Source of the DNA: Odontocerum albicorne
Lineage: Eukaryota; Arthropoda; Insecta; Trichoptera; Odontoceridae
Reading direction: 5' to 3'
Length of the DNA stretch: 64,000 nucleotides
Assembly: GCA_949825065.1 (NCBI GenBank)
Contig: OX463859.1
Location: 26,181,847-26,245,846 of the forward strand
In this document: positions 1 to 64,000 of the stretch, piece after piece
Layout: each line of letters opens with the position of its first letter
Position numbering within the stretch: the first letter of the stretch is position 1
The notes under the pieces: generated by a model
Database searches by the model: none
Seen by the model: the letters and a program-made list of their open reading frames with translations, nothing else
What the model was told of the DNA's origin: nothing
Position numbers and translations under genes: made by a program

Positions 1-29
1 CAGCAAATTGAATAATTCTGTTAATAAGA

Positions 30-370
30 TAGTATTTTTTCAGGTGGTGAAAGAGTTATGAAAAATATCGAACGTGGTATAGCGATAGGAAACTAAATTA
101 AAAGGGCATTAGGATAAATATTCTCGAACCGCACATCATTTAAATCTACTAAAATGATAATAGAACTCTAGTAAAGACTTTGATGTATGTTAGTAAAACA
201 TTGACATGGAAAAATACTGAAAAAAGACTAATAAATATTGTAGAAATACGTGCACTAAGAGGATGTGGGGTGACAATGTATGACAGAATACGGAATAAAG
301 TGATAAGGGATGAATGTGAACTTAAGGCAGATGTATTGTGTAAGATAAAAAAAAAGCTTCACCAAAATTC
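30..370 (+). pseudogene. LINE reverse transcriptase C-terminal remnant (family alpha)
   Basis: Broken frames read like the region after the RT domain of a common insect LINE. A YVSKTLTW segment stands where YGSETW is usual, followed by MYDRIRNKVIRDECELK. The same family recurs at 3060, 6740, 16060, 23166, 30560, 32430, 33990 and 61780. Stops and frame changes make it a fossil. The match is by eye from family knowledge; the clade is not fixed. Confidence 0.6.
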
Positions 371-411
371 GGCTGCAAGGACGTCAGATATGAAATACAA
401 TATATATTTAG

Positions 412-600
412 TTATTGATATTTGTTTTTTCAAACACTGTTTATTTCACTTTTTGTAACGGTATAACTCTATCAGTTTCAAGGCTTTCACCTCATCATTA
501 GGGGAGCACAAACAAGACTGAATTCTGTTTGAACTGGTACCGACATACACGTTTCTAACGGTAAACATTCGGGATGGGAACTGTGGGTGGAGGGAGGGAG
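412..600 (-). mobile_element. Penelope-like element 3' terminal fragment (PLE-1)
   Basis: Shares the sequence around TAACGGTATAAC, the TTTCAAGG block and GAGCACAAACAAGACT with the segment that lies directly 3' of the GIY-YIG remnant at 31.1-31.7 kb, so it is the 3' end of the same family. On the minus strand it carries a degenerate copy (CTAATGATGAGG) of the hammerhead-like block discussed for the 31-kb copy. It abuts the LINE remnant on its left. Confidence 0.6.
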
Positions 601-1088
601 GGAGGAGAAAACATCAGCGATATATTTACTTACATAAAAAATATATATTTACCTATTTAATAAGTGAATTGCATTCAAAACCTAACAAAATAATGTTCCA
701 AAATATAAAATTACTAAAATAATAAATTATATAACACGCAATTCGGTTTCGTGTTTAACAGGCTTAAATATTCAAATAGACATCCTGAATATCTATTTGA
801 AATAGGATTATTCTATTCAAAATTAGGCTTTATTTGATTTCAAATCCATCGTAATAAAAGGATTTGGGAGATATCATATTCATATGTACGTTAGATCAGA
901 AAATACAGGCTGTTATTCAGAGAAATAACACTTTGGAAACAGATCCTGAATCGTTTATTTGACATACGATGTGTAGTGAGATATTAAATAATTCAAGAGT
1001 TCCCTTATCAAATATTCACACCTGAAAGAATATCTTACATACTCGTATATTGGAATAGAAAAAAGTGAACCTTTAACTTAAAACATTA
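601..1088. other. AT-rich stretch, nothing recognised
   Basis: Begins with a short G-rich GGGAGGGAGGGAGG run near 590-605, then AT-rich DNA with no convincing frame or repeat. Confidence 0.6.
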
Positions 1089-1092
1089 TTAA

Positions 1093-1370
1093 CCCCTTTA
1101 ATCCCACGGGGCCGAATATGGGCCTCAACTGGTGAATGCGAAAAATCCCACGCAACCGATCATCGGCCTCAAAGTTTTCATCAAATTTTTTTTTATCGAA
1201 TACGAAAATTACTTATTATTTTGTACTCTACAGGGAGGGTTCCACAAAATAAGGGTTTAAAACTAAATTTTAACTGAGATAAAAAATAAAATTTTAAAGT
1301 ACTGTTTTTTTGCCAAAAAATTCTTGGGACTTTTCACACATTTTATGCAAATATGCTGGGATTAAAAGGG
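1093..1370. mobile_element. piggyBac-type MITE with TTAA target duplication
   Basis: Flanked on both sides by TTAA (1089-1092 and 1371-1374), the signature target of piggyBac elements. The left end CCCCTTTAATCCCAC is matched by the reverse complement of the right end, CCCTTTTAATCCCAGC. At 278 bp, with no frame, it is a non-autonomous derivative. The SINE-B tail starts immediately to its right. Confidence 0.8.
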
Positions 1371-1379
1371 TTAATAGAC

Positions 1380-1640
1380 ATACTACTTTCTCGCTGTGCA
1401 GCTCCTCTCGAATGACACTTTTTTATTTTTTGCGTCTAGTATTCGGGGGTGTAAGGATACCTATGACTTCGGTCATATCTATTCTTTCAAAAAAGATTTT
1501 AAAAACATGTCGGTGTGATTCAATCGTCTCACTTCGGTGTGCCATCTGATTCAGTACAGCGGTGTAGCCGGTGAGTTCACGGGTGTGCAACGGTTTAATC
1601 ATTGAAAAAAAATCTACACAGCACAGCTTCGCTTTCTAGT
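1380..1640 (+). mobile_element. SINE-B, 5'-truncated copy
   Basis: Shares the body GATACCTATGACTTCGGTC and the 3' part CAGTACAGCGGTGTAGCCGG with the fuller copy at 63720-64000. The tRNA-like head is missing, apparently lost at the junction with the piggyBac MITE. Confidence 0.65.
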
Positions 1641-1734
1641 TGAAATGACGAAGGAATGGCGAGGAGATGCTAGACTACGAGGCCTAGCAACGACGACTGT
1701 CTTTTAATATGTTAACTCATCTATTATATAAACA

Positions 1735-1825
1735 CCATCACGTCGCTTACTTGCTGGGGTAGGCAGAGAGGACAGAACTCTTTCCTATCTCGGTACACAT
1801 AAATCGCCTATTCCACAACCGTACC
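1735..1825 (+). repeat. Dispersed repeat D (CACG...GGGGTAGGCAGAG)
   Basis: Contains ATCACGTCGC...TGGGGTAGGCAGAGAGGACAG and CTCGGTACACAT. Related pieces are at 2790-2915, 24955-25060, 39285-39375 and 52755-52850. Insect LINE 3' regions often carry such a block, so it may be a detached LINE 3' UTR. Confidence 0.45.
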
Positions 1826-2075
1826 CCTTCTGGGGGGGCGGCTGAAAAACATCTGGTGTCCCCGTGGCTGGGTTCGCCCTATATTGGTGGGGTGTATTTT
1901 GGCCGAGGGGATGCTATTAGATGAGCCCAGACCTTTTGATAGCTTCTGTGTCTGATGTATTGTCTGCAATTTATGTGTTTTTAGAAGTGTTATTCAGGTG
2001 TGATCTTGCACATACTATGTTGCTGTCAATAAACCTAATATTTATTTATTTTTATTTATTCTTATATACAATAGC
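1826..2075 (+). repeat. Dispersed repeat C, copy 1
   Basis: Shares GGCTGAAAAACATCTGGTGT, CGCCCTATATTGGTGGGGTG and GAGCCCAGACCTTTTGATAG with copies at 55145, 55480 and (inverted) 57000. It ends in TCAATAAACCT plus a TTTATT-rich tail, which suggests a retroposed 3' end with a poly(A) signal. The long frame over this region (1921-2241) is fortuitous. Confidence 0.6.
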
Positions 2076-2337
2076 TTCTACGATTTCTTTTACTTTTAAA
2101 TTTTTCTTCTTTCAAAATATTATATCATTCAATGACTTTCATTTAATTTCGCATTGCATGATATATTTGTTTTGTCAGTCTCCCTTTATTCTTTCATTCT
2201 ACATGTTTCTATTTCGGTATGTAGTTAATAATCTTTGTTGATCTGTGACAACGTAGATCTGCTAACATGGCATATCCATGTCAACTGTATTACCTTACGT
2301 CGTTAGTAATTAGTCATATTTCTCAACGTTGATAGTA

Positions 2338-2720
2338 TGAACCGACTGGAAGCATTCGAAATATGGATACACCGGAGAATACTACGGATATCCTGGACGG
2401 ATATGATCAGCCACACGAGGGTTCTTCAAAGAGCCAAAGTTGATAGAGTTGCTGACTAATATTAAAATCCGAAAGGTGTCCTATTTGGGTCATGTACAAA
2501 TGTACAGAAAAGTACAAATTACTCCACCTGATCATCCAAGGCAAAATAAAGGGTCGAAGAGGTATTGGCAGGAGGAAAATCTCCTGGATCCGCAATATAC
2601 GTAATTGAAATGGGCTTTTTTAGGCTTCCGGGGACAAATATGCTTATTCTCAGGTGATAGTCAACGTTGGGGGGACCTGACATGTCACTAGGAAGAAGAA
2701 GATCTTTCTTAGTTTTCAAT
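2338..2720 (+). pseudogene. LINE RT C-terminal remnant with 3' end
   Basis: Frames give NRLEAFEIWIHRRILRISW, the standard sequence after the RT palm of many insect LINEs, then (after frameshifts) a GRRGIGRRKISW-like block and a final GAAGAAGAAGA tail. The two minus-strand frames here are shadows. It belongs to the same broad class as the young LINE at 45.5 kb (EAFEMWSYRRLLGISW) but is a different, much older family. Confidence 0.7.
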
Positions 2721-2789
2721 ATTCAGTACTTAACATATAAACTTCTGTTAGTCATTGAATAGCATGACTCACGTTTCAACGCACTATTT

Positions 2790-2915
2790 CATAAAAAAAC
2801 ATACATACTATCTTGTCACTGAATTGACAATATAGACAGAGAGGACAAAACGTCAGACAGACATCTCGATACACATTTTTCGTCTCTTCTATATCCTACG
2901 ATTTTTACGACTTTC
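2790..2915 (+). repeat. Dispersed repeat D, degenerate
   Basis: Contains ACAGAGAGGACAAAACGTC and TCTCGATACACAT, the core of repeat D. Confidence 0.35.
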
Positions 2916-3059
2916 AACATTTTGTTTTTAAAAATATCATTCCCTTGATCCAATCATACTTTTCACTACCATTCTGACTGTACATTTGTTTTGTTAGTAT
3001 TTATTGATTCATTTTCTAAATGCTCAAACTATATCAAAGTACTTCTTTTCATATTCTCA

Positions 3060-3720
3060 ATAAATAAGTCTTAAGTTCACGACCCCGATTGACTCCATAT
3101 TCTGCCATACATTGTCATTCCATGTGTTCTTCTCAGTGCACACATATGTTCAGCATTAACTCGACTACTTTAAGTTTTTTTCCATGTCCGCGTTTCACTT
3201 CCATTCATCAAAATGGATTGTGGATTATACAATAATTTTAGCAGATTTTGATACTGTCCGATAAGAGTATGAAATATTTAACGCCCCTTGAATTTGTTTC
3301 CTATCGGAACACGCCATTCAATATATCTCGCAGCTCTTCCATAATCTGGGAAAATACTACTCAAATAGCAGAATTTCTCAGTATCCTTCTATTTATCATT
3401 GTTCACCGGAGCGTCGCATTTACTTTCCTTTAGAATGACTTTAATTTTCACAACATCTCAAATCTTTCTCTTTGCATCTCTCAAACAGTTTTATTTATCA
3501 AGTTCTTCATTCTCTACTATCACAACCATGTCATTAGTGTATACGATAAGTTATCCTTATATGTAACCGTTCGATATTTATTTGCCACCTATTAACCTCT
3601 CTAGTTCCTTGAAACATGAACCTTTGTAAATATTAAACAGCCAGGGTAACATCACACATCAACGCTTTACCCTTTTGAAATATTAAACCACTTAGTCAAG
3701 GCGTCGTTCAGTCTAATACA
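3060..3720 (-). pseudogene. LINE family alpha RT remnant
   Basis: On the minus strand the fragments read from about 3720 downward as a CVMLPWLFNIY-like block, then YTNDMVVIVENEEL (the place of the catalytic F/YADD box, here with D lost to N), a CYLSSIF block, and the ERRV/GNKFKG region, ending near 3060. Many stops and shifts are present. The gene order matches other alpha fragments, which are mostly on the plus strand. Confidence 0.65.
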
Positions 3721-3841
3721 TGCTATACTTTCGGTGTATAATGACGCAATACCACGTACTAATTTATCTTCAACACTAACATATATTCATTCAATATTTA
3801 TTCTAGCTTGCTCTTATCACACGGTCATATGGTTTTTTCTA

Positions 3842-3992
3842 GTTCACAACGTACGATATATGGCTACAGCTGATATAATGTGATAACGACTTGATTTTTC
3901 ATTATTAGTCTTCGCTAACGTTCATCGTAAACGTACGATATATGGCTACAACTGATTCAATGTGATAAAAACTTGAGTGTTCATCATTAGTC
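3842..3992 (+). repeat. Tandem duplication, about 86 bp x 2
   Basis: GTACGATATATGGCTACA...TGATA appears twice, followed each time by ATTATTAGTC-like sequence. A two-copy local duplication. Confidence 0.7.
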
Positions 3993-3994
3993 AA

Positions 3995-5590
3995 TGGTAT
4001 TATTAACAGGATTTCCCTTATTAGCACCAGATTGAATGTTTGCTACAAATTACCCTTTGAAGGTTCCAATCATCCCAGAAATGCTTCTAATTATAATTGT
4101 ATAATTAATTATAATAATCAATACAATCTGTATAATGGTTCCTGAAGTACAGGATAAATTTCCTTAAATCCAATTCTGAGCTACGCTCATTTACATATTT
4201 TCAATTGAAGTGTTCGATTCGGAAGGCTGCTTTCAGGAAATTTCAGCGCTGCACTAAACCTACCCTTACACGGACAACCCGTAATAGACGAAGGCTTAGT
4301 TTCATCAGATGAGAAAAATGAAAATTCAAAAAGATTATTAGAGTGGATTTAGAAGTTCACTCAATTCTGTATATTATGTCATACATTATCACCCTACAGT
4401 ATTTATTTGACAATAAAAATAATAAGACAGCACAGAACTGAAAAGTCATACATTTTTGTTATTTGTATATAATAATGGATTTTTTTTTCTACGTTTTCTA
4501 TAATTTTTCTTGTCAATCCTTCTTAACCTGATCCCCGCGAACTTTGACCGTTTAACATTTTTTCTTAATGAATGAATTTCTTCAGCTTCTTTTGTATTGT
4601 ACCTATGTTGTATACAGTACATCCTTATGTGTGTATTAGTTGGCAACTAGAAATATGTAAAAGAGGCCTTAGAGTAAAATCACATTGGAACCTTTTTTCT
4701 TCAAAAATGGAAATCAAACCTCCGTTTAAAAAAAGGCGTCTAACTAACTAAATAATGCAGTTGGCCTACCTAGAATAGCAAATTACAAAATGTAAAAACA
4801 TATTTTTGCGCAATATAGTGGTAAAAAATTCAAGTGATTCAAAGAACTACCGATGTAATGAAAGAATTCAATTTAATTTCAAGATGTTTTCGAATGTTGT
4901 GACGAATTTTAAAAAATTACTTTAATTTGGTAGTAATCAGAAATCATATATTTTTTACAATAATTTGAAAAAAACATTTCTTTGGATTGCATTACGTGTG
5001 TATAAACTACTGTGGGTGTAAGCCACTTATCATTTAATAACAATATAGACAACAACATGTTTCGGTCAATAACAATATAGTTCGTTAAATAACTCGGCCG
5101 CCACTTTGTGGAACTTCATTAATTGATTTAAAATTAAAACACAGTTTCATGGTTTTTTCCCATTATTTATGGCAAATTACAATACATTTCAACACTTGCT
5201 GTTTCATCATTAGGTGAGTTATCAAGAATTGAAGTATATGTTAATTTCATCATTATGTGTATAGTTTATGGTTAAATGGAGTCAAAGTGTCTATACTATA
5301 TTTTGTTGTTTTGATTATTATTATGATTAAATTATTTGATTAAATTTAATTGATTATTTATGATATTTTTGTTTTGTTTGTTTGCATTATGAACTTCAAT
5401 GGTTTTAAGTTTTATATTGTTGCAATGCATTGTGATTTGCAATAAGTAAAGTGGAATTAAACAAGGTAACCGTGTTAAAATTTTACGTTTATAACAATTT
5501 TATATTTATAACAGCTCGTATAGTCAATAATACGTTATAAGCCTAATTGGTGCAAATCACAAACCTGTGGAATACCTACAAGTATGCTAT
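3995..5590. other. Unassigned AT-rich stretch
   Basis: No frame with recognisable content. Short (A/T)n tracts and a TTATAATTG...ATAATCAAT patch near 4090-4125. The longest minus frame (4446-4646) is lysine/arginine-rich only because the DNA is A-rich. Confidence 0.5.
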
Positions 5591-5689
5591 GTTAAGCTGA
5601 TGTTCTGTTCAAAGTTGGAAACAACCTACATAACAGGACATAACAGCTGTCTACAAAAAGGCACCAAATATTTTTGCACATAGAAAAAA

Positions 5690-5812
5690 AATACAATAAT
5701 GAGAAAAAACTACATTTTTTAGTAAGAAATCCACAAAAACTACAATATTTGGTAAGAAATTCACAAAAAAACTGAATATTTGGTAAGAAATCCACAAAAA
5801 AATACCAATGAA
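5690..5812 (+). repeat. Short tandem repeat, about 32 bp x 3-4
   Basis: ATTTGGTAAGAAATCCACAA units in a row with one or two substitutions each. The minus frame here shows the repeat as a CGFLTKKCSF-like periodicity and is not a gene. Confidence 0.7.
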
Positions 5813-6048
5813 GACGAAATATAAATGAACCTTTATAAATATTCCGATATGTCATAGTTACACAATCGAATCAAGGTGTAATGTTGGTTAGTGTGACATG
5901 TTCACATATGTAGTAAGTATTTTAAATTTTAATATGATCTTCCAAAAAAGTTTGTCTTTTTCTTAAAGTTGCACACATGTTATGATAGAGCACAACGTCT
6001 GACATTTTGTAAACATAAACATTTTGGTCTAATAGTGATACAGTTATC

Positions 6049-6114
6049 TTTTTCTCGAAGGCTTTGAGTTCGATTTCGAAAATTCTTAATCGAACTCAAA
6101 GCCGTCGAGAAAAA
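6049..6114. repeat. Near-perfect hairpin, about 27-bp arms, 12-nt loop
   Basis: Arm 6049-6075 (through GGCTTTGAGTTCGATT) is complementary to 6088-6114 (AATCGAACTCAAAGCC onward) with one mismatch. Size and loop resemble a small-RNA precursor, but a recent inverted duplication or a MITE core would look the same. Confidence 0.75.
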
Positions 6115-6735
6115 TAAATCGATTCAAAACTCCCAGGTGGCAATAAAGAATATCAAAATATAGAAAAGTACTCTTCAATTTTCTTGTCAAAGAAAAAAAA
6201 AGGAGAGATAAAAAGTCTTTCGATTAAACAATCAAGGTTCAATCATTCTTGTAAACTGTGAGTTGTTTAAATTGAATATTATCTCTCGCAATAATTGAAA
6301 CGGCCAATTAACGTCTCGAGACCTGGATAAACAGGAATCAAAATTCATGAAAATAAAGTAAAATTCAAATTGAAACCATTTGCTGAATCCTTATTTCTCA
6401 TTTGTTCAATACCGCGATTACTGATTAAATAAGAAAATACAGGAAGGGACTGGTAAAATTTCTTTTATTAAGGAAAACTAATATTGTCTTGCCATTTTGC
6501 GAATAAATTTTGGATAAGGTATTTTAGATAAAACATGCGAAATATTTCGGGTTAAACCAAAATATTTTTGAGATATTTTATCCTGAGAGATTATTATTTT
6601 TAGATTCACATGGTAAGTCTTGATTTAAATTACTCCTATCATATATTTTGTCATTCATTATGGTTTTATTTTTACAAACAAACACTAGTAGAAACATTAA
6701 AAAAATACATAATTCGAAATATCTACCTTTCGCTT
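6115..6735. other. Unassigned AT-rich stretch
   Basis: No recognised gene or repeat; the overlapping plus frames at 6610-6830 have no family resemblance. Confidence 0.5.
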
Positions 6736-6739
6736 TTAC

Positions 6740-6960
6740 ACAGGCCTTTTATCAAGCGGGTCACTCAACCATATGGCAGGCGCAGTTTCTAAACCGTTCG
6801 ATATCCCTCTTAACTCTTTCATCATCTTAGAAAATACAACCCAAATAGCAGAATTCTTCAACTTTTCCAATCTTTTATTATTTACTCATATATTGTAATT
6901 TGTTTTTCTTTCTAACACTTTTCTATCGCAATTACTTTGGATTTAGCAAAAATTATTCCC
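6740..6960 (-). pseudogene. LINE family alpha RT fragment
   Basis: The reverse complement carries GAATTCTGCTATTTGGGTTG and the GATATCGAACGG block found in other alpha copies (3300, 23200, 32530). Short and decayed. Confidence 0.5.
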
Positions 6961-7448
6961 AGATCTTTGTGTGCGTTGAAGCCTTAGACCGATAAAATCG
7001 TGGTTAGATTGGATGAAAAAAAAGACGGTTAAGGAAGAAGTATAGAAAAAATTATATTTTGCATTAGATTTGGAGGAAGGGAAAGTTGTATAGAAGAACA
7101 TAAATAAATGTTTTGAGATCCGTATTTTCTGCCAACACCATAAGAGACACAGCGTGATGTATGTACTCGTATATTAAGCTGATTTCTTGATACAGATGAA
7201 GGTTGTAACGCATTATGATCTTTAAATATTTTTAAGGCTTCAACCAACAGTTTAGAAAACTCTTCTTTTACAATAATAGAGAATAAACCTTCAGCAATAC
7301 AGGAAATACCTTCACACTTAGGAAGAAAGAAATATTATTCGAAATGTTTCCGATATACGAGTACATACATACAAATTTCGTTTCACTTCGGGACGTCTCC
7401 ACTTTTATTTATGTTCCCCAAACTACGTCCGCTCTATTTTCAGCACAC

Positions 7449-7517
7449 TGTGGATCGAAAACGACTCTGAAAACTTATGACCTCCCTATCAGTTTTGAGA
7501 GTCGTTTTCGATCCACA
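7449..7517. repeat. Near-perfect hairpin, 27-bp arms, 15-nt loop
   Basis: 7449-7475 (TGTGGATCGAAAACGACTCT...) pairs with 7491-7517 (...AGTCGTTTTCGATCCACA) with one mismatch. Second hairpin of this size within 1.4 kb; the arm sequences differ from those at 6049. Confidence 0.8.
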
Positions 7518-7559
7518 ATAATACGATTGTCTTACAAAGAGTTTGTATTCCATTGCTGA

Positions 7560-8765
7560 TGGTACTAATCTCTTATAAAAATATGATTTACTTATCAAGC
7601 TTTGCAATTAATTTTCGATTGATGTACGGCACCGCGGTACAAAGAACTGTAAATAGGTGCGATAGTTGCTGCGCAATGCTCGGAGAATTTAGGTCAATTC
7701 CAAAAGGCGTAGATCGTTGAGAAGGTAGCAATGGTGAAGAGATTCCTCTTATGGCAGGTTGTAGCAGGTCTCAAAATAAAACACAGTAGAGTTAAGTGTA
7801 GATAGTAATAATATTTAAAATTGAAAAGAACCCTTCTTATGAATGGTCAGTCGGTCATCGCAAGCGCTCACACCTCGCAAAATACAACAATTTTCGGGAG
7901 TTTTGCGCAACGCTTAGACCGACTGGTCAGCGATCTAGCCTCGACGCCTGTCCATAAGTCTACATTTCTGACGCGGTCGCGCGGATCCAAACATAAATAT
8001 TTCATACAAAAGTCAAAATATATCAAATTTACAATTCAAAGATATATCAAATATAACTAGAATTTACATATAAAATACACATACAATCAAACATACAATA
8101 ATCTATACACATATAAGGGTGACGTGGGTGACGCATACGTCCGATATAATTGACTAATGAGCATTTTTTTCGTATGTTTCCCTTCAACATCTATTGGTGA
8201 ATCGAACATATTGGGGTTGCAGCTAGAAGAAAAAAACATTGTCTTCCATTTTATTCATCGAGCGGGACGTAAAATCACAGGAGTAGGAACGTAACTTACA
8301 ATTCGTCAATGTACGTGTTGGTAATACTACCCCACTCGCGCAGAAGTGTCAACATTCACCCGGTGTCAAGCGCATGTAAGTATCGTTACTAGATAAACTC
8401 TTACCAGATAAGTTTTTTTTAAATGTATTTTCAGATATTAATAGAAATCGAGCCCAAAATGCCTGTAGAGAGATCCAAAGACGATGTAATAATGTGAGTG
8501 AAAAAATCATGTATAAATATATTCAAGTCCCCCCCTTAAAATCAACCCTTCTGAAATGTTTCATCAGCGCTGAAATGAAGTCTAAAGAACTTGCTAACAT
8601 TTATTTTAGATTGTGATATTCAATTTCAAGTGCAAAATTGGGTGAGGGATGGACACAATTGAATCGAACGATCCAACATTATGAAAGATTTAGTACGATA
8701 CTAAAAAAATTATTTTATACCTAAGGGGTGTTCAATAGTGCACTAGCAAAAATATAAAATATAAA
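7560..8765. other. Unassigned stretch with an imperfect inverted repeat
   Basis: GGTCAGTCGGTC (7845) and GACCGACTGGTC (7917-7928) form an interrupted inverted repeat around GCAAAA/TTTTGC, in a locally more GC-rich patch (7620-8000). No protein recognised. The rest is AT-rich. Confidence 0.4.
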
Positions 8766-8770
8766 TGATC

Positions 8771-9038
8771 TAGTAATTTGTTTTTATCAAACACTGTTTA
8801 TCCCACTTTTTATAACGGTGTAACGCTACCGACTTCAAGGTTTTCACCTCTTCGCGAGGGGAACATCTGGCAAACTCATGTATTCCATGAATCTCGCCAC
8901 TACTCGCTGAGGATGTCTCCTAGCTCCCTTCACCCATAGTCCCCAACCCGTATGTTGACCGTTAGAAGCGTGTATGTCGCTACCAGTTCGAACATAATTC
9001 AGTCTTGTTTGTGCTACCCTGATATCCTCTCCCGTGTA
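8771..9038. mobile_element. PLE-1 terminal foldback
   Basis: The left part (8771-8868) is the PLE-1 terminal block in the same orientation as the 412 and 31-kb copies (ATCAAACACTGTTTAT, TAACGGTGTAACGC, TTCAAGG). The right part (about 8940-9020) is the adjoining PLE-1 segment (AGCGTGTATGTCG..., AGTCTTGTTTGTGC) in the opposite orientation, so two element ends face each other. Confidence 0.6.
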
Positions 9039-9186
9039 TTAAAAAACTTAGGAATTTTTACCTCAGATTTGTAAGGTTCATAGGTGTAGTACTATTTTTT
9101 TTCATATTTTACTAATTTGCAACACAATATGGATTTCCAAATTTTATGAAACATTTACGTTAACATAAACATTTTATTTTATGTAG

Positions 9187-9655
9187 TCAAGATCTTAAAA
9201 AAATCAACTAAGTAGCAAAAAAGAAACATTCGTGGTCAAGATCTTAAAAAATCAACTAAGTAGTAAAAAAAGAAACATTCGTGGTCAAGATCTTAAAAAA
9301 ATCAACTAAGTAGTAAAAAAAGAAACATTTGCAGTAAAGATCTTAAAAAAATCAACTAACATAAGTAGCATAAAAAAGAAACATTTGTAGTAACGATCTG
9401 AAAAAAAACAACATAGTAGAAAAAAGAAACATTTGTAATAAAGATCTTAAAAAATTCAACTAAATAGCAAAAAAAGAAACATTTCCAGTAAAGATCTTAA
9501 AAATTCAACTAAGTAGAAAAAAAAGAAACATTTCCAGTAAATATCTTAAAAAATTCAACTAAGTAGCAAAAAAAAGAAACATTTGTAGTAAAGATCTTAA
9601 AAATATCAACTAAGTTGCAAAAAAGAAACATTTGAAGTAAAGATCTTGAAAAAAT
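9187..9655 (+). repeat. Tandem array, about 49 bp x 10
   Basis: Ten units of AAGATCTTAAAAAAATCAAC + TAAGTAG + AAAAAAGAAACATTYG. Each contains the 8-bp palindrome AAGATCTT. Unit length varies 47-57 bp, mostly in the A tracts. Confidence 0.85.
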
Positions 9656-9659
9656 AGGA

Positions 9660-10125
9660 TGCGATTAGCTTTTTCCTCAAACCTCAATTCTTCCACTTTA
9701 TTTCCCCTTCCTCAATCAAAAAAATTTAGAAAATTAATTGAGTTATTCGTTTAATAACTGAACCACCCCCATTTGTATAGTTTTACTTTCAGAGATATTC
9801 TTTACGAAGGATTGAATTATGATTATTGTGAAAGCCAATGTTTTTGAAAGAGTTATTTATGGAATCGTTTTCCAATATTTTCCTTAAATACAAATTGTAT
9901 AGTTGAGATATAATGTTTTTTAGTATAATGGTTACCAAAAAAAAATTACCCTTGTTCAGATGGGGTTTAATACATATAAGTTATTAAGACAGTTATGTTG
10001 CCTTTGATTACCATGTTAAATAGATAGTGAAAAAAAATCCTTCAAATTGTTGGCATTTATAACGAGAATTTCAAGATCGTTCAGGAATTTGTCATTACTG
10101 ACGAAATTATAAAATATTCTTTCTT
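9660..10125. other. Unassigned AT-rich stretch
   Basis: Nothing recognised between two tandem arrays. Confidence 0.5.
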
Positions 10126-10129
10126 CGAT

Positions 10130-10700
10130 TTTTAGGCATCTTTTAAAAATGGAACACAATCTTTTATAAATCAAATAAAATCTTTTAAAAATAGAACAAA
10201 AATCTTTTAAAAATGGAAAAAAACAAAATAATTTTTTCGGTTGTTTATGCTTTTTTTTTTTACTTTTCAATCAAATCAAGACTTCGATCGAAAATAACCA
10301 GCGTTATATAAAATATCACTTGTAAATGGAACAAAATGAATTGTTTTTTCGGGTTGTTACTGTTTTTTTTACTTTTCAATCGAATCAAGGCTTTGATCGA
10401 AAATAACCAGCGTTATATAAAATATCACTTGTAAATGGAACAAAATGAATTGTTTTTTCGGTTGTTAATGTTTTTTTTACTTTTCAATCGAATCAAGACT
10501 TTGATCGAAAATAACCAGCGTTATATAAAATATCACTTGTAAATGGAACAAAATGAATTGTTTTTTCGGTTGTTACTGTTTTTTTTTACTTTTCAATCGA
10601 ATCAAGGCTTTGATCGAAAATAACCAGCGTTATAAATTATTATTTGTAAATTAAACGAAATAAATAATTTTTTCGGTTGTTGGTGCTTTTTGGTGCTTTT
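10130..10700 (+). repeat. Tandem array, about 108 bp x 4, with a short-period leader
   Basis: From about 10270 there are four units carrying GATCGAAAATAACCAGCG, TATCACTTGTAAATGGAACA and TTGTTTTTTCGGTTGTT. They are preceded (10140-10215) by short AATCTTTTAAAAATGGAA repeats. A detached partial unit lies at about 10860-10905. The 84-residue minus frame is a by-product. Confidence 0.85.
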
Positions 10701-10709
10701 TATAACAAA

Positions 10710-11125
10710 GGAGAAAAATATCTAAAAAAATATTTACAGCGTATAGCTACGATGCAGTAAGCGATCATGTGTGTGAAATGTGATTTAGAAAATTCCGTGT
10801 TGGTGAGATGATATTCAAATATGGCGTGGTTTCAGAAAGCCGATTACTGCTAATGATGATCAAATCAAGGCTTTGATTGAAAATATTCAGCGTTATAATA
10901 ATATCAAATGATTTCTACGAGCATTATTGGTGTAATTTTATGCCTGGATTTGGTCTAAAACTACGAAATTATTTCCCAGACAACTCGATATAAGCGATTT
11001 GGATGTGGTATGAAGCGATTTGGATTATATCTGTGTGATATGGAACCCTAACTATATATTGGTTGTATGTTGACTTAATTGAGGTTTTTTAATAGAGATT
11101 CTTGAAGTGTCCATGTCGTAGGGAG
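10710..11125. other. Unassigned stretch
   Basis: Only the detached partial unit of the preceding array (about 10860-10905) is recognised. Confidence 0.5.
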
Positions 11126-11129
11126 AGGT

Positions 11130-11290
11130 TGCTTAATGTTCTTAAATCGTAGAGTAATAGATTGCCCTTTTACGATCTTCGGAGTCGAAGACGTACCTTC
11201 TTTCTTGTGTTACTTTATAACATCTTGAATGATTTAATGAACTCACCTACTATCATGGAACAAATTGATTTAAATGCTTTTTCTCGTTCT
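11130..11290 (+). pseudogene. LINE (jockey/CR1-like) RT C-terminal fragment
   Basis: A frame gives RSRRRTFFLVLLYNILNDL, the same block as RNRRQIHILSLLYNILN at 32760, characteristic of the region after the RT domain in jockey-superfamily LINEs. It is oriented towards the minus-strand LINE fragment at 11524. Confidence 0.55.
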
Positions 11291-11523
11291 TTTATAATAT
11301 CAGTTGTGTTTAGCGTATTTAATTTATTAATTCATTTCTCATTACAGGCTTAGCCCAATTTATTTGAAAAATACAAGAAGTGTTGACATTAAAAATAAAG
11401 AAAAATTATATAGAATAAAAAAAAATTATATAAAATAATTTACACATAAACAAACACATATATTCAAAGTCACTTAAGTACGTTGATTAGTGCTTTCTAA
11501 GGCGCTCAATCTAAGAAGAAAAT

Positions 11524-11925
11524 TTACTTTTGCTTTTGGTAATGTGATATGAAATATGTTATGTCAATATCCGAAGCAGTCCCCTTAAAAAGAGTTAAGG
11601 CCCTTCCAACAGGCATAGCGACTAGAATACCCGTTCTTGCGTATGTTATTGAGAACAGTTCTTGCCGGCGTAGTCTAGTGTAATTGTTAGGAACATTTAA
11701 CGTTAATCTTTGTAGTAATGCTGGACAGCTCACAACTCCTCGAACAAGTTTGACAACGTATACCAGGAGACGCAGATCTCTTCTTACGCTCAAGGAGTTA
11801 TACCCGGGCATGCCCAGCGGAAACTGAGTAAGATAAATCCATAGATAGACACCAAACTCACTCATATAGAGATATCGTAGATATTTTTTTTGTACTTTCT
11901 CCAGCATGAGTGAGTTCTGCGCCCC
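11524..11925 (-). pseudogene. Jockey-superfamily LINE RT C-terminal fragment
   Basis: The open frame on the minus strand (about 127 codons) reads LEKVQKKYLRYLY near its start, then GYNSLSVRRDLRLLVYVVKL, CPALLQRLTLNVP, and GRALTLFKG...DID near its end. This is the standard succession at the carboxy end of jockey-type ORF2. The catalytic domain is absent, so it is a 5'-truncated copy, but the remaining frame is intact and it is younger than its neighbours. The true coding frame continues in from a missing 5' part. Confidence 0.8.
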
Positions 11926-12154
11926 CGCCGGGTTTCAAATGCAAGCATTGCTTTATAGTTTGCAACGGATCAATGAATTAAACAACGCTTTGAGCACCAT
12001 TTGTGAATCTAAATAAAGGGCTAACGCAGGCAATTATAACGTTGTGAGAATTATCTGAGAGTACAATATAATAGCTAGTTTGGATGTGGAGATATTTGGT
12101 TCAACGCTGTTACAGTTTGGGAAAATGATGGCTGAATAGACAGAAGAAAAAGTG

Positions 12155-12312
12155 TAATATTTTCTCTCCATTTACATAATTAATAGCATTTTTCTCTCCA
12201 TTTACATAATTAATAGCATTTTTCTCTCCATTTACATAATTTATAGCATTTTTTCTCCATTTACATAATTAAGAGCATTATTCTCTCCATTTACATAATT
12301 AATAGCATTTTT
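12155..12312 (+). repeat. Minisatellite, about 31 bp x 5
   Basis: Five units of TTCTCTCCATTTACATAATT + AATAGCATTT with single-base differences. Confidence 0.9.
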
Positions 12313-12319
12313 ACTAACC

Positions 12320-13335
12320 TGTTTAAATTATCTGTAATATTTAGTAACGCTATTATGTATTTATTAATTAAGTAGTGTTATATAATATCTAATAAAAATA
12401 AAACAAAAATAAGCTTACTCACACGTTTTTTCTAAAATACTAGCAATGTTATTGTAATATGGAATTACAACCAACAACACAAGAAAAGAAAGTAAGATGA
12501 AAGTATGAAAAAGTTAGTAGTATGGGATTCGAATCAAAGCAAAATAACCTAAATTAACGTAAGTGAAAACTTAAATGAACACCCTCGAGGACAGGGAAGA
12601 AAAAAATAGATTCGCTGAGAAGAGTGAATAAAATAATAAAAATAAATCGATTGAACAAATGAACTCAAAGAAAATTATGTTCGGATATAAAAAATAAAAT
12701 AAACGCTTTTAAGAAAGTTTATACCTTTTTTTTCCTGAACCTGAATTAAATCCAAAATATGTCGCATCGAGTTCAACCAGTCCACAGAAATCGAAATTTA
12801 ATTTAGAAATACGGAAATCGAGATCCCTTTACCTTTATATAAACACAGAATCAAATCACACGCTAACAGGGGAGAATAAATTGACTCCCGTACGAATCTT
12901 TTGAACTCAAATCGTAAAACCTCATTCGGAATATTTGATTATTTAAAAGAAAAACAGGAATAAATTGTGTTTAAAACATTATTTTCTTATTACTTTGCCG
13001 TTCATCATAAATAAATTATTCTTTATAACTTTATTATCATAAATAAAGTATTTTGGAACTTTATAATCATACATAAAGTATTTTGTACGCCAACATTTGT
13101 ATGAAGATTGTTTGAAATTATAATTCGTTTATTTGATAAAACAATTACATAAGTGGAAGTTTATACGCCTAGCGTTTGTATGATTTTAATCGGAATTTAA
13201 TTTAATTTATTTAAAATATTCATTTTTATAGTTCAGGTTTCCTAATCCAAACAATTAGGGAAAATATACGAGTACATAAAAAGTTAAATTAAACTTGACA
13301 AAAAATTAAAATAAATTTTTGAATTGTGAATAAAA
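12320..13335. other. Unassigned AT-rich stretch
   Basis: No frame or dispersed repeat recognised. Short ATAAATAAAGTATTTTG repeats near 13000-13085. Confidence 0.5.
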
Positions 13336-13902
13336 GATTAAGGTTACTTTATTACATTAGAGGTGACAAGTGTTTACAAAAGTTTATTTCAAAACAATTA
13401 ACAATATTAAGATATGAGAAAATAATGTAAAACCTTGTTACGTTAGAGGTGACAAGCGTTTACAAAAGCTTATTTCAAAACAAATAACTATATTGAGATA
13501 TGAGAAAATAATGTAAAACCTTGTTACATTAGAGGTGACAAGTGTTTACAAAAGTTTATTTCAAAACAATTAACAATATTGAAAATAATGTAAAACCTTG
13601 TTGCATTAGAGGTGACAAGCGTTTACAAAAGCTTATTTCAAAACAAATAACTATATTGAGATATGAGAAAATAATGTAAAACCTTGTTACATTAGAGGTG
13701 ACAAGTGTTTACAAAAGTTTATTTCAAAACAATTAACAATATTGAAAATAATGTAAAACCTTGTTGCATTAGAGGTGACAAGCGTTTACAAAAGCTTATT
13801 TCAAAACAAATAACTATATTGAGATATGAGAAAATAATGTAAAACCTTGTTACATTAGAGGTGACAATTGTTTACAAAAGTTTATTTCAAAACAAATAAC
13901 TA

Positions 13903-14860
13903 ATATGCGTATCCAGAAAGTAAGTGTACTGAGGCTCTCACGACCGGATGGATTTTATTTTCGACATGTTGGCTACACTTCCGTGTAGCCTGACCCTTCC
14001 CCTCCGCAACGAGACCAGTTCGAGGTCAGTACGTTGAGAAGTGTCGACGCGACAACACGTTTCGTGAAAAATGTCAATCCAATCTTCCGCCAAGTGCGAA
14101 ATACGCGGCGTCATCCGTTATCTCGTTTGGAAGGGAAAACCTCCGGTTGAGGTTTATAATGAGGTGAAAACTGCATATGGTGATAAATCTATGAATCTTA
14201 CGAGTGTGTACAAGTAGTGTCGCGAGTTTAAAAACGGTCACGTCACACCTCTTCACCCTCCGCCAAAAAGTTCAAAACCACAATTTCAGCCAAGAAAAAC
14301 ATGGCATCCGTGTTTGGGATTGTCAAGGCATAATTTTTATTGAATATATGTCTCAAGGGGAGACCATCAACTCTGCAAAATACTGTGAGACCCTAGAAAA
14401 ATTGCGGAGGGCGATTCAGAACAAGAGGAGAGGCATGCTGACAAAGGGAGTCTGCCTGCTGCACGACAATGCCAGACCACACACGGCCAACGCCACGAAG
14501 GAACTGCTCGCCTCGTTTAAATGGGATGTCCTGAACCATCCCGCGCATTCCCCTGACCTAGTACCTTCAGATTACTATCTCTTTACCTCCCTGAAGCTGC
14601 ACATGGATGGAAAAAGGTTTTTAACCGACGAGGAGGTAAATGAGGAGGTGGCGAAGTAGACGGAGGGGTTGGCGGGAAACTACTTCGAGGAAGGCATCAA
14701 AAAGTTGATACCCCGCTTCACCACCTGCATTGAGAGGAATGGCGACTATGTCGAAAAATAGCTTACATATGTACTACGGTAACCACGTAATTTTTTTGTT
14801 TAAATAAAAAAAATTGTAACCTACAAAAATTCAGTACACTTACTTTCTGGATAGGCCTCG
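13903..14860 (+). mobile_element. Decayed mariner element inserted in the tandem array
   Basis: The ends share TATCCAGAAAGTAAGTGTAC in inverted orientation (13910-13930 and 14833-14853), with a 7-bp outer part that has diverged. The array unit resumes after the element, with TA at both junctions (13901-13902 and 14861-14862), which is the mariner target duplication. At about 960 bp it is shorter than a full mariner (about 1.3 kb). Confidence 0.85.
14071..14761 (+). pseudogene. mariner transposase pseudogene (DD34D)
   Basis: Transposase of a cut-and-paste mariner; the normal protein binds the inverted repeats and cuts with a DDD triad. An ATG at 14071 opens the N-terminal DNA-binding part (CEIRGVIRYLVWKGKPP), which meets a stop at about 14216. 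An internal deletion then joins it to the catalytic region. There HDNARPH holds the second aspartate and SPDLVPSDYYLF the third, with 34 residues between them (DD34D). The block with the first aspartate is missing or unrecognisable. A one-base frameshift lies near 14310 and a stop at 14657. The tail ends in NGDYVEK. Not functional. Confidence 0.85.
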
Positions 14861-15089
14861 TATATTGAGATATGACAAAATAATGTAAAATCTTGTTACA
14901 TTAGAGGTGACAAGTGTTTACAAAAATTTATTTCAAAACAATTAACTATATTGAGATATGAGAAAATAATGTAAAACCTGGTTACATTAGAGGTGGCAAG
15001 TGTTTATAAAAGTTTATTTCAAAACAATTAACAATATTGAGATATGAGAAAATAATGTAAAAAACCTGAAAAGAATATAAATACTCGTA

Positions 15090-15860
15090 TATGTATATCT
15101 TAAAAATTAAAAATATCTATCTGAGGGGACAATCGGTTGAGAAGTGTGATTGCTCTACCTACGGACATTTCCAAAGGCATGTTGGTTCTGCTGGCTGGTT
15201 TAATAAACAACCTGCGAGTGCTTTGCCTCAGATAATCATCTGGAACATACAATTTAAGTATGTTCAAAACGACTAGCTTTATCAGATAACTCCTGAGAAA
15301 TAGTGAACACCCGATCACAAGGACCTTCCACTCTCTATTGTACGAGTAATATAGGAAGCATTCATACTTTCCATATATTGTATCCATACTTTCTTATGAA
15401 GAGACAGCGTAGAAAACTTTTCTGAGTGTTTTTAGCATAAGGGAGTATGTACCCCGGCTGGTATTATAATTTAGAACGTGTTCTCTCATGTAGAGGCTGT
15501 GTAGTAATCTTTTGGTTCCCATATTATGGAATATATCCTCTCATGTAGAAATAGCGTATAATTTTTTTCTGTACTCTCTTTAGCATAAAGGGATACGTAA
15601 CTCACACTGATAGTCATATTACACAACGTTTTTTTTTATAATCACTAACAAGAGAATTATATAATATTCGGAAGACATAGGTGCCTGAAAATAATTTGAT
15701 GGTACGAATAATAAACCCGAGCATCTTGTTCGCTTTATGACAAATATGTTTAATTTGTAAATTTGATGGAAGTTCGCTATTAAATACAAAATTCAAGTCC
15801 TTTGTTTCATTCAGCCGAGATACCTGCTGATCATTTAAAAGAGAACAAAGGTAAAGTGTG
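15090..15860 (-). pseudogene. Jockey-type LINE RT remnant
   Basis: On the minus strand, 15860-15614 reads LNDQQVSRLNETKDLNFVFN, then KANKMLGFIIRTIKLF, typical of the region following the RT palm. After degraded sequence with a partial duplication, 15270-15100 reads LKLYVPDDYLR...RLF, then RTNMPLEMSVGRAITLLNRL, the usual carboxy end. The two halves are in order but out of frame with stops. It lies directly beyond the end of the tandem array. Confidence 0.7.
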
Positions 15861-16059
15861 CTTCGTGGTATACTTTATACAACAATGTAAATTATTTACC
15901 TTTCAAGATATTTTGTAAACCTTCCGTTTTTAATTTCTTCATTTCTATGGATGCAAGTTTTACAATTAAAAGGTAATTATTAATAATCAATATTAATTTT
16001 GATCACCCGATTTAGTACCATCTCAAAGTGCTCTTCTTAATTGTATTTGTTACATAATC

Positions 16060-16328
16060 TTTAAGTTCATACTCGTATTCATCTTAAATAACTTTATCCT
16101 GTATTGTCATATCTCCACAGTTTTGGCATTTCTATAGAACTATTTCGGCTCTTAACGAACTAATTTAATCCTTTTCCACGTTTCACTTCCATAAATCAAA
16201 GTGGATAATAGAAAAATATTTAAGGCTATCGTCTTAGCAGATTTTGTTTCCTATAGCTGTACCCTGTTTGATATTTCTCGATACTCTTAATTGATCTGAA
16301 AAAATACAGTTGATATCTTTAACTTGAC
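16060..16328 (-). pseudogene. LINE family alpha fragment, 3' half
   Basis: The reverse complement contains the block with GAAACGTGG...AAAAGG, the ATTTATGGAAGTG region and AAATCTGCTAAGACGATAG, as in the copies at 3060 and 23166. It is separated from its 5' half (16540-16760) by the foldback at 16331-16490. Confidence 0.55.
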
Positions 16329-16330
16329 AT

Positions 16331-16490
16331 TGTAATTTGTTTTATCAAATACTATTTATTCCACTTTATGTAACGGTATAACCCTACCGGTTTCAAGGTT
16401 TTTACTTCATCATCAGGGAGCACAAACAAGACTTAGGGTTATACCGTTACATAAAGTAGAATAAACAGTGTTTGATAAAAACAAATTAGA
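16331..16490. mobile_element. PLE-1 terminal foldback inserted in a LINE remnant
   Basis: The left arm 16331-16388 (TTTGTTTTATCAAATACT... through CGGTATAACCCTACC) is the inverse of 16433-16488 with few mismatches. Between them sits the hammerhead-like block, which on the minus strand reads CTGATGATGAAG then CCTTGAAACCGG. LINE alpha sequence lies on both sides, so the foldback interrupts it. Confidence 0.75.
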
Positions 16491-16539
16491 ATGTCTTTAA
16501 ACCTCAACAATGTTAATGCTTTAACTATAAATAATACAT

Positions 16540-16765
16540 ACTTAACTTGTTTGAATCTTTAATTTTTCTCCCATTTATCGGATTTACTTCCATGATTTTG
16601 GATTTCCAAATATCGTTTTTAGACCTTTCTTATAAGACTCCGTGATTCATCCTAATTATCTACCATGTCATCAACATACAGCAATGCGCACTCTAAAATT
16701 TTCAAATGTTTTGGTCAATAAATTCAGATCTGACTGAAACATTAAACAACTTGGAATTTCGCGAC
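16540..16765 (-). pseudogene. LINE family alpha fragment, RT catalytic part
   Basis: The minus-strand frame gives LLYVDDMVDN, the F/YxDD catalytic box of reverse transcriptase, followed by a stop and sequence resembling the segment after the box in the 3060 copy. Confidence 0.55.
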
Positions 16766-16769
16766 AATC

Positions 16770-17185
16770 ATTCAGATATTTATTAAATCCCTAATAATAT
16801 ATTACAATGTCACTTTTGGAGAAATACGTTAGAACGCATTCATATAATAAGAGGTGATGCAATTAATTTGTCCCGAATCCACGTTTTCTTATATTATTTA
16901 TATAGAAGAGGAAAATACATAGAATTAATAATACGTTCCTGAAGGAAAGTGCTGATTTATATAATGCCACACCTTCAAATTAAAAAAAATATTCAACAAA
17001 AATAATTTTTGACAGGGGGGGAGTAAGAAGTTTCGAGCTTAAGGAGATCTCTACGTTGGGATGTGAGTGAATGATTAATACGAATACGGAGCATATGATA
17101 TGGATATTTTTTTTGAGATTATGATGCGTTTAGAATTGCGTACGTGATAGCTTTGTTTTGTAGTAAAAGGCTTGTTTCCCCACTT
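16770..17185. other. Unassigned stretch
   Basis: Nothing recognised apart from an A-rich patch at 16980-17010. Confidence 0.5.
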
Positions 17186-17189
17186 GGAG

Positions 17190-17375
17190 GTTGTGGATTA
17201 AAGTCCCGCTAGAACCCAGATTTTTTAATAAGATTCCTTCTTAGTTTTCACCCAAGGCTTCTCTATAACAACTTTCTTGTTGGTTGTAAGAGGTCGCCAC
17301 ATAGCAATAAACCCACCAAGTTACACTATAGTATATATGATACAGCGAAAGTGTAATACGATACCATATAACTTG
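17190..17375 (+). mobile_element. SINE-A, partly degraded
   Basis: Has the T-arm-like ACTTGGAGGTTGTGG..AAAGTCCCGCTAGAACCCAGA, then TTTTCACCCAAGG, TTGGTTGTAAGAGGTCGCC and GCGAAAGTGTAATACGA, in the order of the intact copy at 29311-29500. Confidence 0.65.
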
Positions 17376-17439
17376 AGATTTAGGTAAATGTAAAGATGGG
17401 AAAGTGGAGTGTGTATTTTTTTGTTGTTTTTGTATTTAA

Positions 17440-18080
17440 GAAAAACGTATTTTATTTATTTATTTATTTACATGATAGGCTATTGTATGAGTACACCTTA
17501 TATGAAAAATAAGAGGAACAATATAAAAAAAAAAAACTAATATAAAAAGGATACTCAATTTTCATGGATTTGGGTTTGTTGCCTTTTATTTGTCATTCCC
17601 CTAGTAAACTAAACTTTGTTTTTATCTTACTAACGATATATCGTCATCATCATTGTCAACCAGGGTCGACCCCCTGCTGGGTGAAGGTCTCCCAAAGTTG
17701 ACTCCAAATAGTTCGGTTGTTTGCTCGTTGGTGCCATGTGATGCTGCCATGCTTCCTGATTTATCTACAATATCTATCCAGCGTACCTTCGGTCTTCTTC
17801 TGGGCGTCTTTATGCCTCTTGGGTACCATTGGATCATTTCAGATGTCTATCGGGAATCTGAAATTCTGGCTATGTGTCCTGCCCATTGCCACTTTTACTT
17901 CCACTAAGGACATATAAACATGTAAAATAAGTTGTTACCTTTTTTATTGTTGATTGATATTTTAATACACCTGTCACAAACTATCACCAACTTGATAAGT
18001 TGTGACTCTAAGTCATATGTATGTACCACGATGGTCAATCCTTCGTGTACTTTATCATTTCAAATAAATCACTTCTACAC
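17440..18080 (-). repeat. Dispersed repeat E, interrupted by a LINE 3' end
   Basis: Shares GGATTTGGGTTTGTTGCCTT, CCCCTAGTAAACTAAACTTT and GGACATATA..CATG with copies at 23460, 62885 and (opposite) 42650. The TTTATTTATTTATT run at its left end is the (AAAT)n tail of an element lying on the minus strand. Interrupted at 17636-17907. Confidence 0.6.
17636..17907 (-). pseudogene. LINE 3' terminal fragment inserted in repeat E
   Basis: On the minus strand it reads WQWAGHIARISDSR, MIQWYPRGIKTPRRRPKVRW, then ID..DKSG and a GAT-rich tail coding DNDDDD, the classic carboxy end and tail of an insect LINE. Repeat E resumes on the other side. ACTAACGATAT (left) and ACTAAGGACATAT (right) may be the target duplication. 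The overlapping plus frames are shadows. Confidence 0.7.
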
Positions 18081-18084
18081 CACC

Positions 18085-18640
18085 TGAAAAAATACATTCT
18101 TAATAGATGATTATATCATTTCCTTTCTAAACTTAAAATAAAAATCTTTATTTTTTGTAATATCAACATTGTAATGATTTTGCTGTAAAATATAAAAAAA
18201 ATGATATTTGAGAATATCATTTAATGGAATCAACATGTCTCTCGGGAACATCAAAGAAACTCTTTATTACGACACAAAACGGTGGATTATGAAAACGGGG
18301 AAAAGCGTTAGCACAAATTGAAAGAAATTCATAGCCATCGTTTGTGTCTTCTTGACAAAAAAAAGGAAGTAAAGTTATAAATTAGGAGTAATGAACGTAA
18401 AATAAATATATATACAATACAATATGTAGTTACACCGTAAAATAAAACAACATATTTTTGTACAAAAAAAGTAATGCACATTGTGTATTACAAAATGGGA
18501 TTTCGGACTAATTTTTAAGGTTTTTGAAAGACACCTAGTTGAGTCCAAAAGTTTCAGGTCCTAGAATGTCAAAAAATGAAATAAGTAATAAAATAAAATG
18601 AATATAGTCATACTGCAGTTTAATAAACCAAGTGTTTTTA
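18085..18640. other. Unassigned AT-rich stretch
   Basis: No gene or known repeat seen. Confidence 0.5.
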
Positions 18641-18642
18641 GA

Positions 18643-18850
18643 AGGACGACCTCCGTGGCCTGGTGGTAAGGCGCTTGTCTGCCGATCCGGAGGTTGCGGG
18701 CTCGATCGCGGCTGGTATCCAGATTTTATAAAGTAGAATTCCAATCTGGTTTTCACTTAGAGCATTCACATTAAAACATATTTCTGGTTGGTTGGAAGAG
18801 ATTGCCACATGGCAATAAACACGCCAGGTGAAATAAACGATAAAAAAAGG
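18643..18850 (+). mobile_element. SINE-A copy with tRNA-like head
   Basis: Starts CCTCCGTGGCCTGGTGGTAA, continues with a T-arm-like GGTTGCGGGCTCGATCGC, then GGTTTTCACTTAGAGC, GGTTGGTTGGAAGAGATTGC and CAATAAACACGCCAG, ending in an A-rich tail. The head resembles tRNA A and B boxes, so it would have been transcribed by RNA polymerase III. Confidence 0.85.
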
Positions 18851-18854
18851 ATTC

Positions 18855-19535
18855 ATTAATCTGTTTAATATTACTGAATAATATTCTGAATTTCCTGGAG
18901 GGAATGCTTTTGCTGGTCTGTGTTGACAAGGGTCATCTTCGATAGATTCTCTGACTAAGCGAAACTGCTAAGCACAATATTTTACTTTGAATTATGACTG
19001 AAAATATTTTCCGTATACAGCATCTAAACGTCGTTTGAGTTCTCTCTGACTTTTCCTTTCTTTTGAAAGAAAATGACAAACGAGGATAACTCTAGTTGAC
19101 ATACCTGGTAGAGGTAGAACATTTTAACTGTAATACCGCCTTACCATGCGTGGGCATACACGTTCTCACTTATTCAGACTGGAACTGTTTAACCTTACAG
19201 TTATCAAAATGCACTGCATAAACATTATAAGACTAAATAAATATTATATTATATATTTATTCATTGATCAAACGACATGTTTTACCTGAGTTGATTGAAA
19301 GCCATCTTATGAATGGAAAAACCTCTGTGCATTGTTGGGATAATTTTTTATGGCTCAAAACCGGATGTTCTTTTTCTGTTTAACAAATTATTCACGTTAA
19401 TATTGTTAAAATATAGATTTGTAATTACCAAGGCACCGTGGAGTTCCTTCGTTAGATATGATAATCCTTTTTACAAATGAGTAACTAAAGGAATATCCCT
19501 AAAGCCTTTACAAATCAACATTTTTAAATGTTCCA
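18855..19535. other. Unassigned stretch
   Basis: No recognised element. Confidence 0.5.
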
Positions 19536-19539
19536 TTGT

Positions 19540-19700
19540 TAAAAAAGGTATAATGGCACGCTGGGTGGACGAAATACATAAGCAAGCAGTGATTACCTGG
19601 CAGCAGTGCAAAAGAACTGGATTCTTTTGGAAACAACTTGGAGGGGCCTAAATCCTGCAGAGGATGAATGTAGGCTGATAATAATGATATAATATATAAT
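19540..19700 (+). pseudogene. LINE 3' terminal fragment
   Basis: The frame reads ARWVDEIHKQAVITWQQCKR, then WKQLGGA, close to the R-W-[IV]-D-[DE]-I...W..L carboxy end of many insect LINEs. It finishes in GATAATAATGATAT, a simple-repeat tail. Confidence 0.6.
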
Positions 19701-19704
19701 GGAA

Positions 19705-20150
19705 GGGCCTGAACTCTTTGAACGGGCCTGCTTCGGATATTGATATATTTCATGTATTACCGAAAGCAAAAGAAAATTTTCTTCTTAGATTGAGCGCGTT
19801 AGCAAGCACTCATCAACATATTTTTTTAACGACAGAAAAGCGTATTTTACATGCAAATGAATATACGAGTATAACAAGTTATACAAGTACTTAAAATTAT
19901 TGACAAAATAATACAAAACTTTATCTTAAACTAACATGAAGATACAAAAAGCAGTAGTAATAATACATTTCAGTCATTGTTTAAAATTATTTAATATTAA
20001 CATATATATTTAAGTTTAATATATGTATGTATACCACAAAACATTACCAAACTTCACCAAGCTGACTTATGTAATTGTCGAAAACTTTTTCACAGTGATA
20101 TTTAAGTGATTTGGAGTATACTTATGTATGTGTATGTTTGTGTGTGTATA
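19705..20150. other. Unassigned AT-rich stretch
   Basis: Nothing recognised; (TG)n-like sequence near 20120-20150. Confidence 0.5.
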
Positions 20151-20154
20151 TGTA

Positions 20155-20335
20155 TAATTTTTTTTTAAAGAATATATATGACCGAAGTCATAGGTATCCT
20201 TATACCCTCGAACACTAGGCGGAAAAAGTGCTTGTGTCGTTCGAGAGGAATAGCACAACGCGGAGTTCGAACCGACGACCTTCCGCACGGAAGTCCAGTG
20301 CGTTACCGCTCAATCATGCACCTCACGTGTTTTTA
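20155..20335 (-). mobile_element. SINE-B copy with tRNA-like head
   Basis: Read on the minus strand it begins GTGCATGATTGAGCGGTAAC (A-box region), GGTCGTCGGTTCGAACTCCG (B box), then CGAACGACACAAGC, TTTTTCCGCCTAGTGTTCGA and GATACCTATGACTTCGGTCA, with a T-rich end. A second SINE family, unrelated to SINE-A outside the tRNA-like head. Confidence 0.8.
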
Positions 20336-20339
20336 CATC

Positions 20340-21240
20340 ATTATTTAAAAATTTTACATATCTTTTAAATTTTTTTTTATTTAATAAAATTTTTGTTTTA
20401 CATAATTTTTTCTTTTCATATAATTTTTTTTTAAATAATTTTTTTAATGGTAATATTTTTTGTACTTTTCAATGTTATTGGGCTAAGTCTGTATTGATAA
20501 AATAAATACATTAATTAATTAAATAAATAAGTAAATGTTTTTAAAAGAGTAGTCATGTAAATGCCCAGACAGTTTTTTTTTATGAATCAGGATTGCTGTA
20601 GATTTATGATAAACAAAAACATATTTACATTGAGCGCCTCTCTTCCAGTTTCTTTTTTTATCGGCCTTTTATGTCATCATCCCTTATTCCAGTATCAGAT
20701 TTAGATCATACAGAAACGTTTCAGACGCTCACGAATAGCAAATACCGTCATACTACGAGTATAAGCCGCCTGTTGCTATAAAGAATTTATATCAAAATTT
20801 ATGATTGTTAGAAAATTTCTAATATTCCTCGGGATTATGTTTTCAAAATGTTGGTATAAGAATTATGATTCTAGTTTTTTTTAATATTTTGATAATAATG
20901 GAAAATATTTTATAAAAACAGGTAGTGGGGGCTGAACACAAGTGCTTTAAGATTTAGTAAGTGTAAAAAAGCTTAAATTTTTTTACCTTCACCTCCACAA
21001 TCATTGTGGGTGGGTGATAATACAATTGCTTTAAGATGCTCTGAGTATAAAACTATAGTTCACTTTGTGTGTCAAAAAAACCTTAGCTTTTGACCTTAAA
21101 TCCATGGCCTAGTGGTACAAAAATTTTTAAAATATTTTTTATTTAAATAAACTGCCCACAAGCTAAACATAATGTTGAAAAAAAAATTCAAAGGAATAAA
21201 AATAATATCACATTATTGTCGCACAAATACATGTATCCAT
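20340..21240. other. Unassigned AT-rich stretch
   Basis: Long T/A tracts; no frame with content. Confidence 0.5.
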
Positions 21241-21242
21241 AC

Positions 21243-21870
21243 CAGTGGTGGCCGGTGGACAAAATAATTGGGGATTCACCAGAGTAGGTATCCAAATACT
21301 AAATAATATATAGAAAAAAAAATTACGTACTTATTTATAAAGAAGTTCTATTCTCCGCTCTTTTCGTTTAGCGAAGACCTCAATGAACCTTTTGTTGAAA
21401 TCAAGTATAGACTGAATTAGCTCTTTTTCGATGCTTGATATTGATAAAGCGTTCAGTATGTCCTGGCTCATCGTATTTCTCAAAAATGATTTTATCCTTT
21501 TTAACGTAGAGAAACACCTTTCACTCTCAACAGAAGTCATTGGAATAGTGCATACGAGTTTAAATAACTTTACAGTCTGAGAAAAATCTTCTAGTAAACC
21601 AGTATTATAAAAAAATTGTAAAATAAACAAAGCGCCATCAGCATTGGCAAAATCATCGCGAGTATAAATTGCACTGAGTTCACCTTTTAATTGAACTTTA
21701 TTTAAAAAATCGTATGTTTTTACCGTCAAAATAAAATCATGTTCGGGAAATTTTGATCTATACTCAGTAAATTTTTCGCAATAGAGTAATTTTGCTGCAG
21801 TTAGGTGATTACAACATAAATTGAAAACAAAGATGGAATCAGATAGGTTCAACTTTACAAATCCTCAAAA
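21243..21870 (-). pseudogene. hAT transposase C-terminal fragment with terminal repeat
   Basis: An open minus-strand frame of about 173 codons (21852-21331) contains FPEHDFILTVKTYDFLNK, then CTIPMTSVESERCFSTLKRI, FLRNTM and ALSISSIEKEL. This is the hAT dimerisation domain as found in ZMYM1-like insect transposases. The amino-terminal and catalytic regions are absent. The downstream end shows CAGTGGTGGCCGGTGG at 21243, a typical hAT terminus. No matching left end or 8-bp duplication was found. The remaining frame is intact but starts without a plausible ATG. Confidence 0.8.
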
Positions 21871-22053
21871 AGCACGGGGAAAAATATCACAAAACGAAAT
21901 AACACAATAATCAATCAAATACAATGACACGATAATCAATCAAAACACAGGACAAAGAAGGTTCTCAAAAGTCCTCAAAAGACACGCAGGATCCCACTCC
22001 AAGTATTGGATATTCGGAAGTGCCTTTTCAGGCACTCCTTATAGGTAAAAAAA

Positions 22054-22268
22054 CTACGAGACCGTAGCGTAATCATTTCCGATCCTGTGCAGTCTAGGCA
22101 TGAGAGAATTCGCAAAATAATTTGTTCTATAATTTCCAAATACAAATGTGCCTTGAATGCTTATCAATTCCAAAAGTTTCGGACAATCGGTCATTCCATT
22201 CACGGTTTTGAAGAGTACAATCAAGTCCGCTAATATTAGTCGATCAGAGAGACTTCGCAAATTTAGGT
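22054..22268 (-). pseudogene. Jockey/CR1-like LINE RT C-terminal fragment
   Basis: The minus frame reads NLRSLSDRLILADLIVLFKT, NGMTDCPKLLELI and NSLMPRLHRIGNDY, the usual carboxy-terminal blocks of jockey-type LINEs. It is cut on its 5' side by the foldback element starting at about 22270. Confidence 0.7.
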
Positions 22269-22269
22269 C

Positions 22270-22955
22270 AAGGCCCGTTCTCACGGTTCAAGTTTAGTTG
22301 ACCGATTAAAATTGATCAACAAAAGTTGAACAAGACTTGAATCAGTTTTTTTTCACACGTTTCAATAGAAACTGATTCAAGAGCCGTTCTCACAGTTCAA
22401 GTTTAGTTAACCGATTAAAGTTGATCAAAAAAAGTTGAATGAAATCTGTAGTGAGAACCTTTGTTTCAATAGAGTTGATTAACTTTTTAGTTGATCAAGA
22501 AAAGATTGACCCAGCCAAACTTTATCGTTCAAGTTATGAGTCATCCGCCATTTGCTTTCAAATTGAAACCTGTCTTGAAACGTGTGAACATGTGAATTCA
22601 AGTTGATTGTCAAGTTCGCTTTTTTAACTCGATAAATATAAAAATAAAGATACAAGGGAAAATACTTTCGACGCCATTTTTAACAGAATTAAATTGAAAC
22701 AGTTTATTGAATCAGTTTCTATTGAAATGTGTGAACAAAAACTGATTGAAGTCGTACTCAACTTTTGTTGATCAACTTTAATCGGTCAACTAAACTTGAA
22801 CCGTGAGAACGGGCCTGTATTCAACTTTTGTTGACCAACTATAATCGGTCAATTAAACTTGAACCGTGAAAACGCGCCTTCACTACAGATTACATTCAAC
22901 TTTTGTTGATCAACTTTAATCGGTCAACTAAACTTGAACCGTGAGAACGCGTCTT
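22270..22955. mobile_element. Foldback transposon with multiplied inverted termini
   Basis: The module GTTCTCACGGTTCAAGTTTA + GTTGACCGATTAAAGTTGATC + AACAAAAGTTGAA occurs twice on the left (about 22275 and 22385) and three times inverted on the right (about 22755, 22815, 22885). The outer ends are AAGGCCCGTTCTCACGG and its near-inverse at 22955. No coding capacity. The superfamily is not recognised and no clear target duplication was found. Confidence 0.8.
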
Positions 22956-23065
22956 TAGATAGCAACAACCAAACCAGTCAGTTGAAGTGATCAACTGTTG
23001 CAGTCGTTTGCATGTGCATGGCGTATCAAGGAGTTCAGCTTATACTAATGTGTATAATTTTGAGG

Positions 23066-23155
23066 AACAGTACCCGTTGGTAAGTAATACACATCGGGCT
23101 TACAAAATAGACTGTCGGACATTATCGGCTCACTTCGGCTTTGTATAGCGTCGTC
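23066..23155 (+). mobile_element. Half of MITE G
   Basis: CAGTACCCGTTGGTAAGTAA, TACACATCGGGCTTA and CTGTCGGACATTATCGGCT, ending CGTCGTCTT, match the left inverted repeat of the complete MITE G at 46563-46870. The right half is missing. Confidence 0.65.
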
Positions 23156-23165
23156 TTTAAATGTC

Positions 23166-23452
23166 ATGAATAGATGAGCAATGATAGATAAGAGTAAGTT
23201 GAGGAATTCTGCTATTCAGCTCGTAATTTCATAGATAAGGGGATAGTTAACAGGGATATCGAACGTCGTGTAGTAATATGAGACAATGTCAATGGGGCAC
23301 TTAAACACATATTTTCGAACCGAATAGAATCAAATTCTGCTAAGATGATAATCCATAACACTATTTTAGTACATACTTTGACGTATGTGAGTGAAACGTT
23401 ACGGTGGAAAAGATTGAAAGGATCCAAATAAACACTGTTGAAATGCGCTTAC
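23166..23452 (+). pseudogene. LINE family alpha fragment, 5' part
   Basis: Has GAGGAATTCTGCTATTCAGC, GATATCGAACGTCGTGTAGT, TCAAATTCTGCTAAGATG and a GTGAGTGAAACGTTACGGTG block in the order found in the other alpha copies. It continues at 23925 after the repeat E insertion. Confidence 0.6.
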
Positions 23453-23454
23453 TG

Positions 23455-23905
23455 AAAATAATACATTTATTTATTTTACACATGACAAGAAATATGCATA
23501 ATTTGTGAAAAAACAACAGGTAATTTAATTTGAACACACAATTTTAATGGATCTGGGTTTGTGACCTTTCATTTGTCGTGTCCCCAGTAAACTAGAATTT
23601 TGTCTGTATCTCACTGAGGACATATAGCATGAAAGAATAAATCGATACTTCTTTCCGATTTTTTTATTATAAAAACCCCGTTGCACATTCTCATCAACCT
23701 GACAAATAGTGACACTCCATTACATATGTATACATCACGTGAAATCAAACTCCTCACACTTCATCACTCCAGAGAGATCAAAAACATTCACCCCATAATG
23801 TACCGCTCATAACCATAAATATAAAAAAAAAACAAAAATACAAATATAAAACAATAAAAACACCACATTCAAGAGCTCACACAAACCTTTTTAACAAGTC
23901 ATTCC
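23455..23905 (-). repeat. Repeat E copy inserted in LINE alpha
   Basis: Contains ACATGACAAGAAATATGCAT, TGGATCTGGGTTTGTGACCT, TCCCCAGTAAACTAG, CTGAGGACATATAGCATGAA and CTCATCAACCTGACAAA, matching the copy at 62885-63300 over its whole length. The LINE family alpha sequence resumes beyond it. Confidence 0.7.
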
Positions 23906-23924
23906 TCTTGCAAGCCCAATACAT

Positions 23925-24260
23925 GAGCTGACAATGTATGATACAATACAGAATTAAGTGATTAGGGATGAATATGAACTTAAGGAATATTAAGAAGAGT
24001 TTTCTGAGATGGTTGGGGCGTGTAGGACGTATGAGTGACGAAGGATTAAGGAAACAAATATACATTACAAATGTGAGTGGGATATATTGCCTAGAAAATT
24101 ATGGTTGGATCAAGTGAATGATATGTAATAAGGAAATGTAAAAGTCAGAAAAATCGCAGAAGTTGTATGAAAAAAAGTATTGATGTGGACGATATGTAGT
24201 ATGTGTATCGAGATAGGAAAATGTAGCGTTATCTCTGCTTATCCTGACAGGAGAATATGA
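23925..24260 (+). pseudogene. LINE family alpha fragment, 3' part
   Basis: Resumes with TGACAATGTATGATACAATA (the MYDRIRN position), GGGATGAATATGAACTTAAG, GATGGTTGGGGCGTGTAGGA, and ends with TATCTCTGCTTATCCTGACA, the C-terminal and 3' part of alpha. Confidence 0.65.
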
Positions 24261-24264
24261 TGGC

Positions 24265-24950
24265 ATATTTTTATGTACCGTAGGTTTCTTTATATTTTTA
24301 TATTCTCCCCTTTAATTTAATTTCTTATTGGTATAAATAATCATCGTTATAGGAAGGAATGTCTAATCAACTAAAAAATAATTATTTTATTTTCTTGTAT
24401 TTCTTTGACTCCAAACTTTTGGGTGCAGTTCCCAGTGGTGAAAAAAATATTGAAAATTTCTCAGTACAATTTCTCAGTAAAAAGCTGTATAAAATTATTA
24501 TACAGCTTTTAAATAACCTTCTTATAAGTAAAAAAAAATGTCAATAGAGAACGATTATGCCAAATTGTATAGAAATTCTATGGAATTAATCCATCCTTTG
24601 AAAATGTTCAAGTGTATATGAAACACGATTTGTAAATATTTTTTTCTTCTTTCGAGTTTTTATTATTCCTTAAAAATAATTACATGAAATATTAATATTT
24701 ACGAATTAATAAATATCCTACTTTTACAGTTGAGTACGTTGACTAATTCATTAATCGCTCTCAACTTTCTTTGTTCACGAAACCCATGTTCTGAGAACAG
24801 AAATATGTATTGAAAAATAATTCAGAGCTTAACAGAGAGTTTTCTTTTTGGCTATTTCTTGCAACTGTTTGATATGTTATTATTTTTCCAACCCCCTTTC
24901 TACCTCATTTTCCGGTTCAAACTCTTATTTACGAGTACTTTGCTTACTTG
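24265..24950. other. Unassigned stretch with a 13-bp hairpin
   Basis: AAAAGCTGTATAA (24480) and TTATACAGCTTTT form a perfect 13-bp stem with a 5-nt loop. Nothing else recognised. Confidence 0.5.
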
Positions 24951-24954
24951 AAAA

Positions 24955-25060
24955 AATCTTATATTCAATACTTAAATACCACCACGCCGTATCCCTTTTA
25001 GGGTAGATAAAAAGGGCAGATCTCGACATTAGTTATGTTACAATCATAAACTTATACATC
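24955..25060 (+). repeat. Dispersed repeat D, degenerate
   Basis: ACCACGCCGTATCCCTTTTA, GGGTAGATAAAAAGGGCAGA and TCTCGACAT match the core of repeat D. Confidence 0.4.
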
Positions 25061-25174
25061 ATAATATATCATTAGTTCTATCTCTTCCAATGTGTCTTAA
25101 CGGATATTCTCACTAAATACGTCGCCGTTTTAGCAAAGGAGCTGATTACGAGTTTTAAAAAAATCTACTGATTA

Positions 25175-25258
25175 TAAATAGGAGTTATCCACATAGCAAA
25201 TAAATCCGCCAGGTTTTCATTGGATAAAACAAAAGTGCTATACAATACAGTGAAAATA
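25175..25258 (+). mobile_element. SINE-A 3' fragment
   Basis: GGAGTTATCCACATAGCAAA, TAAATCCGCCAGG and AAAAGTGCTATACAATAC follow the order of the SINE-A 3' end. Confidence 0.4.
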
Positions 25259-25375
25259 TAAAAAAAACGTTTTTCTTGCCTCCTTTCGTAATAGATGAGT
25301 TTTTTGTCGGCATCACGGCATAGTTGTCAACAAGCTTATTTTACACCCATGCGTCTTACATTCGATTCTTGTTGT

Positions 25376-25762
25376 TGTGGCGACCGTATGCGCGGTCACT
25401 GAACCCACGAGACGACCTTTGCCTATCTTAACAATGCGAGACAATCAATGCCAAAGTCCACGCGATCGGTCATTCAACTCACTACCAGTGAAGACCGCAT
25501 TCCATGAAGAAAGAAGAGGGCAACACATCTTTTTAACGCTGTCTCTCAAACCAAAAGGATACCTACACGCGACAATAAACATATTGTAAGCGCAAAGACG
25601 AGACAGCGATATATCTCGTGCGCATTCCCGCACACGTTCAAAAAACATTATAAATACCGACGTTTGTCAATAAAATTCATCTTAACATATTCCGATTTCG
25701 ACAAGTTTTTATTTATCAACAATCATCCTCATCATCTCTCCTTTAAGGAACAAGCGTTCCTT
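25376..25762 (+). repeat. Solo LTR, older copy
   Basis: About 387 bp, beginning TGTGGCGACCGTATGCGCGG and ending GTTCCTTA. It matches the 60718-61104 copy throughout: CGGTCATTCAACTCACTA, GACAATAAACATATTGTAA, TATAAATACCGACGTTTG, AATAAAATTC. The TATAAATA and AATAAA motifs fit an LTR promoter and poly(A) signal. No target duplication is visible, consistent with greater age. The two overlapping frames are not genes. Confidence 0.7.
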
Positions 25763-25764
25763 AA

Positions 25765-26335
25765 TTATTTTCAAACTTATTTTTCTTGAGTCCTCTTTTC
25801 TTCTGGTTATATTATAGCGTATAAATTTAAATCGTAATAAAAGTACTGATTATTTAACGTAACCTTAAAAATAAAGTGTAAAATGAAGCATTACTGGATT
25901 TGTCCATTGATTATTTTAAAGTAAAAGTGATAAGCCAATGCTGGCGCCTTCTCAGAGGTAGATTAAATCTATTTATTAAGAAGTTAGTGCCTATTCAAAG
26001 ATATTCGACTAGCTAAAGAAAGAAAATATATTTCCACATAACTTCTTTATGATCTTTAGAAAATTTATGTTTTGCAAGAAACTTTATTTACACACCTTGT
26101 TTGACAGCATCTGGAAAACTTGTTTTTCTCTTCAAATATAAGAAATACAGAATAAACGTGTTTATTTATTGTGTGGGCTTATTTTGAAAGGCAAACAAAC
26201 ATTAAAGGATAATAAAGGACTTCAAGAATGAATTATTGTCCTTTATGGTCGCATGGTGGAATATTTGCTCAAATAAATGTGTAAAGTTACTGCTTAATAA
26301 TATTTTTATAGATTACTTTGATCGCTTTTGAATGC
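25765..26335. other. Unassigned AT-rich stretch
   Basis: No recognised gene or repeat. Confidence 0.5.
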
Positions 26336-26339
26336 TTTT

Positions 26340-26392
26340 AATTTCAAGATAAATTTAATAATAATTATTTAATAATAATAATAATAATAAAA
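26340..26392 (+). repeat. (ATA)n microsatellite
   Basis: AATAATAATAATAATAATA run near 26368-26392 within TTTAATAAT-rich sequence. Confidence 0.8.
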
Positions 26393-26479
26393 TAACGTTT
26401 CTTAAATCTCAGAAAATTCTATTGGTTCACTTTCACACTTGTGTTTATAGATTTTTAATAAATTGAATAAAATACTTAT

Positions 26480-26625
26480 TTTTTCCCACTTTTTTATTTG
26501 AGTTCATCACCGGTTTTAAAGACCTCCGTCTTCCTCCTCAGGTGAAAATAACTAAATTATTTCTAAAATATATTTTTTCTAATTGTTATAGGTTCAGGAG
26601 GAGGAGAAGCAAGTATTGGCTAGTA
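26480..26625 (-). mobile_element. PLE-2-type terminal fragment
   Basis: Shares TCACCGGTTTTAAAGACCTC, GTCTTCCTCCTCAGGTGAA and TAAAATATATTTTTT with both ends of the inverted pair at 51.56-52.24 kb. On the minus strand it has CCTGAGGAGGAAGAC...GTCTTTAAAACCGG, the same layout as the PLE-1 hammerhead-like block. Assignment to a Penelope-like element is by that analogy only. Confidence 0.4.
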
Positions 26626-26629
26626 TAAA

Positions 26630-27090
26630 ATCTTAAATTATGGTTTATATTAAAATATGTTGATTTTTAACATGAAGGTTTAAAAAAAAAACGTTTCGAC
26701 AATATTTTCCCGGTTTGCTATATTAAAAACTGTTTAAAATATGAAAAAAAAATACATCTATTTCAGTTTAAATATATATTCGCCCTTGAGTAGAGTCTCT
26801 GAACGACGCTATATTAATTGTCCTTTATTATTACTATCAAAGGTTTCAGATTTAACTTTGTACAACTTCAAATAAAATATTACATAAAAAAACTTTGTTT
26901 TTCCACTAGTTACATTAATCTCCGCGACACGCGTTTCTATTTTGAGGCCTATTCGGAATGGTCTTGGTTTGTAACGAGAGTAATACTTATATTAGACTGG
27001 TGTCACGTTTCATTGCAATCGTGCGTCCTATTGACTCTCAGGATTTTTTTAAAGGCGTGAATTATACTATATTAAAATTTAATTATCTAT
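26630..27090. other. Unassigned stretch
   Basis: The 80-residue plus frame at 26818 has no family features and is probably chance. Confidence 0.5.
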
Positions 27091-27094
27091 AGTA

Positions 27095-27680
27095 AAAACA
27101 TCAATAAATATGCATAGACCTAGAGAATGCGCACAAATATCGGAACAAAACATTCGAGATGTTTGCGATTATACGTTAACTCTTCATATCCTGTGATGTG
27201 TAACTAGTGCACATTGCTTCTAAAAACGTTAATATCTCTATAAATATAATATATACTGGGTTCAGATTTCAGATATTTCTCCGTAAAACATTTACGCATT
27301 GAATAAAAAATAATATTAATAATAATTAGCACTTATCGGCCACGTCAGAGACATTTTGTGAAAATCTGGAATAAATTCACCAATACAATCAAACGTGTGC
27401 CAGTGTGTGACGTAGGTATATTCATTCTAAAAAAACCACTATGGGCTAGAAAACGACGCTATTCACGTCTCACTCTCACTCCACTTCGGTATATGGGAAC
27501 GCAAGAAATATAACTTCAGTTCCCTCGCTTCTCTCGCTCAGTAGCCAGCGGGCTTTCGTTCGAGGTGGTCACTTCGCCCGTTTTGTGAACGTCGTCCGAT
27601 AGTTTTTTTCGTGTTTTTAGCAATTAAATTTCAATTATTATAATTTTTGACTTCAAATTTAATTAATTTAAGTGGGTTGG
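27095..27680. mobile_element. Dispersed repeat H, copy 1
   Basis: Matches the inverse of 48470-48985 at several blocks in order: the ATATCTCTATAAATATAATA and CATTTACGCATTGA region, the CGCCCGTTTTGTGAACG block, and TTTCAATTATTATAATTTTT at the end. The middle (27430-27600) is unusually GC-rich for this window. About 550 bp, non-coding, and probably a non-autonomous transposon of unknown type. Confidence 0.55.
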
Positions 27681-27684
27681 CTAT

Positions 27685-28390
27685 GAATATTTTTATTTTT
27701 CTAATCCTAAATCGCTCATTTTTACATATGTATTGATGTGTATTGAATACACAGCACCAGAACGGACGGATTTTTTTAGCACAGGAAAAAAAAGATTAAT
27801 AACAGTATATGAACCAGAACGGCTTTTAATTTGAGCATTTGCAATAACTAAGAAAATTATACGTTTATCTCCATTAATTTAGAGTTTGAACTTTATATAT
27901 ACCTTAACAAATACTAACTATATAACCATTCAAAGTGTATATATTTTTGAGGCACCTGTATGATGTTCAAAATTGATTAATTTTGATATGCTTTGTAAAC
28001 AAGTTTTAGGCATCATAGCTGAAGAGGCATTCTTGACTAATGAACTCTTCCCTTCCCGTGGAGCAAGGCTAACAGATGTTGGCATTTACACTGGACGTTT
28101 AACCTCCCCCCCATTCCTGTGGATATCTTCCCAGATTACGTTATCAGCTGGGTATTCCTACAGCCTGTATCTTCTACCCCAACGACTATATCTCTTACGT
28201 TGTACCATTTAATTAATGTTGACTTCAATATTAAAGTTTAAGGCTTAATTTACGCATATCATCTAAAAGTACGTATGTCTAAAATCAGGAGCGGCCAACC
28301 TTATTAGGGCGTGTGTCAAAATTGATTTTGGGTGAAGCCGAGTTTAAATTGTATTTTTTAATTACGTATTTATTGAACACTTAATTGTAA
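27685..28390. other. Mostly unassigned; possible hAT terminus
   Basis: CAGGAGCGGCCAACC at about 28288 resembles a hAT left end, but no partner end was found. The 79-residue frame at 27973 has no recognisable content. Confidence 0.35.
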
Positions 28391-28396
28391 AAAACA

Positions 28397-28450
28397 ATCT
28401 GGCGTGCTTATTGCCAGGCGGCAATCTCTTCCAGCCAACATACAAAAGTT
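28397..28450 (-). mobile_element. SINE-A 3' fragment
   Basis: The reverse complement reads GGCTGGAAGAGATTGCCGCC then GGCAATAAGCACGCCAGATT, the conserved tail block of SINE-A. Confidence 0.6.
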
Positions 28451-28454
28451 AATA

Positions 28455-29305
28455 AAGGAAGTTACATGGTCTCTAAAAATATTCAAATTTATGAACATAT
28501 ATCATCAATCAAAGGAAATGGAATGGATGGTAGAGAAGAAAGAAAACTCAGGAATTAAATACCTTTTATTACTGACTAAACAATTAAAAGTTTTTTCATT
28601 CACTTCTTAAAGCATGCCAAAGACGAAGCAAGTCTTACATTGATTTATAACTGATTCCAGAATCTTATTGTATGGATAGTAAAGGACTACGTAAATAAGA
28701 AGAGCGATGAACTGGGAATGCCAATAAATAAATAATCGCTGCATGAGTGTGGCGCAAGTCCACGATCGGAAAGACACTGAACATTTTCGGCGAGATAAAA
28801 GAGGGTGGTGGGAAAGTTAATGGCATACAATTTATAAGCGCTCAAAAATTTAAATGCCTTAAAACAAAGTAATATACTTTAAGTGGTGCTCCTCCAAAGT
28901 AGAGTTTTACTACCAATGCAACCACATAGAAAAAGGGATTCGAACACGGGAACCTTGCTTGAGTCTATTAATTTAACTTCTGAACCGTGAGGGCTGACGA
29001 ATTCTTAGATTAGATATTTTTTATTGAATATAAAGACAATTCACATTATATAAATATCGTGTTACATAAACACTTATTTTTTGGTTACCTATTATACGTA
29101 AACATATATATTTACGTTGGAAAAATATGTGGGCTGGATTTCCATTTTTCTTTTGTCTTAGTAAAACTTAAGGTCACATTTAAATAAGATTTTGATATTA
29201 ATCTTCATCATCGTTTTGGAAATCTAGAGCGTGTCGCTACTATTAAACGACTTATATTGTTATTCATATCGTGCTTTATAAAAAAAAACAGTTCGGTGAC
29301 CATAC
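28455..29305. other. Unassigned stretch
   Basis: No recognised repeat or frame. A GGGATTCGAACACGGGAACC patch at 28936 could be a degraded tRNA-like B box on the minus strand. Confidence 0.4.
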
Positions 29306-29310
29306 AAAAC

Positions 29311-29500
29311 ACGACGACCTCGGTGGCCTGGTGGTAAGACACTTGTCTGCCGATCCGAAGATTGCGGGTTCGATTCCCGCTGGGACCCAGATTTTTTTAA
29401 AAAAGGATTCTAGTTTGGTTTTCACTTAGGGCCTATAAAACATCTTTCTGATTGGTTGGAAGAGATTGCCACGTGGCAATAAACTCGCCACGTTAAAAAA
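29311..29500 (+). mobile_element. SINE-A, best-preserved copy
   Basis: The tRNA-like head CCTCGGTGGCCTGGTGGTAA...GGGTTCGATTCCCGC carries recognisable A and B boxes. Next come GACCCAGATTTTTTT, the body GGTTTTCACTTAGGGCC, GATTGGTTGGAAGAGATTGC, CACGTGGCAATAAACTCGCC, and an A-rich end. The tail block TTGGAAGAGATTGC is of a kind seen at LINE 3' ends in insects, which would supply the retrotransposition machinery (inference). Confidence 0.9.
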
Positions 29501-29739
29501 AACACGCTGGCCAGTAGTTGACCATATATATGATTTGAATACCTTTTTTAGAAAAATTTAAATAATTTTTATTTATTACTAGGCAATCCACCCATACTAG
29601 AATAAATTAAGCTATCACACAAAAACCCCTTATACAATTATAACATATACCATAAGTCAATGCAAAAAAAAATACAATTTTAGATAATTTAAAGTTATTA
29701 AACTCCTCTCTAAACAATGCTATAACAATTGATTTATTT

Positions 29740-29948
29740 TTGTATTACACTTTCGTTATAAACGGTATAACTTGGCGAATTTCTTGCCATTTGGAAATCT
29801 CTTCCAGCTAACCAGAAATATGTTACAGAGACCTGAAGTGAAAACTGGACTGAAATCCGTTTAAAAAAATTAGGTTTCAGCAGGAATTGAACCCGCATCC
29901 CTCGATTTAGGAGGCAAGCGTCATACCAACTAGAGGCCACGGAGTGCT
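29740..29948 (-). mobile_element. SINE-A copy, minus strand
   Basis: The reverse complement starts CTCCGTGGCCTCTAGTTGGT, has GCGGGTTCAATTCCTGCTGA, GTTTTCACTTCAGGTC, TCTGGTTAGCTGGAAGAGAT and GCCAAGTTATACCG, and ends CGAAAGTGTAATACAAAAAT. It shows the full 3' end. The overlapping frame is not a gene. Confidence 0.85.
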
Positions 29949-29959
29949 TCATAAATTTG

Positions 29960-30118
29960 AAAAAGAGTATTTCACTAAGTTGTACCAGCAATTTCAAAAG
30001 CCCTGTCATTATACCACGCCCTATTGGTTCGATTCGGAACAATAAATTTATTCGATAATAACGAAATCGACCTCAAACTTTTGCTCATTTTTAAAACAAC
30101 ATTTCTTAGAAAAATAAT
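29960..30118 (+). repeat. Dispersed repeat F with a short coding-like block
   Basis: Shares CCCTGTCATTATACCACGCC, CTATTGGTTCGATTCGGAAC and GAAATCGACCTCAAACTTTT with 42230-42470 (inverted) and 54440-54640. One frame gives FGTINLFDNNEIDLKLLL, parallel to LLDEEIDLKVILLSKGT at 54.5 kb. Family unknown. Confidence 0.5.
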
Positions 30119-30119
30119 T

Positions 30120-30555
30120 GAAAGATACAATGGAGACATCGTATTAAAAGATTGAAATACAAAAATACAATGTTTGAAATCAATTCGTATGTTTTAATAA
30201 AACATATAATAAATTTTTTTCAATATTTGCGTATTAAAAAATAATTTTTAGAATGGCTGATTTATTTTCGTATTTAACTCTTCCATTTCAAAACACTTGC
30301 TTTTACACCAGTGACGTTGCTTTGAGGGTGTTTTGCTGGTCTTCTATGACGAGGGTAGTTTTCAAAGGATTTCCTCTTTAAGCGAAATCGTTAAATTCAT
30401 CCGTTCACAGTTGAATATGAAGGGAAGTTTTTTTTATGCAGTTTCAAAACGTAATTTTATTTCTGTCAGGATGTATAAACCTTTTATAAACAATTTAATG
30501 AAAGGTAACGAGTTAAATAAATCTGCTGTTAAGGAAGTATTTATATTCTGAGTCG
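30120..30555. other. Unassigned AT-rich stretch
   Basis: The 72-residue frame at 30333 has no recognisable content. Confidence 0.5.
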
Positions 30556-30559
30556 ACGG

Positions 30560-31015
30560 AAATGTGGAGCAAGATATTTAACGGCGAGCTGCAATAGGAA
30601 ATATAGTCAATGAAAAACTAAAAGACATTCAAATCAAACAATATCAAGACTTGATAAAATGATGGTTCACAACAACATAATTGCACAAATATTAATGCAC
30701 TCGTATGAAAGTGAAACATGAATGAAACGGACCGATTATACAAAATACATTAAAATTTTGTGTACTGCGAAGAATATATGGTGTGTCGATGTATGATAGG
30801 ATAAGAAATTTAAAAGTTAAGGATGAGTTAAAACCGCTATGTTAAGTAGGGTAAAAACATCACGTTGGGGTGGTTTCGACTTGTCAAGTGGATGGGAAAC
30901 GAAGGATTAACAAAGACATTTTAATTAAAATGCAAGCATAAAAGTCGCGGTAGATGATCACCGAGAAAAGTTTGGTTTGACCAAATTAATTATATTTTGT
31001 AAAAAGAATACTTAA
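30560..31015 (+). pseudogene. LINE family alpha fragment
   Basis: Contains the HSYESET block (for YGSETW), RRIYGVSMYDRIRNLKVKDE, a VDGKRRINKDI block where alpha has R-LTKQI, and SPRKVWFDQI where the family has RPRK-W-D. Several stops. Confidence 0.65.
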
Positions 31016-31092
31016 GGAGAAAGAGAAAAACAATAAACTATTGTATTGTTGTTTATAGTTCAGGCATTAACGTTATGGAGGTTTAAAAACAT

Positions 31093-31705
31093 TGTAATTT
31101 ATTTTTATCAAACACCGTTTATTCCACTTTTTTTGCAACGGTATAACCCTACCGGTCTCAAGGCTTTCATCTCATCTTCAGGGGAGCGCAAACAAGACTA
31201 AATTCCATTGGAACTGGTGCCGATATACACGCTTCAACCGTTGGGTGCTGAGGGGTGAGGGAGGCATGGGACGATTTCGGCCAAGAGCGGAGAGATTTTT
31301 GGGATATAACTGTTCACCAGATGTTCGGATCGATGATCTGACATAGAAATTTCTAGGGCCTCTAATATGTCCAATTTATTTCCGTTACTACTGATATGTA
31401 AGAATTTGGCATCATCGATAGAAAACGTATGGTTTTCACGGTGACAATGATTAACCATTTCAGAATAAATTAGAGGATTTGTTAAGGCGGATTTGTGTTC
31501 ACGAAATCTCTTTTCAAAAGATCTTCCTGTCTTTCCTATATAGAAATTATCACAGTCAGCACATTAAAGTTTATACACACCACTGTTGCTAAGTATTCCA
31601 TTTTTGCCTTTCCCATTAAATAAGAGTTTCCGGAGATTACAATTAGTGTAAAAAGCTGGCTTTATGTGATTTGGAATATTTTTGGTTATTTGTATTGTAT
31701 TGAAT
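31093..31705 (-). pseudogene. Penelope-like element 3' part with GIY-YIG endonuclease remnant
   Basis: Penelope-like retroelements encode an RT followed by a GIY-YIG nuclease. On the minus strand the frame (about 31690-31234) reads KPAFYTNCNLRKLLF, then NSGVYKL (the GIY half), a stop at 31564-31566, CADCDNFYIGKTGRSFEKRF (the YIG half and conserved arginine), HKSALT, and NKLDILEALEI towards the end. The frame ends at 31234. It is followed by the PLE-1 terminal block (31093-31210), including a hammerhead-like motif (CTGAAGATGAGATGAAAGCC, then CCGGTAGGGTTATACCG). The RT domain is absent, so it is 5'-truncated, and the SINE-A array abuts it on that side. Confidence 0.8.
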
Positions 31706-31708
31706 TAT

Positions 31709-32305
31709 ACTTTTGTTGTGTACATAATCACTTGGCAGGTTTATTACCAATATCATCCGATCTACGAGTATGGTAAAGAGAACTTGAGTGAAAACCAGAC
31801 AGGGATCTTACTTTTGTTGTGTACATAACAGCTTGGCAGGTTTATTACCAGTATCTTCCGATCTACCAGGATGGTAAAGAGAACTTGAGTGAAAACCACA
31901 CAGGGATCTTACTTTTGTTGTGTATATAAGAACTTGGCAGGTTTATTACCAGTATCTTCCGATCTACCAGGATAGTAAAGAGAACTTGAGTGAAAACCAC
32001 ACAGGGATCTTACTTTTGCTGTGTACATAACAACTTGGCAGGTTTATTACCAGTATCTTCCGACCTACCAGGATGGTAAAGAGAACTTGAGTGAAAACCA
32101 CACAGGGATCTTACTTTTGCTGTGTACATAACAACTTGGCAGGTTTATTACCATTGTCTTCCAATCTACCAGGATGATAAAGAGAACTTGAGTGAAAACC
32201 AGACTGGCATCCTACTTAAAATATTGGGTTCCAACAGTAATCAAACCTGCAGTCCCGATGTTGGGAGATAAGTGTCTTACCAACTAGGCCACGGAGGTTT
32301 ATGTG
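31709..32305 (-). mobile_element. SINE-A with five tandem copies of its body
   Basis: Five 101-bp units start at 31709, 31810, 31911, 32012 and 32113. Each contains CTTGGCAGGTTTATTACCAG, GTAAAGAGAACTTGAGTGAA and AACCACACAGGGATCTT, which is the inverted body of SINE-A. After the last unit comes the single tRNA-like head in inverse (GATAAGTGTCTTACCAACTA, GGCCACGGAGG). On the minus strand this is one head followed by five bodies. Units 2-5 are nearly identical. Confidence 0.85.
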
Positions 32306-32429
32306 ACACTGTCTGACATACCATTGATTATAGATTCACAAAATTTTGACTGGAGTATAAGAGATCATTGGGTAAGGAAAAACTTTTATATAGACTATGA
32401 TTCATTTTATTACTCGAGGCCGGAATATT

Positions 32430-32605
32430 ATGAATCTTAGTGATGAGCATACAAAGTGTGAAAGTAAATGCAATATATGGGTGGTAAATGAAAGATTGAC
32501 GCGAGTTCAGGAATTTTACTATTTGGGTAGTATTTTCTCAGATGAATGAAGAGTTACTGGGGATATCGAACGGCGTGTAGTAATATAAAACAATGTCAAA
32601 GGGGC
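32430..32605 (+). pseudogene. LINE family alpha fragment
   Basis: GAATTTTACTATTTGGGTAG (the FYYLGS-type block), TTTCTCAGATGAATGAAGAG and GATATCGAACGGCGTGTAGT match the other alpha copies just upstream of the part retained at 23166. Confidence 0.55.
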
Positions 32606-33062
32606 ACCAACATAATATATTTACGAGTATTTTCTTTAAGTAGACAGTATCAGTCTGTTACTTGGCTGGATAAATTACAGCGTCTTCAAAATGTGTGTCT
32701 AAGATTTATTTTAACCTACGAAAGTACGATCATATAACTTCATACGAGAGAAGGCATTGAACTGTTTGAATGTTAGAAATAGACGCCAAATTCACATACT
32801 GTCTCTATTGTATAATATCCTCAACTGTCCCGCCGCCCCCTCTTATCTCGCTGAAACTTTCCAAACATGGATTAGCGCTACGCTCAAACAGATATTGTCT
32901 TTTGGTCTTTCTAGTTCACCGCTCCTCTTTTTTTACGTCATCCTTTACTGTCCATGAAGTGAGAATCTGGAATCAGTTACAGACCAATATAAAACTCGCT
33001 CCGTCCTTGGCATGCTTTAAGAAGCGACTGAAAAGACTCTTAATTTTTAGTCCGTAAAATAA
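32606..33062 (+). pseudogene. Jockey/CR1-like LINE RT C-terminal fragment
   Basis: Reads VTWLDKLQRLQNVCLRFIL, CLNVRNRRQIHILSLLYNIL, PSYLAETFQ, and after a frameshift VHEVRIWNQLQTNIKLAPSL and ACFKKRLKRLL, the complete carboxy-terminal order of a jockey/CR1-like LINE. Two frames are needed, so it is inactive. It adjoins an alpha fragment, giving a chimeric patch. Confidence 0.75.
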
Positions 33063-33282
33063 CGTGTTTCATTCCTGATTTTTATTTTCCTTTCCTCTCC
33101 ACCATCCTTTCCTTTTCTTTTGATTGATGATATCTCACTTTATATGAAAAATAATGTTCGGGTGATTGTCCGTCTTTGTGGAGTCCGTGGGCATATGCTC
33201 ACATATGTGTTTATAGATTTCGTGGGGATGGATATTCATTTGAATGATTTATGCGACCACGTAACTTGCTTCATTTACTTTG

Positions 33283-33990
33283 TCTGGTTGGTTGGAAGAG
33301 ATTGCTGCCTGACAATAATCTCACCTAATTCCTTCCTTCCGTGGTTGCAGTCCTAAGACTGGTTTGCAGCAATTTGAACTCTTCTCCTCCATTCCCCCCT
33401 GTCCTGTGCGGCTCTTTTTAAGTCTGTGTATGTTGAGCAGCGCACGTCCACCAACAGGTCCTCCAGGTACTCTCGGCGTGGGCGTCCCCTAGAGTTTGTC
33501 CCCTCGGTCATGCCCTCCATTATGGCATGCAAGAGGCCCTCTTGTCGTATTATATGACCGATCCATCTTGCACGCCTTTCGGACAGGATCCTGAGCAGGT
33601 GCCTTCCTCCTTCGATTCGTTGGAGAACCTCTTCATTTGTGATGCGGTCTCTCCAGGAAATTCCTAATAGTCTTCTATAGGACCACATCTCAAAAGCCTC
33701 TAGTCTTCGTCTATCTCTTTCGGATAGGCACCATGTCTCGCAGCCGTACATCAAGATACTCCATACATAGGTCTTGATGAGGAGTATTCTCAGTTTAAGG
33801 TCTATATTATTTGATTCTATTATTTTCGACCTTTTATTAAATGCAAGTCTAGCCTGATGTATACGGCTGTCGACCTCGCTCTTGGACCGACCGTCCCATG
33901 TTATTTTGCTCCCGAGGTAGACAAACTCCTTGGTGTTCTTTAGTGGTTTACCCGACATCACTAATTGTATTTGCAATAACAGGGTTAAAT
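33283..33990 (+). mobile_element. SINE tail split by a young LINE beta copy
   Basis: GGTTGGTTGGAAGAGATTGC, CAATAATCTCACCTAATT (to 33330) continues after the LINE with CTAATTGTATTTGCAATAAC and GGGTTAAATAAATAAA. An uninterrupted relative lies at 59010-59095, which shows the pre-insertion order. Confidence 0.8.
33331..33960 (-). pseudogene. LINE beta, young 5'-truncated copy 1
   Basis: A 630-bp insertion flanked by a 6-bp target duplication CTAATT (33325-33330 and 33961-33966). The minus-strand frame is open throughout: SGKPLKNTKEFVYLGSKITW, WSILMYGCETWCLSERDRRR, EAFEMWSYRRLLGISWRDR, RARWIGHIIRQEG, NSRGRPRREYLEDLL, ending AANQS. After the stop, CTGCAACCACGGA leads into a GGAA repeat tail. About eight differences by eye from the 45.5-kb copy over the shared 625 bp. 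The RT catalytic domain is missing, so this copy cannot move by itself. Confidence 0.9.
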
Positions 33991-34455
33991 AAATAAAATA
34001 TCAAAATCTGCTAAGATAGTTATCTACAACAGTATTTAGCACCGACTTGGATTTATGGGAGTGAAACGTGAACTTAGAAACTGGCTGAAAAAAAGCCGAA
34101 TAAAAGTTATAGAAATGTGTGCACTTAATATTAGACATAAACTGACAATATACGACAGAATACTTAATAGAGTGATTAGAAAATAATGTGAAATTAAGAG
34201 TGATGTGTTGAATTAGATGACGAAGATCACTCTGATATGGTTCACGTAGATTTAATAAATGAAGAAAGATTAACAAAACAAATGTATAGCGTAAATATGA
34301 GTGGAACGTGTGGTAGAAGAATAAATAAAGTTTAGCTAGATCGAGTGAATGATATGTTGAAAGATAGAAAAAGTTGAAAGTAAGAGAAATCTTAGGATTT
34401 GTATGATAAAGTATATGAATTTATAAGACGCGAAGCATGTGTATAGTATGCGTAC
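33990..34455 (+). pseudogene. LINE family alpha fragment
   Basis: Has TCAAAATCTGCTAAGATAGT, GGGAGTGAAACGTGAACTTA, ACAATATACGACAGAATACT (YDRILN), GATTAACAAAACAAATGTAT and GATCGAGTGAATGATATG in alpha order. The minus frame here is a shadow. Confidence 0.6.
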
Positions 34456-34459
34456 CGTA

Positions 34460-35040
34460 CCATTGACAAAAATAATATTATATTTTCGTGTAAAATTTGT
34501 TATTTGGGTATCATTTGAAATTACTTAATTAATTAGTAATCACGTTCGACAATTTTTCGTCGACTTTTCTCTCACGATGATACAATTTTATTAAAATCTT
34601 CTATTAATTAGGTAATGGTTGAGAATATCTGATTCTCTTTTGAAATACCAGAGAAGTCTCCAAGTTTAACCGTACCAAAGAATTTATTAAGATAAAAGAA
34701 AGCAGGCACTCTATTTTATTATATTTCAAAGATTTTTCTTAAAGATAATGACTAAAAGAGTACACAACGGACGTCTGGTAAAAGTATTATGAAATAAATT
34801 TGACTGTTTCTTAAAAAGAAATGAATGGAAAGATCTATTTATTGAATTAGCCCTTTTCTCCGCAGGCCAAAGAAGATTACTTCTAACAAAAACATTGAGA
34901 TTAATTGTATCAGGTTTCAGTTGACCTTACAAAAGTACTTTTGACAAAATATATGTAATAAAATGACATAATTGAAGAAAATAAGAATGAATGAATGACA
35001 AAGTATTATGTGATTCATTCCTAAAATGATAAGAAACTTA
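34460..35040. other. Unassigned AT-rich stretch
   Basis: No recognised content. Confidence 0.5.
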
Positions 35041-35045
35041 AACAG

Positions 35046-35618
35046 GGAGTCCCAAAAAAGATGTACTTTAAATTATAATAAATTCAGTATTTATAAAGGT
35101 GTATCTAAAATTAAAACTTCAAATTAAAGAAGGTATTTTATGTATTCGCAAGTACTCAAATTGATGACCGCTGTGGCCCATGCACTGCTGATAACATGGA
35201 ATTGCAAATCTCACGAATCGTTTGTGTTGGTATTTAGTCGCATTTTCTTTTAATATAACATATACTCTCAATTCATTAACTGTTACCGGTTTTATGCCAT
35301 AAACTTTATCTTTGATAAGTCTCCATAAATAAGTAGATATGCGTGAGGTCTAGGGAGCGTGGAGGATATTTAATGCTAACTCTACGTCCAATCCATCCGT
35401 TCGGCATATTTCATCAGGATGCTAACTCTACGTCCAATCCATCTGTTCGGCATATTTTACATGACGACGGTAGTGGGGAGGTATACCATTTTGCTGGAAA
35501 TAAAAACCTCCTCATCCCTAATTTCCTCACTAATGCGTGGTACGACAAATGCCTGCAGCATATTCAAGTAAACGGCTCTGTGTAAAATTATGTATATATA
35601 TTTTTTGGGACACTATTT
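35046..35618 (-). pseudogene. Mariner-related (DDE_3) transposase remnant with terminal repeats
   Basis: The ends GAGTCCCAAAAAAGATGTAC (35046) and, in inverse, GTGTCCCAAAAAATATATA (to about 35616) are similar. Between them the minus strand reads YLNMLQAFVVPRISEEIRDE, FQQNGIPPHYRRHV (the catalytic aspartate position is N), NRWIGRRVSI, PPRSLDLTHIY (third acidic residue region) and TIREICNSMLSAVHG. Frameshifts, and a 45-bp internal duplication (TGCTAACTCTACGTCCAATC twice) at 35372-35460. The plus frame at 35343 is a shadow. Confidence 0.75.
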
Positions 35619-35619
35619 A

Positions 35620-36235
35620 CGAATTTGAATTATAAGCGATTGTATTTCAGACTTAATAACAAAATAATAGAGCAAGTGATGGAGTTTAGGTATCTTGGAG
35701 TGAGCGTTAGTAGCAATGGAAATCTGTATGATGAAACCTTGAGACAGGTCAATAAGGCGGCTGTAATATCGGGATGCCTAAGAACACCGGTGTGGAATAA
35801 TATACACATGAGAATAGAAAGTAAAGTCAGAATATACAAGACATGTGTGAGACCGATAGCCACCTATAGAAAAGAGACCAGAACAGACACATCTAGAACT
35901 AAATTTCTCCTTAAAACCTCGAAAATGAAAACACTGAGATGTATAACCGGAAACACACTAAGAGATAGAATCATAAACACCGAAATAAGGATAAAGTGTA
36001 ATACGGAAGACATCGTCAGGTGGGGAAGACAACGAAGGCGATACTGGAATGAACATGTAAACAGAATGCAAGACGACAGACTTCCACGTGTCACCCTTCA
36101 AGGGAATCCAGCCGGAAAAAGATTACCGGGAAGACATCCGAAGAGATGGCGTGACAGCTGACAATCACGTCACAAAAAGGGGAACAAGCGGAACAAACAG
36201 GCCATGATCTATAGGAAGAGGAAGAAGAAAAAGAG
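35620..36235 (+). pseudogene. LINE gamma RT C-terminal fragment
   Basis: A single open frame (about 35625-36161) reads EFRYLGVSVSSNGNLYDETL, QVNKAAVISGCLRTPVW, KTCVRPIATYRKETRTDT, KTLRCITGNTLRDRIINTEI, YWNEHVNRMQDDRLPRVTLQ and GRHPKRWRDS, the post-palm part of an RT of the R1/jockey-like endonuclease-RT class. No catalytic box, so 5'-truncated. It ends in an AGGAAGAGGAAGAAGAAAAA tail. It begins right where the transposase remnant stops. Confidence 0.8.
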
Positions 36236-36239
36236 GTAT

Positions 36240-36865
36240 TTCAGAAAAATAAATCTTAAAAAGAGATTATTTAAAGTATCTACAAGTATAACGAAAGATT
36301 GCTTCTTTCACCTGTATAGTTCTTTTCGTCATATAAGAATTGTTAAGTGGACACGTTGAATAGCGTGACCGAAGACAATAATGTTTTGGGTTCCATTAAT
36401 CAAGCTCACTCAGCGTAACCGTGGAACGAACTTTCAAGATTTATCTGATGCGCGCTCATCTTTAGTAAAGTTCAAGAGGAAATCGAAAAAAAATTACATT
36501 ACTCAGAATATCCATTCATTTTCACTTTGCTTTTTTACTCCTTCCATATCCTTAAACGAATTCCTTTCGTCTAGTCTTTTTTACTAATCTTTTTTACTTA
36601 TACATCCTAGATGTCTCCAAACTATCAATTATCGCTGAGAAGAATATACCATTTTGCCCTTGACGGGTGTTAACGGAGATGGTAAATCTTGTGTAAAATA
36701 AAATGGGAATTTAGATAATGAAATTATTTTAAAATCTAAAGCATAAAGGAAGACGCAATGTGATAATTAAAATACTTAGAATTTACTATTGACAAAGGAT
36801 GCCGGAAAAAAGTAATGAGATAGGTTAAAAAAAGTTTAGGAAAAGAAGTCTACTAAAAATTTATT
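36240..36865. other. Unassigned stretch
   Basis: No gene or known repeat. Confidence 0.5.
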
Positions 36866-36869
36866 TTCA

Positions 36870-37172
36870 TAGAACTGGTGAAGCCTTATGGTGCTGAATG
36901 TTCAGTGCACATAAATATGTGGATGCTGTGATGGATGGTGGATGTCACTTGTAGAAGTAAAGTACGAAACGAATATATCAGAGGTTGTCTCAAAGTAGTA
37001 GAGGGAGATCAGATTGCGGTGGTACTGGTACTTCATTGGAAGACCTGAAGGAAGAATATGTTGGCCGATCGTTGTTTGGGCTGGAGGTTAATGGGAGAAG
37101 ACGAAGAAATCGTCAGAGGATAGTATTGATGGATATTTTGAGGCTTTTGCGGTTTTTTGTTTTAGTAGGATA
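36870..37172 (+). pseudogene. LINE RT C-terminal fragment, decayed
   Basis: KVRNEYIRGCLKVVEG stands where this LINE class has KDRVRNEYIRGS, and later NGRRRRNRQRIVLMDIL where RGRPK-RW-D-L is usual. Stops and shifts between. Confidence 0.5.
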
Positions 37173-37639
37173 AGGTTTTTGGGAGTATTTAACCACGTGA
37201 TTTGGCTTATGCCATAAATTCGAAAATGTTACGGTTTTCATTTTCAAGGCTTGTTCGTAGTTAATCTCACCACAAGTAGATGAAACAAAAATAGTAGCTA
37301 AACAGGAAAACGCTTACATACTCGCTCATCCCGAAAAATTAGCTTTAGCCGAATACTTCATCGTGACCGACTTCTGTTTTTAAGTTCTTACGCTCGATTT
37401 ATCCAAAAAGCAATATAAATGTATAAACATCCAAACAATATTAACACTTACGACGAATATTACCTAACATCAGTATGGTAACTTACAGTGAAATTGAAGC
37501 GACAATTAAATAAAAATTACCAACAAATTCAACACATTAGTGAAAGCTGCGCACGTCTTCTGGCGTGGTGGAAAGGAACTAACATATGCGCTCACATTAC
37601 GGTCACGAACCGGGACGACTCATGCGCTCACATTGTGGT

Positions 37640-37835
37640 TGAGAATCTGTTGTAGGCCAACGGTATCTGGCGCACATCCACGTATGGCGAAGTTATAGAT
37701 AAAAACTGCTAAGCTTTTAAAAACATCGGCATTGTACGCTAATAATCTTGGTGGCAAAACATTCCAAAAAAACCTTATCCAACTGATGAATGGTGTGGAG
37801 GAAGCTATCCGAGAGCTGGGATATATACTTAACAG
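37640..37835 (-). pseudogene. Jockey-type LINE C-terminal fragment
   Basis: The minus frame gives WIRFFWNVLPPRLLAYNADV and FKSLAVFIYNF, like the R-F-WN-LP...F...L end of jockey-superfamily LINEs. Short. Confidence 0.45.
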
Positions 37836-37839
37836 ACTA

Positions 37840-38570
37840 ATTGAAACGTTGTGAAATGCAGCTACATGGAAGAAAAATAAAAATTCAGGAAAAAACACGA
37901 AAAAATAACACGATTACATAAAATACTCGTAAAATTTGACAAAGAGAGGAGTGTAAATATTGAAAAAATGTGAATGTTTCAGAAAGCAATGGTGTATGTC
38001 ATCATTGGATGACTTAAATATATGTTCTCTTTGCAAACTGGGTTTTCTACACCCTTAAATTATGGAAATGAAAACCAATAGGTTTATTTATGTTCAGACC
38101 ATTGTAGATTTCTTATTTAACTATGCAAATTTAAAGAAGACGATTCCCTTATTCGGAATAAGTTAGTTATCATAATAATGGAAAAAGGATTTTCTGCTTT
38201 TAAGGCTCGAGCGATAGATTATATTTTCTTGGCGGCTTTTCATCTTTTATAAAAGGCGCTAAAAATAAGATCAGCATTTTGAAATAAAAGAATTGAATCT
38301 GGCAGAGAATACGATATTTTTGAAAAGAAAATCTGTACGCATTTTTCAATCTCCTTTTTTACAAATATATTTAAATATGAATATCGAAAAATATTTATTG
38401 TGCGTACCAATGTTTATTTTTTGTATACTTACTAAATTTGAAACAGATTAGGTTTCAAACCAAGGCAAGAACAAAATAAGTTACATAATAATTATTTTAC
38501 AAAAGTTAACTTTTTTAACGAAATACCTCATTCATTTTCTATAAGTTTTATTGTATTATATCATACTACA
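37840..38570. other. Unassigned AT-rich stretch
   Basis: No recognised content. Confidence 0.5.
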
Positions 38571-38574
38571 CGTT

Positions 38575-38690
38575 CGTTGTAAACAATATAACCTGGTGGG
38601 TTTATTTCAGTGTGGCAATCTCTTCCAGCCAACTAGATGTTAACGAAGCGTTTAATGAGAACCAGACAAAAACTCTTTTTAAAAACTGGT
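38575..38690 (-). mobile_element. SINE-A 3' part
   Basis: The reverse complement has TTTTTGTCTGGTTCTCATTA, TAGTTGGCTGGAAGAGATTG, CCACCAGGTTATATTGTTTA and CAACGAACGTGTAGTATGAT. The tRNA-like head is missing. Confidence 0.7.
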
Positions 38691-38694
38691 AACG

Positions 38695-39280
38695 AAAGAT
38701 AGATAGTTTGATAACTGGTAGATTAAATATTTAAAACGTACACTTTTTTATAAAAATACATTCAATATGTAAGGGATTGATTAATGTATCGTTGAAGTGA
38801 AAAAAAAAAAAAAATTTCGAATGTAAAATGATAGATGTAAATTAATTAGTTTAAAATTTAGAGTTGTTATTTATTCAATTTAATGAATAACAAAACAAAT
38901 AAAGTTGATGTTTGAAAAGCATAAAACAAACCAAGTTTTAAAATATTTTAGTTCCACAACATATTCCTGAATGTGCTAAAAAAATGTTTATCTGTGCGAG
39001 TATTATCAGAATTTTGCTTTCATGTGTTGATATTTTTTTAAGTAATTTATTTTCCATTAAGAGTTTTTTTAAATGGTTAAAAAGTAATAAATAATATTTT
39101 GTCTAGAGGTCGTGAAATCCCCGAAACATGTTTTTTAGTGTTCTATAAAACAAGCTTAGCTTTTTTTTGGTTAAAATCATAATATAAATTCAGAAACAAT
39201 ACAGACGTGGATATTTTTTGTATGAACCCATAAATAATAAAAAAAAATAAATATGGTTTTCACATAACATAGAAAATATC
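38695..39280. other. Unassigned AT-rich stretch
   Basis: Long A and T tracts only. Confidence 0.5.
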
Positions 39281-39284
39281 ACGC

Positions 39285-39535
39285 CGTTTCTTCGTTAGGT
39301 AGGCCGAGCGGTTAGAGTGCCCTACTTTCTTTTCTCGATACATATTTCACCTCTGGTGGAAAATAAGGAAAATAGGTAGAAATTGTCAACCATACCTGCC
39401 CTGGGGTTGCGGGTTAGAACCCCGTTGAAACCCAGATTTAAAAAAAAAAGGTTGGAAGAGATTGCCACACGGCAATAATTCAGTTTAGTTTTACTCTTAA
39501 CAGTAAAAGTGTAATACAATAATAAAAAAATAGAA
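39285..39535 (+). mobile_element. Composite SINE: tRNA-like head, repeat D piece and SINE-A tail
   Basis: GGTAGGCCGAGCGGTTAGAG resembles a tRNA-Leu/Ser-type A box. Then CTCGATACATATTTC (repeat D), a B-box-like GGGTTAGAACCCC, GAAACCCAGATTTAAAA and the SINE-A tail GGTTGGAAGAGATTGCC...AGTAAAAGTGTAATAC. The mosaic could be one SINE inserted in another or a chimeric subfamily. Confidence 0.5.
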
Positions 39536-39557
39536 GTTTTTAAATCTTTGATTATCT

Positions 39558-40012
39558 TATAGCGGATTGCTTATGTTAAATTGTTGTGATGATTTTGATT
39601 GATATTTGTTTACTTATAGACTCAGGAATGCGGATATATAAAAACGAAAGTGACAACAGGCGATAAATAATAAGTCTTGACAGTTGAATGGACGACAATA
39701 AAAGTATGTTTATTTCGCAGAGTGCGGACAATTTATACCAGTGAATGAATACATGGGCGATATATATCTGCCTTGCTCTATCACATGAACTGGCGGTAGG
39801 TTAATTATTTATATTTGGAGATGGCTAGCCAATTTGCACGCTGTAAATAGTAAATATTGTCGTTGTTCGTAGTGTGTAACAATCATTGAATTCTTCATCG
39901 GTCATTGCCCCTGCATGTTTACTATTAACAATAATTAATTTAATTTATTTGTGTTTTAACAATTCACTCGTTATTTTGACAATTCATTTAGGTAGGTATA
40001 CAGGTAGGTACA
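39558..40012 (-). repeat. 3' LTR
   Basis: 455 bp. On the minus strand it begins TGTACCTACCTGTATACC and follows the polypurine tract. AATAAACATAC on that strand may be a poly(A) signal. One visible difference from the 5' LTR (GTTAAATTG here, GTTTAATTG there). Confidence 0.93.
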
Positions 40013-40032
40013 TAGCTCCCTTCCTAGTGAAC
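40013..40032 (-). promoter_or_regulatory. Polypurine tract
   Basis: Minus strand CTAGGAAGGGAGCTA directly precedes the TGTACC start of the 3' LTR. In LTR elements this primes plus-strand DNA synthesis. Confidence 0.75.
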
Positions 40033-40280
40033 GCAGAGGGCGCGTGCCTTGCGTGAACGTTAGGTTCCGGTGCATCTGACGTCGGGCTGGTTATCCGTTC
40101 CCCGTGTCGAAGTAGGTACGTGGACAACATCAGCGCGTGGCGTTTTTTCCCAGATCTGTCGGTCAGATGGGTGATGCGGAAACGGGGGTAGGCTTGGTCG
40201 TCTCTCACTAAATTTGGATTGTCTGCGGTGCTTGGTTGGTTGTTGCGCTGATCGTCGATGATTGGTTGTGTGGATCAAGT
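40020..40280 (-). other. LTR-element interior, proline/arginine-rich open frame of unknown origin
   Basis: A minus frame of about 72 codons (40278-40060) reads RRSAQQPTKHRRQSKFSERR and RPSLPPFPHHPSDRQIWEK. It could be a gag remnant or non-coding; I do not recognise it. A second overlapping frame (40208-39984) is equally uncertain. High GC for the window. Confidence 0.35.
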
Positions 40281-40600
40281 TGCAGATGGCGTCCGCGGTG
40301 GAAGGTGGATCTGCAGTTGCTTGATGATGGTGGTGATGATGAAGATCAAGTTGCAGATGGCTTCCGATGTGGAAGGTTGATCTGCGGTGGCTTGATGGTG
40401 ATAGTGATGATGTAGATCAAGTTGCAGATGGCTTCCGCGGTGGAAGGTTGATCTGCGGTGGCTTGATGATGGTGTCTGCGGTGCTCGTTGCTGCAGCGTG
40501 GTTGTAGCGTGGTTGTATCGTGGTTCTAGCGATGTTGTAGCGTGGTTGTAGCGATGTTCGTGGTTGTATCGATGTTGTAGCGATGCTTGTCTGCTACTGC
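40276..40600 (-). repeat. Short tandem repeats inside the LTR element
   Basis: Three units of about 70 bp at 40276, 40346 and 40415 with ATCAAGTTGCAGATGGC and GTGGAAGGTTGATCTGCGG, joined by GATGATGGTG-type runs. Then a 14-15-bp repeat GTAGCGTGGTTGTA / GTAGCGATGTTGTA (40495-40590). They lie downstream of the H2B frame in element sense. Confidence 0.8.
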
Positions 40601-40700
40601 ATCTTGTCGGTCAGTAGTTCGTCGAGGGAGGCAATCCTGTAAATCGTGTGGCTGATCGCCAGGACTGACCTCGCGTGAGCTGACGTCGGGCTCGTCCAAA

Positions 40701-40949
40701 TCAGATGTAGTGTTGTATCTGAGTGACGGCTCTGGTGTCTTTTCTGACGGCGTGCTTGACTAATTCGCCGGGGAGTAGAATCTTGACGGTTGTCTGGATC
40801 TCTCTGCTGGTGATGATGCTCATCTTGTTGTAGTGGGCGAGGCGGTTTGCGTTGGCGGCGGTGCGCTCGAAAATCTCGTTGACGAAATTGTTCATGATGC
40901 TCATCGCATTGCTGCTGATGCCGGTGTCGAGTTGCAATTGTTTTGACAT
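40701..40949 (-). CDS. Captured histone H2B C-terminal fragment, 82 codons
   Basis: ATG at 40949, stop at 40701, uninterrupted. It starts about 45 bp after the primer-binding site, where gag would begin, and an in-frame TGA lies upstream, so the start is well fixed. Residues 8-13 are DTGISS. Residues 14-42 ([20 protein letters not shown]...RLAHYNK) are H2B helix alpha2, 44-68 ([20 protein letters not shown]...HAV) cover loop 2 and alpha3, and the rest is alphaC. By eye about three quarters of 70 positions match canonical H2B. The basic N-terminal tail and alpha1 are missing. The ubiquitinated lysine of AVTK is Q77 and the acidic-patch glutamate in the alphaC segment is K70. It could not form a normal nucleosomal H2B. 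It may act in the element, be a dominant interfering fragment, or be a passenger. Confidence 0.92.
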
Positions 40950-40993
40950 TGCTGTCGAGTCGGCGATATTCGATATAGTCGAGGTATGTATTC

Positions 40994-41016
40994 AGTTATC
41001 ACGTCGGGGTCACCAA
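40994..41016 (-). promoter_or_regulatory. Primer-binding site
   Basis: Minus strand TTGGTGACCCCGACGTGAT follows the CCGCTATA end of the 5' LTR by at most 1-2 bases. The TGG start and position fit the complement of a tRNA 3' end; I did not assign the tRNA. Confidence 0.8.
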
Positions 41017-41471
41017 TATAGCGGATTGCTTATGTTTAATTGTTGTGATGATTTTGATTGATATTTGTTTACTTATAGACTCAGGAATGCGGATATATAA
41101 AAACGAAAGTGACAACAGGCGATAAATAATAAGTCTTGACAGTTGAATGGACGACAATAAAAGTATGTTTATTTCGCAGAGTGCGGACAATTTATACCAG
41201 TGAATGAATACATGGGCGATATATATCTGCCTTGCTCTATCACATGAACTGGCGGTAGGTTAATTATTTATATTTGGAGATGGCTAGCCAATTTGCACGC
41301 TGTAAATAGTAAATATTGTCGTTGTTCGTAGTGTGTAACAATCATTGAATTCTTCATCGGTCATTGCCCCTGCATGTTTACTATTAACAATAATTAATTT
41401 AATTTATTTGTGTTTTAACAATTCACTCGTTATTTTGACAATTCATTTAGGTAGGTATACAGGTAGGTACA
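41017..41471 (-). repeat. 5' LTR
   Basis: 455 bp, almost identical to the 3' LTR. The promoter of the element should lie here, but no TATA position is proposed. Confidence 0.93.
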
Positions 41472-41475
41472 ATCT

Positions 41476-41692
41476 CTTTGGTCTAGTTGGTAAACGCCTC
41501 TGTCCCGATCCAAGTATTGCGGTTCGATTCCCTTTTTTCCTTACATTTTTAGGAAACAGAATAAAAATCTTGTTTTCACTTGAAGTCTTTTTAATATCTT
41601 TATGGTTAGCTAGAATATATTGTCACATGTCAATCAACTAGCAAGGTTATACTGAATACAACGAAAATTTAATATAATCGGTACGTAACAGC
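41476..41692 (+). mobile_element. SINE-A, divergent copy
   Basis: The tRNA-like head CTTTGGTCTAGTTGGTAAAC and B box GCGGTTCGATTCCC are followed by TTGTTTTCACTTGAAGTC, GGTTAGCTAGAATATATTGTC and AGGTTATACTGAATACAACG. The H2B LTR element inserted at its 5' edge, duplicating ATCT. Confidence 0.7.
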
Positions 41693-41699
41693 CCAGCTT

Positions 41700-42225
41700 T
41701 GTGTCCAACACTTTGTTTGTACACACATTTGAAAGGAAACTGATACGTAACATTAGGGTGATTTGATATGTAATCTTTTGGCAAATTCCTTCGAATTAGG
41801 AATTGATTTTTTATGCAAATATTATGTGGATATATTGTAAAAGTAATTGAAATTTAATTAGAGTTCGAACAAATGAGTCAATCTTTTAATAAAATGATAC
41901 TCTAACAGCGATACACGATTTCTTTTATTCAATTATGAGTGTGAAAAAGCTGACACAGCAAGTTGAAGCCAAATAACCTTAATAACATTAAACTTATATA
42001 ATTTTGTAGAGTTTAGATTTATTCGTCGATGTATTCCAAAAAGGAAAATAGGACATCTTATTGATTCACTTGTTGTGTCGCCTGTGGATTGTCGTAGTTC
42101 TTTTTTTCTGGTTTCGGTGTTTCACAAATTTCTGGACTCCGGTCTGTTTTCGGTACGGCTGCTGGGCTGATATATGGTGGTCATAGATTATGTCACATTG
42201 GTTTGCTTTTGAAGGGTCTCCACTA
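41700..42225. other. Unassigned stretch
   Basis: No recognised content. Confidence 0.45.
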
Positions 42226-42229
42226 GCTT

Positions 42230-42475
42230 AAGTGATGCGAACGAATCGATTTCGGATTTTATTTCTTTGCACATATTTAGATATCTTAATGGGATGTCTT
42301 CATTGTGAGAATTATTCCTTAGGATAGGTCGATTTTGTACTTTGAGGTCAATTTCTTCTTCACCTCATCAATTGGTTGTTCCAAATCGATCCAATATACC
42401 ATAATGGGGTGTAACGATAGAGCTTTTGCCATTGCTCATCCTGTAGCGTGGACTAGTCTACTTCTAAGCGTTCGA
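42230..42475 (-). repeat. Dispersed repeat F, copy 2
   Basis: The reverse complement has CTACAGGATGAGCAATGGCA, TTGGATCGATTTGGAACAAC and GAAGAAATTGACCTCAAAGT. One frame gives GEEEIDLKVQNRPILRN. It is the fullest version of the sequence whose short form is repeated in the 53.3-54.5-kb minisatellite. Confidence 0.55.
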
Positions 42476-42649
42476 GATGGGATGCGTGTGCAGCTTTAAT
42501 AAATATTTAAAGACAACAAATTTTTTTTTATAGCTTGTCTTTCCTAAGTAAGCTATCAGCGGTTTACTTGCCAAATATGTTTTTCGGAATATATGCAGAT
42601 GCCTGAAAGTACACATTGAAATGGCCGCAGCCACTGCTTTCCTATCTTT

Positions 42650-42895
42650 ACATCCAAGTTATAAAAAAAATATTTGTGTTGTTACATTTTTATTTTTTGT
42701 TTTGTCATATTAATTTGTTTTGTTATACGTCCTCAGTGAGATACAGGCAAAAGCCTAGTTTACTGGGGACACGGCAAATGAAAGGCAACAAACCCAGATC
42801 CATTAAAATTGTGTGTCCGAATTAAATTATCTGTTATTTTTTCGCAAATTATGTATATGTCTTGTCACGTGTAAAATAAATAAATAAGTTTTTGA
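42650..42895 (+). repeat. Dispersed repeat E, copy in forward sense
   Basis: GTCCTCAGTGAGATACAGGC, CCTAGTTTACTGGGGACACG, CAAATGAAAGGCAACAAACC, TTATGTATATGTCTTGTCAC, ending TAAAATAAATAAATAAG, an (AAAT)n tail. This fixes the direction of the family. Directly after it ATGGGTTTGAATCCCGCG may be a tRNA-like B box. Confidence 0.65.
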
Positions 42896-42989
42896 TCTGT
42901 CAAAAGTAATGGGTTTGAATCCCGCGTAGGAGCGTCCTTGAGTAGTGTTTAGGCGTCCTTGAGAAGTTTTTTTAACAGTGGTATATAAA

Positions 42990-43540
42990 TTGTTTTTTTA
43001 TTATTATTATAAACAACATTAGCGTTGGATGTCTTTTTATTATTATAAACAGCATTAGACTGGGATGTCTTTTTATTATTATTATAAACAGCATTAGAGT
43101 TGGATGTCTTTTTATTATTATTATAAACAGCATTAGAGTTGGTTGTCTTTTTTTTAATTATTATAAACAGCATTAGAGTTGGATGTCTTTTAATTATTAT
43201 TATAAACAGCATTAGAGTTGGATGTCTTTTTATTATTATTATTATAAACAGCATTAGAAATGGATGTCTTTTTATTATTATTATAAACAGCATTAGAGTT
43301 AGATGTCTTTTTATTATTATTATAAACAGCATTAGAGTTGGTTGTCTTTTTTTTAATATTATAAACAGCATTAGAGTTGGTTGTCTTTTTTTTAATTATT
43401 ATAAACAGCATTAGAGTTGGATGTCTTTTTATTATTATTATAAACAGCATTAGAGTTGGATGTCTTTTTATTATTATTATAAACAGCATTAGAGTTGGAT
43501 GTCTTTTTATTATTATTATAAACAGCATTAGAGTTGGATG
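42990..43540 (+). repeat. Minisatellite, 39 bp x 14
   Basis: Fourteen units of AGTTGGATGTCTTTTTATTA + TTATTATAAACAGCATTAG. Lengths are mostly 39 bp, with 33-, 40- and 42-bp variants arising in the TTA run and T run. Because most units are multiples of three, all strands stay open in places and yield long repetitive frames (MLFIIIIKRHPT, NSIRVGCLFIIIII), which I do not regard as genes. Confidence 0.95.
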
Positions 43541-43544
43541 ATAT

Positions 43545-45050
43545 CAAATTACCTCTAAATAATCTTAATACATTAAAATTTATCGAGTTAAAGTTTTGAA
43601 ACCAGTATAAATTGTATTTTAATTATAAAAGATACACACGACTTAGAACTTCAAATGCAATAGTCAATTACGATAACAAGACTCGTCTAAAATAACGATC
43701 AGAAAGAAGTACATATATACTACTTCACATACAAGCACACAAAAGGTCAGAGCTCAGAAGAATATATGCAAAAAAGAGAAAAACATATTTTCACCACAGT
43801 AAATCAGAAACTTTATACATACAGAACGAATTCTTATAATGAGGGTTTTGAAACTAAATTACTAACAAAAGTTGGTAATTTAGTTTAATAGTTACAAATT
43901 CTTGTAAGAAGGTAACTTAAATGTATAAAACATTTTTTTTCTTGTGTTCAGCTTCAATTTACAATCAATGGTAACGAACAATTAACTGGTGGGAAGCTAA
44001 GTGGGAAACTGGAAACACATTTATTGAGGCTATAGACAACTACGAGAATTGAATAATAAGGTTTTCGACACTCAGTAAATCGTGAGAAAGTTTTTCCTAA
44101 TAGGACTTGAAGTTAAACTAAGAAAGAAAATGCTAGCCAGTGGGAAAAGTTTGAATTTGGTAATATTAAATTTCGATAAAAAATTATATTGTTTCTTAAA
44201 GGGATTCTTCATATTTCTACAGTTGTTACTTAAAAATCGGGTTAGAATCTTATCTAGTAGCCGCATTCACTACCTTCCTATCCTTACTCTCAATTTATGT
44301 GTGTATGTAATATTTTGAATCTGTCAATAATAATGGGTTCACATCCTCAGTTAGTTCGCCTTCATGAAGATTTTGCTCTCTAAACGGCGCTTTATACATT
44401 TTTATTTTATTACTATTATTATTGTTTCCCTCCTACCTTAACGGGGAACGTATAAACACCTGCATTTGATTTTTGGCAAAATAAGTTTCGTCCGCAGTCA
44501 GAATTTTATCCTTTGTATATTTTGGTCTTCAGACTAAAGCCTTTTGTTTCCTTGAAATGGGTCATGAATCATAGCGATAACTAAATCCGAGAGACCGTGA
44601 CGGGCTCTTCAACAGGGTTAATTGTAGGGGAAGATATTTCCGTGACGCACTCGTATCCTTGTATGACAAATGTGTTGGCATTTAATATAGTACATATTCC
44701 AGATTGAACTATACAATATGGAAGTAAATAACCTTACAGTGGCTGAGACCAAGTGTTTTAGTCATATTTTATTAAATAAATTTAAAACGAAAATTTTATA
44801 TTCAACAGCATACAGTCGAAGGCTTTTAAAAATGACTCAATCACAAATCAACACATTTAAACACTTTATCAAATCCGAGCTGCAGCCATTAGTGTGATTT
44901 AATTACTCTCAGCAAAAAAATGTCTTCAAAGTTTGGACGTTTATTTATTTTTTTCTCTTTACGCTAGTAATAAATCTAAAGTTATGTGTTTAAGTTTGAG
45001 TGTGTTCGTTTACCATATGTTTATGACAATTTCGAACAAATTTACTGAGT
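43545..45050. other. Unassigned AT-rich stretch
   Basis: Overlapping frames at 44072-44318 on both strands are shadows of each other with no family signal. ATGGGTTCACATCC at 44333 may be a tRNA-like relic. Confidence 0.45.
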
Positions 45051-45089
45051 TTACAATTGTGTAAATTGCTTATTTATTATAATTTAAGT

Positions 45090-45260
45090 ATACAAGTATG
45101 TGTTCTAGAAAATATCTGTCGTCCTTACAGTCGGGTTCGCTCTCCTATTGGTGGAGGAAGCAAGCCATGTGCTAAGCACAAGACCCGGTGCATATGTAAG
45201 GAGTGTAAAGTAGCTCCTTATAAAGGAGAATGTTTCCAGAATGACAAAATTAAACATTAA
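45090..45260 (+). pseudogene. Cysteine-rich short frame, possibly a piggyBac-type C-terminal domain
   Basis: The frame ends with SKPCAKHKTRCICKECKVAP, then YKGECFQNDKIKH and a stop at 45258-45260. The spacing of C..C....C..CF..K.H resembles the cysteine-rich tail of piggyBac transposases, but no upstream DDD region or TTAA-bounded end is visible. It may also be a terminal exon of a small secreted protein; no good start codon or splice site decides. Function unknown. Confidence 0.3.
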
Positions 45261-45509
45261 AGTATTATCAACCGACATACAAAGTTTAATTACAATTTTT
45301 GAATATTTACTTTCATATAGAAATTTTAGTAAACCTTTTAAAAAAAATTTAATTTATCTAATTAAAGTCGGATACTGGGAAATGTCTTGATTTTGATCGG
45401 GTCTGAAAGTTTAAAAATCTGTCAAAAAGGTAAAGAAAACTCAAATCGTACAGTATTTGCAAATACGAATGAAATAAAAGGTTCTAATTACGTAAGTTAT
45501 AAGTACAGT

Positions 45510-46535
45510 TGATATCAAATACAGAGATAGACGTATAATCCAGGCGCTATACAAGAATGAGGCCGCTATACTCAGATGTGACGAGGCCACAAAGGAAGCC
45601 AATATAAGACAAGGGGTAAGGCAGGGATGCTCTCTGTCACCTGTTCTTTTTAACGCCTATATACAGAGCGCGATTGACGACTTGAGAGAGAGAATGAGTC
45701 ACAGAGAAGGTGTAAAGATACACGGGCAAAAGGTGGATATGATAAGGTTCGCTGACGATATTGCTATGGTTGCTGAAAGTGAAGAGGAACTACAAGAGGC
45801 CTTAACAACTATGGAAAGCATTCTTCAAAATAACTACAGTATGAAGATAAATAAAGACAAAACAAAGCTGCTGACTGTAGGCCGAGCGCAACACCAGATG
45901 AGAATAGTGATGTCGGGTAAACCACTAAAGAACACCAAGGAGTTTGTCTACCTCGGGAGCAAAATAACATGGTACGGTCGGTCCAAGAGCGAGGTCGACA
46001 GCCGTATACATCAGGCTAGACTTGCATTTAATAAAAGGTCGAAAATAATAGAATCAAATAATATAGACCTAAAACTGAGAATACTCCTCATCAAGACCTA
46101 TGTATGGAGTATCTTGATGTACGGCTGCGAGACATGGTGCCTATCCGAAAGAGATAGACGAAGACTAGAGGCTTTTGAGATGTGGTCCTATAGAAGACTT
46201 TTAGGAATTTCCTGGAGAGACCGCATCACGAATGAAGAGGTTCTCCAACGAATCGAAGGAGGAAGGCACCTGCTCAGGATCCTGTCCGAAAGGCGTGCAA
46301 GATGGATCGGTCATATAATAAGACAAGAGGGCCTCTTGCATGCCATAATGGAGGGTATGACCGAGGGGACAAACTCTAGGGGACGCCCACGCCGAGAGTA
46401 CCTGGAGGACCTGTTGGTGGACGTGCGCTGCTCAACATATACAGATTTAAAAAGAGCCGCACAGGACAGGGGGGAATGGAGGAGAAGAGTTGAAATTGCT
46501 GCAAACCAGTCTTAGGACTGCAACCACGGAGAGAG
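45510..46535 (+). pseudogene. LINE beta, young 5'-truncated copy 2, including the RT catalytic box
   Basis: A 1,026-bp insertion with a 9-bp target duplication AAGTACAGT (45501-45509 and 46536-46544). One open frame runs from the truncation to TAG at 46513-46515: IRQGVRQGCSLSPVLFNAYI (RT motif), IRFADDIAMV (catalytic box with both aspartates), KINKDKTKLLTVG, EFVYLGSKITWYG, then the carboxy end shared with the 33-kb copy. The endonuclease and N-terminal RT are missing, so this copy is dead on arrival, but the frame has no lesion. The 3' end CTGCAACCACGGA + GAGAGA is short. Minus-strand frames here are shadows. Confidence 0.92.
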
Positions 46536-46562
46536 AAGTACAGTACCTGGCGGTAAGTAATA

Positions 46563-46870
46563 CAGTACCCGGCGGTAAGTAATACACATCTAAAAAGGAG
46601 ACTGTCGGCCATAATCGGCTTTGTAGAGCGTCGTCTCTGTCATTCATATACGTGTTCCGTTTTTTCTATTAAAATTTTCTAAATAAAAGAATTATAAAAA
46701 AGTATATTCTAAAAAGGCAATTTTTTTATTTAATTACAAAAAGTTTAACAGCTCTTTCTAGATAACAGAGTGTTAGCGCATCGTGCGACAAAGACGATGC
46801 TCTACAAAGCCGATTATGGCCGACAGTATCTTTTATAAGGCCGATGTGTAATACTTATCGCCGGGTACTG
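46563..46870. mobile_element. MITE G with about 75-bp inverted repeats
   Basis: The left repeat CAGTACCCGGCGGTAAGTAA, ACTGTCGGCCATAATCGGCT, TTGTAGAGCGTCGTC is mirrored at 46785-46870. A partial extra copy of the first 22 bp sits immediately to the left (46541-46562). A half copy is at 23066. Non-coding; superfamily not recognised. Confidence 0.8.
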
Positions 46871-46874
46871 TTGT

Positions 46875-47445
46875 ATGTTAAATTTAGTATCTATCTTCTT
46901 TAAGAATAAGATTTGTAAGTAAATTGAAAAAATAAAATTTTCTGAGGCATGAAAAAATACATCCACAACAATAGATTAAACATTTGAATATGTAAGTACG
47001 TTATGAATTTCTCATATGGATTTTTAAAAATTTCAAAATGGTTTTTTCATTACAATGTTATTATTTAATTAATTTTCATTCCTCCCTCCTCTATCCCGAA
47101 TACTGGCCGCAGGGTATGTTGGTATCACGGGACTGCGCAGTGCGCCGGGGTCGCAGTGTCGAATTGATGGAGAGGCGAGGAAATCTGTGGTACTCCGTAT
47201 AAATTGAAATCTAAGCGAGTGAAACGATTGCGTCGTGCAGGTCCCGCTTTATTGTTTCTTGCACAGATTTTAATTTTGGTAGTATTGTGAATGAAAATAT
47301 AAAAATATATATTGATATCTTCCATACCTTGAGAGATAAGCTAAGAATTTTGTTCCTTTATAAAGGTTTTCGACAAAACTCAGTCACGTTAAAGTTAAAC
47401 TAGAGTATATATTTTTTAATTTATTACTAATTTAATTTAATAAGA
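46875..47445. other. Unassigned stretch with a GC-rich patch
   Basis: 47095-47260 is notably GC-rich (GACTGCGCAGTGCGCCGGGG), with a chance frame on the minus strand. It could be the 5' end of an unknown retroelement. Confidence 0.35.
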
Positions 47446-47449
47446 GCGA

Positions 47450-47712
47450 TAGCTGAGATAGTACATGCACATAAGACGGAGACCACCAGACCATACGGTA
47501 AATCAGGCAATGTCTGTGGATCTACCTCGACAGCCGTCCAGAGGAAGACCAAAGAACTCCTGGATGACTCAATGCTCCAAAATCCTGCAGAGAAACGGCT
47601 TAGATGAAAGTGACACCCAGAACCGATGAATATACAGCCTGAGAACGAGAAGAGCCGACCCCAACAGCCTACCTAGGCAATGAGTTGGGACAGTGCCAGG
47701 AAGAAGATTTGT
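47450..47712 (+). pseudogene. LINE 3' terminal fragment
   Basis: RPSRGRPKNSWMTQCSKILQ corresponds to the R-GRPK-RW-D carboxy end of insect LINEs. Then RRADPNSLPRQ and a GGAAGAAGA tail. Stops present. Confidence 0.6.
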
Positions 47713-47944
47713 TACTAATTTAAGATTTTTGTCTTATAATACTCGTATATTTAAGTTTTTCTTATGCTTTGCATTTTATTTAATTAATTTGGGAGAAGGC
47801 AAATTAAACAATCTACACGCAAATAGCTTTTGATTCCTCCGCATCAATACATCTCGTAATACATGTTGTTTTGATTTTCATACATCCACTGTTGCAAATT
47901 CTTTGAAGACATTTGTAATTAATTGTTTTAAGAACTTAAATTTT

Positions 47945-48072
47945 TGGGACCCAGATTTCCACCTGGTTCTCACTTAAGGCCTTTTTAACTTTCTTTTTAT
48001 TTGGTTGGAAGATATTGTCAAATGGTAATAAGCACACCAGATTGAGTTGTTTACAATGAAAGGGGAGTACGA
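47945..48072 (+). mobile_element. SINE-A 3' part
   Basis: GGGACCCAGATTTCCACCTG, GGTTCTCACTTAAGGCC, ATTTGGTTGGAAGATATTGTC and AATAAGCACACCAGATTGAG. No head. Confidence 0.7.
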
Positions 48073-48074
48073 TT

Positions 48075-48465
48075 TACATAACTGGTCCGATTCCTGAGAA
48101 AGGGCGTATTATCCTGTAAGAAAACTACACACATACACCATACTGTGTTATATGTAAAGCTGAATACGCTACTAGCATATGTCGGAAAATCTACGAAGGC
48201 TTCTTTGCAGTTCGTCTTTCCTGGGTAATTTTTCTGCAGTTTTCTTATACATTATGTTTTTCCTAATCGAATGGCCACATCCATCATTTTCAGACACTGA
48301 AAATCTTTTTTTTGAATTTCGATAAAGATCGCTCTTGAACGTCTGCTCGTTTAATCCTTCCCTTACGGTGATAAAAATGAAACGCGTGTTCCGGTGTTGG
48401 GTAGTGTGTACGCGATCAAAAATTAGCGATTTTAAATCGGAAAAATAAGAACATTCATAGATAAT
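48075..48465. other. Unassigned stretch
   Basis: No recognised content. Confidence 0.45.
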
Positions 48466-48469
48466 CCCC

Positions 48470-48985
48470 TTAATTAATTATAATTGAAGTTAAAAATTAT
48501 AATAATTGAGATTTATTTGCTGAAAACATTAAAAAATCATCTGGCAACGCTCACGGAACGGGCGTACGTCTAACCTATTTGCAAGCTTAGAAGCCACTAG
48601 TGGCGCGGAACGTCAGTCGCATACCCCGGCGCTTACGCTATGCTTGCGACGTTGAGACAATTCAGCTCCTCGCAATTCAGTGACGTGTGCAAAAGTGAGA
48701 TGCGAATATAGTGTCGCGCTTCCCGTATACTTTTCACCTTTCGTCAAGACCCAAGATCGAGGCACTCACAGCGTTTAAATGACAATTTGTTTCCGATATT
48801 CAGAAAATACTTACGATGTAGTCGATAAATTCTGATTATTATTAATATTATTTTTTAAATCAATGCGTAAATATATTATGGAGGAATACCTAAAATCTTA
48901 ACCTTGTATTTATTATATTTATAGAGATATTGATGGTTATTAGAAGCAACATGTAGAAGATACCCAACACAGGGAAGGAAAGGTT
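48470..48985. mobile_element. Dispersed repeat H, copy 2, inverted
   Basis: The inverse of the 27095 copy: AAAATTATAATAATTGAGAT, CACGGAACGGGCG, a GC-rich middle (CCCCGGCGCTTACGCTATGC), ATCAATGCGTAAATATATTA and TTTATAGAGATATTGATG in order. Confidence 0.55.
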
Positions 48986-48989
48986 AAAG

Positions 48990-49380
48990 GCGCAATATTA
49001 ATTGCTATTCTATTATAATAATTATTAAGGTTATTAAATTATTCCATTTTTTTTCCAAAACTTAATACAAAAAGTCACGCCATGAACCACTATGGATTTT
49101 ATCTTTATGGGCACGATATAGAAATTCTTGATTTGATTAAAACCATCCCAGCATGTCGATAAGAGCGGCGACGAGATGGATCTCCCTAAAATAAATTATT
49201 CTTTTAGAGATTTCGTTATTAAATTTTGAGATTAAAAAACTATAAATAACAGAGATATGGCGAACACACAGAAATATAATTTCATTACGACATTGTATTC
49301 GAAAATATTAATCAAAATTATTCTGCTAATCCCCTGATTGTTTTCTTATAAATGTTACATAAAGATAATACTTGTATTTT
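48990..49380. other. Unassigned AT-rich stretch
   Basis: No recognised content. Confidence 0.45.
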
Positions 49381-49382
49381 AT

Positions 49383-49590
49383 TATCCTTTCGTCGGATAC
49401 AGTACAACCTGGCGGGCTAATTTTTATATGACAATGTCTTCCAGCCAATCGGAAATATATTAAAAAGACCTTAAGCGAAAACCAGACAAGAATCCTTTTA
49501 AAAAAAAATATGGTTTTCAGCGGGATTTGAACCCGCAACTTCCAGATTGGGAGACAAGCGTCTTACCAACAAGGCAACGGAATATTTTTA
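49383..49590 (-). mobile_element. SINE-A copy, minus strand
   Basis: The reverse complement reads TTCCGTTGCCTTGTTGGTAA, GCGGGTTCAAATCCCGC, TGGTTTTCGCTTAAGG, GATTGGCTGGAAGACATTGTC and GCCCGCCAGGTTGTACTG. Head, body and tail are all present. Confidence 0.85.
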
Positions 49591-49884
49591 AGTTATGTCG
49601 TGTAAGAATATATTCCATTAATCAAAAAAAAAATTTAAAAATCACATGTATTTTTATAATTTTTTTTTATATTAAGTTTCTGGGTGAAATATAAGAATGT
49701 CCATTTTATAAGAAACAAATATTTAAAATACGTACATTTTGAACAATTTTTGTATAACTGTTTATTTATTTTCGTTTTTATGTCCAGGAGGGCAAAAAAA
49801 AGATGTGAGGGTTTACTTTAAAGCTAACATTTTTTATGTAACTGCTATTTACTGTCATTTTTATACAGATATTAAAAAAATAAT

Positions 49885-50035
49885 AATAGATATTACCGAA
49901 CTCATAGGTATTCTTATGCCCTCGATCACGACTGCCTGTGTCGTTCTAGGGGAGTAGAACACCACGGGGTTCAAACCGACGACATTCCGCACGGAAGTTC
50001 AATGCGTTACCTCGACCTCAACTCTTACGGCGTTA
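49885..50035 (-). mobile_element. SINE-B copy, minus strand
   Basis: The reverse complement has GAGGTAACGCATTGAACTTC, GTCGTCGGTTTGAACCCCG and GAATACCTATGAGTTCGGTA, the SINE-B head and body. The end of the 49739 frame runs into it by chance. Confidence 0.75.
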
Positions 50036-50082
50036 CCTCAACAAGATTTTTCTATCTTCTCCACCATCTCTCCCTTTTAATA

Positions 50083-50886
50083 GGTTAGTCAAAACGTTTT
50101 AAAAGCGACATCTATGGAGCAGTAGAAAAACCAAAATTTCTACGCCATTTTAATATTTCATCTTTCATAAGAACGTACTCGAAATTTCATTTCGATCTGT
50201 TAATTCATTCTTTGTTTACAAGCCATTTGAAGTTGACGTGTCAGTGTATTTTTTAACAATGGAAAAATCCGAATATCGTGCAGTGATTAAATTCTTTGTT
50301 TTGGAAGGTTTATCGGCTACTGAGATCCATGCAAAGATGGTGAAAGTATTAGAGGAGTCTTGTCCTTCATTTTCAACCGTTCACCGATGGGTTTTGGAGT
50401 TTATGCGTGGCCGTACAAGCGTTGAAGACGATCCACGCTCAGGACGTCCAAAAAGTGCATCAACACCAGAAATCATAGCGAAAATACAGGATATGGTTTT
50501 GGAAGATCATCGATCGACTGTGGATGTGATAGCGGACACCATCGGCATCTCACATGGAACAACATGGCATATTTTGGCTGAAGTTTTGGGTTTCAAAAAA
50601 CTGTGTGCACAATGGGTGCCGCATTTGATAACAATGCAACAAAAACACGTTCGAATGCGACTTTCTGAGCAACATTTGGAGCAATTTCGAAAGAATAAAA
50701 AGGATTTTCTGCGTCGATTCATCACTATGGATGAGACTTGGGTCTACCACTGAGAATAAGAAGGAGAATGGAAGATCGTTGGACCAAGTGTATTGATCTT
50801 ATGGGAGACTATACTGAGCAATAAAAGTGATTTCCACCCAAAAAAAATGTATTTTCATTTCCGCTTTCAAAACTTTTTGACTAACC
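50083..50886 (+). mobile_element. Internally deleted mariner element
   Basis: Inverted repeats of about 25 bp: GGTTAGTCAAAACGTTTTAA (50083) and, inverted, GGTTAGTCAAAAAGTTTTGA (to 50886). Both are flanked by TA (50081-50082 and 50887-50888). The 804-bp length against the usual 1.3 kb shows an internal loss of about 450 bp. Confidence 0.92.
50259..50822 (+). pseudogene. mariner transposase, internally deleted
   Basis: ATG at 50259. The N-terminal helix-turn-helix half is intact: KSEYRAVIKFFVLEGLSATE, TVHRWVLEFMRGRTSVEDDP, RSGRPKSASTPEI, then DFLRRFITMDETWVYH, which contains the first catalytic aspartate. It then meets a stop at 50751-50753. In another frame RMEDRWTKCIDLMGDYTEQ and a stop follow, which is the true mariner carboxy end. 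The second and third catalytic aspartates were lost in the deletion. The retained half could in principle still bind element ends. Minus frames are shadows. Confidence 0.92.
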
Positions 50887-50889
50887 TAG

Positions 50890-51420
50890 TTGGATATTTA
50901 TTTTTTTATTTTTACTATGCATATTTCTCATGAATTTTGTAAAGGTGAATAGTTAATTGATCTTTTACTGCCGTGTAACTTCTTTTACTAACTTTTATCT
51001 GGTTATTTAGAAGATATTTCTTTCGGTAAAAAACCCATCAAATTGTTTTACAATAAAGTGTTAATTAAATAAATTTTCATTGCTCACCCATATATTACAT
51101 ACGAGTAGCTTTTCCTTTCCCACTTTTTATTCACCATGGCTTTGGATTTCAAAATATAAGTATCAAAACTGTAAAACAACTTGATTTAGGTCTTAACTTT
51201 AATACCATGAATCATGAAGACACGAATAAATTCTAGGTATAAAACGAATAAAATCAAAGTTTACTTTTATAATGTGATCGCTGTGGCAAGAACCCAAATA
51301 ATACGTAAGTTCGGATATAAATCTACCCCCAAGGGCAAATCAAACTCATCCTGAAAGTTTAAAATTTGCAAACAACTTCTGATATTGGATAACATGAAGC
51401 GGGGGCACAGATTAGGAATG
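50890..51420. other. Unassigned stretch
   Basis: Nothing assigned with confidence. Confidence 0.4.
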
Positions 51421-51424
51421 GTTT

Positions 51425-52542
51425 AGAGCATCGTTTCTCAAACCGTGGGCTGCGAAAAAATATCAGAGGTCGCGGACATAAAAATAATTTACGTGTACAA
51501 AAGGAAATATAAAAATTTCTAAGAAAACCGAACAAACTTAATTTATTGAATCTTAGAAAATACGTTTATTTCACTTTGTGGTGTCATTTTTATACATTTT
51601 AAATAAAATAAATGAAACGCTTATTTTTTATGTTTTATTCACCACTCATTTATGGGGTTTCAAAGACCCCTGTCTTCCTCGTCAGGTGAAGACGAACTTA
51701 ATTATGACTAAAATATATTTTTTAATTGTAATATGTCCTGGAGAGGGGGAGGAGAGAAGTGTATAATAAGGGGAGGGGTCACCTACACACTCCCTTCCCC
51801 TTATTAGCCACTTATTGTCGCCTCAAAAGGATGGCTTTGGCACGGAAAACAGAATATTTTTTGTTTATATCAATCGAGGTCTGCAGACTCTGCATACGAG
51901 CTGGATAACTAAGAAGTTGTCGAGATTGAAAAAAACGTTAAATTAAGTCTCAATATTATAAACAACCAAGTTTATTTCAATAATAGACCTCTGTTACATT
52001 TGTTTCCCGTTTAAAAGCCACTCTTTTGGCGCCTAACTACTCTTTGCTTCTTGTTAGCCACTACTCCCATCTCCCTTTTTTAGACATATTACAAATAGAA
52101 TAAATATATTTTATAGATTATTTAGTTCATTTTCACCTGATGAGGAAGATGGAGATTTTTTAAACCGGCAGTGTATTAAAATAAAAGTGGTGAATACAAA
52201 ATAAAAAAAATATATTCATTTATTTAATTAAAAAAAATATGAATACATTTAATCCCAGTTAAATTCAAGTCATTGTTAACTCGTATTTTAACCTCTGTAT
52301 ATTTATTATTTTATATAACTAGCGATAGTGTATAGTCTGTAGATATCCTATTAGTGACGTAAAACAGTAGATATATTTACCTGATAAGGTTTATCGCCTT
52401 TGTGCTATTACGTAATTTGTACGGCCACGTCAATTGCATCAACATATTAACTTTTGCAGGCGGTTCGGAATTTTATTATATTTTTTAAATCTCCTGGGGG
52501 TTTGCAAGGCTAAAAAGATTGAGAAACCTTTGTTTGATTCGG
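51425..52542. mobile_element. Non-autonomous hAT element holding PLE-2-type ends
   Basis: The left end CATCGTTTCTCAAACCGTGG and right end (inverted) CAAAGGTTTCTCAATCTTTT are hAT-like termini of the CAGCGTTTCTCAA type, and both are followed inward by G-rich sequence. The 8-bp duplication is not clear. The middle (about 51560-52235) is foreign. Confidence 0.6.
51560..52235. mobile_element. PLE-2-type terminal sequences as an inverted pair
   Basis: 51640-51745 (GGTTTCAAAGACCCCTGTC, CTTCCTCGTCAGGTGAAGAC, TAAAATATATTTTTTAATTG) is mirrored by 52080-52200 (TTTTCACCTGATGAGGAAGA, TGGAGATTTTTTAAACCGGC, AAAAGTGGTGAATAC). Between them a separate hairpin AATAAGGGGAGGG / CCTTCCCCTTATT lies at 51767-51810. 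The plus strand of the right arm carries CTGATGAGG...AAACCGG, and the left arm the same on the minus strand. Confidence 0.55.
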
Positions 52543-52754
52543 ATTATTGACACCCATCAATTTTTATTATTGAACAATTTCAAAAGGATGAAATTTGAAT
52601 ATTTTTGTAAGTGCCTAAGGTCACGTTTTTAAAAATGATGTATTTTATCTTAAACGCCTTATTATTGGTTTTGTCGATCAAAGTTTTGTCAGCAAATATT
52701 TTTTTTTTCATACCCTTGAAATGATAAAAGTGTGGATCTAAGAATAAGACCGCA

Positions 52755-52850
52755 TACATACCATCACGCTATACTTCTTTTGGGGTAGGTAGAAATGAGC
52801 TTATCACGAATTGTTCCCATTGGCCTCACAATATTAGCGAGCCGTTCCCA
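52755..52850 (+). repeat. Dispersed repeat D
   Basis: ATACATACCATCACGCTATA, CTTCTTTTGGGGTAGGTAGA, AATGAGC.. match the D core. A related ATCACGCCATGTTCCTTTTA stands just beyond the MITE at 53245. Confidence 0.45.
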
Positions 52851-52893
52851 AAATTCAGTGACAAATGTTGTATGGTAATTCATTTATACCATA

Positions 52894-53235
52894 AAGTTCC
52901 AAAAGTTTCCGGTCTGAACAAGTAAACGCGTGTTTTGACTAATATCACGCATGCCATGTCTACTGCATGGCCAAGCAATGTTAAAGTATAAATTTGATAT
53001 ATATTGTGTCTCAACTTAAGTTGATAAAGATCGTTTCACTATATTCTGAAATGTTAAAAACTTAATACCACGCGCTTATCAAGTTTCTTTAAAAAAATGA
53101 ACACGAGTAGACTCATGTAGACATACTTCCGAGGGTAGAAGTAATAAATTTTGGCTGTAACATTATCTGATCATGCAATGAATGTGGCATCTGTCGATAC
53201 ACAATGACTTCACAAGGCCGGAAACTTTTGAACCA
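52894..53235. mobile_element. Tc1/mariner-type MITE
   Basis: AAGTTCCAAAAGTTTCCGG (from 52894) is mirrored by CCGGAAACTTTTGAACCA (to about 53234), with TA at each outer side. About 340 bp, no frame. Confidence 0.65.
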
Positions 53236-53325
53236 TAGTGGTATCACGCCATGTTCCTTTTAGCGTAGTCAACAGCTCACAGCATCATGCACATCACACA
53301 GCCGTATCACAGAAGTAGAAAATTC

Positions 53326-54480
53326 TACGCTAAAGGACCAGCAAAATCTGTATCACAGTTCCCCGCTCTATTTGATCGATTTAGAACAACCTATAAGTAA
53401 AATGCAGACAGTATCACTCTACAGGACCAGCAACAGCAAAATCTGTATCACAATTCCCCGCTCTATTTGATCGATTTAGAACAACCAATAAGTAAAATGC
53501 AGACAGTATCACTCTACAGCAGTGTTCCCCAACCTTTTTAGACCTGTGGACCGGTAAAAAAGGAAATTTGTTTCGCGGACCACTAATACTGAAATAAAAA
53601 TGGTTTTTTTATTTATAATTTTTTTAATCTTATATTGTGACAAATGGACATGCTCGTATGTAACTACAATATAATTAACAAATATACATATAACAGTTAC
53701 AATTTTAATTGTAACATTGTCTGATACAATTAAAATTTAACAAAAACAATGGGGTTTTTTCAACAAACTAATGCGAAACCTGCTGTTGCATCTTTGCTAA
53801 TATATTGGATATTCTTGGCTGCAGTGCTGTCTCTGACATTATTTTACTTGTATGTATTGTTACTCTCACCGGCCCATTCCAAAATGAAAACAATTATATA
53901 TTATGAAATTCTTGGAAATATATTAAGGTAGGGTTTTGCATCCGAGTTCACTATCCAAGAGCAAATATTTCCGTTCTCCCTAAGTGTATCTGAGAAGATT
54001 TATGACTGTCCATTCTGAGAAAACCAGCGACCATCGTGTCGCATTATCATACCAATTATATTTATTTAACAATTACTAAAAATACAAGTCAACGTCCAAG
54101 CGAAAAAATCCTATATTTAATATTTTTGCATGGCGAATTTCTTGAAATTTGCGGATTACTGTTTGCGGCCCGGCGGAAAGTCTCTGCGGCCCGGCACCGA
54201 GCCGCGGACCACCGGTTGGGGAGCACTGCTCTACAGGACCAGCAACAGCAAAATCTGTATCACAATTTCCCGCTCTATTTGATCGATTTAGAACAATCAA
54301 TACGTAAAATGCAGACAGTTTCATTCTACAGGACCAGCAAGCGTAAAATCTGTATCACAATTCTCCGCTCTATTTGATCGATTTAGAACAACCAATAAGT
54401 AAAATGCAGACAGTATCACTCTACAGGACCAGCAACAGCAAAATCTCTTTTATAATACCCAACCCTATTGAATTGATTTG
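53326..54480 (+). repeat. Minisatellite, about 95 bp x 5, interrupted by a hAT element
   Basis: Units contain CTACAGGACCAGCAACAGCA, AATCTGTATCACAATTCCCC, GCTCTATTTGATCGATTTAG and AACAACCAATAAGTAAAATG. Two lie before and three after the hAT insertion. The last unit runs into repeat F, and unit sequence is itself recognisable as part of repeat F. Confidence 0.9.
53520..54228. mobile_element. Non-autonomous hAT element with perfect 8-bp target duplication
   Basis: Ends CAGTGTTCCCCAACC and (right) GGTTGGGGAGCACTG. Flanks CTCTACAG at 53512-53519 and 54229-54236 are identical 8-bp duplications, diagnostic of hAT. 709 bp. The 60-residue frame at 53749 (membrane-like) does not resemble transposase and is probably chance. 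Confidence 0.93.
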
Positions 54481-54660
54481 ATACAACTGCTTTATTAGAT
54501 GAAGAAATCGACCTTAAAGTTATACTTCTCTCCAAAGGAACATCTCTAAGACAGATTCTAAAGGCACAATTAAGACATCCCATTAAGGGACTTGAATACG
54601 AAAAGATAAAGCTTGAAATCACAATGTACGCAATATTTATGACTACTATATCAATGGAGT
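54440..54660 (+). repeat. Dispersed repeat F, copy 3, with an open coding-like block
   Basis: After the last minisatellite unit one frame stays open for about 55 codons: TALLDEEIDLKVILLSKGTS, LRQILKAQLRHPIKGLEYEK, then a stop near 54665. It parallels EEEIDLKVQ at 42.4 kb and NEIDLKLLL at 30.05 kb. I do not recognise the protein family. Confidence 0.5.
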
Positions 54661-54664
54661 TTTG

Positions 54665-55140
54665 GTAAAGAGGTACATCAATTACTTATTTGTCAGTTTG
54701 AAGTTTTGCAACACTGGTATTCCTGAAATACAGACCTCAGGTAAATTTTAAAGGTAAACTTTGAATACATAAATAATTTATATCAGTCTAGCAGCTGCAT
54801 TGAAAACAAATTCAATGTTAATTTAAGTCTTAAATAAGGTTATAATAACGGGTAACTTTTATTTGCTTTTTTCTCTCTTTTCGCAGGATGTGAATCGGGG
54901 GTTGTGTATGCGTGTTTGTGCTTTATCATTTCATAAATTTTTAAATTACTGCTTATTAATTTCCATCTTTCGTATTGTGGTTTGTATGTGTGAACATCGT
55001 TTTCCATTTGTCATTTTATTTTTATAAAATTTGGACTCCCATCAGCTTTTTTCATTTTTTTTCTTTTTCGTTAACTGTTAACCTGATGTGATGTTTGGGG
55101 GCTTACTTTAAAATGTTGTTGTCTACCATGTATTAATTTG
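54665..55140. other. Unassigned stretch
   Basis: No recognised content. Confidence 0.45.
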
Positions 55141-55144
55141 TTCA

Positions 55145-55700
55145 AGGGTGGGGGCTGAAATAAACCAGGTGGGGTTGCGGCGGTCTCGTCCTATAATAGT
55201 GGGGTGTATCTCGGCCAAGGGGATGTTGTGGGATGAGCCCTGACCTTTTAATAGCTCCTATCTTAAGTGTATTTTCCGCAGTTTATTTTGACATATGTTA
55301 TATGTAAGATTTTGGAATAAATTTATATATGTACACACTATGCTGCTGCCTAAGAACCTACATAACATGTATTTATTCGTTTGAGTTAATCTCGTTTGAG
55401 TGTTTGTGGATTCACTTTTAAATTTTTTTTCTGCCATTTATTTATTTTCTTTTTTTTCTTCTTCTTAATCTACATATGCAAGGGCGTGGGCTGAAAAAAT
55501 ATCTGGTATCTTCGCGGCTAGGCTCGCCCTATATTGGTGAGGTGTATCTCGGCTGGGGGACGCCATAAGATGAGCAGACCTTTTGATAGCTTCCATCTTA
55601 AATGCATTTTCTGCTATATGTCTTTAGATATACGAATATATGTGATTTTGAAATGTATTTAATTATGTACATACAATGTTGCTATTTTTTAATTAGTGAA
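55145..55700 (+). repeat. Dispersed repeat C, two copies in tandem
   Basis: Copy at 55145 (GGGGGCTGAAATAAACCAGG, AGTGGGGTGTATCTCGGCCA, GAGCCCTGACCTTTTAATAG) and at 55480 (GGGCTGAAAAAATATCTGGT, CCCTATATTGGTGAGGTGTA, CAGACCTTTTGATAGCTTCC), same orientation, about 335 bp apart. They differ enough to be old. Confidence 0.65.
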
Positions 55701-55704
55701 CTAA

Positions 55705-56145
55705 AACTTCATTTTTTATTTATTTAGTGATCATGGCTTAATTGATATCATACTTGTTTAGCAAGAGAAAAGATGCGGTGTCCATTCATGTTCATCTCTA
55801 TTTGTTTTGATGAGACTCCTGATCAGGCGTTATATTCTCTCAATGATTCAGTGTTTTTATCCAATCATAAAATATATTCAGTTTTAAACATTTAATAAAA
55901 ACACCCCCAAATAAATCTTAAATAACATGTATCTGAAAATTAAATTATGCATATCAATTATCCACAGTTTTAATTAAAAACCAACACAGATTCCACGTAA
56001 AAACGTTATATTTTCGTTTAAAATCCGTTTTGATGGTAGTTAATAACATATGAGTATGTCAACACGTGAAATTGCGTGTTGTGATTTCATATCTTTATGG
56101 CTTCTAATGTAATTGTCATGGTCGCAATGTTTGTAATATGGAAAC
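55705..56145. other. Unassigned stretch
   Basis: No recognised content. Confidence 0.45.
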
Positions 56146-56149
56146 ATAA

Positions 56150-56440
56150 TATTTTAATTACATTGACCTTATTTTTTTATTGTACAGCAGTTTTGGCTGA
56201 ATTGGAGCACATCGGGACCAGATCATTTTACGCCAAGTAAGCGGCTGTTTTAATAGTGTAAGATTGTAAGATTGTAAGCAAAAATTATAAACGGAATATT
56301 TTAATTAAATTGATCTTATTTTTTTTATTGTACAGCAGATTTCGCTGAATTAGAGCTCATCGGGACCAGATAATTTTACGTATTAATTTTAGTAAGCGGC
56401 TGTTTAAATATTGTAAGATTGTAAACAAAAAGCTAAAACT
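56150..56440 (+). repeat. Tandem duplication of an exon-like segment
   Basis: Two copies about 148 bp apart contain, in order, TTATTTTTTTATTGTACAG, an AG-led block GCTGAATTGGAGCACATCGG + GACCAGAT, and GTAAGCGGCTGTTT. In copy 1 a possible exon (56188-56236) has a pyrimidine-rich acceptor and a GTAAGC donor and can read VLAELEHIGTRSFYA. In copy 2 (56336-56391) the same frame meets a stop after the IGTR block. No protein family recognised; it may be chance in a repeat. Confidence 0.4.
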
Positions 56441-56444
56441 TGAA

Positions 56445-56995
56445 GTTATTTAAAAAATGTTAAAAGAGATACACTTCCATTTGTTGAATAATTAAATATT
56501 TTTTCAAATGTATTTATATATTTTTTTTTATTTATCGATTTAGATATATTGTAGAATTCAGTTTCAAATAGCATGATTTGATACTTGAATGTTAAAAAAA
56601 ATCTAAACAAAAAGTATAAATTTAAGTGACAGACCTGTTACGATTAACTTAAACATTGTCAGCCTGTATTAAAGTTTATAACGTTTTTAAATTATTTTCA
56701 ATTCATATGTTTTCCAATTATTGGATTAAAACTTACATATAAATTTAAAGGAGTCAATTATTCTGATATGTTGAAAGCCACCAACTTTTAAACATCCAGC
56801 CTTGATAAAGCTTCAATACAATTTGACAATGATTTTTTTAAGCGAAACAGGCCTGTCAGTTTAATATAAGTTTATTGTGTAGATTTTTTTCACATTTAAG
56901 TGTCAAATCATGCCGTTTAAATATTTATTTTTTATCAATGGTATTTTGTACTTTATGACAATACTTTGAAAAATAAACAGTAATAATTTAATTCG
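56445..56995. other. Unassigned AT-rich stretch
   Basis: No recognised content. Confidence 0.5.
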
Positions 56996-56999
56996 TTAC

Positions 57000-57245
57000 A
57001 TAAATAAATAAATAATAAATAAATACAGGTTTATTGATAGCAACATAATATGTACATAATACATTTAGACACATTTCAAGAACACATTAAAAAGAGAATA
57101 CATTAAAAAACAGAAGCTATCAAAAGGTCTGGGCTCATCAAATAACATCCCCCCGGCTAAGATACACCCCACCAATATAAGGCGAGCCCAGCCACGGGGA
57201 CACCAGATGTGTTTCAGCCCACACCCTTGAACATGTAATAAGAAG
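57000..57245 (-). repeat. Dispersed repeat C, inverted copy
   Basis: AAAGGTCTGGGCTCATCAAA, ATACACCCCACCAATATAAG, GCGAGCCCAGCCACGGGGAC. Its left end is (TTTA)n-like sequence, and on the minus strand it ends TCAATAAACCTGTATTTATT, so it is a retroposed 3' end. Confidence 0.65.
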
Positions 57246-57249
57246 AAAA

Positions 57250-57640
57250 AAAATAGTATATATTAAAAGGAAACATATAAGTAAAATAATAATTTAAATG
57301 GAAATAATTGAAAACAAATTTAAATCATCAGTCATAATTACAATATAAACAGCATTTAAGTATTCGATTGTACTGGTCAATAAATCTGACAATTGAACTA
57401 GTCAATAAATCTGACAAATATATAGTTTTTAACACAATAAAGGGCAGTCATAAGGCGGATAGTTCACACTGTACCTAACCAGGCGTTTCTCTTGACATTC
57501 ATGAGGAAAGGAAAAGATTGATTTATACAAACAAAACCAAATAAAATCAACAAGTGTATAGTTCAAGTGCAATTAAAAGTCAATATCATCTCCACAATAC
57601 TTAATGCCTCAAGATGTTAATATAAAGCTTCCAAATGAGG
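57250..57640. other. Unassigned stretch
   Basis: Short duplicated phrase TGGTCAATAAATCTGACAA near 57375-57415; otherwise nothing. Confidence 0.45.
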
Positions 57641-57645
57641 TTAAA

Positions 57646-57880
57646 AAATATAGATATCAAAGACTGATCACTCAACTATTCATTGAAAAAAAAATATAGA
57701 TATCAAAGACTGGTCACTCAACTATTCATTGAAAAAAATATAGAAATCAAAGACTGATCACTCAACTATTCATTGAAAAAAAATATAGATATCAAAGACT
57801 GATCACTCAACTATTCATTGAAAAAAAAATTATAGATATCAAAGACTGATCACTCAACTATTCATTGAAAAAAAAAATAC
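57646..57880 (+). repeat. Minisatellite, about 47 bp x 5
   Basis: Five units of TATAGATATCAAAGACTGAT + CACTCAACTATTCATTG + A-run; differences almost only in A-run length. Confidence 0.92.
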
Positions 57881-57884
57881 ATGT

Positions 57885-59000
57885 AAAGGAAATAATCAGA
57901 TTGTTGTCATTTTAAATACTCGTATGTTATATGGTGTATAAAGGCGTTTAGCATTAGTTTATGGAGTTCCTGTATGCCTCAAGAAAAGTACCCCTGTAAT
58001 GTGGAAAGTTCGTATTCACCTGACTCTGTATTCCGGCACCGATAGATATAAACCTTCATATCAAGGGATACGAAAGACAAGGCTCGATTATATTAGCACT
58101 TGAAAACTCACGAAACCAGCACGTTGTATAATTACTACCCCAACAAAGTAACGGTGTTTCCTAAATATAAACAAAGTTAATTCAGTTTCTGTTCTTCAAT
58201 ATTCGTCCCAAATAAACCGTTGTCCCAATTAACCGATATCTCAACTAAGCAGAATATTCTGTTTAAATATTAAAATATGGGATGTACCCTTTCACTGATA
58301 AGCTCCTTAATATATTTTGTAGGTATAACTAAATCACTTCATAGGTAACCTATAGTAATATTGTTCCTGTTGTCATTATACTATAATATATTTAGACTCA
58401 ATACATATTTTTTCTTATTTTATTAGATTAAATCTGTATCAAAAGTAAAATAAATTTTAAAAATACTTTATCAGGGACATTTCGATAAAAATCAAACGCC
58501 GTATTAAGCAAGCTTAAATCTTGGACTACGAATATTAAAGTGTGGTGCTTTATTTTCTCCGTATATGGAATATATGCGTGGACATTACCAGGTAAATATG
58601 TCAGCTGTGCTAATATGCTCAGGTACCTTAAATGATTTGCTATGTAGATTTATTAAATGATGTTTAGTCACTTGGATGTACAGAATCGAAATTACGAGAT
58701 AATGGCTAGGACATAAGAAGGCAAATAACTCATTAGAAGGTTAAATCACAAAACTTCGATATCTAAAACATGTCATGAGAAAAATCCACTTTTGCCTTTT
58801 AAAATTTATTCTGAAAATAGGGGTATTAAGGTGTCGGAGGGAGGTGAACATTGCGGTCGAAAAACTTGCGATAGAAGTTTGGACAAACATCTGTGCAACT
58901 TTTTCCAATAAGTAATAAATACAATTCTGATACGCGTTATTGTTTTCTTTTCTAAACATGTATTTCTTCAATTTCAAATCGTACTAAAACAAAGTTGATC
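57885..59000. other. Unassigned stretch
   Basis: The 78-residue minus frame at 58741 shows no family features. Confidence 0.45.
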
Positions 59001-59004
59001 CGAA

Positions 59005-59095
59005 CTCGAATATGTGGTTGGAAGAGATTACCGCCTTGCAATAATCCCGCCAGATTTTATTTGCAATACAAGTGTTAAATCAATAAATAAATATT
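59005..59095 (+). mobile_element. SINE 3' fragment (uninterrupted reference for the 33-kb copy)
   Basis: GTGGTTGGAAGAGATTACCG, CAATAATCCCGCCAGATTTT, ATTTGCAATACAAGTGTTAA and an ATAAATAAATA end. Same order as 33283-33330 plus 33961-33990. Confidence 0.7.
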
Positions 59096-59099
59096 ATCA

Positions 59100-60530
<1,431 letters not shown>

Positions 60531-60536
60531 TAGTTA

Positions 60537-61420
60537 TATCTGTTGACTTGCTTTTAATTTAGAATTTACAAGAATGATTGCCACTAAACACTCATTCTAC
60601 TGATTTTATCATTAATATTAAAACAAGGTATTTTATTATTTTGTTTTGCTCACAAGTTAGAATTAACGACTGTTTCTATCATTTTAACCAACAATATTAA
60701 TACAAGGTAGTTAAATCTGTAGCGACTATCCGTGCGGTCACTGAACTTATCGAGGCGACCCTTGGACTGCCTTACAATGCGAGACAAACACTGGGCAAGG
60801 GTCGCCTGGTCGGTCATTGAACTCACTATCAGTGGAGACCGCATTCCACGAGAAACGAGACAGCAACATATCTTCCGCGCTGTCAGTCAAAACTATAAAT
60901 ACCCTACGTGATGACAATAAATATATTGTGAGGCGTGAGACGAGACATCAACATATCTCTTGCTCCGTCTCACACACATTCCAAAATATTATAAATACCG
61001 ACGTTTATCAATAAAATACCTCTTTGCATATTCCGATTTCAAACGAGTTTTATTAAACCAAACGATCATCCTCATCTCTTCGTTAAGGAACAACCCGTTC
61101 CTAAAAATCTATTGCTCACAAGTTGGAACCTATGACTGACTCTACCAATTTTACTAACAATATTTTGTACAATGAAGTTAGTTATATCGGTTGACTCGCT
61201 TATTGGTCAGAATTTACGAGAATGATTGCTACTTAATATTCATTCTACTGATTTAATCGTCCATATTAAAACAAGGTAATTTAATATTTTATTTTGCTCA
61301 TAGGTTAGAATTTACGACTGATTCTATTGTTTTAACCAATATTATTTATACAAGGTAGTTAAATCTATTGCTCACAGGCTGGAATTTATGGCTTATTCTA
61401 GCGATTTCTCCGATATCTCT
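60537..61420 (+). repeat. Trimeric tandem array split by a solo LTR
   Basis: Six degenerate units of about 87 bp with AGAATTTACGA and ACAAGGTAGTTAAAT-type cores. Three types follow in order X-Y-Z-X-Y-Z: X has AGAATGATTGCTACT...TCATTCTACTGATTT; Y has TTGCTCA..AGTTAGAATT and ATTTTAACCAA; Z has TATTGCTCACAGG-type starts. Removing the LTR, X to X is about 260 bp. The right end runs into a SINE-A. Confidence 0.7.
60718..61104 (+). repeat. Solo LTR with 5-bp target duplication
   Basis: 387 bp, TGTAGCGACTATCCGTGCGG to CCCGTTCCTAA. AAATC stands on both sides (60713-60717 and 61105-61109). The tandem unit at about 61365 (GTTAAATCTATTGCTCAC) shows the same site without the insertion. Contains TATAAATACCGACG and AATAAAATAC. 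Homologous to 25376-25762. The plus and minus frames here are not genes. Confidence 0.85.
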
Positions 61421-61424
61421 TCTG

Positions 61425-61568
61425 ACTATCCAGAAATATGTTACAGAGGTCGTTAGTAAAAACAGACGAGAACTCTTTTAAAAATAAATCGGCTACCAAC
61501 GAAATCGAACCTGCAATCCTCACGTTGAAAGACTGGCGTACTTCTTACCAACAGAGTCACGAATATTA
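61425..61568 (-). mobile_element. SINE-A, degraded
   Basis: The reverse complement has GACTCTGTTGGTAAGAAGTA, GGATTGCAGGTTCGATTTCG, AAGAGTTCTCGTCTGTTTTT and GGATAGTCAGAAGAGATATC. Confidence 0.6.
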
Positions 61569-61779
61569 AAACATACAGATACGAAACAGTGAGAAAGATT
61601 TTTATTTCTGACAAGTCTTATTTATACTATTGAGATATTTTTTTGAAATTTATATTTGGTATACTTTGCAAACACAAAAATTTTGATTTAACTATTCTAT
61701 TGAATTTTTAGAAGGTATTTTATATTCACAATACTTAAGTTTCAACTTTGATATACATGTTAGAAGTGAAATGTGGACG

Positions 61780-62180
61780 TAGAAAAAAATTCAATGAGCC
61801 AGATAAATGCTGTAAAAACGCGTATACTTGTATAACAGAAAACGAAGAAAAGTATCAGGGATGAATATGAACTTAAGGCTGATGTATTAAGCAATATGTA
61901 GAATACCATTCTGAGACGGTTTGGGCACGTAGAATGAATGAATGAAGAAATACCAACAGAACAAATATGTAATGCAAATGTGGATGAGGGCGTGGAAGAG
62001 GAAAACCAAGGAAAGTATGGTTGAATTAAAAATGTATAATATTTTGAAAAAAGGAAATGTAAATAGTCAGAGGAATCGTAGGAGCTGTATTCGAAGGCGT
62101 ATGAATGTAGAAGAGAAATGAAAGTCTGGCGCTCTTTTCTTTCTGCTTACCCTGACAGGAAGACGAGTTGGTGGTATTTA
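61780..62180 (+). pseudogene. LINE family alpha fragment
   Basis: GTATCAGGGATGAATATGAA, CTTAAGGCTGATGTATTAAG, CATTCTGAGACGGTTTGGGC, AGGAAAACCAAGGAAAGTAT and CTGCTTACCCTGACAGGAAG, the C-terminal and 3' part of alpha. Confidence 0.65.
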
Positions 62181-62184
62181 TGTA

Positions 62185-62880
62185 TGTACAGTTTAACTTT
62201 TTTCCAGGAAAATTATACCAATGGTTTTTCTACCTTATAGTCTTATATTTTATTTTTAAATAAAACGTAATAATTTAAATATGTTTGTAAATACAATATA
62301 AACACAAAAAATAATTTATCTCGTAATAAATATCAAATTAAGTTATAGTTGAATTGTTTGTAAGCGCGGAAATGTTCCGAAAAATAAACATCAAGGGATA
62401 TAATAATTCTGTAGTATTTTTTTTTCCATAGGATAGTAAAAATAAAATTTAAAGAAAAAAAAGGTGAGCCAGTCAGTATCTTAGAAGTAATTACTATGGG
62501 GAATAATCAACACACAAGCAATGCGGAAAAAAACATAAAACTTCAAGATATCAAAAAGCTCACGGAGAATGCCGGTTTTTTTTTTACAAAGAAAAGGGGT
62601 AATTTAAATTCATAAAAAAACGTTTCTTCTTATTCTCCTGAGATAATTATTATATTTATTTTATCTAACTTAAGAGAATTTCACGTAATTTTAATACCTT
62701 TCTTTTTGTCAACTCATAGACCCAACTCCCTTTGAAAATATTTCTTTAAGATATTGTACACAAAAGAAAATACATAGAAAAGGGCCATTATGTCAGGTCA
62801 ATTTAATTATACATATATACTAAGACACTTTTGAGGGTGGCAAAGAAAATTTTCATTCTACGTAAACATAAATTTTACCC
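62185..62880. other. Unassigned AT-rich stretch
   Basis: No recognised content. Confidence 0.45.
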
Positions 62881-62884
62881 TGTT

Positions 62885-63305
62885 CTATTGTTTTTGTTTT
62901 TTTCTTTATTTATTTATTTATAATTACACATGACAAGAAATATACATAATTTGAGAAAAAAAACAGGTAATTAAATTTGGACAAACAATTTTAAAGGATC
63001 TGGGGTTGTTGCCTTTCATTTGTCGTATCCCCAGTTAACTAGGCTTTTGCCTGTATCTCACTGAGGATATTTAGCATGAAAAAACAAATCGATACTTCTT
63101 TCCGATTTTTGATTACACAAAAAAAAAACCTCGTTGCACATTCTCATCAACCTGACAAACATTTCAACTGGAAACATCATGCGAAATCAAATTACTCACA
63201 CATCATCACTCCAGAAAGACCAACAATGTTCATCCCATAATATAACGCACACAATCATAAAAATAAAAACAAAGATATAAAGAAATACAAATACAAATAT
63301 AAATT
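62885..63305 (-). repeat. Dispersed repeat E, long copy
   Basis: TTTATTTATTTATTTATAAT end ((AAAT)n tail on the minus strand), ACACATGACAAGAAATATAC, TTGCCTTTCATTTGTCGTAT, CTGAGGATATTTAGCATGAA, GTTGCACATTCTCATCAACC. Near-collinear with 23455-23905. Confidence 0.7.
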
Positions 63306-63339
63306 GTATAACCATACGTTTCGTTATACATATGTACTA

Positions 63340-63706
63340 TATAGGGTGTTTTTTAGATGTGATTGGATTTGTTTTTGAAATAAAACACTTATAAGTTATT
63401 TAAATGACCGTATATTTGGATTCAATTGATAGATTGTTTAATGATAATTATTGTTTAAAGATAATTTCATTCAAAGGTTGACCGTGGCTGGCTCTAATGT
63501 ACCTTAACCGATCAGTCCAATTTTGGACCACTTTTTCAAGCATTTGCGGCCGTATATCGCCAATGACTCGTCTTATGTTGTCTTCTAATGCCTTAATCGA
63601 GTCCGGTTTATTAACAAAGACTTCACGTATATCCAAAGGAAATAATCTAGGGGCGTTAAATCGCAGGATATTGGTGGCCAATTAACAGGTCCATTTCGCT
63701 TATATG
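63340..63706 (-). pseudogene. Mariner-related (DDE_3) transposase 3' end
   Basis: On the minus strand, GPVNWPPISCDLTPLDYFLW (containing the last acidic catalytic region) is followed after a frameshift by VFVNKPDSIKALEDNIRRVI, QMLEKVVQNWTDRLRYIRAS, and HGQPLNEIIFK before a stop at about 63448. These are the usual carboxy-terminal blocks of insect IS630/mariner-related transposases. The 3' terminus of the element is probably TATAGGGTGTTTTTTAGATG at 63340. The 5' part is truncated at about 63706, next to the SINE-B. Confidence 0.75.
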
Positions 63707-63721
63707 TATGACTTATACATG

Positions 63722-64000
63722 TAAGAAAGGTGAATGGCTGCGAGGCAACTCACTGGACCTGGGTTTGGAAGGTCACTGATTCAAATTTCGCGCTGTACTA
63801 CTCCGCTTGAATGACACATGCATTATTTTCCGCCTAGTATTCGAATGTATATGAATACCTATGACTTCGGTCGTATATATTCTTTCAAAAAAACAAAAAA
63901 AAACAACAGTGTACTCCGATCATCTCATTTCGATGGACCATCGAATCCAGTACAGCGGTGTGGCCGGTGAGTTTACTAGTGTGCAACGGCTTACTCACTT
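63722..64000 (+). mobile_element. SINE-B, long copy running off the window
   Basis: GAATGGCTGCGAGGCAACTC (tRNA-like head), GGTCACTGATTCAAATTTCG (B box), TTTCCGCCTAGTATTCGAAT, GAATACCTATGACTTCGGTC, then CAGTACAGCGGTGTGGCCGG near the end. It shares the extended 3' segment with the copy at 1380. Confidence 0.75.

Follow-up and report, generated by a model that had tools for sequence, protein, structure and literature searches.

We identified a complete LTR retroelement on the minus strand of the window (the whole 64-kb stretch of DNA analysed), where it occupies positions 39558-41471 and measures 1914 bp in total. Its 5' LTR (41017..41471, minus strand, 455 bp) starts with TGT and ends with ATA on the element strand, and pairwise comparison with the 455-bp 3' LTR (39558..40012, minus strand) gave one mismatch, i.e. 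an identity of 454/455 or 0.0022 differences per site between the two LTRs of one element. The target-site duplication ATCT was read from the sequence on both sides (39554..39557 and 41472..41475). A one-base spacer separates the 5' LTR from a primer binding site of the tRNA-Trp type (TGGTGACCCCGACGTGAT, 40998..41015, minus strand), all 18 bases of which coincide with the beginning of a tRNA-Trp template oligo given in the available text of PMC6379413; the same sequence serves, in the available part of PMC5029493, as a primer directed at endogenous proviruses of chicken. A polypurine tract (AGGAAGGGAGCTA, 40013..40025, minus strand), likewise read from the sequence, adjoins the 3' LTR. Paired LTRs, 4-bp target-site duplication, primer binding site and polypurine tract, all reported in an earlier note on this DNA, are present and correctly placed for an LTR retrotransposon, and 39558-41471 is a genuine young retrotransposition product. 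Gene conversion between the LTRs could make the insertion look younger.

No Rfam family matched the 64-kb window at the gathering cut-off. At E <= 5, region 39300-41700 gave only sub-threshold matches to RSV_PBS, located at the primer binding site (E 1.4), and to sR2, and none to a histone stem-loop. A second copy of the element was not found within the window, and searching the window for an empty site with the joined flanks returned only partial repeats and no uninterrupted copy. By eye, the flanks (39300-39557 and 41472-41700) resemble fragments of tRNA-headed SINEs, and parts of them recur at 68-97% identity near 18.7, 22.7, 28.4, 29.3-29.8, 38.6, 47.9, and 49.4 kb.

Interior content and predicted RNA

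The interior of the element comprises 1004 bp and has a G+C content of 0.53 versus 0.33 in the LTRs and surroundings. Its sole recognised coding content is a frame of 82 codons encoding a fragment of histone H2B (40701..40949, minus strand). No gag or pol Pfam domain reached the cut-off in the remaining interior frames with 60 or more codons (five on the minus and two on the plus strand); the minus-strand frames yielded one weak match, to an Engrailed signature (E 0.0052), and the plus-strand frames three (E 0.073-0.32), all below cut-off. The part without recognised coding content includes a 71-bp tandem repeat of 2.8 copies (40273..40474, minus strand) and a degenerate 11/22-bp tandem repeat (40495..40590, minus strand). 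This tandem-repeat part is flanked by a 16-nt direct repeat (40076-40091 and 40680-40695, 94% alike), which is possibly the trace of a template switch or a deletion.

Pattern matches in the 5' LTR suggest a candidate TATA box (TATAAA, 41191..41196, minus strand) and a candidate polyadenylation signal (AATAAA, 41168..41173, minus strand), with a further TATAAA at 41272 and a further AATAAA at 41408. With the start site predicted from the TATAAA at 41196, and with the AATAAA at 41173, the leader would span 40950..41171 (minus strand) and would be free of AUGs up to the H2B frame, as its 214-224 nt contain none, compared with 2.8-3.7 expected in shuffles (P(0) 0.02-0.05). The ATG of the frame lies 48 bp from the primer binding site, not about 45 bp as first described, and would be the first AUG on the predicted RNA, in line with the original description, if transcription uses the TATAAA at 41196. 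If transcription started at the upstream TATA (41272), two AUGs, at 41245 and 41213, would fall near or within the leader; the term first AUG is therefore valid for the TATA at 41196. The RNA could be translated into a truncated H2B, and the absence of AUGs from its predicted leader may go back to a gag leader.

The H2B fragment

Frame 40949-40701 (minus strand) encodes 82 amino acids without an internal stop. As the longest frame in shuffles of the interior averages 92 codons and 53% of 2000 shuffles reach 82, this length is expected by chance from composition, and homology rather than length is the evidence. The product matched Pfam PF00125 (Histone) with an E value of 2e-8. A PDB search returned 178 distinct sequences at E <= 0.001, and the 60 shown were all histone chains; the best single-stretch matches to H2B (~1e-30) cover residues 3-77 ungapped, and 55 of 75 residues are identical to common H2Bs. 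In a protein-database search, 1532 H2B-like proteins were recovered, and none of the best 120 exceeded 75% identity. The top match, P0002 from Artemia (174 bits), owes its raised score to an H2B segment that is present twice. A search of viral contigs retrieved relatives neither of the frame nor of a full H2B.

By sequence homology, residues 3-77 correspond to H2B from the end of alpha1 via loop 1, alpha2, and alpha3 into alphaC, with helix limits that we presume from H2B in general. H2B homology extends across alpha2 and alpha3, but the histone fold is incomplete: the N-terminal tail is absent, as is almost the whole of alpha1, and homology begins at residue 3 with the last alpha1 residues. 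Residues 78-82 (IQHYI), encoded by the final five codons, do not belong to H2B, and an alternative frame over them reads RYNTTS, possibly a frameshifted relic of KYTSSK. The uninterrupted H2B frame of the earlier note is thereby confirmed, as is its absent tail; its account of alpha2, alpha3, and alphaC holds up to residue 77, and alpha1 is not missing altogether. The two replacements it had singled out also stand in the alignment, namely lysine instead of the glutamate of H2B at residue 70, which we take to be an acidic-patch position, and glutamine instead of lysine at residue 77, presumably the ubiquitination position. In all, 19 positions within residues 3-76 are replaced (L5, N33, N35, M43, K56, and I57 are examples), including six (25, 33, 35, 56, 57, and 64) that are otherwise constant in all of the best 120 of the 1532 proteins. 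Recounted by eye, the residue of the element occurs in none of these best 120 at 11 of the 19 positions and in one to three of them at the other eight.

The structure model of the 82-aa frame has a mean pLDDT of 63.8, with helices at 13-40, 48-58, and 61-66 and nothing confident past residue 70. The control was P0023, whose H2B sequence likewise begins at VLKQ and is followed by a foreign C-terminal extension; its model has a mean pLDDT of 63.0 and also lacks a long alphaC, so that a loss of alphaC cannot be read from the first model.

That an H2B fragment and an LTR element were joined only during assembly is extremely improbable. LTRs, primer binding site, polypurine tract, and a matching 4-bp target-site duplication enclose the 1004-bp interior, and with at most 75% identity to any of the best 120 H2Bs the fragment is not ordinary stray histone sequence.

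Divergence and selection

The H2B frame has a dN of ~0.124 (20 inferred changes, 175 sites), about 56-fold the difference of 0.0022 between the LTRs, and this excess places the H2B changes before the present insertion; they hardly arose at the locus after integration. Either the H2B piece had gone through earlier replication rounds inside the element lineage, or it came from a paralogue or copy that had diverged before capture. By both routes the segment was part of the RNA that made the insertion; only a later arrival would alter this, and the placement 48 bp from the primer binding site makes such an arrival unlikely. Such a later event would be an H2B retrocopy landing in an LTR element that was already integrated and deleted, with no transduction at all. 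That only one copy is known suits this scenario, but the retrocopy would have had to land 48 bp from the primer binding site and behind an AUG-free leader, neither a poly-A tail nor an inner target duplication was seen by eye, and a nonsynonymous divergence of 12% hardly accumulates since LTR formation. We regard it as very improbable.

Drift was modelled from an inferred ancestor in which unchanged codons were kept as observed and changed codons were set to the nearest synonymous codon, with 2000 runs up to 19 differences in 74 under each of five mutation models. The frame remained stop-free in 45-53% of the neutral runs. The mean BLOSUM62 score of the changed residues is 0.21, a value reached in 3.5-20% of the neutral runs (P 0.035-0.20). 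A rough formula based on GC3 decay bounds dS between 0 and 0.19 for ancestral GC3 values of 0.81 to 1.0, and together with the dN of ~0.124 this gives a rough dN/dS of about 0.6 or more, for assumed ancestors and not from a host H2B gene. The frame is compatible with relaxed constraint, and the conservative substitutions and the ungapped alignment of residues 3-77 are weak hints that lean a little towards past constraint. With one copy in view, these values do not support the claim that the element has kept the frame open; of the proposed transduction of host H2B by a young LTR element, the genuine insertion with its captured fragment stands and selection for the open frame does not.

A variant in which the H2B changes preceded capture, the source being a diverged host paralogue or pseudogene and the piece having been carried only briefly, is unlikely. 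The nearly identical LTRs would fit it, as would the 43 of 53 unchanged non-Met codons that end in G or C, a proportion suggesting that synonymous drift has been slight for an AT-rich genome. On the other side, no such paralogue is among the best 120 of the 1532 proteins (maximum identity 75%), which is a weak objection as the host seems to be absent from the database.

A functional role of the truncated H2B in the element, as a first protein that would bind H2A or nucleosomes and tether the element RNA or DNA to chromatin or disturb host silencing, is quite unlikely. The first AUG behind an AUG-free leader (at the P(0) given above), the gap-free alignment, and the somewhat conservative substitutions speak for such a role, as do two analogies from the available texts, a bracovirus H4 described as joining host nucleosomes (PMC5423620) and a pandoravirus H2B thought to do so (PMC9145170). 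However, drift alone gives a stop-free frame about half the time, the rough dN/dS is not below ~0.6, the missing alpha1 is part of the histone fold, the leader may have lacked AUGs when it still preceded gag, and a single copy is at hand.

Comparison with known elements

The tRNA-Trp primer binding site, 4-bp target-site duplication, and TGT...ATA LTR ends are shared with the CsRn1 clade of Ty3/gypsy elements (CsRn1, PwRn1, AgCR-1 to AgCR-14, and CsRn1_Cv1), for which the available texts describe the first two features and, in some AgCRs, the same LTR ends (PMC2582038, PMC3630058); CsRn1_Cv1 itself has a 6-bp duplication (PMC3630058). Unlike members of this clade, the element has no recognisable gag or pol, and hence neither the CHCC gag motif nor the GPY/F integrase module nor a reverse transcriptase for phylogeny, so that we describe it as using CsRn1-type signals and do not file it as a clade member.

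The maize element Bs1 transduced a fragment of a plasma-membrane proton-ATPase gene. Terminal-repeat retrotransposons in miniature (TRIMs) have very short LTRs and interiors, the whole element being about 1 kb or less. The present element resembles Bs1, an LTR element holding exons taken from a cellular gene (PMC4717578, available text), in having cellular gene sequence between primer binding site and polypurine tract, and differs from this plant element in its cargo, H2B, which follows soon after the primer binding site. As a non-autonomous LTR element with a gene fragment it is also similar to TRIMs, 30 of which, in seven of 289 subfamilies, carry gene fragments in plants according to the available text of PMC4717578 (e.g. 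GmaRetroS15 of soybean), but at 1914 bp, with 455-bp LTRs and a 1004-bp interior, it is larger than a TRIM, and its host, judged by the repeats and named best hits of the window, would be an animal. A paper on bivalve TRIMs that names histone genes was considered and set aside, as they appear in its available text only as a FISH control and in citations (PMC6934838).

The bracovirus H4 and the pandoravirus H2Bs are likewise cases of one host-type core histone, in these instances within a virus. Compared with cellular H2B across fold and alphaC, the pandoravirus proteins show 70-75% (Acanthamoeba) or 64-73% (human) identity (PMC9145170, available text). The pandoravirus proteins keep the histone fold and K120, whereas the element lacks nearly all of alpha1 and has glutamine in place of that lysine. 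The available main text of this review of viral histones describes no retroelement histone, with "retrovir" occurring zero times and "transpos" in two places. In open-access full texts we found no core histone (H2B) inside an LTR retroelement, though subscription papers may hold one. Carriage of gene fragments by non-autonomous LTR elements is already known in plants, and H2B as cargo is without a record in the open-access full texts.

Origin of the element

We consider it likely that the locus holds a non-autonomous LTR retroelement with CsRn1-type cis signals, in which transduced H2B took the place of gag, which is moved in trans, and in which H2B is mostly a passenger. In an ancestor, sequence of the host H2B mRNA would have become fused to the element's leader in place of gag, either through a template switch in reverse transcription or through splicing into H2B and subsequent recombination. 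The proteins of an autonomous relative would package and copy the element RNA, and the H2B piece, diverging within the replicating lineage or before capture, would for the most part have been a passenger under relaxed constraint. As an alternative to template switching, splicing from the leader of the element into H2B is suggested by a recurrent breakpoint: in five of the best 120 proteins (P0002, P0009, P0023, P0025, and P0105), unrelated sequence precedes a stretch of H2B homology that opens at (K)VLKQ, close to where homology starts in the element. The breakpoint is perhaps a cryptic splice acceptor; several of the five are gene predictions, and it may reflect no more than a likeness of these codons to a 3' splice site. 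Points against the transduction reading are that one copy is in view and that the autonomous partner and the source of interior 40026-40700 are not identified.

A stronger version, in which a family replaced gag with the truncated H2B as its only protein, used it as a tether to chromatin or a decoy for nucleosomes, and borrowed all its enzymes from a CsRn1-type partner, is decidedly improbable. If constraint acts on the frame in further copies, a retroelement would have taken a nucleosome component in place of gag; otherwise the locus remains a clear-cut example of gene transduction, and its LTRs allow the last insertion to be dated.

Other features of the window

Two 626-bp copies of a reverse-transcriptase element, 99% alike and in opposite orientation (33338-33963 and 45905-46530), represent a recent family. 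Frame 45496-46512 contains an RVT_1 domain, and its best match among 120 listed of 470 is 57% identical over 98% of the frame, with partial matches up to 64%. A fragment of a hAT transposase (21334-21864) reaches at best 67% identity in 54 matches. As neither frame has a close match, the absence of close relatives of the H2B frame from the same database does not argue for a single copy. Fragments of Mariner-type transposases are located at 14195-14659 and 50154-50753, and a minisatellite with a 39-bp unit at 42991-43540 (~14 copies, 92% matches).
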